Shown here piece after piece: positions 1 to 64,000 of a DNA stretch of 64,000 bases (position 1 is the stretch's first letter; the number at the start of each line of letters is the position of its first letter). The notes under the pieces were generated by a model that saw only the letters and a list, made by a program, of their open reading frames with translations, searched no databases and was not told where the DNA came from. This DNA comes from Paramacrobiotus metropolitanus. Taxonomy: Eukaryota; Tardigrada; Eutardigrada; Parachela; Macrobiotidae. A program made the translations under genes and the position numbers. The stretch spans positions 930,001 to 994,000 of the forward strand of contig NW_026570255.1 in assembly GCF_019649055.1 (NCBI RefSeq), given 5' to 3'.

Positions 1-2528
1 AGACATCCGATAAAACCGCCTACAACGCTTTCGAGCAGATCCTCAAATCGCAGAATCAACCGGCGCTGGATCGTGAAGCCGGCAACGCGGCGTTCAAGCA
101 AGCGGAGTATAACGACGCTAAAATAAGCGAAGAACTCTTTAAGGTTCGCCCGCTTTACATGCTATCAACGTATTACGAATTAGTGACCTTTATCCTTTTA
201 TTCCAGACCGAAGGCGCTCTGGAAGAACGGGTAGACGCGCAGCAGGACGAAGAGACCGGCAAATCGAAGATTCCCAATCTTCTGCGAATCTATCCGTACC
301 TGCGCAACGCCGGGATCAATCGGCTGTTTTCCCGCGAAACGGCGTGCGCGCTGAGTGTCGCTGCAAAGAAACTGCTGGATAACGACGCGAAAGTGCTGAA
401 CGTAAAATTTTGGGGGATTATTTATGGAGCTAAAGCGGATTATTATGTTCTGGAAGCGGAAGCCGAGCCGCATGACGATGAAGAAGAAGAGGAGCAACCG
501 GAAGCGGTAAATAATCCGCCACTTTAAAAACGCTTTAATCGCTTGAAATAATGCCAATAAAAAAATTTTCTCTCAATTAATGCCAACAATAATCCAAATA
601 ATCTGAAATAATAATTTTGACTACTTCTGTAGGTATTTCGCATTAATAGTTATTTAAAACTATCATATTATTATCATTATTTTATTTAATTATTTATCTA
701 TTATTATTACTTATTTATTTGTAATTTATTGATATTTATCTAATATTTTATTTATCGTGTTTTAATAATCTATTTTAATTTACGTATCAGTATTTTTTGA
801 ATTTTTTTGTTTGCTGCAATTTATGGTTTACGTTGGCAAAAAGGCAGAAGAAATTCCAGCGGAAGAAGAAGCCGGGGAAATGGCGGAAAACGATGCTTTC
901 GCTAACCTTCCACCAATCCCGAAGCCTATGTTGAAACCCCTCCCGGCGTTAGCGAAGGAACCAAACGGAACCGGCGTAAACACGAAAGCGTATTTCATCG
1001 CTAACAAATGTACATTTCTCATATCGGTTGCGTTTGATGTTTAATCTATTAAAGAGTGAATTTTGTAGTGGACGGAAATTGGACGCGCTTGCCGCCGGTT
1101 ACACCCGATCAAGTAATCATCGCCCGAAGAATACAGCGCGGCTTTATCGGGGATCTTAACGCCAAAGTAAAGGATGATGTTTTTCTAAAGAATCGCTGTG
1201 CATGGATTGTATTCTTAGGTTCCAGTTTTCCCGGCGTTTCCCGGTACCGAAGCGCATTATCTGCATGCGCAATTAGCGCGAATTTCCTCCACGACGCATA
1301 TCTGCCCGAACGGATATTATTTACTGGAATCTGATGAAGACGTTGAAGAAGGAGTAGCGCGTAAGTACAACGTCCTTAGAACTATTGGGTATTTCTCTCG
1401 TGAGCGGTTTTTATTGTAGCTTCGTTTAATCTAACTGAAAATCCCGAGTACCAAGCGCCCACGATGCAGCAGCTGTCTCAGCCGCACATGAAGTTCTGGA
1501 CACACTACGGACAATACATTCTGCGGCAGGTAAATTGAGTTTAATTATTTATAGGAATTTTGTTATTTTTATATGCTATTACTTTTAAATTTCTCCAGTT
1601 TTCCCAGTTACTGTGGATCTCGTCTTCTTTAGGGAAGAACGTTCTTTTACGATGCCTTTGAAGCGAACAAGGAAGAAGACGAGGAAGAGGAAGCCGAGGA
1701 GGACGAAGAAGGCGAAGCCAAAGCACCGAAACCCAAATATCCGCTGTGGTACCCGGAGAAAGCCGATTGGTACGAACCCGAGCAGAACGTCCCGCCGCCG
1801 CTGTGTTCCGTCATGAGCGACATCGGTATGACCGTAATTTCCCATCCTACTTTTGTAGCGACGGCGTTTCTCATACAACGGCATTCCTGGCAGCCAAATT
1901 CCGCCGCTCAATTTGGCAGCTTTTGCTTCCCAAGATTAACCTAACGCGAGAATATTGTGTCCGCTAACAGGTATCGATGGCTATCCGCCATGGTCGATCC
2001 ATTTCGGCTCGCGCATCTTCCCCAGTCAGTCATTCCTTATCCTGCGATCCAATTTGTGGCCGGGAGCGGTGACGATCCTGTACAATCAGGGCAAGTAAGT
2101 AGGATAATTTTACAAAGTTGAAAAAGCTTTTTTGCTACATTAGATTCTGCGTGTTCGATAACCAGAAAGACATTTATGTAGTCCGCAAGACGAATCAGCA
2201 TTCAGTGATCGAGAGCTGAAAGAAAACTGTTGTCCGTTCTAAAATATTGGTCACGATGTTCGCTTACCATTTATCAACGCACTCATTAAGGACCGAATGT
2301 TATTCTAGAGAGTTCTTCAACATGTATTTCGGACGCGGCCTGAAATACCGTTCGCAGTTTGTCCCGAATCTCCCTGGCCATGTCAAGCACGAAAAGTATG
2401 ACCCAACGCTGCACGAAGAGACCGATCCCACGCCGGAAGAGGAGGAGGAGATTCGGCGCGCGGCCGGACTAAATGATGAGGAGAACAAGGAGGGTGAAGA
2501 AGAAGGCGAGGAGGAAGCCGAGGAATGA
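1..2528 (+). CDS. Radial spoke head protein 4/6-like, 5' end missing
   Basis: Structural protein of the radial spoke head of motile cilia or flagella (RSPH4A/RSPH6A/RSP4 family). Nine exons join in phase: <1-143, 207-506, about 844-1009, 1069-1166, 1219-1360, 1420-1529, 1633-1825, 1971-2094 and 2309-2528. Family landmarks are a KFWG block at about 410, an RLPPVTPDQ block at 1090, an ARISS/TTH block near 1275, a PPWSIHFGS block near 1985, SNLWPG near 2050, and a C-terminal FGRGLKYR block followed by a Glu-rich acidic tail. The first intron is only 63 bases. The start of exon 3 is the weakest junction, since its acceptor lacks a pyrimidine tract. The N-terminus lies outside the window. The gene converges on the AAA gene at 3123-5309. 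The family call is secure; which paralogue is not. Confidence 0.9.
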
Positions 2529-3122
2529 ACATGCAAAGCTGGCCGCCTTGTTTTAGAGTGCCAGCGAGCATTCGAATTCTGTTGTGTTGTGCTGCTGGGA
2601 CTCTGAGTTTCCGCTTAGTGGGACTCTGTCGTCTTTACGGACTGATTCAGTTTTTGTTTGGCTTGCGTTTAAGGAGCGCTAAGCTAAAATGACTGCGGCG
2701 ATAGCAATGCCGATTTTATGATGCTTTTAGTCGCTATATAAGTGTGAGACAAGGAAATTAAAATAGCCATAAAAATTTTTGCATTTTCATATGGATTTCG
2801 CTTACATTTTAGAACTATGGAAGAGTTCTTTTACAAAATTTGATTTATTTGTGCGACTAGATTACTCATCCATCCAACCAAAAACGATTGGCATAAACCA
2901 GTCAATTTGACAAACATGATCTCTCCAACAACAGCGCGTTACACAAGAAGCAATAATACAATTTCAGTACCATGAAGTCATCCAGGAAAGTCGGGAGTAC
3001 GAAGAAGAGCAAGAGTAGAGCATCTGTATATATAAACTAAAGCACCACCAGCGTCGAGCATCGCTCCGTCCCGGCCGCCACACCCATCCATAATCCCAGA
3101 GCGAAAACGAATCCAGCGTGCA
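2529..3122. other. Convergent intergenic spacer
   Basis: Spacer between the 3' ends of the radial-spoke gene (+) and the AAA gene (-). It should hold both 3' UTRs. No further gene, RNA or repeat is evident. Confidence 0.5.
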
Positions 3123-5309
3123 TTAAGTACAGGATTTGTGTTGGTGAACCCAGTCTTTCAGCGCTTGTACATCATCGGCGCTGTTCGACGGGACAAACTT
3201 CTCCACAATCTGCAGGAAATGGTGGACGGTGACTTCCGGTACCTGCAAACGCGCAAATCCTATATCACATTTGGAAAATTGACGACAAAACGTAATATAA
3301 AGCGCGATGACGCGAGGAAAACTGTATATGTTCAGCGCAGCATTTCGCTACTTTACGGCGCGCAATAACGCTGCACTTAGAACATTATTCCCATTTGGTC
3401 AAACCGCCAAATGAGAAGAACAGCTGAGCCAACTTTAAAGATCGCCAAGGGCAAAGTTGACGAGAATTTTAGTCATACGATAAACCAGTTTCTTCAGTTG
3501 TCAGAAAACCTCTTTGGAAAAGCATAAATAAAATTCCGTTTTTGTATGACTTCTTTCGTAAGGTGCATACAGATAGTGACATGCAATTCTTTTTACTGAC
3601 CTCTTCTTTCTGTAGCAGCGGTATTAAACTCTGCTTAATCGTGCCCAACGGCAGCCATGCAGCATTCCTGGCGATGATCCCCAAATCGCTAGCCGAATAA
3701 CCCTCGGTCAACCCAGCCACCTTCCTAATGTCGGGTTCGGTGAAATTATTCCGAATATCTTTTAGGATCGTGCGCAGGATCAGTTCACGGGCTTTGGACG
3801 AAGGCGGACCCATAAACACGCGCAGATCAAACCGCCTATATAAAACCATTGATTTACCTTTTTATCAATCTGAAACAGACTGACTGCGAAGGCAGGAACA
3901 GGAACCGACCTGAGTGCCGCGCTGTCGATGCACTGTGGAATATTCGTGGCGCCCAGTATGAGCACCCGATCGTCCTGGCAGCACATAATCCCGTCAAAGT
4001 GTACGAGAAACTCATTCTTGAACCGCCGGGTGTCTTCGCGCTCGGCGCCGACGCGTTGCGATAGCATAGCATCGATTTCATCTGCAATGCGTGCGCGTTT
4101 TGTTGTGGTTTTAAGAAAGCTGACGTACTCGTTGCCGAAAAGGAGTTTTATGCAAAAATGCAAGCTGGGCTTGACCTTACCGATAAATACTATGGTAGGC
4201 TGGATTTCCTTAGCACATTCGAAGAGTAATTTGACCAGTTTTTCACTGTCGCCTACCTGACAGCAAGCAATGTTAATAACACGATAACTACGGTAGGACT
4301 AATGTAGAACAGCAATGCTCATGGCCTCATGCTACGCACCCATTTGGATATTAAGGATGAAGCGCTGACATTCATAAAGTTGTAATGGGATTGGGCCGCG
4401 CAGGCTTTGGCTAGGAGGGTCTTGCCGTTTCCCGTCGGACCGTAAAGTAGTACACCACGCGGCGGTTTCAGGACCTTTTGGCCTTTAAATAGCTGAAAAC
4501 AAAAGCTAGGTAAAAAATTCGCCAATTGACGCTGATGCTCCGCTCAGTAACAGCGGAGAAACTAACACTCAAAATTTTGTTTCCTCTCGCAATAATCAAC
4601 ATTATCGAAAATCGCAGCTTTATAATTATGAACTCCAAAATACCATGCTTTTTTCTTTTTGTTTGATGAAAGAATTGTAGTGAATCTAACTGGAAACACC
4701 CAAAAACGAAACATCAACAAATGATGAAGCACCCATAAATGTTCTGGTGATACCAATTTAAAAACTGCCACGAAATAATTCTAAATTATTAGAAAATTCT
4801 TTTCTTACGATTTTAGTAAAACAACACTGGGAATCAGATAAACGCCCCATATACTATTTGTTTTGCTTTTTACAGTTCAAAAAATAATTTAGCGTTTAGT
4901 AGTACCATAAATTCAGAGTAAAACTAATTAATTTGATAGAACAAATATTGACTCTTGAGAGAAAAAGGTAAACTGCAGGTACCTCAGGATTAAGCGCCGG
5001 ATAGACGACCCGTTCCCTGACGGCCTTGACAGCCTCCTCTTGCCCGATAATATCATCAAACTTCACCCGGGGCATCGTGGTCATGATGGTCGTCAGAATT
5101 GTGTCGATCACATGAGCGTCCATGTGCAGTTTCGTAGCCAGTTTACGTCGCAGCACATTGAAGTCCACTTTAGGCGTCGGCGGCGGCGGGACCATGGCGC
5201 GGGCTAACACCGCATGCCGCCCGTTAGCGGCCGCTTTCACCGTCTTCTTCGGCTTCTTGATCACCCGTTTCGGGGAGGTCGTGATGGTGCGGCGCGAACG
5301 CAGATTCAT
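3123..5309 (-). CDS. Spastin-like AAA ATPase (meiotic clade)
   Basis: AAA ATPase of the spastin/fidgetin/katanin/VPS4 clade; relatives remodel microtubules or ESCRT polymers. Six exons join in phase: 5309-4983, 4492-4340, 4256-4181, 4081-3910, 3835-3601 and 3242-3123, giving 360 residues. Visible parts are an AAA lead-in ([15 protein letters not shown]), Walker A GPTGNGKT, a pore-loop segment (SLISKWVG), Walker B with DEID, sensor 1 (LILGATN), an arginine pair (ALRRFDLR), the small helical subdomain (TEGYSASDL) and a short C-terminal helix of the spastin/VPS4 type. The N of GNGKT and the SASSL segment are closest to spastin. About 70 basic residues precede the AAA module, and no MIT domain is seen. 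Walker A has T where P is usual. Orthology within the clade is inferred. Confidence 0.88.
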
Positions 5310-7052
5310 GGTGTATCAAAGAGTGAATGAGGCGCGACGGAGCGAGTTGAAGTAGCGATGCGGATTACGGCGAGTTGATAGTACGCGGAGAGACGGTCGG
5401 ACCTGTAAAGGGCATGATGTCTGGTCGGGGAAATTACAGGATACAGTAGTTGTAATGTAAAGAACTTACTAGTTCGAATCAATTCTTGTAACACAGAGTA
5501 CGCGTTGATTTATCCATACTATATGCCTGCTTATACTTTCGCTGTGCGTATTAGTACTTTCGTAACAATAATAATCCGTTACTATGGCTATTAAAATCCG
5601 ATGGCCCGATATTCGGTGAACGGACCATTATAACAGAAAGCTTCACATTAAATGCTCACAAGCGCTCGATTTCAGTATTAATTTACTTAATACTGCCAGT
5701 TATCAAATACCTTATTATTATTAAAGGAGAAAATAATTATTTTACAGTACTTATTCCTTTAGCATTGTGTACCATTGAGCCAGGCTTGCGTAACAAATAC
5801 AGTCCGCACTTAATGTTCCAGTAAGTACTATTACCAAAGTACGAAAAATATACTGTACATACATAATGTGCACTAAATCACAACTACTGCACGTTAGTGG
5901 TACAGTGCTAATCAATTTTTACTCGTAGGTTTCTAGCTGTATGTGTGCTAAAAATTCCTTGCGTTGCCTACTGGTCAGAAGTCAATTTTTGGCTTCGTCA
6001 AAGCTGCTTTCTGGCTAATAAAGTTCTTGTGGTACTAACTTTATGTTGTAAAGTTTTTACCCGGGCCATAATTGCAGCTACGTCATTATTTATTCAAAAA
6101 GGTAGCCATCACACCAGCTCCGAAAATAGCGCGAGGCTCGTACGTTGCAGCAAATACAGTTCGCACAGTTCGCGCAGTTCGCGCTCCGCAACATTGCTTC
6201 GATTATTTCCTAATATAACGTTACTGGCTTAGTTGTAGTTTACATAATTTCACGCCATCTATAAGCAAGCCTCTGAGCCTGCCGGATAATCCAAAGAAAA
6301 GGAATCTGAGAGAATATGCAATCTTTTCGTGATACACTTTATTGAAGAGCTGTTCTTACTTAAACGCTGTCAAAATTCGGATCATGCTTCACACTGTTCA
6401 CAGCCTACACGGACCATGTGTTTGTTGATCTGGAAAGTATAAATAATTTGACGTAACCTTTTTCTGCGTTGAACGTTTTATTTCGTGATATTCCAGTTCT
6501 GACCGCTCCTGGGGATGCTTTATAAGCTTTGCTTTGCTTTGCTTTTTTATATAAACTTATTTTGCAACTGCAAAAATGACTACAGTGTACATAAGAAAAT
6601 ATTACGGTGAAGATTTTATATTATCTGCTGTCAGTGCTCTGATTCAGTATTCTGTTTTTGTGAATTAAGCATCTCCTGGTATCCACCAAAGCACACAGTG
6701 GCTCTGCTTTAATATTCTGCGTCTAGCGGCCTCATTGTCTGTCTGCTCTTGAATAAACTAAAGTAAGCTAACTAACTTTTTTTAAATTCTGCTGTGTTTG
6801 ATGGGTAAAACCGGGGTACTGACGGTTCGCAGGCGATAAATCTGTTTACGACTTCCTTCAGTTCGTACATAAGCTGAGAAAATGTCATGTATCCACAAAA
6901 CCGATAGGTATCCTTGCTTTATCTCCTATCAAGCGCCAAATCTCTTTTAAACGTATGACGATATTATGAATGAGCATCTTACTGGACAATGGGCATAGTA
7001 ATTAGTGAACGTATTAGCGTTATGGACAACGGTGAATTAGGTTCGTCTATCG
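5310..7052. other. Intergenic region, no gene seen
   Basis: AT-rich DNA between the AAA gene and the first Ly6-like gene. It contains scattered TACAGTACTTA-type words and a short CGCACAGTTCG-like repeat near 6160. No reading frame has convincing coding character. Confidence 0.4.
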
Positions 7053-8521
7053 TTATCTGCAAGGCGCCGTGGTGGTCCCCGTTGTTGTGCTCGCGGTTGA
7101 ACTGGGCACGGTTATGGGAACAAAGGTCACGTTGCTCTTCCCGTTGCACTTTGGTGTGTCACACATTAAGACTTCCGCTTCCACAATGCGTCTTGATCGT
7201 CTGGTGGCATCGAGTGAAATGCGGCTGAAGTAGCCGCGAGCGCAGCCACGGAAATAATATACGCTATCTGCAACACAAAACCCAGAAGTACGCGGGCCAG
7301 CAGACCTTTCCAAAGGATTTCCGTTTTTGGTATACAATACAAGCAGCTTACCGACGCCGTGCTTTTTCTTGTCCAGCGGTTGGTTCGAGTGTCGAATCGT
7401 CACGCACGTCGTCGACCATGCGTCGCACGTGGTTACCAGGTAGTCATACGCGTTCTGGCAGGATTGCGAGGTGCCGCTACATGAGTAGCACTGGAGAGGG
7501 TCTTTTGCTTCCGTGATTTCTATAAAAACCTCAACGTCGAGCTGAATCGAAGTTTAGATAAATGCTTACCCAAAGCAGTATTTTCTGGCACATGAAATTA
7601 TTACTGCCATCGGTCCTTCATGCGACGGTTTTCAGATCATGATTACAGAATTTATTCTATTTTGCGTTTGACGTGAGTAATACAGTATTCTGCTGTTTTG
7701 TAATGCACTCAACACGGCGTCCGTAATAGGCTTGGACTACGGTACTTACCGTAATTGGGGCGGGGTAATACTGTGATAATATTATTATCTTTCGCTGCTT
7801 TCGTACTTATCAGTGAATCTTTAAAACTCGCACATAAGTACGTATTCCGTCGTATTTTTGTTTGTCGGTAAGACAGACCGGTTGGCCTTGCAATCTGTCT
7901 GACTCTAATGACTGATTTAAAACCGCGGCATTTACTAAGTAATTTTCTCTTAATTTTCTCACGGATTGTAGAAGCAAGGCAGCGTACGCCTTCCGGTTTG
8001 CCGAAAACCAACAAAAAAAATGATAATTTTCAAAAATTCCAGATAAAATTTTGCTTACGCTGCCACACCAAGCGGTTGCAATGGCCTTCTACCGGAAGTT
8101 CCGGAATTTCACTTATTAAATAAATGCGCTTTTGGTGGATTAAGCAACTTATCGTCTTCACCAAAGCACACAGTGGCTCTGATTTAATGTATGAAATAAA
8201 TAAGGGTCAATATAATGCTACGGATGTTCAATATAATGCTTTGTACTTTGTAGGAATAGGAATAAACGCTGATTACTTTATTAGGTTGACTAATTTGAAC
8301 ATTTTTCAGAGTGATTTAAGTCAATTTGATGCAACATCCGTTTTCATCATATCAATAGTGTTATCCACATTTGCAGACACATCAGGAGCACAGAATCCCA
8401 CAGAGACAGCCCCGTCCTCCAGGGGGAACGTTCTGACGGGACCGTGACACTCTTCAACGGCACGGTCGTCGCACTGACCTTTACAGACTAAAAGGAGCGC
8501 CAACAGGATCGTAGGAATCAT
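7053..8521 (-). CDS. Ly6/uPAR-like three-finger secreted protein A
   Basis: Small secreted or surface protein of the Ly6/three-finger fold; partner unknown. Three exons join in phase 1: 8521-8479, 7519-7352 and 7267-7053, giving 141 residues. Exon 1 encodes a signal peptide (MIPTILLALLLVCK). Exon 2 has the typical start of the fold, QCYSC, then spaced cysteines. Exon 3 has RGCARGYF and ends the fold with the diagnostic CDTPKCNG. The tail after CNG is Thr/Ser-rich and lacks a clear hydrophobic GPI signal, so it may be secreted, or an alternative last exon may exist. Its start lies 441 bases from that of Ly6-like gene B on the other strand, so they may share a promoter region. Splice sites are inferred but phases agree at both junctions. 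Confidence 0.8.
7560..8478. other. Intron 1 of Ly6-like gene A
   Basis: About 960 bases separate the signal-peptide exon from the first cysteine exon. The words CACCAAAGCACACAGTGGCTCTG at 8159 also occur near 6686, so a small dispersed repeat is present. No other gene is seen. Confidence 0.4.
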
Positions 8522-8962
8522 TTCCTTCCAGTAAACAGTATGGAGCATAATGCTGTTTCTTGTTCAAGGGTGACGTACTCTCACTACGTTCGACGAGTCT
8601 TTCGACGATTGTCACAGCTGATTAAGGGCAGACTTGAATTCTTGCCAAAACTATTCAGGAACAAAAGGATCGATCTATTTCGGCTAATAAATATTTTACT
8701 GCAGATTGCACTCAAATAATCAAGCTGAAAGTAAAGAAAGTTGATGTTTGAAACCAGAAGCCATCCTTAGCGACAAAGGTCGTGCTTATAATTATTACAA
8801 AGCAACGAAAATCAGAATGATATATATTTGTTATTTTTTTAATGGTATCTGTATTGGATTTTCAGTAGCAGTAACCCAGAGAACCTGTACAGGTTTTTCT
8901 CAAACATTGTCGGACAAGAACTTACATTCAGATACGAATACCATATAACCTGCGTAACGGAA

Positions 8963-11605
8963 ATGCTGATCCCTGGATCGTTGCTGGTTGTTGGCTGCTT
9001 AATTGTTTTACTGAAAGGTACGCGGTTTAGCTATCAGTACTTCGACCTTTTTTTGCATTCCGGACAGTTTTGCAAAATGAATTCGAGGAAAGGACACCGC
9101 AGACACCGTACCCTCTGCGTTCCACTTAGAAACTTGACAATTTTTAATTAATCCCTATATTTGTGTTTAAAAACACTAGTTATCACGTAATCATTTTTTT
9201 TAAAGTTTTCGTCATGGTTTTGTCATGTAATGTATGTCAGTGTCTTTCTCCGGAGTCCGGTACGTCAATCCATATTGTAAAATTAATGAATTCCGAAAAA
9301 CGTCAAAGTACGTATATTGTCACGACTCACGGTGTCTACTCGATGCACATAGTAGCCGCCCTTGGTGGCTACTGGTATATAACTAATGCATTTCATATCG
9401 AAATGATCAGTCTTTTGGATCATTTTTGGGCTATTTCTGTATTGGTTCCCTTTTAACCAATAAGCGCTTCCTTTGTGGGAGAACCTTGCCCATCGTCTTG
9501 CTGGTGTTACCGATAAAATGCCCGCTGAGCAGCCTGTGAGCGGCGTTTCTCTGCTGCTAACTCACCGAAATTAGGTCGCAAAAAAACGGCGCTTCACGGC
9601 AGTCATTTGAAAGCGAAACTAAGCATGTTGGCGTGTAATATGCATTGCCCCTGCCATCGATGTGTTAATTGTAATCGCGCCATTGCAGGAGCAACTCCGG
9701 GACAAGGAGCTAAAATAGAAGCCTCCGATTTAAATGGCAGAACAGAATGTTATACGTGTCCATCCAATCCAAGTAAGTCTATGCATTGCAGCCACAACTG
9801 ATGCGAAACGTAGCAGCCTTCGTTTATGCTTCTGGTGTTCGTTACCGGTTAAGTGCCGGTGAACTGCGCGGCCCCTAGAGTACTGCTCAACGTTTGCCCA
9901 TTTTCACAAAAAAAGTGTTTTGATATACTCGTGAGCACCTGCCTTACCTTTCGGGAAATAAGATCGTGACGCTGTCCAGAAATAAATAGAATGTTCTAAA
10001 ATGTATATTTTTCGAATGGTATTTTTTTGTATGGGCAGCGCAGTCGCTAAACGTAACACAACTACAACTTATAAAATTCATCATTTTTCATAATATTCAA
10101 AAAGACTAAGTCCTTCGATGGTTATGTTCACAGATGACATGCTGGCTTACGAAAATTGTGCCTCTTGGACAGGGGATATGGATGGCGTTGTATGCGAGAA
10201 GGAAGAACAGTCCTGCTATATCCAGGCATTGTCCTATCGTGTCAAAGGCGACAATGATCGTAAGAAACTGCTGGCACTCAGTTTTATTTTGGTCTTTAGT
10301 AAATCGCTTTAAACCTGAAGTCGGGCGTAATGACCAATTTCAGTCATGATGGGTGTAGTACTTTTGACACTAACCAAACTGTGCTACATTGCTGGTGTCA
10401 TAGGAATATTTGGATTCTTTCGGTTGCGTGCAGATGCAGCAGCGTAACGACTGCTCTATCGGCCCGTTACGGTCTGGCCTGTCACGAATCCGTACAATTT
10501 TGTGTGTGACATTTCGCCGCACTTAGTTTCAAGCGCGCGACTTCCCCGCGATGAAGACATATTGCCGCGGGCTATACGGACACTGGAAAACTTTAGGACA
10601 TTTAAGTTTTGAGAAATTCTGACTTCAGTGCATTTCGGCGCAAGATGTGTAGTCGCGGACAGTTCGCCGCAAATGAATTTGACACGCTTAGTTTTTACAG
10701 GTTTTTTCTTAGGTTTTCTTAGGAATACTGCTCCCTGTTTTTTTCTTAAATTTCCTTAGTTTACTTAGTTTTCTTAGGATTTGCTGGGTTTTCCCAATTT
10801 TTCTTAGGTTTTAGTGGGTTTCGTAGGTATTCTTAAGCTTTATTAAGTTTAACTAATTTTTCAAGTTTTCTTAGGAACCTAAAGTTTTTTAGCTTTTTTT
10901 ACGTTTGTTAGCTTTCTTAATTTTTTTTTCTTAGTTTTCTTATGTGTCTTAGTTGTCTTAGTTTGTTTTTCAGTTTTCTCAGTTTTCTTAATTTTCTCCG
11001 GTTATATTGGCCGTTTTAATAACCTTTAGTATTATTCTACGATAAACAAATAAATCACTTCATCGAGGCGGCCTCGCGTCCAGGTTTTTCGGTGTCGAAA
11101 GCGCTTCGCGACCGAAACATCTTGCGGTGTGATGTCCTGCCGACTAACCTCCCGCAACGAAACGTCGCCCGGCGAGGTGACCATGCGGCGAAATGTCCAT
11201 GGCCAGATGTTCTTCCACTAGTTGTCCTCGGCGGTGCCGGTTTGACCAGAGCTATCATCCGAATAATTTAACTGGTTATAATTACCGTAATTACTGCAGC
11301 TTGAACTTCGCTGCGGCTAAAAATTTATAGCCTGTTGCAGTAATAAGCAAATCAAAACTTGCATCTTTACGAAACTCTCTTACCTGAATTGCTTTTTAGT
11401 GCGTTGGCGTGTGGCCCGCGGGTGTAGCCCCCATCCGTTCATAGGAGCCGGAAATTATGACGTTGATTCCTCCCAGATATATTCGAAGACATTATACCAA
11501 ACTAATCAATTACTAGATTACATGAAGGTCGTCCAAATCGTGTGCACGGAGGACCTATGTAATGGATTAAAATTTAGTAGCTCTTCTGTTCCAGCAGCTA
11601 TGTAA
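8963..11605 (+). CDS. Ly6/uPAR-like three-finger secreted protein B
   Basis: Four exons, all joined in phase 1: 8963-9017, 9719-9772, 10134-10259 and 11400-11605, giving 146 residues. Exon 1 encodes a signal peptide (MLIPGSLLVVGCLIVLLK). Exon 2 carries ECYTCPSNP. Exon 3 carries further cysteines (YENCASW, VVCEKEEQSCY). Exon 4 has ARGCSPHPF and the closing motif CTEDLCNG. The signal exon breaks after the same K codon and in the same phase as in gene A, and both last exons place an RGC-type motif near the start and a CN motif near the end. They are therefore divergently transcribed paralogues. No GPI-type tail is visible. The receptor or ligand is unknown. Confidence 0.8.
10430..11290. repeat. 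Intron repeat with (CTTAG)-type array
   Basis: The last intron of Ly6-like gene B carries a long degenerate array of TTTTCTTAG words (about 10690-11000), the reverse complement of the CTAAGAAA arrays inside the Helitrons. It is flanked by GC-rich DNA with several TTCGCCGCA/TGCGGCGAA words (10510-10680 and 11060-11240). AACTGG followed by TTAT occurs at 11271, as at Helitron 3' ends, but the rest of a terminus is not recognisable. This may be an eroded, inverted Helitron copy. Confidence 0.4.
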
Positions 11606-12029
11606 TATTATCCGCCCACAGACCCTTACTGGTGGAGCAGACTTTGCAAATGAAAACTGTTAATCAGTAAATCAAACAACCCGATTTACGCTTTTTCTGG
11701 TTTCTGCTCAGGCAAAACAAACTTTCCACCAGCTGGCTGTTAGTTTTCTATAAATCTGCAATTGCTGCGGTTGCTCATGATTGGTTGACAGGAGCAGCTG
11801 TTCTAAAACAGTGCACCGACCCAAATCAGACTGAACTAAGAGCAATAACTAATAATTTATCTGAAGGCTAATAATTAAAAAAATGCTGACAGGAGGACAA
11901 CTAAATAAAGAGCACATTTATGGAGATCAAAAATCAATATTCAAACTAGAGGTTGCACAGATATGGTGAGCTCATCTGAGACCATCAGACTCGTCACAAT
12001 AACACGTACAGCAATAGGGCATCCGAAAC

Positions 12030-13011
12030 TTAAGAGAAAGTGATAAGCAAGAAGAAAACATAACTGCCGAGGACAAGGGGCGGTATCGGCATGAAATTTG
12101 ACGGTTGACCAGCTACTGAAAGCACGACCTCGTCCAGTTTTCTTGTGTTACATAACGGTGTATTGCATATGCAGTACACCCTGTCGCACGGTCCAAAACA
12201 TTCCTGCGATCGGTGACATCCAACCGCTTCGCCCACTAAAGTTCTGCAAAAGCAGTCCAATAGTTCACGTGGAAAATACGGAAGTATATGCGCAGAGGAA
12301 GTCACGCCACACTTTAGAGTTTAAGATTGATACAATGTACAAAAAAAATGTCAATTCCAGTAGGAATACTTTGAGAAAAGAATCAGCAACTAGCTTTCGG
12401 TGCACAAAATATTAAATGTGCCTTCCTGTAGTTATGAACTTGTGTCCACGAGCACGCATCATCCAGTACGAGCACACAGAATACAAAGTCTACCGTCTGG
12501 GGTTTTTCATGGTACTTACTTGCCGTCGACTACATCATCCTGGCAGCCTCTGTAAATCCAAGAACCTGCAGCGGGAACATAGTCGATTAACCTCGTATTG
12601 GTAGGTTGTGCAAAGTTTCCTCATTTTGTACAACACTGGCGCAGACAAAAGTATCAAGAAAACAAGAACAACGTTACTGAAGTACGCACATACGCAACAT
12701 TTCGTGGATAGAAGCGTTCTGTTTGTCGGAAGTTGGGTCACAAAATGCAGTTTTGGTACAGTTGTCGAACAACATGTGAACATGTGGTACTTACGACTGT
12801 ACTTGTCGGATGGCCATCCGCGCGCCTGATCCGCGCAGTTGGTTTTGCAGTCGACCTGTATAAGTTCAGATGCAGGGCGCTCGGGAGTTCCCTTTATCGA
12901 AGAATTATGGCATGAAAGCGTAATTCGTTGTGCGTCATTCATAATGTTTCCACAAGAGTAGCATTTCAAGGAAAGCGCTACAATACAAGCACTGAGTTTG
13001 GTACGGGACAT
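12030..13011 (-). CDS. Ly6/uPAR-like protein C with GPI-type tail
   Basis: Three exons join in phase: 13011-12795, 12565-12520 and 12243-12030, giving 158 residues. The first exon holds a short possible signal peptide (MSRTKLSACIVALSL) directly before KCYSCGN. The small middle exon encodes SWIYRGC, matching YYFRGC of gene A. The last exon carries CHRSQECFGPCD and CICNTPLCNT, then a hydrophobic C-terminus (PPLVLGSYVFFLLITF) typical of a GPI-anchor signal. The protein is probably tethered outside the plasma membrane. In genes A and B the signal peptide sits on its own exon joined in phase 1. An alternative acceptor at about 12986 (TTGTATTGTAG) would allow the same here, with an unseen upstream exon, so the start is uncertain. 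Confidence 0.75.
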
Positions 13012-13666
13012 TATACTTGTATTCTTCCATGCACAATTTATCGAAATACTAAGCCTCAGGTACAGAGTATGTGTTCGTGGTATAACGTGTCCGGGACTAC
13101 CGCGAAGAAAACCGAGGTACCAGACACAGGGCACGGATCACTGCCGTCTCGAACAGCTCCGACTAAGAGGCTCCAAAAATTTAACGTGTTTGTAAAGGTT
13201 TGGCCACAAGCTGATTTTCTGAGGGCATACTCAAGGAAAAATTATCAGACACGGCTTAGCATACCTCCCTTTATGGAAATAATTAATAGGAAATATCCAA
13301 CGATTGTCGATAAAAGACTTAAGAAACACGGATTTATTCGCTTCATTTTACCACAAATTGCAATTTAAAACTGTTGTCCGCAATATGTCCAAGAGATCGG
13401 CAGCTCAACTTTCTAACTGTGCAGAACCAACAAAAGGTTAACAATTTATTTATCCCTCATCAAGCGTGGATGGTTTCATATTATGGCATTATTCAGTTGC
13501 TGGCAGTTTTCCGCATTGACGCCAATCGACATTTTCTTTGGTGTAGATATCAAACTGGGCCACTGCAGACCCAGAGAGAAACTCCCCCTATATATGTAGT
13601 AATCAGGTAAGCAAATCAAGCGACTTTAATCAAGTAAGCAACCAATTTTTGTTATATGAATACTGA

Positions 13667-13960
13667 TTATCTGTGCCAGGACTTCGGCCCCTGTCCTTTG
13701 AGGCAAAGGATCTCGGCTTCTACTTCACCAATTTTGTTGCTTTAAAGTACATCAAAATTCACTAGCTGTAGCGGTGGATCCAAGATTGTTGACTTTTTGC
13801 CAAAATCATTTGTCTTGGTCCAGTGGTCAATCATAAGCTTGTAACCATGGACGCGATAAGAAATGCACACTGTTCTAACACAACTTGACCCAGAACAGTA
13901 GAAATATCTGAGCTGCTGCTTAACAATAAGTACGAGTACAGTACAAAGTAAAAAATACAT
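13667..13960 (-). pseudogene. Decayed Ly6-like paralogue
   Basis: The minus strand reads MYFLLCTVLVLIVKQ, a good signal peptide ending like those of genes A and B. It continues without an intron into YFYCSGSSC, resembling CYSCSGTSQSC of gene A, and stops at 13742. Just downstream, in another frame, EVEAEILCL (about 13700-13735) resembles EAEVLMC of gene A. Cysteines are missing and no canonical donor is seen, so it looks like a degenerate copy. A divergent functional gene with unrecognised introns remains possible. Confidence 0.4.
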
Positions 13961-14176
13961 GTACAGTAACTTAACACGTTAGTCATAATCGCGTCAGTCA
14001 TCATTGCAAGTTATGTAATTTATGTACAAGTAAACAGTCCGTGTTTCGATTAAGTAACTTATGTAAAGTGTATCATAATACTACTAAACATACGTACGGG
14101 TTTATTAATATTACGACAGTCTGTAAGCGACCGCAAATCAACACATCCTTGGAGTTACTTGTTTTTAATAGTCATC

Positions 14177-14202
14177 AGCCAATATTCATCCGTGCTGGGC
14201 TT
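14177..14202 (-). repeat. Inverted fragment of repeat U
   Basis: This 26-base stretch is nearly the reverse complement of the first bases of the U copy that starts at 14444 (AAGCCCAGCACGGATGAATA). The two lie about 240 bases apart in inverted orientation. Confidence 0.6.
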
Positions 14203-14443
14203 TAATAGGTTTAACGTGCTCCAGACCGTAGAGTGATACCGTACTAATTATTGTCCATGAGAATTTAGTACTTAGGCGTTTACACATACAGTACAGTACT
14301 TGTACTTTGGTTGACGGAATTAACGAGGGTTATGCTTGAGAAAAAGGCCGTGACGAGATTGTGTTCAAAATATGACATGCTTAAGTGCTTCCTTATCTAG
14401 TTATTATGTCGTCTAAATTGTAGCTACGTCAAATAATACAATA

Positions 14444-14880
14444 CAAGCCCAGCACGGATGAATAATGTCTTAGGATTTCGAGCATGTAAAAAGGTTAACT
14501 GTATATGTATTAAATAATGGCACGATGTCTATTACATTAAGGAGGCACGAACAAAATAAACAGGCGTGAGCAGTACCTGTTATTTTGTTTATTCGCAGTT
14601 CGCTAATTTCAATGGCAATTCGATATAATAACACATAGTAACAATCTGGGGATTTACAGTTAGCCCATGTTAAGCTAATGGCCACCATGGTAACAAGCTT
14701 TTGAGTGACCACTGGACTGTGGGTAGTGGGCTTTCCAGAAAATTGATGATGCAGGAACACTCTCGACACTGAGAGGATTCTGTAGCACTTTAGAGCGTGC
14801 AGATTGGATGTGTGGAACGGGAGAAAATTGGTTACAACGGCAAAGTGTCGAGGATCCTGGTTACGTAGTTAGTATTCATA
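14444..14880 (+). repeat. Repeat U, divergent single copy
   Basis: The copy starts CAAGCCCAGCACGGATGAAT and ends AGTATTCATA. It shares with the copies at 48481 and 58793-60280 the block CCCATGTTAAGC..GGTAACAAGCTTTTGAGTGACCACTG and the ends. It lacks an ORF of its own. A Helitron 3' end follows after TAA at 14884. Confidence 0.65.
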
Positions 14881-14883
14881 TAA

Positions 14884-15525
14884 CCAGTTTACGGGATCTA
14901 CATCCGTACACAAACTTTTGCGGCGCAAGTTTGTTACGAAATGCACACTTCGCATCGGTTGAGCGCATTGGTCCCAGCCGCTAAGAAAACTACGAAATTT
15001 AAGAAAGAGAAAATCTAAGAAAACTTGGGAAACCCTAAGAAAGCCTAAGAAACCTAAGAAACCTAAGAATACCTAAGAAACCTAAGAAGCCTAAGAAACC
15101 TAAGAAACCTAAGAAAACCTAAAAAACCTAAGAAACCTAAGATATCTAAGAAATATCGTATATGAAAGAATACGAGGTATACCGATCACGCTGGTGGTAT
15201 TGACTGCGATTAATTTTTGCACATGTTTCTTAAATTTTCAATACTTTGTAACGTGCCGATGCCGAGGCCGCGGTCTGTCTCGGTTTTTCCGAACGGTCCG
15301 CGAACAGACAATGCATTTACCATGTATGTCTATGTGGGCCCATGGCAACAATTTGTTTTTTGGGGCTACTCCTTCCCTTTTGGGGCGTATCGATGGCGCA
15401 ATAGCGTAAGAACATTCGCGCCGTTGAGACGAATTTAACGCACTTGGCCGCGTCGAAATCGGTTCAGCCGTTCGCCCAAACATTGGCTACATTATCAATC
15501 GTGTATACGTGGTTACGGATGTAGA
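14884..15525 (-). mobile_element. Non-autonomous Helitron, copy 1
   Basis: On the minus strand this 642-bp element begins TCTACATCCGTAACC after an A and ends with CCCGTAAACTGG before a T. A 5-bp hairpin (TACGG..CCGTA) lies just before the last six bases. Both ends match the autonomous element at 49076-58789. It also shares that element's CTAAGAAA array (here 14985-15165) and the roughly 200-bp 5' terminal region (15310-15525). It has no coding capacity, so it would depend on transposase in trans. Confidence 0.75.
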
Positions 15526-15528
15526 TAA

Positions 15529-16055
15529 CCAGTTTACGGAGGACTACATCCGTACCCAGTTTTGGGGCGCATTTGTTTCAAAAATATTGTGGAAAGAAAA
15601 CGTAAGAAAATATAACAAACATAACGTCGTTGCGGCGATTCTGCCATTTTTGACCGCGTCAAAATCTGCCTACCCGTTCAGCCAAACATTGCTTTTTTAG
15701 GTTTGAACGTCACGTTGTTACGGTACAGTTCTGTGGTATTTTTCCTAATAATTTTCGAGCCGAGGCCGAGAGGACCGATCTGCCGTGCAAATAATGCTCA
15801 TGCAACCCGTGTGCCTATACTTTATGTTAACCGGTTTGGAGCGAGGTCGGAAGGCGAGACTTGCAGGCCCATGGCAACAATTTGTTTTTTGAGTTTCGTG
15901 CTCCCCCCTTGAGGCGCATCGGGTCGGCAATAGCGCAACATCACCCGCTTCGTTGCGACGATTCTGGCGCACTTTACCGCGTCAAAATCGGCCTACCCGT
16001 TCGTCCAAACATAATTTTCTTAGCAAAGGCCGTCATGGCTGTTACGGATGTAGTT
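15529..16055 (-). mobile_element. Non-autonomous Helitron, degenerate tandem copy
   Basis: Only TAA separates this copy from copy 1. Its 3' end (minus strand) keeps the hairpin GTACGGATGTAG..CTCCGTA and the terminal AACTGG. Its 5' end is the eroded GTTACGGATGTAGTTAA at 16041-16055. Inside, the 5'-terminal region appears once well preserved (about 15870-16055) and once as a fragment (about 15620-15700). The block is therefore probably two head-to-tail copies that have decayed. Confidence 0.6.
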
Positions 16056-17287
16056 AATTACAATACTAAAGACTTGATCCAGAGAGCGAGTACTGATTAT
16101 TCCTGCCTGCTGTTATTGTTGTTATTGTGTTTGCACGAATATATTGCGTAGTCCTTACGAAGTTACGATAACGATTGCTCCAACGCATGAAAATCGGTAC
16201 TTCCTAATCGTCAAGGCAACAAACTAAAGAAATTATTCAGGAATTATTAACAAAATTATTATTAAAATTATTAGCAAAATTATTCAGGAACATAACAGTA
16301 CAGTAACGGTTCTTGCAAGCAATGTAAACAAAGGTTGCAACCACGAACAACGGCTTCTGCCTGGCAGCCTAGAAAGTCGCTCCCAGAAAAACCTGCCACC
16401 GGAATTACATTTTCATTGCAATTATTCCTGTACGAGTATCCGTTTTATGCTATGCTGCGACTCACCACCGAACGAGGCCCACGCTGCACGCACTGATCGA
16501 ATTACTTCTAATCAAAGCATAAAATTTTTTGAAGGCTGCGTATTTTCAAGAAAGTTCATTTCACCGCTTCTAAAATTCGTGAAAATATGCGGAGGATCGA
16601 TTTCAACGAAAAGCACGCGTCAAATATGCAAGGGAAAGTTAATAAAACACTCGCAATGCGCCATCTCCTAGCTGGACTCAGCGCCTCAAATTTCGTGCGG
16701 TTCATTTGTTTGACGAAGCCATTTGCTCAACCTGCAAACGCTGCGCAAAATTCACTGTGAGGTGCCAAAAGGACCATCCGACCAGAAGACTGCGGGCGGG
16801 GCTAGTGAAAAATCCATTCTCCTTGTTGTTCCGACAGGCGTCGGCCCAGAATAAACGCCAAACATGAGCGGACGACCGCAAGGGAAAGAAAGGGCACAGG
16901 TGGACCACTGAACAGATAGATAAATTATACGAGATAGATTATCGTAATTAGATAGATAGATTATCGTAATTTTTACGGAACGTCGGTTAGAGATAGGTGC
17001 TTCTGTTGTAACCGTATGCCTTTACACCAGCTTGCGGAAGACCATCTGTTACCATGACGGGCATTTTTGTATTTGTTTTAATTTTATAGCAATAACATTG
17101 CGCTGTCAGAGATTACAGTTGGTACTTCAAAGGAACAGCATCAATGCAAATAACCTCACATAAATGAAATGCGTAGTGCGAAACTTGCAATTACTTATTT
17201 CTGTCAGCCAAAAACAACAGCTCCACGCCCGACAGGCTAAAGATACGGTCAGGAATTCCTCGTTACTTGGTGTCATTGGCGTGCACG
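16056..17287. other. Intergenic, GATA microsatellite
   Basis: No gene is recognised. A short GATA/AGATAGATT-type microsatellite lies at about 16912-16975. ATTATTAACAAAATTATT-type words repeat near 16240-16290. Confidence 0.4.
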
Positions 17288-18070
17288 ATGCGGAAGTGCT
17301 TATGGCTCGTGCTCGGCGTGCTGCACGTTTACCAGGAATTCGCGGCCGATGCCGAACCAATACGTTTTGTAAATCGGCATATACGGAGCACCGTTATGTA
17401 CAGCCAGATCGACCAACTGTACTGGTTGAAGGGCTACATCTACATGCCGGAAGAAGCCGTAAACTTGTGGTTCAAGGAAGTCGTACGCGAAATCGTAAAC
17501 GGGCGCAATCAAGTGCCTCTTAGCCCCGCCCAGAACGAGACGCTTTACGGATGGTTCATGGCGCTGTTGAATATCGATGAAACTATCAGCACTTCCGACA
17601 ATAATCCGGCCATCAGTCCGTTATTCTGGCCGAGCGAACTCCCGCGCCCGACGGCGAAGATCGGTCGGATCAACGAGATCTTCCGTGGTGCACCGACGCC
17701 GTGCATACAAGCGGCGATTGTCGCCAATTTTACGGGCCGGAAACCACCCGGAGGTTTCCTCGAGCCTGCGGGCAACGATATTTACATCGGTGTAGGATCG
17801 GTGCCACAGACCGATTACTGTTATTTGCCCGAGTTCCTGAAGCGAAAGTCGGGCCTCGATCCAATAGAGCATACTGAGCCAGAGTTCACACCACCCAATA
17901 TTCCATCGACTCAAGTGAACAGTTATCTGACAACGTTCAACCAGGAAGATCCCAGACGGCATGCATCCTTCGATGCCACAACGAATGAGTTTAAAGCCAG
18001 GGACATCACGATCTTTCACGTTAGCCTTCTACACATCCGCACCATGGTGCAGTATGCTGTAATTGACTGA
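17288..18070 (+). CDS. Unrecognised secreted protein, 260 residues
   Basis: A single open frame, with the ATG at 17288 chosen because it gives a clean signal peptide (MRKCLWLVLGVLHVY). The mature protein is rich in Pro, Asn and aromatic residues and has few cysteines (TPCIQ and DYCYL), so at most one disulphide. It has one N-glycosylation-type site (NFTG) and another (NETL). There are no transmembrane segments or recognised domains. Codon use is less AT-rich than the surrounding DNA, which supports coding. The function is unknown. It lies about 600 bases upstream of the neuregulin-like gene on the same strand. Confidence 0.65.
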   Translation: MRKCLWLVLGVLHVYQEFAADAEPIRFVNRHIRSTVMYSQIDQLYWLKGYIYMPEEAVNLWFKEVVREIVNGRNQVPLSPAQNETLYGWFMALLNIDETISTSDNNPAISPLFWPSELPRPTAKIGRINEIFRGAPTPCIQAAIVANFTGRKPPGGFLEPAGNDIYIGVGSVPQTDYCYLPEFLKRKSGLDPIEHTEPEFTPPNIPSTQVNSYLTTFNQEDPRRHASFDATTNEFKARDITIFHVSLLHIRTMVQYAVID

Positions 18071-18666
18071 ATTGCGGTGTGTATGAACGATCGTGATCTT
18101 GCTTAGAAATCATTCGTTACGTTAGCTTGGCTTTCGTTAGAATAATAAACCTGACTGTTGAAAATTTATTTTAACGATCGATAATTAGAAAAACACTGGC
18201 TTTTATGAAGTACAGCACAAATACATGGCCGCACAGTAATGGTGTACGTGCATTCACTGACGAAACAGTTGTTAATCCGCCGTTAAGGTCGTTCTGGTGA
18301 TGTCTAATACTGGGAGCAGAAGTATTTACTGTACAGTACTTATTATTACTGTACTGTAGTACTTAACTACACTTTACTTATCACAGAATTTCTTGTGACA
18401 GTACTTACTGCACAGACCTCGTAAATAAAAGGCAACCCTACAAAATAGAAATCGTGACAGTGGAGTTTCCATGCAACCAGTTCCATTTTCCCAGTATAGG
18501 AAGCTGCGTTGTGCCACACTGCAAACTGCAAAGCATGCCTGCCTGTATGCACTGCATACATGATCACGCACACGTCGCATATTAAGCACGCAATATTATA
18601 ACTAACAAAACCAAGCAGTTTATCGATTAAGCAGCAACAAAATGCATCTGCCATGTGTTGGCTATC

Positions 18667-21600
18667 ATGCATCTGGTCTTTCTTGTATGCATCATCCCAT
18701 TTATAATTAGCGCATTTTTTACCCCCAAAACACGATCTCTTTATTGGGCGAATCGGTTTCTTCCTTTCGTTGTCACCTCACTGCCTCCGCGTCGCTTTCT
18801 GCGTAATTCTAGCCGTCACCTTATAATGCGCACTTCGGAGCAATTACCGCCGGACGAACTACCGCTTTTTGACCTTTTCCTTGATAGCGACGTTATGGAT
18901 GAAGAGCCTTCTAAATCCGATTTCGACGTTCTTCCACCGATAGTCTTAAACGTGGATAACGACCAGAATCTGCTCCTTCCCGAGATTCGTCTAGACCCCG
19001 ACGACACCCGTGCGTACGACCGCTTTTACGGTCCGCCTCCACGCGGGCCTCCCGGAGGCGGTCGCGGCTTTCCCGGAGGTCCGCCACGCGGCCCGCCCGG
19101 CCCACCGCCGGGGTTCCGCGGTCCCCAACCACCCGATCATCGTGGACGTCCCAACTTCGGTGGACCGCCGCCGCGCGGACGGGATGACGACCGTCGACCT
19201 CCACCGCGGGGACGGGACGAGGAGCGGCGACCTCCGCCCGGGCGGGATAGGTCACCGCCTCCGAGGAAGGAGGCCGGAAATTCCGACCGTAGTCCTGGCC
19301 GTCGACCGCCGCCGGGCAATCGTCGGCCTTCGGATTTCCGCGGTCGACCGGGGAATGATCGGTTGGGACGGCCGGGCGAGAGACCGCGTGATAAGTCCCC
19401 GGCGGAAGGCGGTGATAATCGGGATGAGAGTCCAGCGCGCGGTGAGAGTTAGAATTTATAACATTCCAGGCTTTTAATCTGTATGCGCAGACTTGCTGTT
19501 ATCGGCCCGGTTTTTCCGTTTTTCACTTAATATTTGAACTAAAATAAATAAACCGCAAGTTACCACATCTTTAAAAATACTGTAAAATTTCAAAAGTTTT
19601 ACAAAAACTAATCTACTTATTCAGTTGTTTACAGTATTTATAAGTTTTAGTGTTTTGTAAATTTTTTTCGTATTTTAGAAATTTTTAGAAATTAATGTCC
19701 GATGAAAATTAACGTTTCCTAAGCATTTTCCTAATTACAACCTATATTTTTGATTTCGTATTTTTGCAATTCACTTTACCGCTTTCGAGTTTTTTTGGTG
19801 TGTTTACAGCTGCTTGTGTATCTAATTACCGGTGCGGAGCAGCGCGCCAACGTTTTGCATTATGTCGCTTTTTCCCATTTCAGACCGTGAAGGCGACAAC
19901 CGTTCTCGTCCAGGACCTCCCGAGCGTCCCAACGCCCGCAGTCCAGGACCGCGGCGCCGGCAGCGCCCACCATCCCCTCCCAGCCGCGCCAACAATCCCT
20001 CCCCGGCACGCCCCCGCCCGCCGGTACCTCTCCCCTCTAACCCCAGCGGTGAAGGCGGCGACGACGAGGAAGAGGAATCCGAGGACGAGGAAGCCATCCC
20101 CATCCGCACAGGACCGCCGATCCACACCCGCCCCACCCCCGACCCCCGGCCATTCGGGCCGCCCACCCTCCCGCAGATCGGGGAGCGTCCCATGCCGCCC
20201 ATCACCACCCACCCGCTGCGGCCGACTCCGCCTAACGCGCTGGCCACGCCACCATCCATGTTCCACCCACCACCGCCGCCGTTCCCACACGGACATCCAC
20301 CCCGACCACCGATGCCCCATCACCCTCCAGGACAGCATCCTCCAGGGAACCCGCACCATCGACACCACCCGGGGTTCCCGCCGGCGCCGCCCCCTCCGGT
20401 CCCGACGACCCCGTCGACCACCGTCCAGACAACCTCCCAACGCCGGCAGGACGCACCGGGGAAGGAGAGTGATGATGAGTCCGACAGCGACGCGGAGACG
20501 ACACCTAAACCGGTGACTACCCCGGCTCCGGTCGCTCTCCCGCCTCCGGTGCCTCCGCCGCCAATCCACCATCACAGACCCCATCACCACCACCCGCCTC
20601 CACAACCAATGCTCCCGCCGCCACCTTTCCAACCTCCACGGGCTTTTGTCCCACCTCCAGCTCCACCGCCACCACCTCCAACGGTTCTGGTGACCCTTCC
20701 GCCTGCGACGCTCCCTCCGGACACCCTCAATCACCAACGCGGAGGGGTCGACGCGTCGGAGAGCGCCAACACCGTCAAGGAGATGGGCCGGGAAGGGGAC
20801 AGTCTCCGCCTCGTCTGCCCGTTGAAACCTCAACCGGAGACCCAAGCCAGCCACATCATCTGGACCACCCCGGAGCAGATGGTCTTCCGGCACGGGAAAT
20901 CCGGCCGCCACATCGTCCAACCGGCCGGCGCCCTCATCGTCCACAACCTCCAGTCCATCGACGAGGGCGCCTACACCTGTTCCCTGGTCCACGGGAAACA
21001 CATCGTCCGCAACGGGACGGTGGTGGTCAGTATCGAGGACTGCAGTATGTCGCCGTGTATGAACGGCGGGGAATGCGAGGACCTCGACGGGAAAGGCGGC
21101 GCCAAGCTCCAGTGCCGGTGTCCGGAGGCCTTCACGGGACGTTACTGCGAGACGAAGAAGAACATCTGGCTCCTCCTGGTTCCCATCATCGGCGCCGGGA
21201 TCGCTGCCATCGCCATCATCGCCCTGATCGTCCGCTACTGGTGTTTCCGCAAGAAACCGGCGAAACTGTACCAACCTGTTCCCGTGGGCCCGGAGACGGA
21301 GGTCCCCGCGGAGGTGGCGGTGCAGCCGGTTCCCCGGAAGTCCGTCCGCGCGTCCTACGCGCCAATGGCGGCTCCGCGGTACGACGCGGCGGTGCAGTCG
21401 CAGTGGCCGGACCAGCGACGATATTCGTTTATGCGGCATTCGGACGGGGCGCAGATGCAGGCCGGGTACGGGCCGTTGCCGGCGCGGACCAGCTTCGTGG
21501 CGCCGACACGGACGTATAGCCACGCGGAGCCATGGAGGTACTCCAGCGGTGCCGTGGTTCAATCAGATGGTGTTCCGCAAGCTCACTTTGTGGAGAATCC

Positions 21601-22595
21601 GGGAACCCATGGTCCTAGGATGGGGTCGATGGCGCAGCATGGCGTACAGCCGGAAATGCAAATGCCGGTATGTGTTGTCGTTGTTATCTGCAATTTCATG
21701 CAGCGTTAATATAAATTGATACGAAATGTTCAGCAAATATATGAATTTTTATAACCATAATAATTTTGTTTAAAAATAGAAGCTGATAACTGGTTCAGCC
21801 AGAAAATAGCTATGCATAAAATCCAGTTATTTTTCATTGATTAGCTGAAAGTCGCGTACACGATATCAACATAATAAGAAAGGGAGTCAGCGCAAATTGA
21901 GAGAATTCTAAAAAATAATTTTGTAATTAACGCAGGCCCGGGTGTGGACATCGAATGTTTAATAATAAACGTTTTGAAAAAAATACGAAATAAATAATTA
22001 AAAACTACAACAACGGCAAATACAACGAAATACAACGGGGAAACGCGATTTGTGTAATAAGTACGATCCCCGATCAGGACTAGAAGTTTTTCTGTTATAA
22101 ATGCCGTTTTCTTTGGTACATAGTTTGTACTCGCATTACGATACAGTACTTATTAAAGTTAGCGGAAATCAATTAAGAACTCGCTGCTTGAATTTACTCG
22201 ATACTTTCCGGACAAGAAAATAACTTAAAAATAATTTAAAAAAATTAATTTTTATTTTAATTTATTCCATATAAAAAGTTTATCAAAAAATTCTTTATTT
22301 TAATTAAGTAAAATAATTTATCAATTTATTTTTTATTTTGTAATAATTTATTTATTTAGTTTATCATTACCGGTAGGCGTATAAGCACTGGAGTACAGTG
22401 GGAAAAGGTCACGGAGTTACCCTTGAGTTGTGCTTTTCCCAATCTTTCGTAATAATTGTCATTATTGCCGTTAAGTAGTCCTTTCTTCCTTTGCAGCAGC
22501 CCACGGATTACGCTCCCCCGTTAGCACCGCCTCCGTTTGTGGGACACGCCACCGGGCAGCGGTACCTGCCGAACGGCCAGCACCGTTTCAGCTAG
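18667..22595 (+). CDS. Neuregulin-like Ig/EGF/TM membrane protein
   Basis: Three exons join in phase: 18667-19441, 19884-21667 and 22497-22595, giving 885 residues. In order: signal peptide (MHLVFLVCIIPFIISAFF), an acidic stretch, a long Pro/Gly/Arg-rich region (about 120-550; PPPRG, His/Pro runs), one Ig-like domain (about 565-640; LVCPL.., DEGAYTCSLV), one six-cysteine EGF module (about 642-682; SPCMNGGEC.., CRCPEAFTGRYC), a transmembrane helix (about 688-712) and a cytoplasmic tail of about 170 residues. Ig-EGF-TM order is the layout of type I neuregulins, whose EGF module activates EGFR-family receptors; Drosophila Vein is a secreted relative. The first junction is supported by phase and by continuity of composition across it (SPAR then DREGDNR). 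Receptor activation is inferred from layout only. The proline-rich region is far longer than in known neuregulins. Confidence 0.75.
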
Positions 22596-23119
22596 GCGAA
22601 GATTTTGCTCGGATATTGCAAAATCATCCCTGCAATGCTGCATCATGTGTATTTCGATCTACTTAAAAGGTTTATAATTTCGCAGTTATGCCGAGACTAT
22701 TTTTCAAGTTCATGACCAGTAGTTCCTGCTTAAAAACGCTTGCGAGATCCATGATGTTTGTATGCTCTCCCTGGGAACGTGGTCATTTTTTTGAGGTATT
22801 TTGTTGACCTTTACGGTAATGTTGTCTTGCACAGATAACGTGTGCATCAGGCAAATAAAAAAGTTAAAACCCTGGCTGTCCTTTATTGACCTTTCGCTGT
22901 CATAGCCTGGAGTAAAAAATCACGCGAAATTTGTTAATAAAAAAAATTAAAAAGCACATCAGAAATCCTGCCTGGCAACAGCACAGTCACCATCCCGTAA
23001 TTTTTTTCTCTTCCCTCGTCAGTTGTGCTATTTTCCAGTTACTGGTAACTTGCCCTGATTTGATCGCCCGTTGTGTGTGATTAGTGTATACGCTGTATTA
23101 TTCCTCGTCTCGATTTATC
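22596..23119. other. Intergenic spacer
   Basis: This stretch holds the probable 3' UTR of the neuregulin-like gene and the 5' region of the small cysteine-rich peptide gene. AATAAAAAAG near 22855 could act as a polyadenylation signal. Confidence 0.35.
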
Positions 23120-23347
23120 ATGCACGCCGTCGTCCGCTGCCTGTTGGCTCTCCTGCTGGTCGCCATCCTCCAACTGGCCCCGATACTAGCCGGCGGCGAT
23201 TGGTACTACAACAGCCCGGGCTGTCGGCAGGGATGGGGCGGCGCCTGCTCCCCGCAGCGCGGCGACTGCAGCTGCTGTGTGCCCAACTCCCCCACGATGC
23301 GCTGGTGCGAAGCCAACATCCGCTATCCCGACTGGATGCAGTTTTAA
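23120..23347 (+). CDS. Small cysteine-rich secreted peptide
   Basis: The 75-residue protein begins at ATG 23120, chosen because it starts a strong signal peptide (MHAVVRCLLALLLVAILQLA). The mature part is about 50 residues, with cysteines in the order C-x7-C-x6-C-x-C-C-x9-C, many aromatics (WYY, RW, PDW) and no lysine. Six cysteines would allow three disulphides. The spacing matches no family I can name, including the usual knottin pattern. Antimicrobial, signalling or structural roles are all possible. The GC-rich coding stretch stands out from AT-rich flanks. Confidence 0.65.
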   Translation: MHAVVRCLLALLLVAILQLAPILAGGDWYYNSPGCRQGWGGACSPQRGDCSCCVPNSPTMRWCEANIRYPDWMQF

Positions 23348-24300
23348 TGTGGACTAAGCGCTGCGTGCGTGCTGTGTGTTTGTGGCATGGTTTGTGTGCT
23401 GTTTATCGCCCTGGTTGATGAAAATTATTAAAGGTCATACTCAGATGCGGCTTTTCGTGGCGCTTGTGGTAGTAGTCGGTACATATTCCAGAAAGGTCAA
23501 ATAATTTAACAATCCCAACAGATTACATCAATACCCTTTGTAAGTAAGAATATTCTTAAAGGTCACCTATATTATAGCCACATCTGCAGTATAAACGCCG
23601 CTCAACATACGGTAATAGTGTTACAAAGGTTACTCGTTTTCTTGCCACATCTAATAGTGATTAATAAGTACTTAATCATTTCCCTATCAACGTAAACTTG
23701 CAGTTGACGAAAGAGTGTCTCAAATTTCACACCTGCTTTGGAATAAGATACGACCTTGGATATCGATAATACTAAGTAATTTAATAACGAACATTAATTA
23801 TTCATTAATTTTACAACATCCACTCTCAGTACATACTTTGGCAGTGTGCTAATAGCTTTTAGCAGACATTAGCGCAGCCACTAAGTTTTTTTCAGGTCAT
23901 TTCAGGGTTTACGTTACTTTAATTCCAATTTTCGTAATGCCCATTCGACCGAAATTAATTACTTAATTACGCACTTGACACGTCTCGTCAATGTCTGTCA
24001 CGCCCATACTGCATGTAAACTGGATTACTGCGATGGGATTCTGGCAACATGGCTACTGCTGCTGAAGAAAGGCGATGTATGTGTTTTGAGAAGTGTCGGT
24101 ACAGTCAGTCAAAATTCTACTTGTTTTCTACCTGTTATAGCATTACCATCGATGATTAAAAAGAATTGTATAACTGCCAAAACAAGCTGCATATTTTTTT
24201 AGGTTCCGCGTGCTTCTTCCGAGATCCTCGGCCCCACATCATAACATGCAAGCAGTTAAAGTAGGCAGCGAACACTACGCTACAATAACGACACATTTTT
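23348..24300. other. Intergenic, no gene seen
   Basis: Mostly AT-rich sequence with no supported gene or repeat. Confidence 0.35.
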
Positions 24301-24306
24301 CCTCCA

Positions 24307-24790
24307 GCTGTGTTGTGTGGGTCTCAAAACTTTCTTGGAATCTACGATGTGTCGTGTCTGCGAGCCCGACCGGGAATTCTGCTGCCCCTACCTGGGACTC
24401 TTCCCTGATCCTTCCTGAAGATCCCTGACCTGTTCCCCTACCACGACGCAGACGACACCCAGTTCCAACGATATTGCATTGTACGTACGCCTTTGGCTTG
24501 GTTAGTGTCCAGACGACAGCGCCATTCGTCGGACCTTTCACAACTCCACCTAATGGTTTCCTTGCAATCAAAAATTACGCCAACCATTCTGCGCAGGATC
24601 CTCACTCAGAAACACTAGCAGCGTCCCACAGTGGATGATCCGTCTGGAATATCTCCGAACTTTAATTTCACGTATTCTACAACGGGATCTACTGACGCTT
24701 CGACGCAGCCGGAAAACGTGGTATGTGAAAATCTGTGGTATGGGTGTTTCGATCGATCCGCGCTGGGTGCTCACCACCGCAAAGTTGTGA
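24307..24790 (+). pseudogene. Trypsin-like serine protease remnant
   Basis: At 24719-24790 one frame reads WYVKICGMGVSIDPRWVLTTAKL and then stops. This resembles the strand before the catalytic histidine of chymotrypsin-fold proteases (CGG.LI.PRWVLTAAHC), but the histidine is replaced by lysine. About 350 bases upstream, after a good acceptor (TTTTTCCTCCAG at 24306), another frame reads cysteine-rich MCRVCEPDREFCCPYL, vaguely like a clip-type prodomain. The frames between do not join cleanly. It is most likely a broken gene; a divergent exon of a non-catalytic homologue is the alternative. Confidence 0.3.
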
Positions 24791-24849
24791 CCTTTTTCAG
24801 CAATGCGTGCAAGAAGTGTATGTTTTTCGTAGCACACTCAGCGGCAAAT

Positions 24850-25710
24850 ACTTAATCAACCAAAGAATTATTTTAAAAATATTTCATCTGCTGTCATAAA
24901 TTTAAAACTCGTTTTATTATTGCAAAAAATTTCACAAGTAAAGCTGTCAACGGCGATATAAATAAACAAGTAACAAAACCTAGTTGAATAAGTACAAATA
25001 ATAGAATTTAATAAATATTAAAATAAATAAATAAGTAATGCTATGGATTACGTTCTTTAGTAATCGACATTTAATTATTACTTCATTTAGTAATATCGAT
25101 CATTACTTCCTTTAATAACTATTATTACTGTATTGGTTTTATGGTATACGGTCTCCGACGTCCGCCGAAAGCGGCTGTTTCTGACATCCGTCAGAGCACG
25201 TGTGGCTGCGCCAACAAGGGAACCCGGCCGGGTGGTGCTGCGGCGGGAAACCAGAACCCAAAAGCTGCGGTTTATTGCGCGCCGAATTATTATCCTTTTT
25301 AGCACTTGAAATCTTATTTAAAAATTTTTAAAATGGACACAAAATTTTAAAAAAATTAGGAGATATCCCAACAAGTGTAGATATAAGCAGTACATCCAAG
25401 AGGTTTTGGAAAAATGTCAGGAAAAGCGGAATTCTTGTTATCGGAAACCCACTCCTGTTTTTATAAGCTGCGTTGCATGATTATATTTTTTGTATAAATG
25501 AAATAATTTTCAACAACACGTACACATCGATGTTTTTTTTGCAAAAGATGTAGTTGTTTAACCGACTTCTGTTACTTTGCGGAAGGATTGCGGAGCCCCG
25601 TTGTAAATATTTTTTGATGGCTCTTTCCTTCATGCAAAATTAAGCAGCGTTTTTCACTTCCAAAATTTTCATGGATGGGATTAATGGTTTGTTGCGATTG
25701 GCCATATAAT
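24850..25710. other. Intergenic, AT-rich
   Basis: AT-rich, with runs of AATAAATAA near 24955-25040. A short GC-rich island lies at 25150-25270 without a convincing reading frame. Confidence 0.35.
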
Positions 25711-25714
25711 GGTA

Positions 25715-25750
25715 CAAGAAACAGCCTCGGCTTCGCCTCCGCGTTTCTTG
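25715..25750. repeat. Nested palindrome shared with repeat U
   Basis: CAAGAAAC and GTTTCTTG form an 8-bp outer stem around GGCTTCGCC, which itself forms a 3-bp hairpin. The same core, GGCTTCGCCTC.GCGTTTCT or its complement, occurs at 30301, 48786 and in each tandem U copy (58996, 59491, 59990). Confidence 0.6.
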
Positions 25751-25934
25751 TGGTCCATGGCCATTTTATTTGAATCTGAATGAATATTTATTAAAACAAC
25801 ATCTATATTTCGTCCAAACATGCTTGGTTCATGCAATAGGGCAAACACCAATTTTCTATGAAAATCAGTTCATGATTCTCTCAACCTTGAAAGCATTCCC
25901 TTTTGCTGTACATACAGATAATTTTACGATATGA

Positions 25935-26334
25935 CCTAGCGGACCTAGCGGACTCTGTGCACTGGACAGTAGTGACAGCTCGGTCACCCGCTCACCTCCC
26001 GGGCTCTGTGCACGGACAGCAGTGGTAGCTCGGTCACCCCTTCACCGAACGGGCTTTTTCCGCCGGACGGCAGTGGTAGCTCGGTCACCTGCGCTCCTAA
26101 CGGACTTTGTACACTGGACAGCAGTGGTAGCTCGGTCACTCGTTCCCTAACGGACTTTGTACACTGGACAGTAGTGACAGCTCGGTCACCCGCTCACCTC
26201 CCGGGCTCTGTGCACGGACAGCCGTGGTAGCTCGGTCACTCCTTCACCGAACGGGCTTTTTCCGCCGGATAGTAGTGGTAGCTCGGTCACTCGTTCCCTA
26301 AATGAAAAGTAGTGACAGCTCGGTCATTCGCTCG
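25935..26334 (+). repeat. Minisatellite array, about 50-bp unit
   Basis: About eight units of roughly 50 bp contain GGACAGTAGTGGTAGCTCGG, then TCACCCGCTCACC and a GC-rich spacer (GGGCTCTGTGCAC). Units differ by substitutions and small indels. A second array of the same family is at 29912-30690. Confidence 0.8.
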
Positions 26335-26876
26335 GGCAAGTAGTCTACTGCGCCGCGCGATGTCCGTACGGTGCACTGACGACGAAAGGCAACCGCAGGT
26401 CGCTGGGCAGTTCAACACGAGCCGCGCCGGACACCCCTTTATTCACCATAAATCGCAAAGCACACAGGAGGAAATGTGACAATAAAACACAGGAGAACAT
26501 GTGACAATATGACAACAAGGCTGAATGGGTTTGAATCAACAAGGGCCGGGTGGGAGGGTTGCGCGAAATTTTACGAAGTCTCAGTGTTCAGTTGTTTTTT
26601 ACGATGAATACTGAGCACTTGCGTTACACATCGAACCCCTCTCCGATTTATGCGTGCCTCGTTGCTAAGTACTACGAGAGCTCTGCGTTAACGACATTTA
26701 ATGCTTTCAGCATTAAATGGCTTTAACGCTTTCGAGCTCTCGGTGTAAACGTATTGCCGCTTGACGGATGCCGGGGCAAGTAGTCTACTGCGCCGCGCGA
26801 TGTCCGTACGGTGCACTGACGACGAAAGGCAACCGCAGGTCGCTGGGCAGTTCAACACGAGCCGCGCCGGACACCC
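26335..26876. repeat. Direct repeat pair around a large palindrome
   Basis: The 104-bp sequence at 26335-26438 (GGGCAAGTAGTCTACTGCGC..) is repeated almost exactly at 26773-26876. Between them, 26560-26722 is nearly identical to 29750-29912. A long inverted repeat at 26675-26742 has stems CGAGAGCTC, GCGTTAA and CATTTAATGC around TTTCA. The minus strand of both 104-bp copies reads GAARVELPSDLRLPF before a stop, perhaps a captured 3' exon fragment. Confidence 0.65.
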
Positions 26877-29237
26877 CCAAACGGAACGCAACCCCCAACC
26901 CGGAGCGGAAGAAAGGCCCAAATGACCGAATTGAAAGATATGCGAATACGAGAGATCATATTCAGACAAACGGACAATTTGTGCTGCTGCATATGATTTT
27001 GGACAATTGGCAAAATAACAGGTTGTAACGGATAGGGTGGGTGCTAATTGCGAATTCAGGAAGGATCCGAAAATAGGTGCAGAATGCGAATACATATGAC
27101 TGATATGAGGCGTGGGAATCGGTGGGATCGCAACGGTGTATGTAGGAGATGTAGAGCCGAATGCGGGTAAAGTCAAGGGTCATTCATATCCGGAAGACGG
27201 GTGAGCATTCGTTGAGGGACTTGAGGCTAAACTGATTCCATGGAGTACGTACGTGGGAAATGAGCATTGTCATGGAAGAAATCAAATGATTAGGTATGAA
27301 TACAAGTTGGCACTAGCATGGAAATGATTAATAGGGTTTAAGTGTTTATTCATTGTTATAATTACTAGAATTGTGCAAGCAGATTGAAGCAATTAAACAA
27401 AAATACCGCCTATCATAAAAGCGATTGCAGATACGTAGAGTTAGTATCGTACGTAGAGTAGAGTTAGTATTAGAGATAATAGCGCATTATACATGATCGT
27501 ACTAGAGTTAGTATTAGAGATGATATTAGATGATTATTAGAAACAGAAACGGCATCAACCGGTTGAGGAAGTCTCTATAACAGACAATGGCTCATAAAAC
27601 GCTTCCAACGCTAATTATGCAACATTTAAGGTTTACCTAAGCAATCTGTTGGTTTCGATATACTAATAGTATTATATATTATACAAAAACAAAATTAAAA
27701 CTTATTAAGCAGCCTGCTGTTGGTGGCTTTTTGATATGGTGATGTGCAGTAGTTGGGTACGCGGTTACTGTAATCTCCATACGAGGTTTGATTTTATACT
27801 TATGAAAAATTTATGCAAATGTTCCACTGCATCAGAGAGCACTCATCAGGCGAAAACAAAAGGTCAGCATGTAAATTATGGCTTAGGAATAAACCGTATC
27901 AATCATATACCCTTGCTAACAATAGAACGGTCTAAATGATTAAAGTTATTGATTAACTGGATGAGTACTTATTATGAAAAATATTCTCACCGAAGAATCA
28001 GAGCATCAATGCAAAATTTGAATTGTTCGTTAAAAAAAATGTTCCTAAAAATGCATATCGGTAAGATTTTTGAGAGTGATGACCGTATGTGTAAAATATC
28101 CTTTACTGAAACGGTTAGCTTTAACGAGGGTATATAAAGTAAGCTGAATTAAAGAAAGCTGCGGCTGGTAATAGTAACTGCGTCAATAAACTAAAATAAA
28201 ATATAAAAGTAATGGTAAATGGGTGAAATAGTATAAATTGAGTCATTATGTCCACTGGAGAACATTAGAAATTTTTGAGTAGTCGCATAACGGAATCTAG
28301 GATGCAAGTCAATAAAACTCGAGTAAGCAGAAGTTACACAGATAAATTAGTATTAGTTAAAAGTAGGCAGACATACAAAGGGGAATTATCGTACTAGGAA
28401 TACTTGTGGGATAATTCTGCCTCGCTCGTTACACATTGGTATTTAGACCCAGATTTGAATCTTAGACCGTTAGCTCAAGCAGATTTGCAGCATAGGTATT
28501 TTGCAATATGTCAATAATTGTACAAAATTTTGATAACATTAATGTTAACCATGTTATTTATGTAGTTCTAGCGAAATATCTATAGAACTGTAATCGTACG
28601 ACAGCACGAAATAATTTAAACGGTTAAATTATTTTTATGTAAATGTTGAGCAACTATTAAGAAATACATTATATTATACAAAAGATTGTATACCATAATG
28701 CGCTGCCATGGCGACTGAAGATATAAGAAACAAAGGAGGGAAAAGACACATAAATACGACTTAACGAGAATTGACTGTCATTAAGATGTACTGTACTTGA
28801 AATGTACGTAATGAAAATTTCAGATTCCGCAAGGTAATTTTTTAAGGAATTGTGTATATGAAAGCTGCAGTAAAATCTTCGGTGAAAGAAGTAAAGATCG
28901 AGTGAATTAAGGAAGAAATCCACACAATGACGAACGTATACCAGGAGCTAACCATAAACAGAAAATTTTAGTAGATCCTATTTGCAGATTAACACTCGAG
29001 GAACCCTAGAATAATACTAGTACGGTTGAATAAATTCCCTGATAAACATTAAAGGTCAGCCAGTGTAAAGAAGAGAACGAGCAATTGATGGGGAAGAAAT
29101 ATACGAACGATTACCCAGTTAAGTACAGAATTCCTACGTTAGCCACAACAGACAGTTAAGATGATATAATAAGTAGTTTTAATCGTAAGGCTGGTTAGAA
29201 GGAATAAGTGAAAATAAAGTTTATACTGTACGGCCGT
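26877..29237. other. Intergenic, no gene seen
   Basis: AT-rich sequence with repeated words such as AGAGTTAGTATTAGAGAT at 27435-27535. No coding region is supported. Confidence 0.4.
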
Positions 29238-29753
29238 TTAGGAGGTTATCATTGACGGTGCTAGCTTCGCCACGATCTTCTGCACAGTATCGGCAAGTAG
29301 TTCAACATCGCCGTCGTTGTTGACCATGTGAACGGAAACTATTCCGGGGGGTTTCTGTGAGCAAAACAGAAGCTCGTGGTTGTGGTGTAGATCCTCTATA
29401 TACTGTTGCGTAATTTTTGTCTCCTCCGGACGGCCACGGGATCGAATTCGGGCAAGTGCGTTTTCTGGCATTGTCCGGACGTAAAGAATATGATGTTCAG
29501 ACGGGGATCGCGTGCGCTCATAATGCCGGTATGTGCGCTGCAGTTCCTCGAACGCTGGTTGAGGCAGCCAGCCTGCACGGAATCCCATCCGAGCGAAAAT
29601 ATAAGTGGAACTGTATGGGGATCGCTCTAGGAAAATCCGGTTATGTGTGGTTCTTCCAGTATCGATGATAGTACTGTATACATTTTCTCTCTCGATCAAG
29701 GACTGGAGTGCAACACGCTGGAAATCCGCTCCAGCATGGGCGGGGTTCTTGCG
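29238..29753 (-). CDS. Deoxynucleoside kinase-like, 3' part only
   Basis: The frame runs about 170 codons to a stop at 29238. It matches the middle and C-terminal part of the deoxynucleoside kinase family (dNK/TK2/dGK/dCK; ATP-dependent 5' phosphorylation of deoxynucleosides). Visible are the ERS catalytic-arginine motif (FLERSPYSS), the ILYVRTMPENALARI strand-helix, the Arg-rich LID (RSRGRPEE) and the YIEDLHHNHE helix. The N-terminal P-loop (GxxGxGKS) and the Glu before it are absent. Upstream, the frame meets a repeat also found at 26560, at about 29750. AG at 29754-29755 could be an acceptor from an unseen upstream exon; otherwise this is a truncated copy. Confidence 0.6.
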   Translation of the reverse strand, partial: RKNPAHAGADFQRVALQSLIERENVYSTIIDTGRTTHNRIFLERSPYSSTYIFARMGFRAGWLPQPAFEELQRTYRHYERTRSPSEHHILYVRTMPENALARIRSRGRPEETKITQQYIEDLHHNHELLFCSQKPPGIVSVHMVNNDGDVELLADTVQKIVAKLAPSMITS

Positions 29754-29912
29754 CGAAATTTTACGAAGTCTCAGTGTTCAGTTGTTTTTTTACGATGAAT
29801 ACTGAGCACTTGCGTTACACATCGAACCCCTCTCCGATTTATGCGTGCCTCGTTGCTAAGTACTACGAGAGCTCTGCGTTAACGACATTTAATGCTTTCA
29901 GCATTAAATGGC
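29750..29912. repeat. Second copy of the 26560-26722 segment
   Basis: About 163 bp nearly identical to 26560-26722, ending in the inner hairpin CATTTAATGC..GCATTAAATG. The outer half of the palindrome present at 26720-26742 is missing here, and the minisatellite array starts at once. Confidence 0.8.
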
Positions 29913-30690
29913 TGTAGTGACAGCTCGGTCATTCGCTCATCTAACGGACCTCGCTCTGCCGGACAGTAGTGGTAGCTCGGTCACTCGTTGTACACTGAAC
30001 AGTAGTGACAGCTCGGTCACCCGCACACCTCCCGGCCGCACCTTCCGCACACCTCCCGGTGGTAGCCCGGTCACCCGCTGACCTAGCGGACTCTGTGCAC
30101 TGGACAGAAGTGGTAGTTCGGTCACCCGCCCACCTAACGGACTTCCTGCGCCGGACATTATTGACAGCGTGGTCACCCGCTCACCTACCGGGCTCTGTGC
30201 ACGGACAGTAGTGGTAACTCGGTCACTCGTTCCCTAACGGACTTTGTACACTGGACAGTAGTGAGAGCTCGGTCACCCGTTCACCTCCCGGGATTCACCT
30301 CGGCTTCGCTTCCGCGTTTCTTGAGGTCTACGGCCAGTCTATTCGAATTTGTATTTTAATCGTTTTCATTCGTATCTTTTGGCTCTGTCAACTGGACTGT
30401 AGTGGTAGACTGGTGGGGCTTTCTGTACCGGACAGTAGTGGTAGCTCGTTCACCCGCTCACCTAACGGACGTTGCACACTGGACAGTCGTGACAGCTCGG
30501 TCACCCACTCACCTCCCGGGCTTTCTGCGCTGGACATTAATGACAACGCGGTCACCCGGTCACCTCCTGGGCTCTGTGCACGGACAGTAGTGGTAACTCG
30601 GTCACTCGTTCCCTAACTGAAAAGTAGTGACAGCTCGGTCATTCGCTCACCTACCGGGCTCTCTGCACCGGACAGTAGCGGTCAGAAATC
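29912..30690 (+). repeat. Minisatellite array, second block
   Basis: About 13-15 units of the same roughly 50-bp family as at 25935, interrupted at about 30297-30400 by unrelated DNA carrying half of the nested palindrome (CGGCTTCGCTTCCGCGTTTCTTG). Open frames across it (such as repeated RSPAHL words) are only a product of the repeat. Confidence 0.8.
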
Positions 30691-31632
30691 CTACGCGCTA
30701 AAGATGTTGAACACATACGGTGATAATTTAGAAAGGTGATGTTTGTTTAGAAGTAAAATACGATGATAAATATGCACTTGTTTAGAAATTGCCCTCGATG
30801 ACAACGTTCGATATGCAGTCATTCTTGTCGCAGTAACGGTCTGCTAATTAAATGCATTCTGATTAATTTAATTAGTGGAAAGTACTTTAATTTTTTAACT
30901 ATAATTTATTTGGTTTACGTGGCAACATTGCCTGGTTAAAAATACCACGATGGTAATTATTGCTATAATAATTTAGTTACATTTGGTGAAGGTTGTCAAA
31001 ACTCCTCCGCTTGGACGCTCGAAGCGGGAGAGGTTTTGAAAGAAATGAATACTATCTGGCCGGGTTTTCCACTACGGGCTCTCAAAATATAATATTGGTT
31101 TTGGTCAGTCTTTTCTGGTTTGCCGGCTCATGTGTATCCCATTCGTGGCAATATAGATCTAAATCTTGATACACGGTACTGGACGTATCGGTTATTTGGA
31201 TCTGTTATTCAGCCTTAAACTACGTGAGGAACACGCTTGACCTTTACACGCTATATTTGTAGATGACAAAATGCGCGGTGTTGGAACTTCATCAAATTGG
31301 ATCCCATTACAAGATCGACCGATCGATGAATCATCGACTTCCATCGCAAAACCAACCAGGAATACTGGAGGAAAAGAAAGCTGCATGATTCAGTGTTCAT
31401 TACGATACAATATTTGACCCAAGCTGTTTTTACGAAGCGTATCAATAAATGCTTCCTCATTGCTAAGCAACCGTACGAAATCCGGCCTGCTGCGGCTCTT
31501 GCCGTTGTGCAAAATCAATAAAAACGTTGTAGATCGAATTACGAACTGCAGTATTCGGTATCAATTAAAAATACATAATCCAACGATAGTACTTGGCACT
31601 TGCACTTCGGAATAACGACATTGTCACATAGC
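30691..31632. other. Intergenic, no supported gene
   Basis: AT-rich. A minus-strand frame at 31192-31386 starts with a moderately hydrophobic stretch but has no other support. Confidence 0.3.
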
Positions 31633-31881
31633 TTAGATCCCAGCACACCTAGCACTAAACCGCTGTAGCGCCACCCGCGTCTCGGTTCTTTTCAAGCGCA
31701 CATACGCGGTGACGCCGCCCGCCTGCCGCAGAGCCCTAACAGCTACCCTGCCATGACCGCCGGGCCTCAGCGCCCACTTGCGGAACAACACGTCAGCGTT
31801 TTGCGAACTGCCCGTTCTTGCGTTGAGGACCCCGACTACGTAGTCATCGACTTCCGGAGCTTGCACTGTCTCCTCGAGTAC
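31633..31881 (-). CDS. Possible 3' exon, unrecognised
   Basis: After a possible acceptor (GATCAG) the minus strand reads 82 codons from VLEETVQAPEVDDYVVG to a stop. The GC content and even amino-acid mix are typical of coding DNA. No family is recognised and no upstream exon was found. The first part of this exon and its acceptor lie within a 91-bp tandem duplication. Confidence 0.3.
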   Translation of the reverse strand, partial: VLEETVQAPEVDDYVVGVLNARTGSSQNADVLFRKWALRPGGHGRVAVRALRQAGGVTAYVRLKRTETRVALQRFSARCAGI

Positions 31882-32001
31882 CTGATCAACTATCTCTAAC
31901 TAAGTTTTTGAGGTTGAGGACCCCGACTACGTAGTCATCGACTTCCGGAGCTTGCACTGTCTCCTCGAGTACCTGATCAACTATCTCTAACTAAGTTTTT
32001 A
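31823..32001. repeat. 91-bp tandem duplication
   Basis: The sequence TTGAGGACCCCGACTACGTA.. at 31823 is repeated with practically no change at 31914, through AACTAAGTTTTT. The near identity implies a recent event. Confidence 0.85.
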
Positions 32002-33697
32002 AGAACTGAAAGCCGTACATTCTGCATAAAAGCAGTGACCTTTTCAGGAGCTGGCCATATGTGGTCCACAAGTTTGAATAAAAATGGCCAAGGTCTGCAT
32101 CACTAGCAGGGCGCTTTTAACAGATTTGTTGGTGGAAGAACATGTCGCGCCGTATTTGTACAAAGACCAAAAATTAATGGTGTTGATATGAAGGTTGCAC
32201 TACGATTTCGCGGTTGCTTTTGCAAGATTGTTTTATCGTTCTAAATCTATTCGGGGCACGCACAAATCTGAAAACATCTCTACAATTATTCACTTAATGC
32301 AGTGGTCATAAGCACTTGAAAATGGTTTAATTCCTGCAAAACTGGCCAGCAATCTGGCGTCAGTACAATCAATTGTTAACTCGGTAGAAGTGCTAGAAGC
32401 AAATTCTTTGGGCATTACACTTAGAAAGACAGGAATCGCATTATACCGTAGCATTAAGATTTAAGAAAAACAATTTTTCCGCTCCCATGATACAATATAA
32501 TTACCAAAAACGCAGTTTGTAAATTTAATAAAACTCCTAATAAAACTTGCACAAATCACAATAATTTATTGAAAAATTGCGTGCGGTTACAGTAGTGTTC
32601 GACTGGATGCTGTTAATGACAATCATGAAACACGGGTTCGGTGACCTTCAGCTCTCTATGGCGATCTCGTAGTCTTTGCTGGCAAATCATTGGGCTCGCT
32701 TTGCTGGAATTACCATCATGTCGTTGGCTATAATTCACGCACTGCGAGCGTCGCGCACAACCATGCTTGATCTGAGTTTTTATCGGGTGCATATGAACAA
32801 CTTGGACATATGGCCTCTCTGATAGACAATTTATTCACTCGAATGGTAGTTTTCTGCTTTGGCCTGCACAATTTACTGAGAACAGATATCGAAAATTAAT
32901 TGGGATGTGACAAAATAGTATACTCGTACATAATTAGTACAAGTATAACTGTACTTATTCCTGTTCGCATAATGTACGTACTGTGATGCTAGAAATAATT
33001 ATTAAGTATCATCTTTCTTTCAAGTTGAAGGTTCCACCTTGGTAACATGAAACTACGTAAAAGTACGTAACGAAACGCGTCACATTGCAGTACTTATTGT
33101 AACACGGGTGAAAACAAAACTTAGGTTTGCGCATCTACGTGGTACGCACATTATGAGAAAAAGACTGTTCTTATAATAATGTACATTATCGTATCCGTTT
33201 TTTTAGCAGATTGCATAAGCAGAAAAAGCGCTAGAAAGTTCGATCAAAAGGTTGCTTTGCTTCAATACGGATCATTCTAACTGCAGAGACATGATTGAAC
33301 ATCCGTGAACTAAAAGGAGTCTCTCATCACATCCGGGTGTTGTAGTGATATTTAATTATTGTTTGTTCGTTGCTCGTTGGTGTTTGATCATTCTAGCATT
33401 TCGTGCCACGAGAATAGTAACAGCAGCAACATCTACCTCCTCCTAAATCTTAGAAGGGATGGCGTTATCGACCCGGTGTTAATTTATTAATCTACGTACA
33501 GTTCATCTATTTAACATTTAATTTTTAGTTTGTCAGTTCCATTTTAATTTTATACAGGCGCTCCTTTATCCGGTGTTAATTTATTAATTAAGTTGCTTAT
33601 TTGTTTCTAATTTTATATCGGCCATCTGCAGTTTATACTTATCCATTTTTTACTATTAATTTAAAATTGGATGGTGAACTACTTCTATTTTATATCG
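32002..33697. other. Intergenic, AT-rich
   Basis: No gene is recognised. It contains several GTACTTATT/ACAGTACTTA words (32925-33100). The last 200 bases are T-rich and probably the 5' UTR or promoter of the F-box gene. Confidence 0.4.
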
Positions 33698-36623
33698 ATG
33701 GGGAATATGGAGAACTCTGATGTTGTTGTGGAATGTGGTCGAGAGGATGAAGCGCGTGATTGTGGCACAACAGTAGCAGATGCAGAAAACCAAGTGACCT
33801 TGGATTTTTCAAACGCAGGCAGACGGAACGAAAATGTTCCCTTCGGCCATGTCCACCACACCGCAGCTGCAGTCAGTTCCTCTGGTCCTGATACTTTTCT
33901 TGATCCCTGCAGCGTCGATTCAGGTAATTTTTGAAAACTATAATTAACGTCCTTGAAAGAAAATACTTTTTTAATTTTACAATGCTAAACCATGGAGTAT
34001 GACGTGTTTTTCCCGATTATTACAATACTCGTATAAACACTAACGTTCTCTATTAGGATACATTATTAATGGATAACAACAATCTCTACCCGGGAATGCC
34101 TTTTCATTAAATCGTACAACCAGATATATATTGTTTAAAATTTCTCGGTAATGAAAATTAGTGTAAATGCAGGCCAACCGGCGCTTTTCCGTTCCTCTTC
34201 ATCGTCCGTCGACCAGCTGACGCCGACCAGTCTGGATGTGCGTGACTACGAGGCGATGGCGGCCTATCTGGAGAAGCGACTGCTGGACCGGGAGCAGCTG
34301 CTGCACGGGACGGGGCAGGACATGGAGGCGCTGCGTGCAGAGTACAGGCAGACGCTGACCGAAAAGAACGAGACGCTGCAGAAAATGGCGCGGGCGCAGA
34401 GTGGCTTATTGAGTCAATTTGGACATCTGCAAACCCAGTACGAAGGGTACCAGGAGTATGCGGAGTCTACGTTAGCGTTTATGCGGATGAAATACCAAGA
34501 GGTTAGTTCACGTGGAACAAGAAGGAGACGACGACTAGCTTTTCGAGAAAAATTATTTCACTATTATTATATGAATTATTTCATAACTCGCTGGTTTTGC
34601 GTGGAAATATGACATAATGATATCGAGCATCGTGGTTCGTTCGCTGTGTAAGACTGCGAACGGCCGATCACAGATTTTCATAAATCTGAATTTATTTCAG
34701 TTATCTCTTTATACGTCAAAGTAAAAGGTTTTTCTTTTGTTTGCAGCTGGAAGCTGAGAAATGCGCATCGGAAATGTCCTTGCACTCCCGCATCGCCGCC
34801 CTCGAAGCGGAACTCTCCTCCTTGCAGGGTACTCACTGCGAACTTAAGACCCAGTCCGAGCAACTGACAAAGAGTACCCAGGATGAAGCTGCTTTTGTTC
34901 TGCGGCGGAAACTGAAGGAAACGGAATCTCTGCTGATGACAGCGCTGCAATGCGATACATCTGACGATGAACCGAGTGTCGTTGAAGAATCAGGGGATAT
35001 TCTGCAGGACGGCATTAATGTGCGAAAAGTCGTCGTGAGGTTGGTGCGCGCACTGAAGGAGATCAAGGCGCTGCGGAAGATCAATGGTGCGCGGAAGGAT
35101 GAGATTAGCGAGTTCAATAGGGAGATTGCCGAATTCCGCGAAGAGCTGGAAAGCAGCACCATCGAACGCGACAAGTAAGCTGACCAGTCTGTGCTACTCA
35201 AGCTGCTCTTTTTAATGGCACAATTACGCTAGTGTAAATTGTTTTGTGGTTACTGGTTTAATAATTCCTGTTGCTCATGTTGCCTGCAGTTTAAAACGAG
35301 TGAATCCAAGATTTGTAGCCATTTGAAAATACCAATGAAATAAAAATCGTTTAAAAATTATCGTTGGTATGTTTTTATTTGAACCAAGAATTAATTATTT
35401 TGCTTTTATTTTTAGAGTGTTTTGTACCGACGTTGTGAATGGCTCCGCCCTGCAGCGGGAGAACTTCGCCGTTGTGAAAGGTCTTGGAGGAGATGAAGTA
35501 CTTCAGTGTGGCGAAGAAAGCGACGGCTCTACCCCAAAGGGAGTCAAACGGAGACGCGAAGACCTGTTCGCAACAACCGATAAGCGCCAGAAGAGCGAAC
35601 CAGGCACCATCAGTCCCTCAACTTCATCGGTGCCGGAAGCACTACCGCCGTTCCTTCATGATGTCGACGCAGTCCGCTTCTTGCCGGTGGAAATCATGAC
35701 CGAGGTTTTCCAGTACCTGCACGTCGTTGACCGGTGCCGGGTACGGGCGGTATGTGCCGGCTGGAACGCCATTCAGCAGTCGGCCGCCGCGAGTAGCCTG
35801 CAGCAGATTCAGTTTCATTGCAAGGGTGATTTCAGTCGCGCACTCTCGGCGTCCATAGGCTGTGCGCGTGCCGTTGATGTCCCTGCACAGCGTTGTTGGA
35901 GCCGTCGCACTGTTGCCGTTGTTGGCCAGAATGCCAAACGGTCAGCGCAGCGGTGGCCGCTGTGTGGTGCTCGTTTCCTCCGGGAGATCATGCAAGGCGG
36001 GGCAGAGGAGAAGAAACTGGAGAATCTTGCGCTAAAGGATATTAGCTGCCGCTTTTTGGCTGGTCACAGCTTCCCTGCGCCCGATTACATTGCTGCGCTC
36101 CACAAGGGGTTCGACACGCTGGCGGCAGTGTGTCGGACACTGACCGTTAAGAATTTTACGTGCACAATTGACTCGTCATGGAAGGATGGCCTCGTGCCGA
36201 TAACGATCCACATCCCCTTCGGACGGATGCGCCACGATCGGCGCCTGTCTGTCGCTGACTGGTGGGGCATGATCGAGCAACGCTGTCCGCTGCTGGATGA
36301 CCATCAGACGAATCTTGTGTCAAATGCGCTGAAGGAATACAAACAGAATCCCGGCTTAGCTGACCAACTGGAACTGGTAAGGACAGTCTAACACGTTGTG
36401 ATTGCTGAATGTATATGGGTTTTACGCTTCACAGATTCGACGTGGACGGCAGCATAACGACCCTCGAAAGGGTTGCACTTACCTAAATTCCTTCGATTCA
36501 CCAAATGCTCCGCTTGCCTCCGTCGACGTGAATCGTCTGACCCGAATGACGCAATATTTGATGTATTGTGAGATCACCAACGTGGCAGTCAATGCTGAAC
36601 TGAGCTGGCCCACGTATTCCTAA
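33698..36623 (+). CDS. Coiled-coil F-box protein
   Basis: Five exons join in phase: 33698-33923, 34173-34501, 34747-35174, 35416-36376 and 36435-36623, giving 710 residues. An earlier in-frame ATG at 33671 is possible; 33698 was preferred because the codons before it look like UTR. Exons 2 and 3 encode long heptad-like coiled coils (YLEKRLLDREQLL.., AALEAELSSLQ.., LVRALKEIKALRK). Exon 4 contains a basic stretch (KRRRED), then an F-box at about residues 416-455 (FLPVEIMTEVFQYL, RCRVRAVCAGWNAI). F-boxes bind Skp1 in SCF ubiquitin ligases; the coiled coil or C-terminal half would bind the substrate. No LRR, WD40 or Kelch repeats are seen. The substrate is unknown. The exon 3-4 junction rests on phase alone. 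Confidence 0.7.
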
Positions 36624-37475
36624 TCCTGTGCCCACGCGTGCCTAATCCTGTACTGCGCGTAATCTTCTTAGCTTGTCCACTATTGGTTACACCTTCTTAT
36701 TAGGCGAAATTTCCGCTGGAATGAGCCGCTGGAGGAATGACGTTTCAGGACTAATTAGCAGAGGATGGCTGACCGTATTTGTCTAAGTTGTATAAGCTAC
36801 AGTGTATTTTATGTGGTTTTCAACCGGTTTTGTTTGCTGGTGAATAATGAGCATTTATTCAAGTAAGCAAGTTTTTTCTATTTCAACATGCCTTAGCTTT
36901 TCTAATGATGAAAGATCCAGTATTATAAATAAAAATATTTGTGGTATTCCAATAATTATAATAAGTAAACTATTTGCGGTATACAGTACAGTACTCGTAT
37001 TACAGATTTTGGCGAAGGGTTTTGTGGATTCCTCAATTGTGGACAATTTAGTTGCAAATATGCCTTCACAGAGGTTTCTTGAGAGTTAACAACAAAAAAA
37101 AACTCCTTAACAGTTGTGACATGTGTTGTTGTTAATTATAACCTACATGTACAACATAGCAAAGCAAGCATTACGTATGCGATGAATAGTACAGTACGTA
37201 CAAGATTCGCTCGCAACAACTGGTTGTTAGTGGGTAAGGTGACCTTTAACACGATAGAGCCTAACATGCGGGCACTTTTTTACATCCCGATTTAATGCAG
37301 AAATGGTTTGTCGTCTTCGGTAGTGTAATAATTATATTGTTATCCTGATACGAAGGCATACTCCACACACGTCTTGAAATATTCAGTTATCACAAGGAAT
37401 GATGGTAGAAGTAGTATCCTGATACAAAGACTTACTCAACTCATATTTTGAAATATCCGCTAATCATCAGGAACG
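36624..37475. other. Intergenic spacer
   Basis: AT-rich, with ACAGTACAGTACTCG at 36984 and AGTACAGTACG at 37188. Two short words (CTGATAC-AA-G-C-TACTC..GAAATAT) repeat at 37346 and 37420 upstream of the next gene. Confidence 0.35.
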
Positions 37476-38656
37476 ATGGAAGTGGACGCGGAATCGCGGC
37501 CGGAGAGCTCAACTGGCGCACCAAGCAAGGATATTAATACACTAGAACATCCAGCAGTCGATGAAGTCGAAGAATTCAACGGGCATCTAAAACGCCTTCC
37601 ACAAACCAACAACTACACAAAGTATAAGGGATTTTTAATCTATGGCCTCCAGTATCCAACCAATATCTTATCAGGTTATGCTGATCGAGTCAAAGGAGAT
37701 TCATACTATGTGTGTCAACTGCATTACAAGCCGGCGTCGTTTAGTTGTTTTTCCTGCCGCTTGTACAGTGAAAAGGGAACTATTGCCGGAAGTGTTGGTG
37801 TGTTCGAATTCATGCCAGTGCCGAATATGCGGGATTATGAAGAACTGACAAAAGAAATCTGGAAGTGTTATGGCAATGTGGCACCAGTGAAAGTCAAAAT
37901 TATGCGCAGACCCGGCGAATATGAACAAGGCTGCGCCATGCTTGCTTTAGTTCACGCTTACATTTTTGTGGACGAACAGCCTTTCTGGAATGAAATTTAT
38001 AAAAAACAGTTCCGCCCGCACGTATTGAAAAAATGGATGGACGACTGGCGTGATGGAAATATGCATCCTCCCGAGAATTTCGATACCAAAATCGCATTCG
38101 TAAAGCACCCAAATGTTATTCTGCCCATAACGCAAACGGTCATTGACGAAATAGAGGTGCGTACCGTTTTGAGAGTTTATGCCTGCAAGAGGCGTTAAAG
38201 TAACGGATGCTATCGTGCCGGAAACGGCATAGATTTTTAATGAAGCGCAAGATCTAGTTCGAATATTTGACTGTAAATACAAATGTGAAAAGGCAGCTAC
38301 TTGTACTTCGAAAACTAATATGATTTATCAGACGTTTGTTTATTGCACAGGCAAGAGAGAGTATTCCAGATATTTCCACGTCTTCAGGGACAACGCCCAC
38401 TTTAAGGATGCCCAAACACACAAAAACACGAAGGAATGTCGGATCTGCCAAAAAAGGGTCCCAAGGCCGTCGAGGCAGCCAAATTGACAAACGAGACACT
38501 ACTTCCGCGTCAGATACGGAAGCTGAAAGCGTAGATCCTCGTCAAAACGCAAGACACAAATCGCAATCGGAGATCTTTCCGTCCGAAACGAGTATGGAAA
38601 CTGATGACGCAGCTGCTCCGACTAAATCCAGTAAGAATGTGCGGCGTAAAGTGTAA
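37476..38656 (+). CDS. Two-exon gene with degenerate Ulp1-like region
   Basis: Exons 37476-38156 and 38351-38656 join in phase 0, giving 328 residues. Residues about 50-190 recall a Ulp1/SENP (C48) cysteine-protease core. RRPGEYEQGCAMLALVHAYIF aligns by eye with the nucleophile strand-helix of the Helitron protease in this window (QENGVDCGLYSVAFA), followed by an RPHVLKKW helix like RKHLISCF. The presumed catalytic His and Asp positions are not conserved (YYVCQLHYK, FEFMPV), so it may be inactive or only structurally related. The C-terminal exon is basic and Ser/Thr-rich (KHTKTRRN, KKGSQGRRG), suggesting a disordered nuclear tail. Origin from a transposon protease is an inference. Confidence 0.55.
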
Positions 38657-39509
38657 AAGCATACTGATATTCTCATGTAGCCCCACCCCGGTTTCGATTT
38701 CGGTTTCTTTGTGCTTTCTGATAAGGATCCAGTAATGAATGCAATTTAGGCTGACTGATTGTACGTTTCGGATTTCAATAACAGATAAGCGTTGTTCGTG
38801 AAGAAACTTATTCCCTGATAAGTGCTAACGGTTTTGTACCGCAACATCAAGGTCGCATTGTATGACCGCTTTAACTGAACTTCAATTCGCGGCAGAACAG
38901 GCAGCCGGTTCCCGGCTAAAGCGACAGGATAGCCTACATCAGGAAACTACGTCAATAATATTTTTGAAAAAAATTCCCAGGGCAGAAAGTAGAAAATTGT
39001 TTTGAAACAAAAGGTCCAAATAGACTGCTTCGCGACTTGCGAATCCTATTTTCCAAGTGTTACAAAGAGATCGGTTTGAACTCCACCGCGGGTTGGTTTT
39101 GCTACGCGTCCACATTACACCCTTGACTATTAGGCAGCTCGTTCGGAAACTTGGTCCAGCGGTCAGCAGTTCTTGGTTGCGTTTTATGGCCCAGCGAAGA
39201 CAGGAAGCCGCTTAATTTAATTTGTTCACGACAACGACTCATTTTTGCAACTGTTTTTATTTGTTTTCCAATTTTCATTGGGATCGCGCCACACGTATTG
39301 TAATTTGAAGGCTTTCTAGTTGCACCGGCAAATGCCGTAGCGGATTTGTGGGGTTTTTCGCTCCAGTTAATTGCTTTTGAAGTTAAATCGTTTGCTTCTG
39401 TAATGTAAAACAAACCGAAACCGGAAAGACGTAGACAGTCTTCTTGGTTAAACCCTATCCAGTTTTTACGGAGAAAACGTTCCATAATGGGTGATAAATT
39501 TACAACCTA
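38657..39509. other. Intergenic spacer with unassigned minus frame
   Basis: A 127-codon minus-strand frame at 39102-39485 is open but shows no recognisable domain and has no neighbour that would splice to it. It may be chance. Nothing else is seen. Confidence 0.3.
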
Positions 39510-39557
39510 GTGTCAAATTTGTTAGAAGGAAAACCTGGATTTACTAATCCTAAAACT

Positions 39558-41606
39558 ATGGAAATCGGAAAAATTGTGAACGATCTACTCCTTAAAAGCC
39601 AAAAGTTTGGGAGAATTCCGAAATTTCTTGCTAATATGGCGTTTCGACCAGATAAAAGTTTCAGCGACGAGTCTGACGACTTGATACTATTCAAACGCAA
39701 GGAATATGCATTTCTCTTGGAGGAATTAACTGGTGTCCTAAACCAGAATGGGGCACGTTTCCCGAAGCATCGCCTGTATTATTACGTGTCTGGCCCACCT
39801 GGTACAGGCAAATCCTGTGCAGCTTTAAGTTTTGCGATATGCGCGGCAAGTGGTAAGGCAGTTAACAACCTTAATGATGACACAAAGCTCGTGAGATTAG
39901 ACGCGCAGTGGGCCGTGCGCTGGATCAAATTGCCCGACAATTCCCACAGCCTGGGAACCTGCATTAATTTCTCGAATGACGGGGAACAGTTAAAAACTAC
40001 TATAGAAGAATTCAAAGGTTGTGGCGAGGGTGTTGTCACAGAACTTCTGTCAGACATTGACGACCAAGAACGGCGCGTGGTATTTATTGATGGGTACAGG
40101 CAGGAGGAATTTATAAAAGATTTGGAGGTACGATTTAAGAACTGGAGGAAAGCTGATTCGCTGTTAACGGGAGGAAACGTAGCAGACTTGAAAAAAAAAC
40201 GTAGGTTGATATTTATTTCCTCAATGGACGCAAAATCGCCATCCGACGGTAACAAGGGTTGTAAAGTGACACATTGTTCATGGACGACAGCGGAGTTTAC
40301 TGCCGCCGTGATGAACGATGAATTTTATAATTCCGTTCGAGAAACCTTTGAAGAAGATTACCTGGATGATCTGGACATCGGAGAAACTTTGAAACAAATT
40401 GAAATGCCCAAAACAGCCCAAAAGCAACCAAATACAGAACAAGACGAGATAATGCCACCGACCGCCGAACTGGACGAGATAACGCCACTGACCGCGGAAC
40501 AGGACGAGATGACGGCGGAACAGAACGAGAAAAAGCCACTGACCGTACAAGAGGCCAAGAAGTTGCTTATTAAAAAAAAGACTGGCGTAGCAGGCAGCTC
40601 CGCCCGTTACATGTTCTTTTACAATCTGCAAGAAATCAGAGACGACATTAACAGCGCGTTTGAAGATGATGAACTGGTAAAAGACAAAACGAAGACGAGT
40701 AAATTGTATGGACGGGAGCGCGAAAGCCTTGATGAAACTTTTAGCGTATACCTAAGCAGATATGTAATAAACAAATTTAACCAGATGGGGAAACCAGAAG
40801 CTGTTAAAAAAGAATGGAATAAAACTGTGTTCAACAAACGTGCAGCGTTCCATGGGAATTATTTTGAACGGTTTATCTTCGCTATAACTCGCCACGGAAT
40901 ATCAACTGGGGACGATGTGACACGCTCGACTACGTTTAGCATCAAAGCCTATAAAGGATCCCCAATATTCCCATAACTAGGACTCCCAACTTGGCGGTGC
41001 AATAATCATCTGAGTTTCGTTTTCACAACCTTAAATAGCGAAGATAACAAACGGAACCTCAAGGAAATAACAAACAGAGGGAAAACCGAATTCTGGATAT
41101 TTCCGGAATCGGAATATCAGCCAGCGTTCGATGCTATTTACGTAAATCTCAATAACGGTGGAAAAGTTACCTTCGTTCAGATTACCGTGAAACAGAGAAA
41201 AGAATCGTGTGACACGGAAAAATTACAAGAATATCTTTACCGGTTATGCGATGAAGTGGAGCTCTTTGGGAAAAAACCTGGCGGGAAGGGGCGCTCTACC
41301 AGAAACAGGCCTCGCAACCTGGTAAAAGGGCCTAACGATGTGGAATTTTGTTATTTGATTCCACACGAGCACCCGAATTTCACGTTTTCTGAGCCCAAGA
41401 AAGTAATCGTCCATTTGCCCGGATGGCCTGGGACAGAGGTACCAGAAAAGGGAAAAAATAAGAATTCACTACTACAGATTCGACACCCACCAGTTTATGA
41501 ACTAGTGGACTGGAATTATGGTAAGTTGGTCTGAATCCTTTGATTTTCACTGTAAGATGTAAAACTGCCGCGGTAGTGAATATTTCTTTCAGAAAAAGCT
41601 ACCTAG
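39558..41606 (+). pseudogene. Crinkler/RHS-type NTPase-nuclease gene with one stop
   Basis: The layout is that of eukaryotic CRN/RHS effectors: a P-loop NTPase followed by a PD-(D/E)XK nuclease. Met 39558 is the first ATG; the frame is open from 39510. Walker A GPPGTGKS lies near residue 79 and a Walker-B-like VVFIDG near 174. An acidic linker carries imperfect TAEQDE repeats (40430-40560), then helical FHGNYFERF/ITRHG. A TAA at 40974-40976 interrupts the frame, which then continues in the same phase for about 181 codons: PAFDA and FVQITVK fit the Asp and (Q/E)xxxK of the nuclease. A donor at 41521 and acceptor at 41592 add a four-codon last exon. The stop falls in a poorly conserved spacer. 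Nonsense mutation, readthrough, assembly error or two separate proteins are all possible. Confidence 0.7.
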
Positions 41607-44600
41607 ACCACCGCGACACCACGTTACGCTCTTTTCCGACTTCTTAAAACTTTTGAATAACACGGCACTGCCCCTGTTGCTTTTGTTGATAGGGAAGTTT
41701 TCGAGTCCTGCATATAGACGTTCGGTTAACTCTGCATTTCAAACAACGTACTGTGTGAAGCGAGGTATCATGCGATTTTAAATATTTCTTTATCAACGCA
41801 CTGGATGCAGTTTATTATTTGCTTAACTGGTGAAATTGTCCGGAGCGCAGTGAAGGTTGTTCCCTAGTTGTATATAATACCAATACCTAAACGACGTCTT
41901 TGCCGAAATTCCTTTGTGGCGTATTTTCTGTCGAAATTGTGGGCATCATCAGTGGTACTGATGTTTCCCTAAAAAATAAGCCGGCAGTGTCAAGTCTCCA
42001 GCCACTACCATGATGAGCCTGCGCTCCGGTCTGCCAGTACCCAGTTTGGTGCGTTTTCCTATTAGGAAAGTGTTACACAAACTGGGGTTGTATGACGGCC
42101 GCAGTATTACGTAACTCATAAGCAGAAGCGGTCAACCGATTCCGTATGCATGTACATAGAGCGGTGCATACAGCATTCCCGGCTGCAAAAAAATATAAAA
42201 GTTATTGGAGTGGAATAGCATAACGTGGTGCGCACACTCTGAACGTGTCAGGACAAAACCGGAAGCCACATCCTATTAACGCCGTTTTTCTAGATTTGGG
42301 AAAAAACCAATAAAGGAAAATGTCATAAGAAACAACTTATTTTTTTGCCATCGCTATAAAAGAGATTTCAGCACTGAAGCAGGCGCAAGGTACGTGATAA
42401 TTACACCCTGCTGCAGATGACGTACAGGTAACGATTAGCAAACTTTTGCCATTATTTCTCCCGGCCGTTACGATAATAATGCTTACAAAACCTACATTTG
42501 GCAAGCTGTGATGGTATATTTTAGGTTGATGCGAATGGCCCCGGTGAGTCGGAAAGAGCACTGTGCGCGAATACCTTTGTGAGGTTCTGAGTTCCATTAT
42601 TTTCTGAATGTAGATACTTTGAGTTTTTGAAACACAGCATTTTGTACAACTAATTCTTTTCTTATCCTTCGACAAGCAATGCAAAGAACCTGACCTTAGT
42701 TTTCTCCACTAAACTTGTACTACTTCCTACTAGAAAGGTGTCGAAATTTGTTGCAAAAAAACCGACGATGAAACCAACCCGTAAAACCTTGACTGCATGC
42801 AACGGCATAGTTAGTGAACCTGAATGATGGAGCGTAGATGTAAGCCTGATGAACCCTGATTTAAACCCAACTTTTCGTTTCGCGCTACTATTCGGTTAGT
42901 TATCAAGTCCCAACGATCGTTGCTGTCGTAGACTTCCCGGTCCTCAGACTGGCGTTTTTTCTGCTCACTGCTGCACTCGTGTGACTACTGAGATGGACGT
43001 CCGTGGGACTACGCCAATTCCTAATGGTCAATTCGCCTTGCTGACTCGTAGACAAATCGCTGAATTTCAGGGCTTTAATCGTTAGTCAGCTGTGAATTGG
43101 TCCAAATATGTGGAGATTTTCTGAGACTCGTCAGTCTACCGCACATGAGCAACCCATATACTTACTTAATTGACTGCACATCAGAAACGATGCACTGTGC
43201 AGCTAGCAAATACGATGCGGCACTTCTTTACGTTTATTTAATGTGTAGGGTACTCCAGGTACCCGTTTGCCTGTACAGATACTAGCGCCTTGATGGCACA
43301 GATTACAAGATTTGGTTGTTGATCTTCCCGCAGTTCAGAATGGACGAACAAAGAAAACAACTTTATCGGTGCCTTGTTGAAAATTGGTCATAGACTTGTA
43401 CGAGTCCAGTAAAGTGACCACGGTCTTTCCCTACACCAGCGCCAGCTATCCGGAGAACGGCCTTCCGTTTGTTAAACTTGAACATCCTGTCAACATTACC
43501 CGTTACTGCAAATCTTGGACAACGATTACGTAAATCTTGGATAAAAATTATGTAGACACAAATATTATTAATTTTAATATTTTATCATAAAATCACTGCA
43601 CAGGCGACCCTTCAGAGTATCGCTGTCAGATCTCTCGACTTATGAAACGTTCCTTGTTGTGTGTCGGGTTCCGGTGAATTTAGCTTCAGTTAAATCATTC
43701 AACTGACCTTTCAATAAGTCTGCTGGGTGGTAATTATTATCGCGAAAAAGTCCTCGATAAAGAATGGCGAAACGCGGAAAAATCGTCTATTAAGGAGGGT
43801 GAAAAGAAGAAAGCCTCCTCGATGGTCGATGGTGAAAAAAGAAAAAATTCTCCACACAACATGACGAAAGAGGAAAAAATCATCGGTTAAAACTGTGAGA
43901 GAAGAAGAAACCTCGCCGCAAAACATGGGCTTTCGAGTGCAAGGCTTCGCGCAGACCTGATCCCGCTCGATTGATACTTAAGTAATGCAATTCATAAGCG
44001 CGTTAGCAGGTTGAACAGAAACGAAGTTTGTTGTTGTTGTTTGTTGCATAAGTACAACCCAGCGTAGCGTTCTGTACAGTGTATTTAATGAAGTTTGTCG
44101 GTGTGTAGGTTGTTACAGTATTTACGTTGGGTTGGTTCCCAAGGAAACCGGTGCTTTCGAAATTAACGGGGACGTGACGCGACATTAAAAATAATGTAAA
44201 TGGCATGCAGGCGTATCGCATTTATAGCAGTAATGAAAATAATATTGCTCTAATGGCAGTGCTTAATTGATTACATAAAAAAGGGACGCTGCACGAACTA
44301 ATTAACGTACAGTAGAGATATTATGCCTCGGCCCTTCCTTTAATTCGTCCATGTTTTTATGCAAGAAGTCATGTTTTTATGCAAGAAGTGTTCACGAGAG
44401 ATTTCAGAGCCGTCTACATCACTGGATTATCATACGGATTTACTGTTTTAATTGCATTCAGTTCTTGCTTCTTTTGGGTAATCCATGACAAATCGTCGTT
44501 TGCTGTAATGAACCGCAAAGGAGAGCAACGTAAACAAACGGCGACCAATATTGTTATTTTTAAACCGAGGCATTGCCAGTTATCTTTATTTTACTGTGGT

Positions 44601-45270
44601 TGATTTGCAGCATGTACTACCGATCCCATGCTCGTTTTTATTGCTGCGGCAAATTCCGCCGCGTTAAACCGCAAAAAGGTCTGGACACCGCCCACGATGA
44701 AATGCGACACCCTGTGGCGAATCTTTGTACACACCAGCACTAAACGATGTGATGGAATTAATAGGATATTTGATAAATCATTTAAAACAATTATTAAGGT
44801 AGAATAATAATATGATGCCTGTTTATCGTATAAAATACTTCATAGCATATCATACTAATCTAAAGTTATTCGAAGATCGAGAATCTGGAGGAGCATACCG
44901 CGCAGCGCTTCCTCTTCCTGACTTCCAATGGACTGAAGCGCACTGAGAATCCAGCTGCGCATTTAGTTTCTGCGGCATAACTGCAAAATACGCACCACAT
45001 CTGCAAGGGATAACACGATTGGCTGAACGAGTTTGAGCCACAATCGCGGACCGGAAGTCTCAGTAGGTAATTTATTTATAATCTGATTGGTTCCCGCGCC
45101 CATCTATTTCGACCAGCCAAACGGACATGGTACAGTGCCGAGTATTCGCCTTTGAACGTTCAAGGCCATCACTGCGAGATACCCCTTCACTGAATTTATC
45201 ATTTCGATTTTTTATTCCGCTTTTTATATTATTACTAAGTCGTTAAGGTGCATTTTGTTTTTCCCCAAAG
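41607..45270. other. Long intergenic region
   Basis: About 3.7 kb without a supported gene. A 43-codon plus frame at 44611 (MYYRSHARFYCC) and a 71-codon minus frame at 43711 lack support. Direct repeats of TCATGTTTTTATGCAAGAAG lie side by side at about 44350-44388. A GTCAGTCTGAG-type hairpin may be present near 42940. Confidence 0.35.
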
Positions 45271-46445
45271 GTCACCTGCAAGAGGTCTGTTCGCTGGAGA
45301 TCGCACACAACGTGCGGAAGACGATCGAGAATCTGGCGCATCTGGCGGATTGCCGCTCCCTGGAGATCCTGGAAATCCCCAACTTCCGCCCGGAGGATCC
45401 GCGGATTGTAGATATTCTCGCGATTATGCCAAGTCAAATCTGCTGCATCATTGCGCTGAACCATCTGGACATGAACATGGTGTTCCCTACAAATCGCGCA
45501 TGTGCAGAGGCACTGCCCTTAATGCTGGACACAAATTCTCTTCAGTTTTATTAGTTTTTTTGTAATAGGCTTTTCTTTACACAGGCTTATCATACACGTA
45601 TTAAAACAAAAACAAAATAAAAAAAATAATAAGGAAAAATAGCGAATACCTAATACGATTACAAATTATTGAACATAAATATGCAATCGATAGTACAGTT
45701 AATAAGAATATGGAATAAACTGAAAGTAAAATACACAGTCAATAAACCAATTATAAAATGTTAAGATAATAAAAATAAAACACAACAAAATTGAATGGAA
45801 GCAGCTATACAAGTCTGTCTGGTGTTCCTTTTTGACAGGCATCGTGGTGGAGCAGAAGCGGAGCTGGCGTTCTGCCTGGAGCAAAAATCACAAAGAAACG
45901 TTTAAAGAGAGCGTTCAAAGTAAACAGGAGCTGTACAAAACAGACACAGTATTGTACAAAGAAATTAGTCTCATGTTTTTCAGATCTATTGGCACTGCGC
46001 ATCAACGCCCAAACTTGCAAAAGCCTCATGGAGGACATTGTTAGCCCGATCGAGCGACCCGAACAATATGTAACGCCTTTTCCTTAGCATAAATTTTATC
46101 ATTGCAGCATTACTATCTTTGCGGACATTTGTATGTTTGCAGCGCGGGATCCAGCATTTTTCCGTGCAGTGTAACGAAGAAGTTACCCCACAACGTCATA
46201 GCGAAGAGGCCAGTGACGTTCCGGCTTACGGCGCAGATGAGCGGCAGTCCGAAGGGATATTTGCCGGCGACAGTCCAAGCGATGCAGTACAACTAACCAA
46301 GAAGTTAGCGTGGATGCCGAGCACCATGCAGACCAATAACAGCGACCATCCGCCGTCGCTATCGGCAGGCGACAACGCAAACAGCGACAACTCGCTCCAC
46401 GCACTGTTAAGCGGGACTAATCGACAACTACCGCGCACGGGATGA
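45271..46445 (+). CDS. Unrecognised multi-exon gene, 3' exons
   Basis: Three probable exons: 45271 to about 45501, 45984-46068 and 46143-46445. The second junction is clean and in phase 0 (donor TAT|GTAACG, acceptor TTTGCAG). The first donor is weak (T|GTGCAG). The first exon reads HLQEVCSLEIAHNVRKTIENL.., leucine-rich and helical. The second reads LLALRINAQTCKSLMEDIV. The third is acidic and Ser/Asp-rich (disordered) to a stop at 46445. No domain is recognised. The acceptor before 45271 (TTTTCCCCAAAG) implies at least one upstream exon, not found. Confidence 0.45.
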
Positions 46446-48480
46446 CCTTCAATTGAAGTCGTTGAGTCGTACGATTACTGAAGCGCAGCAATTCGAAGAC
46501 ACACGCAAGCGGACGTTTATGCACTGGTTTCTTTAGAAAAGGCCATGGTTCCTAAATATCGTTTCATCAGGAGAGCCGTTTACAAGGATTACATGATTGC
46601 GTTAGGAAATTAGTGAAGCTGTTTTTCTTTGCACTTTATGCATTATTGTAGCCGGTGCCGTTCGCGGTCTGTTTTGCGGTAAAGTATGCGATTGCTCATA
46701 TGGAAAGCGATCAAACGTTGCAACTGCCTGCACCCCGAAATACATTTCAGGATATACAAAAGTAAGCAGAAATAACGTAGTGACAACTTGAAATTATGGT
46801 CGTATTGATAAATCCAAGAAATATACTCAGAAGTATTTCTCTCAGAACGGTAAAAACTTGCTGCGCGTAATTTGCCGCTGTAATCCGCCATATCGTTGAC
46901 GGAAATTCGTCGACCGTCACTAATGGTAAGTCGAACAGACAAAATGCTGAGCCGTCACAAATTAAGAAGTCACGATGCCGACGCAATGCCTTTGGGGTGC
47001 CTTTGACCTGTGACATAAAAGGTGGCGCCAAGCGGTGCGGAACTACATAAACGTGACCATACGTAAATTATACGCGCAAGGCGCAACAGCCGTTACCCCT
47101 GTTTGCACAGAAAATAGTACGAAGCCTTGTAAACCGGACGTTCCAAAAGTCTGCTTCCCTTCTGAACATGGAACATAATTGGACTCTTAACTTTTTGGCA
47201 TACAAATACATCGGCATACAAATTTTGAAAGAGAGGCGTCCAAAATTATTTGTGAGCGATGTCAGGAAGAGATTGGTTTAAAATTTCGTCCGGGCGAAAA
47301 TAAAAGATTTCTTACATGTACACGAGTTTTGTACCATGTACCGGGCCACTTTCCTTAAGTTGTACCTTTTATACTAGTGGAACAAGCAATAATTTTAATA
47401 AAATGAAAATATTCGGTTTATAACAAGCGTTTGGCTGATTATTATTTCTTCCGGAATTTTAAAGACGCAGTTATTGCGAAAGACTTAGTGCATTGTTGCA
47501 CGAAATTATTACAGTGTAATCGACTGAATCGAGGCGAAGGCCTTCTGTGTTCAAGAAAACAGGGCTTTCTGTCACGTCGATCACGCACAGATAAATTATA
47601 GCGCAATCGTTGTCGTCCAGAACCACTTCGTAAACTACCATCAACATTATACTCTGTTTGCTCCTTTTGCGCTACCTTCCATTTAGCACTATAGTGCACT
47701 ATAGCACTAAGGTAGTGCACTATAGTGCACTGCCTTTTCGGCACTCCCTATTTCATTCGGTAATTTACCTTTGACACTACCACTTGTTCGGTGTCCTAGC
47801 ACTGATTTTTTCGCTCATCATGACGCAGAAGATTCAAAGTAATAGCTGGTTCGATCTCCAATCCACCCCATGTTTCATGGGGGAAAGGCCGGCCTACTGT
47901 AGATAAGCCGATTTATTATTTACGCAGGCGGACATAGTAAGTGTACGTAAAGTACTGAAAATAAAGTGCTGCATATAAAAAACTTAAAGAAAGTACTTAT
48001 TGTATACTACTGTAAATACCTATATAACTTATGCTGACCATTCCGTACAGTACACTACCTTTCCTCAATGGAGGGCTGGATTGCCCCTGCGTCAATGATT
48101 ACGCCCCACTGGAAGTGCGGTACAAATTACACTAACTAACTAGCTTAAATAATTTATTTTATTTTATTATTTATTATTTAATTTTTATTTATTATTATTT
48201 TACTTAATTTATTTACTGTGTTTATTTTATTTCATTGTGACTTGTTGTGTGCTACGGCCTACGAGTCATGACTTGGCCGTGCGCCTCGAATGTTTGGGAG
48301 CACCCATTTCACCTTGGCTTTTTATGGTAGTCTCGAAGTCACAATATTTTTTATTATCCTTAATTTTGTTGCGGTAATTTTTCTTTGTCATTACAAATTT
48401 CCCAGCAGTTTCGAATTTCTCGTTGCGTATTCCTAATGTACTTACTTAACAAGGATTATTATGAATGAAATGTTACTGTA
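46446..48480. other. Intergenic region
   Basis: No supported gene. A perfect short repeat of CACTATAGTGCACTA words occurs at 47690-47735. AT-rich TTATTTATT runs occur at 48150-48235. A minus frame at 46643-46942 has no further support. Confidence 0.4.
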
Positions 48481-49075
48481 CAAGCTGAGCGCGGATGAAT
48501 ATTGGCTTACGACTATTTAAAATTACGTCATATCTTGGATTACGTCGTCATGTGTTGGATTGCGGTGCAAAGTCATAATGGCAGAGCCAGACAGCTATTT
48601 ATTCAGGATGGTTGCCTGCAGTGAGAATCGTGAAGTATTGCCCTTTTGTCCCTTAAGTTTTTTGGTTCATCGCTCAGCTGCTAAGTTTCTACTTATTCTA
48701 CTGAATTCTACTGAATCTGAGAAGCTAATGTAGTGGCTTATCAGTGGGCGAAGTGATTTGTTAACTGTTCACTCACCCAGGGAGCACAAGAAACACAGAG
48801 GCGAAGCCAAAAATTTTTCTGGTTCAAATTTATCATGCCCGTGGCAACAGAGCTGCCCATGTTAGCCCTATGGCATCCATGGTAACAAGCTTTCCAGTGA
48901 CCGCTGGGCCTACCGCGACCGCGATGGCGAAAGGTCAAGAGTCTAAGAACACTCCCCGCACTGGGAGGATTCTTGTGCAATTTGAAGCAGAAAAATCGAT
49001 TGAGTAGAAGCGGAGATCACGCGTTACAATCAGGAGAGGCCGAAGGTCTGCAAGAGATGTTTAGTATTCATATAA
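48481..49075 (+). repeat. Repeat U, long divergent copy
   Basis: It starts CAAGCTGAGCGCGGATGAAT and ends AGTATTCATATAA. It keeps the nested palindrome (CAAGAAACACAGAGGCGAAGCC at 48786) and the GGCATCCATGGTAACAAGCTT block. It abuts the 3' end of the autonomous Helitron at 49076. Confidence 0.7.
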
Positions 49076-49101
49076 CCAGTTTACGGGATCTACATCCGTA
49101 C
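49076..49101 (-). other. Helitron 3' terminus with hairpin
   Basis: On the minus strand, TACGG, nine loop bases, CCGTA, then AACTGG. The same hairpin with a changed loop is found at 14884 and 15529. In rolling-circle elements such a hairpin marks the end of strand transfer. Confidence 0.75.
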
Positions 49102-49466
49102 GTATTATCGCGGCGTACTTCAATTTCGAAAGTTAAATGTACACACGTCTATTATTCTTCCGGCTAAAACACAGTACAGTAAAGAAAACGTTTAGCTATC
49201 TCATCGGCATGTATGCTGAAATGTTATCGGATCGGCAATTCCGCAGTTATTTTAGATGCTAAGAAAGCTATAATTATTAATAGAATAGATGTGAAAAAAT
49301 GAGATTATTCTTCCGGCTTGGACACAGTATATTAAAAAAAGGCACAGTTATCGGATCGGCGTTTATGCTGAAATTAGTGGTAATAATATGAGGAGGTTGT
49401 GTAGCTTTCTGAAAATTCGGTATCGGTTTCCTGATTTAGTTCGTGTACGTAAAATCATATATGGTA

Positions 49467-51935
49467 TTATGTAGATCGCTTTGATGAGCTTGGATCCGGT
49501 GTTGGAGGTCTTTTCCTTTGTGTTGTGTTTTCCGGGCATTCGAGCTCGTCGTCTATGAAACCCACAGAGATTGCCCATGTGAGAAGTGTTTGTGCTTGAC
49601 CAGTCAATGAAATACGGAAAAAGGTTTTTTTCCACTGGGTTTGGAGAGTTTTGTACTTGTCGTTGTATACAATACCGCTGAAGTAGACAGGTTTCGACAT
49701 GTAATCATGATCAAAGTATTCGGCCTAAACAAAAGTAAATATGGTACTAAATACAAAATTAAATAAGTAACTAAGTATGAAACTTACTAAATGGCCCCAC
49801 AAGGTGATTGGTGTGGAGCATTCTTGATCACGAATCGTGATATTTCTCATGAACTTTGTTCGTCCGCTAAAAATTTTTTCCTGCTTTTCCTGAATTTTTT
49901 CGACAATTCCGATGTAGTCTGTTCCGAAGAAAATGTATTTTTGAAGATAAAAATGCATAGCACAAGGATGAATATGAAGTTTTATTTTTGTAGGGGTACT
50001 GTCATTATCAAAACTTCGTAGGGAAAATTTGGAAACTGTACGTGCACAAGTAAACTATTTATAGAAATTATGGAATTTCGCGGACTGCGCGGCCAACAGT
50101 TCGAAATTATTATTATTTTTCAAAGAACAGTACAACCTGCTGCGTAGCAGTTACCGAGTATATGGTGAAGCGTGATTTAGAAATACTTGTATAGAAGAAT
50201 AGAAAATACTATATAGAAGTATGCAATTAGTAAAGGTTTCATACACATGCTAGTGCCGATCGGTACAGAGTGTACTGTATGCAGTGCCTTGCCGCTTGCC
50301 AGGATTGACCATAAGAGTTTTAGTTCTGTTTATGAATTCTGGCATTGTGATTACTATTAAGCGGTACCTTTAAAAATTCAATTTAAATCGTACTTTTTAA
50401 AATGGAAATTGCGGTAAAGTACGGTTTATGTGTCGTGACATTTAATAACGGCATTGACATTTAGTTATGTTTATCGATTATCGGTTTATGCATCTTTCCT
50501 TTAATAACGGCACTAAATAATTTTTGCGGGTTGCATTTTTTCGCACATGGATCGGGAGTTGCGCTTATTATGGGGAGTGCGCTTATTGCCGGAGGTGCTA
50601 CAAATTTGATCATTACGGTATATGAATACTGATGCATAACAAAGACATGTGTTACTTACTTTTGGACAAGGATTTGAATGCTTCAGTTGACGAATCAGCT
50701 AACTTGGATAGCGCAGATTTGGGTACTGATATTTCTGTACATCGTTCGATAACAGTCTTCTCGGTAATATAGAGGTTCGCATCTTCCGTCGAGTCAAAGC
50801 GGAAACTGTCATTTATGCGCTTTAGGTCGTACTTGGTGAAGACGTATGTCTGAAATTATTCGAGAATTGTTTTTCAAAAAAATGGTGTAAGAATATTGGT
50901 GTATAATGTAATGTTGTAAGAGTGAGGTACTTGTCCGATTTTCATTTGGTCGAATTTGTTGACTTGGTTGCCGAATGCGGTTACAATAATACTTCCTGTA
51001 TTATCCGCAAACATACACGAGCGAGACATTCCGAAGCTGCTGGTAGCATGGGGAGGCATTTTGAACACAACCGTCAGTTTAGTTGGGCTGTAACGGTAAT
51101 CGATTAGTATGTAAATTATGTAAAGTATGTACAGCTGTGTTTAAGTCTTAGATAGATTAATTTATTAGAGCGGAAATTAGGTATAGTAGGTTAAAATCAG
51201 TATAGGTATGCGTTTGATAATTATCTAAGGCTTATAAGCGTACGTTGGATGTTCGGAGACTGCGGTTGTAGTTGAATCATTAAAATAGGATCCGGCCGCT
51301 TTTGCCGTTAAAACCGTAGTTTTGGGTGGAATTTTCAGGTCTTTAATGAGCCTTTTAGGTTCGTCCGACTCCAGGATTTCAAAAGCAGTAATTGTTAATC
51401 GATAACTGCAATATTACTAAGGTGTAGTAGCGTGTTAACAAAGGTAGAAGAATTAAAGTAGCAATTAGTAATACTACTGACGGAACTCACTCATTTTGGG
51501 TTCCAAACGACATGGAATTTGTCACCTTCATGTAGGTCAGTTCGATACGTGAAGATTCCGATAAGACATCCTTTTTGATCTTCACATCTATAGAAGGTTT
51601 TTGTAAATTGCTGATGCTGTACACGGGAATTTACACGGGCTTTGGCGATGTAAACGCCTAACTACGTGCAGGGAGCGAAAGGTTGTCGTGCATAGCATTC
51701 GTGTGGACTCAAAAAGGTGACTTGTACATGTAGTTATTGCTGCAATGCACGCGGATATAATGATGAGTGTAATGGTGTTCTTACTGGATAATTGAGTGTG
51801 TCCATCGTTGATTGTGAGATGAGTCCAATTTCCTTTTGTAGTTGTGGTGACAATTTGGAAGACGGTGTTCGCGGGTGGTGGTGTCCCTTTCTCACAAATT
51901 TGTCGAATGATTCCGGGTGTTAATTGTTTTGACAT
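49467..51935 (-). CDS. Helitron-encoded RPA70-like ssDNA-binding protein
   Basis: Relative of replication protein A large subunit, expected to coat single-stranded DNA during rolling-circle transposition. Seven exons join in phase: 51935-51785, 51587-51491, 51405-51244, 51087-50931, 50849-50660, 49918-49788 and 49724-49467, giving 381 residues. Residues 1-110 match RPA70N (MSKQLTPGIIRQICEKG.., DGHTQLSS, LTITAFEIL). About 137-240 is a DBD-A-type OB fold (GSIIVTAFGNQVNKF, TKYDLKRIND). About 252-345 is a DBD-B-type OB fold (GRTKFMRNITIRD, TPITLWGHL). The C-terminal tail is basic and Pro/Ser-rich. The zinc-binding DBD-C of cellular RPA70 is absent. It lies about 450 bases downstream of the Rep/Helicase stop on the same strand and inside the element's ends. 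A full RPA70N domain in a transposon copy is uncommon as far as I know. Confidence 0.82.
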
Positions 51936-52386
51936 TTTGAGGTGTTGTTGCGAAACTGCAAAGAAAACTGTTGATTTTAATCTGTAATAAAAACCGTTGA
52001 TTTTGGAAAAAAATGGATCAAACAGGAATGAACAGCAAGAGAAATTGTTGTTTTTAATTTGTTAATGGGACAGGATTGAAATTTAACGATGTTAATTGAC
52101 TTGTTGTTTTCTGTGACATAGCAACTATTATTTGTGCTGAGGGCAAAATGATCAATACACTATTATACTAGTACGGGTAAAGTACTGGTACGAGTATAAC
52201 ATTAATTCTGGTATTTTACCACTAATGACAATTAGCGCTACTAAATAATTCTGCTGTGACCTTTTATTATATTAAGGTTTCATTGTTATTAGCATTAGCG
52301 TATGCCCGGTAAATAAGACATACTCGGTATTGTTCGGCAAGAGAGTGCGCAACATTTCCAGTACCTTGTTAGATCACGAGGTTTCG

Positions 52387-55300
52387 TTATCGGGTGCGTT
52401 GGGTTTTCTTTGTGCAAATTGGGAACGGTAATAGAGTGTTGCTTTGAAAACATGAGATTAAGTGTTTTCGCATAAGGGCTTTATCCAAAGTTAAGTGAAC
52501 AGGATTCTGGTCAAACAGTATTGCCGTTGCAAATGCTACTGAGTATAGACCACAGTCGACGCCGTTCTCTTGTCGTTGGACGGATTGGTACTGTAGTAAT
52601 ATTTTATCCGTGGTATGTTTCTGTAGTTGCTTTTTTAGCTGCTGGACAATATCGGAATTCGGATTTTGGTCGTCAAGAGAGTCGTACACTTTGAACACGT
52701 CACCGGTTCGCAAGATTGTCTGGTAATGATTTCCGTTTGTAAAGATAATCTGAACTGCTTTATTACCGTGAGCAATGTTGCTTTGAAAATCTGGACTTTG
52801 GAAATTCGCGACGTAATCGAGTCCGGAGAAAATTTCGGTGCCGATGTTTGATCGTTGGTGATTTCGCTTTTGTAGAAGAAAAATTGCAGCGTCGATTGCA
52901 CTTATAGATAGTGCGCCTTGGTTTACGATTTCGTTGTAATCTGTAATTGACAGTTGTAATTGTTTATTCCAGTAGTTGTTGTTTGTGAATAAGTTAGCAG
53001 GCGGTAATGGCACATTCATCGGTTGCTCGGTAGTTCTAAGCGATGTAGGGCCATCATGGTCGTGGCTAGTTCCACTTCCGGTATTGAAGGTTCGTATAGT
53101 TGCGTTTTGGTTGTCGGTATCTTTTTTTCGCTTGCTCTGGTTAGATTTTATTCGTGGCAAAAAGTCGGTCTCGGATGCTGATTCGGTAGTCGCGAACATA
53201 TCTGATTGCTCAATTGATATTAGAAGGTCCAAAACCCACTGATCTATGAATATGGATTCTTCAGCAAGTCCGATAATGAATAAATTTTTAAGGCACCTGA
53301 CACGTGAAACTGCAGTGTAGAACTGACCAGTCTCGAAACACGGTTTGCGTATATCAATGATAACTTTATCCAAAGTTTGCCCTTGAATTTTGTGAATTGT
53401 CAAAGCATACGCTAATTGTAGAGGAAATTGCTCCCTGTATCCGATTATTTTGCCAAATATTTTGTAGGTATTTTTGAAGCGTGGTATGCAAAGTGTTTGG
53501 CCGGTTTGTAGCGATTTGACGGTTATGATTCTGCTGTTGTAGTCGGTAACTTGAGCAATTGTGCCGTTGTGCCATCCAGAAGTAACATCAATATTGCGTA
53601 ATAGCATGACCTTTGCTCCACGCTTTATTTTTAACAGATCCGGAAAGCGATCGCTGCACCATTTTTTAACTCGGGTTTTATCAACTTCACTCATGGGCTC
53701 TTTATTGAGTCCATAATCTTTTGCTTCGTAATTCATTTGATCTGATGGGAGAGTGGTCAGATAGCGATCGCACCATTCAATGGCCGTTTCAATGTGTGGG
53801 CATATTATTGGTACATAGTTATCGGGATCAATGATGATTTCACCGGCTGTTATTGTCCTTTCCTCCAACGACTTCTTCACGCACTCAGAGTAGCTGCCGT
53901 ATCGGAGGTGCTTCAGAACTTTTTTAAATTCCGAATCGCTTTGTCTGTGGACTGTTGACAAAGTCGTTACTTTAAATTTTGACCAATGTTTCCCTAAAAA
54001 AATTGAATGGTTTTGTCGGTCCAATGATACCGGGGGAAGTTGGGCAGGGTCACCAAGTAGGATTATAGACACGCCTCCAAAAGCTTTAAAACACTGGTTC
54101 CTCTTGTTGACCTTTTGTAATAAGCTGCTTAGTGATGTAAGGACTTCTTGAGTGACCATACTCATTTCGTCAATAATGATGACGTCTACTAGATGCGCTC
54201 TCCAATATTCTATTGTGTCTCTTTCAGTTTTATGCTTGTTATCGATTCCGATACCAAAGTATGAGTGAATTGTAGTGCCGCCAGTTATATTCGCAGCTGT
54301 GCCGGTTGGCGCAACGATGCAAACATTAACGTTGTTTGCAGATAATTGGTGATGTACGTATTTTACGATGACACTTTTTCCAGTTCCCGCGCAGCCAATA
54401 ATGGATAACAGCGTTTGTGTCCCAGCCGTAATACTGGAAATTAAGTCGGTTGCGATATCTAATTGCTTTCCCGTTGGCTCTATTGGGTGTTTTGCCGGTT
54501 TGGGGAAATATTTTTCATCGTTAATTTCTTCCCTTTCGGTTGTGGATGCAAACGAGCTTTCTGTATACATTTGTTCGATGTTTAATAACGCATCTTCGGT
54601 AGCTTCGGTAAAATCTGCAAACGTCTTTAGGCAAAGGTCAGCAAGCTCCCGTATTTTTGCGATTGATAGTCCTTTGCTTACTGCTCTGCCAAATGTGTCT
54701 TGGACAATGGATTCATCTATAAGATTTCTTATAATGCATTCCTCAAGGAACGTATTACTTGAATTATCCGGTGAAAAATAGGGTTCGTTTCGGAAAATCG
54801 GGATTTTCGACAGAAATAGTTGACGATAGAAAGTGTCGGTGTCAGTTGAATCTGGCAGTACAAATCGGAAACGTGTCACAGCGGGAACTCTCCGTTTCGT
54901 CACCTTAGTTTCTCCAGTACTGCCAATAAGTTCTCCAGAACGAATATTTTGAAGTATATTGATTGCAGGTGGACTTGTTGCATTCCAGTATCGGTTTGTT
55001 TTGTAAGATTTTAAAGTGGGCAGTTCTTCGTCTTCTGGTGGTTCATTTTGTTCTTCTTCCTGTGTTGCTGTTGTTCTGACGAGGAAGTATTGGAAAAATT
55101 CGGTGTAGGTGAGATCTCTGAGGCGTTCGTTTCGTTTCAAGTATTTTTCGAACTTTGTGTCGTAATAATCAGCATCAGTCGGTTTTTGTTGTCGATTGAA
55201 TCCTTTTCGTAGTGTTTTATACGTTGCCTCAATTTCGTCGGTTAAGTAGACGCACTGAAGAGATGATCCGTGCAAATCTTTGCTCAATAATCGTTGTGAT

Positions 55301-58182
55301 GCTTCGAGAATACCGGTAATCTTCGTGGACAAATGTTTTTGGACGGCATTTTGAAACGTTGTTCGAATTCTTAATTTGGGCTCTGATTTCGCAACATACT
55401 TCGCTAGATAAAGTTGCCATCCGTTGGAAGTTATTTTTTGCACATTTATGTGACCCTGCCAGAATAACAAAAGGTTCGGGTTGTATGGGACTATTCTTTC
55501 ATCCTGCGTTGAGAATCTTGGGTACTCGTATCGAACTTTAGTTTCGTCCAGCTTACATTCTGGGTTAGGTGTATGAAACGGGAATCCGTATTTACATTTG
55601 CTCAGCCTTTGTCCAGCAACTCCTTGGAAGCAGCGTTCAGGAGTACAGCGTTCGTGTATTTGAAACTTGAGAAGTAGCTGACGTATGTACTGAGAAAGAG
55701 CATCGTTTTCTTGTGGAAAATGCGCGTGTATTAAATTAGCTGTAGTATCCGATTCCAGCCATATGACAAGGTGGGTATGGATCGCACCTCTCTTTTGGTA
55801 CTCGTGTCTATACCAGTAACCTTTAATTGTTCCGAATGGGCTTTCGCTGCCTAGTAGGAATCTTTGCTTAAATGCGAGCCATCGTTGATGATATGCTAGA
55901 GTAACTTCAACTGGGTTATTAACAGCAACGCTTGTTGGTGTTCGTTTGATTTCGTTATATGTCTTTGCATTCGTTCCTGGTTTGTTCTCACATGAAAACT
56001 GTATTTCAGGCCACGAATCGTTTTGAGTCAGTGTGACAAAAATATGAGGTTGTCCAAGGTAGTCGGCATTTGAAATGGCAAAAATGTCGGCAGTGCAGCT
56101 AGCCCAGTAACTTGCGGATCCAATTAGTCTAGGCGGTAATTCTCTTCCATAGGGTGTATGGCTGTCGTACTCAGTATTTTCATTTTCTGGTCCATTTACC
56201 ATTTTTTTCCGGTTATTAATAAAAAATTTGTTGCACGTGAACAAATGGTTTTTTGTTTTCCGGTCCAGCTGTACAAAAATAAACATCTTGCATTTTCGGA
56301 AATTAGGACTGCGATGTAGCAACTTATTTCGGTGCCAAGTAGCCATTTTTCCATTATCTTTGTGGTATCCTCCTCTACCAAAAGGAAATAGAACGGGGAA
56401 GCACTTGCAGTCGAATTCATTGTCCGATAACTTTAAAGTAATCGATTTTGTGAATTCTGTCGTATCACTGGGGTCACGGAGAAAGCATCGGCCTACAGTA
56501 TCGGCATTTATATTTTCAAGCATTTCGTCGTTGTCGATGTACTCTGGTTCAATAAGAGCTTCCGTTTCTTCACCCAGATCATTTTCTCTAAGAAGAAATT
56601 TTCCATTTACCGTCTGAGGAGTTGCACTAATCCAAGGCCAAAGCGTTTCGGCCAGACACGCAAATCTTTCGTAGAAGGGATTATTATGTCGCAACCATTG
56701 TATTGCTGCAATAACTGAACTTGGTAAATGATGGGTCACTTCCGTGTCTGCTTGTACGATCGCTCCCAGCAGGCCTTTGTAATGTTCATCTGGATTTTTC
56801 CAGTACTGCAGGTCACCCTAAATGTGGTTTTGAACCACTGTTCATATATTATCGTTTTCCTTTTTAAAATTGTAACAGCAGCAATAGCAAATTTGGAAGA
56901 CTCTCTCTAAAAGATCATGGTAGATGTAACAGGTATAATAACCTAAGAAATGTAAGAAACCAAAGAAATCAAAGAAACCAAAGAATCCTAAGAAATCTAA
57001 GAACCTAAAAACCTTAGAAACCTAAGAAAACCAAAGAAACATCTACGAAACCTTAAAAAATCTAAAACTGAGAAAAAACGAAAGAAAACTAAGAAATGTA
57101 AGAAGTGAAAAAAATGTAAGAATTAAAATAAAAGAAAATTTGAAGAAACTTTGAATTTTAAGAAATTTAAGATGTGTACGTAATCTAAGAAAGATCTGAT
57201 CAAGAAAACAGTGTTATAATAAAAGTAAATTAACAGGGTGCCTTTATCGTTGTTTATCAGTTTTAATAATTATTTAGAATATTACTGTACTTACCTGAAA
57301 ATGTTGGTATTGTGCTCGGATTGGATCTGTTGCTTTGTAAACGCAAGAATAAATTCTTCCTAATGATAAGAGTTGGTGACTTGCTGGATTATTAACGATT
57401 TCCAGGACTTTAGGAAGTGTTACGTTTTCAGTTATGGGATCTCCATGTGGGCTGCTTTTTTGGAACGCATTAAGAGTGCTTAGACATTGGCCACAGATTT
57501 TGAATTTGGATTCTGGAGCGTTAATTTCTTCAGGGAATAAGCGATGTAGCATATACTTGCTTTTGTCTTCATCTTTTGACTGATGAATACGATCGCCTTC
57601 TACAAAATTAGATCCGCAAATTCCGCAAGTGTCTTTAAAGACATTAATCGAACAGTTCCTGAATCCATGGAACAGGCATTCCAGAAGATGTTTTTGTGAT
57701 ACCATAATAAGTTTCCATGATTCGTTTAAGATTTGTTGGTAATCGGGTAGAATTTCGTTGCAAATATGATTAAAGAAAGAAGTATATCTCCATGGTTCTC
57801 GAATCCATTTTCGTAGTTCTTTTTCGAAATCTGAGAAACGCTTTTGAATTCGGAATTTTTTCGTAAACATTTTGCGTAATGACTGTTGTTCGGCTGTTTC
57901 GAGTTCTGTAGGCTTTATTTCGTTGACCTTTTGAGTAAATCGATTTGTGGTCCGTTTGTACATAGCTTGCAGCGTTGATCTTTTTCTTAACTGATTTTGT
58001 GATGATGTTCTTTTTCTTGTTTTTCCGAGGACTTCATTTGAGCTTGATGGTCTGGCTTCGATTTCCTTCGAAACGGGATTCCTTACTTCATGTTTTTGCT
58101 TTGCACGTCTTGCTTTTCGTCGTTTTTCACTGCATATCCGTGCACTTCGTGTCTTTTTGCTCAGATTAGATTTTTTCCTCAT
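52387..58182 (-). CDS. Helitron Rep/Helicase with Ulp1-like protease
   Basis: Two exons, 58182-57295 and 56817-52387, join in phase 0 across a 477-bp intron with good sites (CAG|GTAAGT, TTTAG|G), giving 1772 residues. In order: a very basic N-terminus; a zinc-type region with CGIC (about 190-196) and CGQC; a Helitron-like N domain; a HUH-type Rep nuclease (GAIHTHLVIW near 643; two tyrosines in LYLAKYVAK near 767); a PIF1-family SF1 helicase (GCAGTGKS near 1104, DEMSMV, GDPAQLPPV, HKIQGQTLDK, AVSRV); and a C-terminal Ulp1/C48-like cysteine protease with His (NHYQTI), Asp (VYDSL) and Cys (GVDCGLY near 1717). The 3' stop is at 52387. All key residues are present. Rep nicks and transfers the strand and the helicase unwinds it; the protease role is unproven. 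Confidence 0.9.
56930..57200 (+). repeat. CTAAGAAA-type array in the Rep intron
   Basis: Degenerate array of CCTAAGAAA/CCAAAGAAA/TCTAAGAAA words filling most of the only intron of the Rep/Helicase gene. It is the same word family as at 14985-15165 and 58440-58580. Confidence 0.8.
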
Positions 58183-58439
58183 TTGAAGGTTAAAATATAA
58201 TTACCATTTTGAAAGCAATAACACTAATGATATTTCAGAATACTGACTGTGCAGATGTGTAGATGAAGAGTTAGTTTTGGTCGATGGTGTGTTAGTCTAG
58301 CGATTTGAATTAGTACTTCTAACGCATCATTAGAATAATATTATACCTTACATAATTATGTAATTATAATCGAACTATATTTCGTTGCTGTTTTTTAACG
58401 TATTGCGAGAAATACTCTAAATTTATTAGGCGAATTTTA

Positions 58440-58789
58440 GAACGAAAGAAGGAAACTTAAGAAAACCTAAGAAACCTAAGAACCCTAAGAAGACCATATA
58501 TATAAACAACACTCGAATCCTAAGAAATCTAAACAGTCGAAACACTCGAAACCTAACCGTAAGAAATCTAAGAAAACTTTGCTCATGTATGTCTATGGAG
58601 GCCCATAGCAACAAGCCGTTTTTTGGGGGTTGCCTTGCCCTCTTGAGGCGCACATTATTCGCAGTGTCCCTATGTCACTCGCGACGTTACGACGATTCCG
58701 GCGCACTTTACCGCGTTAAAATCGGACCATCTGTTCGCCCGATCATCGTGGTCGTCTGCTTAGCATGTATAAGAGGTTACGGATGTAGA
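58440..58789 (-). other. Helitron 5' terminal region
   Basis: A CTAAGAAA array (58440-58580) is followed by about 200 bp (GCTCATGTATGTCTATGGAG.. to GATGTAGA) closely similar to 15310-15525 and to about 15870-16055. It marks the 5' end recognised in rolling-circle transposition and joins the short elements to this autonomous one. Confidence 0.7.
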
Positions 58790-58792
58790 TAA

Positions 58793-60280
58793 CAAGCTGA
58801 GCACGGATGAATATTGGCTTACGACTGGGTAAATGAATCAGTTTAAAATTCATAGGTTGCAGTGTATTCGAGGAAGCAATAGCAGTTAGTATTTTGTTTG
58901 AAGCAGTTTCGTGCACAGCGGCTAATAGTCTCCTCAGAAGCTTGCAAATGAACTGAAGACGAGCTTGATCATTTGTTTGGTCCGATTTTGGACCATGAGA
59001 AACGCAGAGGCGAAGCCAAAGCTGTTTCTTGTTTGAGTACAGTATAATTGTGACCGTGGTAACAGACCAGCCCATGTGAGACCTATGGCATCCATGGTAA
59101 CAAGCTTTTGAGTGACCACTGGGATTGCGGTTCTGAATTCAACAAACAACGACTGGTCTTAGATCACCCGCCAGACTGGGAGGTTTTCAAAACATTTTGA
59201 AGCAGGAAGATCGGATGAGCAGAAGCGGAGATTACCGCGGTCTAACATGAGAGGCCAAAGACCTGCTAGAGATGTTTAGTATTCATATAACAAGCTGAGC
59301 ACGGATGAATATTGGCTTACGACTGGGTAAATGAATCAGTTTAAAATTCATAGGTTGCAGTGTATTCGAGGAAGCAATAGCAGTTAGTATTTTGTTTGAA
59401 GCAGTTTCGTGCACAGCGGCTAATAGACTCCTAAGAAGCTTGCAAATGAACTGAAGACGAGCTTGATCATTTGTTTGGTCCAATTTTGGACCACGAGAAA
59501 CGCAGAGGCGAAGCCAAAGCTGTTTCTTGTTTGAGTATACTTGTGACCGTGGTAACAGACCAGCCCATGTTAGACCTATGGCATCCATGGTAACAAGCTT
59601 TTGAGTGACCACTGGGATTGCGGTTCTGAATTCAACAAACAACGACTGGTCTTAGATCACCCGCCAGACTGGGAGGTTTTCAAAACATTTTGAAGCAGGA
59701 AGATCGGATGAGCAGAAGCGGAGATTACCGCGGTCTAACATGAGAGCCCAAAGACCTGCTAGAGATGTTTAGTATTCATATAACAAGCTGAGCACGGATG
59801 AATATTGGCTTACGACTGGGTAAATGAATAAGTTTAAAATTCATAGGTTGCAGTGTATTCGAGGAAGCAATAGCAGTTAGTATTTTGTTTGAAGCAGTTT
59901 CGTGCACAGCGGCTAATAGTCTCCTCAGAAGCTTGCAAATGAGCTGAAGACGAGCTTGATCATTTGTTTGGTCCGATTTTGGACCATGAGAAACGCAGAG
60001 GCGAAGCCAAAGCTGTTTCTTGTTTGAGTACAGTATAATTGTGACCGTGGTAACAGACCAGCCCATGTTAGACCTATGGCATCCATGGTAACAAGCTTTT
60101 GAGTGACCACTAGGATTGCGGTTCTGAATTCAACAAACAACGACTGGTCTTAGATCACCCGCCAGACTGGGAGGTTTTCAAAACATTTTGAAGCAGGAAG
60201 ATCGGATGAGCAGAAGCGGAGATTACCGCGGTCTAACATGAGAGGCCAAAGACCCGCTAGAGATGTTTAGTATTCATATA
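58793..60280 (+). repeat. Repeat U, three tandem copies
   Basis: Units 58793-59290, 59291-59783 and 59784-60280 (about 495 bp each) are nearly identical. Each begins CAAGCTGAGCACGGATGAAT and ends AGTATTCATATAA. They are joined head to tail with no extra bases. The array starts three bases beyond the Helitron 5' end. Open frames inside them are repeated identically but have no recognised domain, so they are probably not genes. Confidence 0.85.
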
Positions 60281-62020
60281 ATAATTATTGTATTAAACCA
60301 AATCTGCACGAAGAGTACGAGTAGTGCATTTAGTAGAGTCGGTACGTACTTAATAACGTTTAATGCGGAATGGAATCCGCAAGCGAAATGTATAGTAAGT
60401 ACTGTGCAACCCTGAAAACAATTCTAACAGAGTCCTCTTTTGGAAGATTGTTGGTGGCTGCTGCGTTGCTAGGCATCCCATACGGCAAACACGGGATACG
60501 CCACGCGGCGCTTGTTGAATTGCCTTCTCGAAAAACAGTCGTCCAGACTTAGTTCCCTCTTACGGTCTTACCTAATGCTTGATGTTAGCATTCTCGAGTT
60601 ACTTGCAGTGGTAATAATTCCTCGCGGCTCAGGTACAGGGCTTCTACCAAATTTCTACCGTTCCCGTAATACATCATTATACATGTTTATTCGTCTGAGA
60701 CCCATGCATTTTCCTCCAACATGTCGCGACATATGCCACGAGCGTCGCCCAGGATTCGTCGCGTTAATCACGTGAGTATCTTGTTTTCTGGGTAATTAAA
60801 TATGAGAGGAAGCCGGTCACTTCACGATTAAACCGCGGTGACCAGCCAATACGTCTGGACGAAAATTTTCTAGCGGAGGTTATGGTGGTTGCGCCGCCCA
60901 ATACGTCCCGTAAATTTACCGCCGCCCCAGTTTTTCTGTCTATGCAGCCATTATGTTCTGAATCATTGAATGTGTTTTAAGCCGGACATCTATGTTCATC
61001 ATCAATATTTTATAAATTTTCAACTTTCATACATTTGCCAAATTTTTTAAATTCCTTAATGCATATTAATAACCGCATAATTTTCCCAAGTGCCAGAAAT
61101 TTTGTGTTTAACTTTTTAAACTGCAAAAAGTTTCCAGAACTAGTTAACTTCAGTTAACAAAGATAGTGGGGTGGAGTATGACTGCCTCGTCGAAAATACT
61201 AGGAGGGCAAAATTTACGGGGGACGTTGTTATTGGCTCGGGGGCGTTTTTGGCCGGTTTACCAAGTACCAGCCAAAAAAACGTCCACCGACCGTTTAATT
61301 CGCTGCGAATTTTTAATCGCATATAAGAGCCCTAATTAAATGACGCTCCCGTGAACGTATTGGGTTATTTGCTTTTGCTATACTTTCTCTCGCTTACTGC
61401 TTCTCCGGTTTGGAGAAACACTAAGCGAGAGGAAACCTCCAACATAAGGGAAGGAAAACAATCCAGCTGCGGGTTTAGAGCAGAGATCGCTCGTACAATT
61501 TCGGCACCCGAGCCTACTGTTGGCTAGCCTGTCGGTCCACCTCGTCTCACCGCGTTGCTGGGTCTTGCCGCCATCTCCAGGGCGGTCCTGTTTCGTTTCG
61601 CCGGATTCTGTAACGCCGGATCTGCGACTGGGCGCGCGGCTGTTGCAGCTTCCACTATGTACCGCGAACCCATTAAATTTTATCATTTAGCCTTCTATTC
61701 AATAAACGGTAAACCAGTTATTCCAAATCTATTATTTAAATGTGTTTTGCTGCAGCAGATTATTAACTTATTAATTATTAATTTATTTTTCTAGTAAATT
61801 TTAATTGTTTACGGCTTCGGATTATCCATTCGTTCACACCCTTCACGATTATGGTCAGCTACGAGGAAGCGTCATTTTAAAATAATAATTTCAGCTACCG
61901 TGTGCTCGGATTTGCTGGCGCACATGCCGTGTTAAACGACAGCCATTCCAGTGCAACTGACCTTTTTAAAAATTAATATAATATGTAAGATTAATTTGCA
62001 GTTTATGGCATCAGAAAGGT
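60281..62020. other. Intergenic with hairpin and inverted repeat
   Basis: No convincing gene. A nested perfect hairpin is at 61387-61431 (stems CTCTCGCTTA and TTCTCC). A weaker inverted repeat pairs CCAATACGTCCCGTAAATTT at 60898 with AAATTTACGGGGGACGTTGT at 61209, possibly a folded MITE. The GC-rich patch 61490-61660 has no clean frame. Confidence 0.4.
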
Positions 62021-62029
62021 CTTAACAGT

Positions 62030-63540
62030 TCTGGCCTGCCCTTCTATCGAAAAATTCACGCATCCGATTTTTTAAATCATTAAAATCTGTCAGTCACGTG
62101 CTAGCAAACGTTTTTCGGCATAATGACCTTTTCAAAAAATTTTTTTCCTTAAGAATTCCGCTGGTAAAATTTATTTTTTCAAATTGTAATCGTAATCCTG
62201 TTGTCAACTGTTCTTCTCGATTGTGCGCAGTTCGGTATTACCGCGTTCCGCTGCAATAAACCGAAGGGAATGATTAGCAGCGACCTCACCAAGCGGTAAA
62301 CGTTTACCGCATCATTTGCCCTCATTTGCGCTTTGGGTAAGGCGGGATAGCATTACCCAAAGCGATTACATTTGAGTTTGTTAATTTGTTAACTGCTGGT
62401 TTGATTTTTGAAGGCAGAAGGCGTTCAATACGAATGACGTTTTTACACATCGCTTCTGTACAGGTTCCGTTGGTAAAATTTCTCCGAAGACTGTTCTTCA
62501 ACTTCTTTAGAGGATTTAATAATTTTTTGCCTACAGAATGCGTTCGTCCCTGACATCTGCTTAAAGCACTTTCTCTTTATACTGCCTACGGTTTCTCAGT
62601 AGCGAAACGAACCAGTTATACGGTCATCCTCTCTTGTATGCGATGGAGCTTCGGTATTTCCGCGTTGCGTTGCGTTCTAACGATGAGTGACGGTTGACAT
62701 TTCGGATTCGCTTAAAACTTTGCTTCCCTTTAGAGACTGTTAATTAACTTCATTATCAGCTTAATTTCTGGATGGCGCTGCTCATGCGGTTTAAAAAAGG
62801 CGTTTTTCCCAGGTTTTCAAGCCATGCACGATTATTTCAATGAGAACGTTGAAAGTGTGTGTGCATGGCATTTGAATACGGCATCGGCCCTGTTAAGTCC
62901 TTTCCTTACAGTGTATGCAGTTTATAAAATGACTCAAACTGACCGAAAAATTCTTCCCGTTTTTCTGTAGGAAAATCCCGCATCGCAGCTGGATGTATTC
63001 GCCAGTCATAATTACGCCGCGGCGTGATTTTCTTTTTTAAATATCTCTTCAGGCTTATAACTCCAGTTCAGTAGTTGAAAGTTGTCATTTCGGAGCGATT
63101 CGGTTGAGCGCGTTTCGGTATCACATCATTTCCGCTGCGTTAGGACAATGACGTCCATGACAAGCGGCCAACTATTCGGATCCCGTTGACCGCATCGTTC
63201 GCACTATCTGCCTCCGATAGCTGTTCTTCAACTTCTTTATCAGTTTTTTTTAATACACAGCTAATTCGGTTTCCCCCGATTTTGATGCTATGCACGATTG
63301 TGCTGATTGCGACTTCGGCAGTCGGTAAGACTAAATGAAGGTTCGGTCATGTGAAGTCCACATGTCCGTTACATTTTTTGTAGTGCTTAGCCAGTCTTCA
63401 AAACTAATATTCGAGTCAAACCTGGAAAGTTCTCAATATTAACGTCTCTGTTCAGAATCTCGCGCATTCCAGCTGTACGCATCGAGTGTTTTTTCCGAAG
63501 AACTGAAAGTATAGGCGGCTGAAGTTCTGATTATGCTCTG
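62030..63540. repeat. Degenerate long tandem repeats
   Basis: Recurring landmarks are CGGTATT.CCGCGTT.CG at 62232, 62651 and 63116 (spacing about 420-465), CTTCAACTTCTTTA at 62492 and 63227, and TGCACGATT at 62826 and 63292. The copies are strongly eroded, so unit boundaries are unclear. Confidence 0.4.
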
Positions 63541-64000
63541 TCACCGTTTATTTCGTCGCCTAAATATTAACATTTTTTTAACTAAAACTAACGGGACCTT
63601 TCCACAGCCAGTTTGTCCCAATGAAGAAGCGCTCCGTAGTTTCTGTGGTATATAACGACCCGCATTTTGATATTCCTCAGTATCAGGTATTTGATGCTTA
63701 TAACGACCGTAAATAGGAGATACAGGATAGGTAAGGTCGACGTTGGTGTAATAAACCCTACATGTTGGCTGATTTTAGTAGCGAATCGTATGATAAATAC
63801 TTGTGTACTGTGGCAGCTACTCCGTATTTCAGTATCACCAGAACGTTGGCGAACGCAACGTTCGGTGCTTACTGGTTACGGAGTGCCTGTTCGTTCTGCA
63901 GACGATCAGCACAATGTGATGCAGCAGGTACTGTGTTTACTATGTGCCAGATCCATACAAGAATTTAATTTCGGAAGAATGATGAGAAAATGATTTCAGT
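63541..64000. other. Right edge, unassigned
   Basis: A 31-codon frame at 63621 (MKKRSVVSVVYNDPHFD) and a frame at 63762 (MLADFSSESYDKYLC) look mildly coding-like and could be exons of a gene beyond the edge. No family is recognised. Confidence 0.25.

Follow-up and report, generated by a model that had tools for sequence, protein, structure and literature searches.

The 9,717-bp element described here in the tardigrade Paramacrobiotus metropolitanus is, to judge from its sequence, an intact autonomous rolling-circle transposon of the Helitron2/Helentron (HLE2) type, TT-inserting, and it is probably the trans-acting source for the genome's E-type non-autonomous units. Units of this E family sit near-exclusively at the 5' termini of other Helitron-like units. 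We tentatively propose that the family is target-specific, integrating where other rolling-circle transposons, other families included, have their 5' terminus (replication origin), and that its mixed arrays come from repeated targeted insertion and not from read-through. Taken jointly, the HLE2 assignment, the trans-acting role and this mechanism form what we consider the best explanation, and on balance a likely one. The element occupies the minus strand, running from 58791 (5' end) to 49075 (3' end), of the window, i.e., the whole stretch of 64,000 nucleotides analysed (C35:930001-994000, within a 170-Mb genome of 533 contigs). The original prediction had placed an autonomous element at 49076-58789, and gene content, uninterrupted frames and definable ends agree with it; the interval was essentially right, with the ends off by two bases and one base, while the element and both of its genes had to be turned to the minus strand.

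Table 1. Coordinates of the features of the window discussed in the text
Feature	Position	Strand	Remarks
Autonomous Helitron2/Helentron-type element (E family)	49075-58791	-	9,717 bp, T|T insertion
5' terminus TATCTACATCCGTAAC	58776-58791	-	holds the 5' arm of the 13-bp asymmetrical inverted repeat
3' terminus ACGGATGTAGATCCCGTAAACTGGT	49075-49099	-	holds the 3' arm of the inverted repeat
Rep/Hel exon 1	57295-58182	-	296 aa, zf-AD-like cysteine motif; open frame, GT donor
Rep/Hel exon 2	52387-56817	-	1,476 aa: HUH Rep, Pif1 helicase, Ulp1/C48-like C-terminus
RPA70-like gene	49467-51955	-	several exons, limits approximate; downstream of Rep/Hel
Non-autonomous A-type unit, resident	48480-49074	-	595 bp; ends TATATGAATACT...CAGCTTGT; its 5' terminus is the E insertion site
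Three tandem A-type units upstream of the E element	58792-60280	-	498, 493 and 498 bp (TRF, unit ends)
Second mixed array: short E (15528-16056), E (14883-15527), B (14443-14882)	14443-16056	-	end-motif scan

The limits of the element were set from unit junctions, the empty-site comparison and a near full-length copy on contig C175. Between neighbouring repeat units, the unfilled junction reads CTCAGCTTGT|TATATGAATAC (59289/59290 and 59782/59783), whereas the filled 5' end reads CTTGT|TATCTACATCC, i.e., CTCAGCTTGT|TATCTACATCC, and the filled 3' end AACTGGT|TATATGAA, which can also be written AAACTGGT|TATATGAATAC. The empty site deduced from these adjacent array junctions is T|T (CTTGT|TATATG), and comparison of filled with unfilled junctions thus delimits the element as given in the table, with a three-base slide. 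T-rich (TT-type) insertion without duplication, as in Helitron2/HLE2, is indicated by T|T at the array junctions and by a T ahead of each E 5' end read with other DNA upstream. The element also has the asymmetrical terminal inverted repeats of this group: a 13-bp repeat, ATCTACATCCGTA, is offset by 1 base at the 5' end and by 13 at the 3' end, while the longest match in 3,000 random 40-mer pairs from the window was 12 bp, with one 39-bp exception that is probably a repeat or overlapping sequence. Similarity to other copies extends past the two ends (65 and 53 matches), which had been named beforehand as a sign of misplaced ends; it does so because the copies adjoin the same flanking array units, and the ends are real.

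Regarding gene content, Rep/Hel encodes a protein of 1,772 aa in two exons with no internal stop. Its exon 2 matches the Pfam families PIF1 (8.3e-29) and Helitron_like_N (4.2e-22) as well as the Helraiser 7lcc helicase (1.3e-30), and the HUH Rep motifs HEYQKRGAIHTH and YLAKYVAK are present together with Walker A/B, so that the element combines a two-tyrosine HUH Rep with a Pif1 helicase, as in Helitron2/HLE2. The intron is backed by a relative on C10 that is intronless, with the frame continuous across the splice point, and exon 1 is kept in a relative on C475 (54% aa). The Rep signature is RGAIHTH (GAIH), without the S between G and P before HxH of the strict Helentron signature, and Pfam scans of Rep/Hel found no AP-type endonuclease domain, the C-terminus being C48-like. 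This domain scores 20.6 bits against the C48 profile (Pfam cut-off 20.7) and its C475 homologue 25.2, over the cut-off; the catalytic H, D and C are in place, NHYQ, VYDSL and G[VT]DCG being conserved, and with the profile match supplied by the homologue we assign it to Peptidase C48 (Ulp1). An AlphaFold model of the protease domain (pLDDT 34 from two sequences) was uninformative. Five or so short exons of the second gene are conserved in C475 and, when concatenated, match human RPA70 DBD-A/B (4.7e-06) and REPA_OB_2 of Pfam (7.6e-05); the element thus carries the RPA gene expected of a strict Helentron. Two spliced and uninterrupted genes, Rep/Helicase/protease and RPA70-like, had been predicted, and the open frames, Pfam hits and RPA70 match support this, with the exon model of Rep/Hel corrected to two exons.

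The expectation of recent relatives was also confirmed. A second full-length E copy, on C175, has two DNA blocks 98.5% and 97.8% identical to the window element, and has stops, as does the C475 relative (74% aa to the window Rep/Hel); the Rep/Hel relatives of C10, C336 and C290 (~50%) are broken or split across frames. Among the relatives detected (best candidates scored), the window copy has the sole open Rep/Hel frame. Moreover, dN/dS between the window copy and C475 is ~0.085, at a dS of 1.9 that is near saturation, and non-autonomous copies are ~95% identical to the E element at the 5' end. These three observations point indirectly to a possible present activity of the E element. More distant Helitron-like Rep/Hel frames, apparently open, occur at C7:153081-156110 and C148:96777-99578 and on C31, C47 and C78, so that an open frame alone is not rare in this genome.

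Three unit types with defined ends, E, A and B, were distinguished. Short E copies of ~340-700 bp have the same ends as the window element; the 5' end (TAWCTACATCCGTAAC) has 227 exact matches genome-wide and the 3' pattern (3-4 base spacer allowed) 173. A units begin with TATATGAATACTNNNYATC and end with CCAATATTCATCCGTGCTCAGCTTGT, and B units, of ~440 bp, begin with TATATGAATACTAACTA.GT.AC and end with GACATTATTCATCCGTGCTGGGCTTGT; exact patterns gave 207 A 3' ends, 272 A 5' ends and 57 B 5' ends. All reversed-pattern controls, those of E included, gave 0. In A and B the asymmetrical repeat is offset by 3/15 bases, in E by 1/13. The 3' end of one unit meets the 5' end of the next directly at T|T, with no intervening spacer and almost always on the same strand, in mixed head-to-tail arrays, and both full-length E elements (window and C175) sit between A units, the three upstream of the window element being 97-99% identical. 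That B might be part of E was considered and rejected, B having its own ends and occurring without E. The second mixed array of the window has other DNA on both sides, and its E-3'|B-5' junction is exactly that seen elsewhere. Near it, a lone unit on the opposite strand (13653-14204, +) resembles A/B at its 5' end, TATATGAATACTGATTATC, and, in degenerate form, at its 3' end. A 9-bp microsatellite, AAACCTAAG, lies within E units and the Rep/Hel intron (56940-57065, 58452-58491 and 14981-15153 of the window). On C10, an A-family element within an array (C10:1777047-1784775; L094:848-8576) carries its own broken Rep/Hel (~51% aa to E) and RPA-like remnants, which indicates that A units once had an autonomous partner.

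The position of E units was assessed by first-pass junction counts restricted to contigs C1-C26, with coordinates copied by hand. On these contigs, 46/82 E 5' ends directly abut a recognised 3' end at zero offset (23 of E and 23 of A), as do 36/97 A 5' ends; the next 3' end is that of E after an E 5' end (63:7) and that of A after an A 5' end (51:5), and 24/26 clusters are single-strand. An exact unit 5' pattern starts at the base following 46 of the 74 exact E 3' ends. When the remaining 28 were fetched, 26 proved to start with variant unit 5' ends (in L106 the first stretch is damaged, and in L112 the match covers only ~15 bases); in another (L098) an inverted B unit follows, its 3' end adjoining that of E, and one more (L095) could not be assigned, so that 72/74 E 3' ends on C1-C26 abut another unit's 5' terminus. 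A 3' ends differ from this, 13 of the 58 assessed running into other DNA (Fisher p = 9e-5). The idea that the E 3' end is a sub-part of a longer element was discarded, since it is followed by units of all three types, A, B and E, and of differing subfamilies. B units stand without E at 8/18 places. Across ten E+B pairs, the mean pairwise distance is 0.23 for E (max 0.39) and 0.07 for B, with three or more subfamilies for E and one for B, and a Mantel test finds no correlation between the E and B distance matrices (r = -0.17, p = 0.76). Movement of E+B as one block would give agreeing matrices; their incongruence therefore speaks against co-transposition and favours the insertion of E at resident 5' termini.

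Most simply, these data would mean that different E copies inserted repeatedly, each exactly at a resident 5' terminus. In the mechanism that we propose, Rep would nick at T|T ahead of its own 5' end (TATC...), and rolling would carry on from there until the 3' end (...CTGGT); a target likewise nicked at T|T, by Rep or a relative, would then receive the displaced strand or circle. As a rule, this target would be a resident Helitron-like unit, at its 5' terminus (T|TATATGAATAC for A/B and T|TAWCTACATCC for E). With the host 3'-OH joining the E 5' end and the E 3' end joining the resident 5' end, the product would be host-E-resident, in one orientation and without duplication, and repeated rounds would build mixed arrays. 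In the prokaryotic IS91 and IS608, site preference is set by the HUH nuclease and no target is duplicated. Several observations speak against this explanation. Beyond T|TA, the 5' ends of E and of A/B have little in common, which weakens the case for common recognition by one Rep; GAIH is neither GS nor GL; and of the E 3' ends counted, one adjoins an inverted B unit and one could not be assigned. In addition, the full-length E of C175 (L071/L072) lies between A units 99.8% identical over 558 bp, like an A dimer split at the junction, and these flanks fit a prior A dimer but equally array amplification.

Tandem Helitrons are known from bat, silkworm, maize, rice and Drosophila and have been ascribed in part to bypassed termination, which is the usual account of such arrays (PMC4067079). 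Applied here, the E 3' end would be a weak terminator, copying would run on to the strong 3' end of A or B, and E would move only in E+A or E+B composites. The lack of a clear E ending in unique DNA fits this account, and homotypic A arrays, with units 97-99% identical, resemble concatemers; they may indeed be read-through concatemers, which is compatible with targeted insertion of E. For E itself we nevertheless regard bypass as unlikely: the trees of E and B disagree, a single B subfamily being accompanied by three or more of E, the E 3' boundary is exact to the base whether A, B or E units follow, and bypass requires an initial adjacency and does not itself produce an exact boundary. Unequal exchange or gene conversion between arrays with common unit ends could also have united the units, in place of targeted insertion. 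Arrays are long and mixed, junction types are roughly proportional to end frequencies (chi-square p = 0.30), and recombination between arrays could likewise reshuffle units and erase the E/B congruence. Single E+B loci within otherwise unrelated flanks (C1, C10 and C24), the near absence of homology between E and A ends and the exactness of the boundaries, however, make this origin improbable.

Least probable is the reading of the original prediction, a classical Helitron with A|TC...CTGG|T ends and a 5-bp 3' hairpin as end signature. TC and CTGG are present near the two ends, but the two cannot be brought into a common register with the unfilled junction: the TTA common to both ends can slide, choosing 5' TC gives CTGGTTA as the 3' end, and none of the possible slides has both 5' TC and 3' CTRR, so that the label fails. 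The empty A-T target sites foreseen by this reading are not matched either, the array junction being T|T, and the base before the E 5' end is T in every E unit read with unique upstream DNA. Shuffled sequence folds just as well as the 3' hairpin (z = -0.03), and the hairpin was dropped as evidence for the 3' end; folding of both termini gave neither better than shuffles, and hairpins at both termini are absent from some published HLE2. An asymmetrical inverted repeat is present in its stead, and the Rep signature is non-diagnostic.

Compared with known systems, E shares asymmetrical terminal inverted repeats, a T-rich site and a Rep/Hel without endonuclease with Helitron2/HLE2 (Fusarium FoHeli, PMC5148889), to which it adds the RPA70-like gene, the Ulp1/C48-like domain and the near-exclusive location at resident 5' termini in mixed arrays of several end-types. 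Like Helentron/DINE-1/HINE elements, it has a TT target, subterminal inverted repeats (12-15 bp in these elements), an RPA gene and many short non-autonomous partners with microsatellites; unlike them, it has no matched AP-type endonuclease domain, its Rep reads GAIH and not GSPH, and its 3' repeat is 13 bases away from the terminus, against 38-60 in mite HINEs (PMC4067079). Of the published forms, GAIH agrees with neither that of Helentrons (GS) nor that of Helitrons (GL). Canonical Helitrons (Helraiser/Helibat, PMC5876387) share the HUH Rep and the Pif1-type helicase and are known in tandem arrays, whereas E inserts at T|T and not A|T, without the TC/CTRR register or a significant 3' hairpin. 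IS91 and IS608, in which the nuclease directs the choice of site without target duplication (partly PMC5876387), are a mechanistic analogy only. Fusarium FoHeli elements occur in tandem copies, and one of them is inserted 2 bp upstream of the 5' end of another (PMC5148889); in Metarhizium, a 5' end may have received a double insertion. Tandem arrays of Helitrons are known; in the open-access literature searched, we found no published family placed almost exclusively at resident 5' termini. How Helitron-like elements choose their targets and come to form tandem arrays has so far mostly been inferred from read-through models. The E family, with its intact enzyme copy, makes it testable whether Rep nicks resident origins as targets, and whether mixed arrays, which are satellite-like repeats, arise via targeted insertion.
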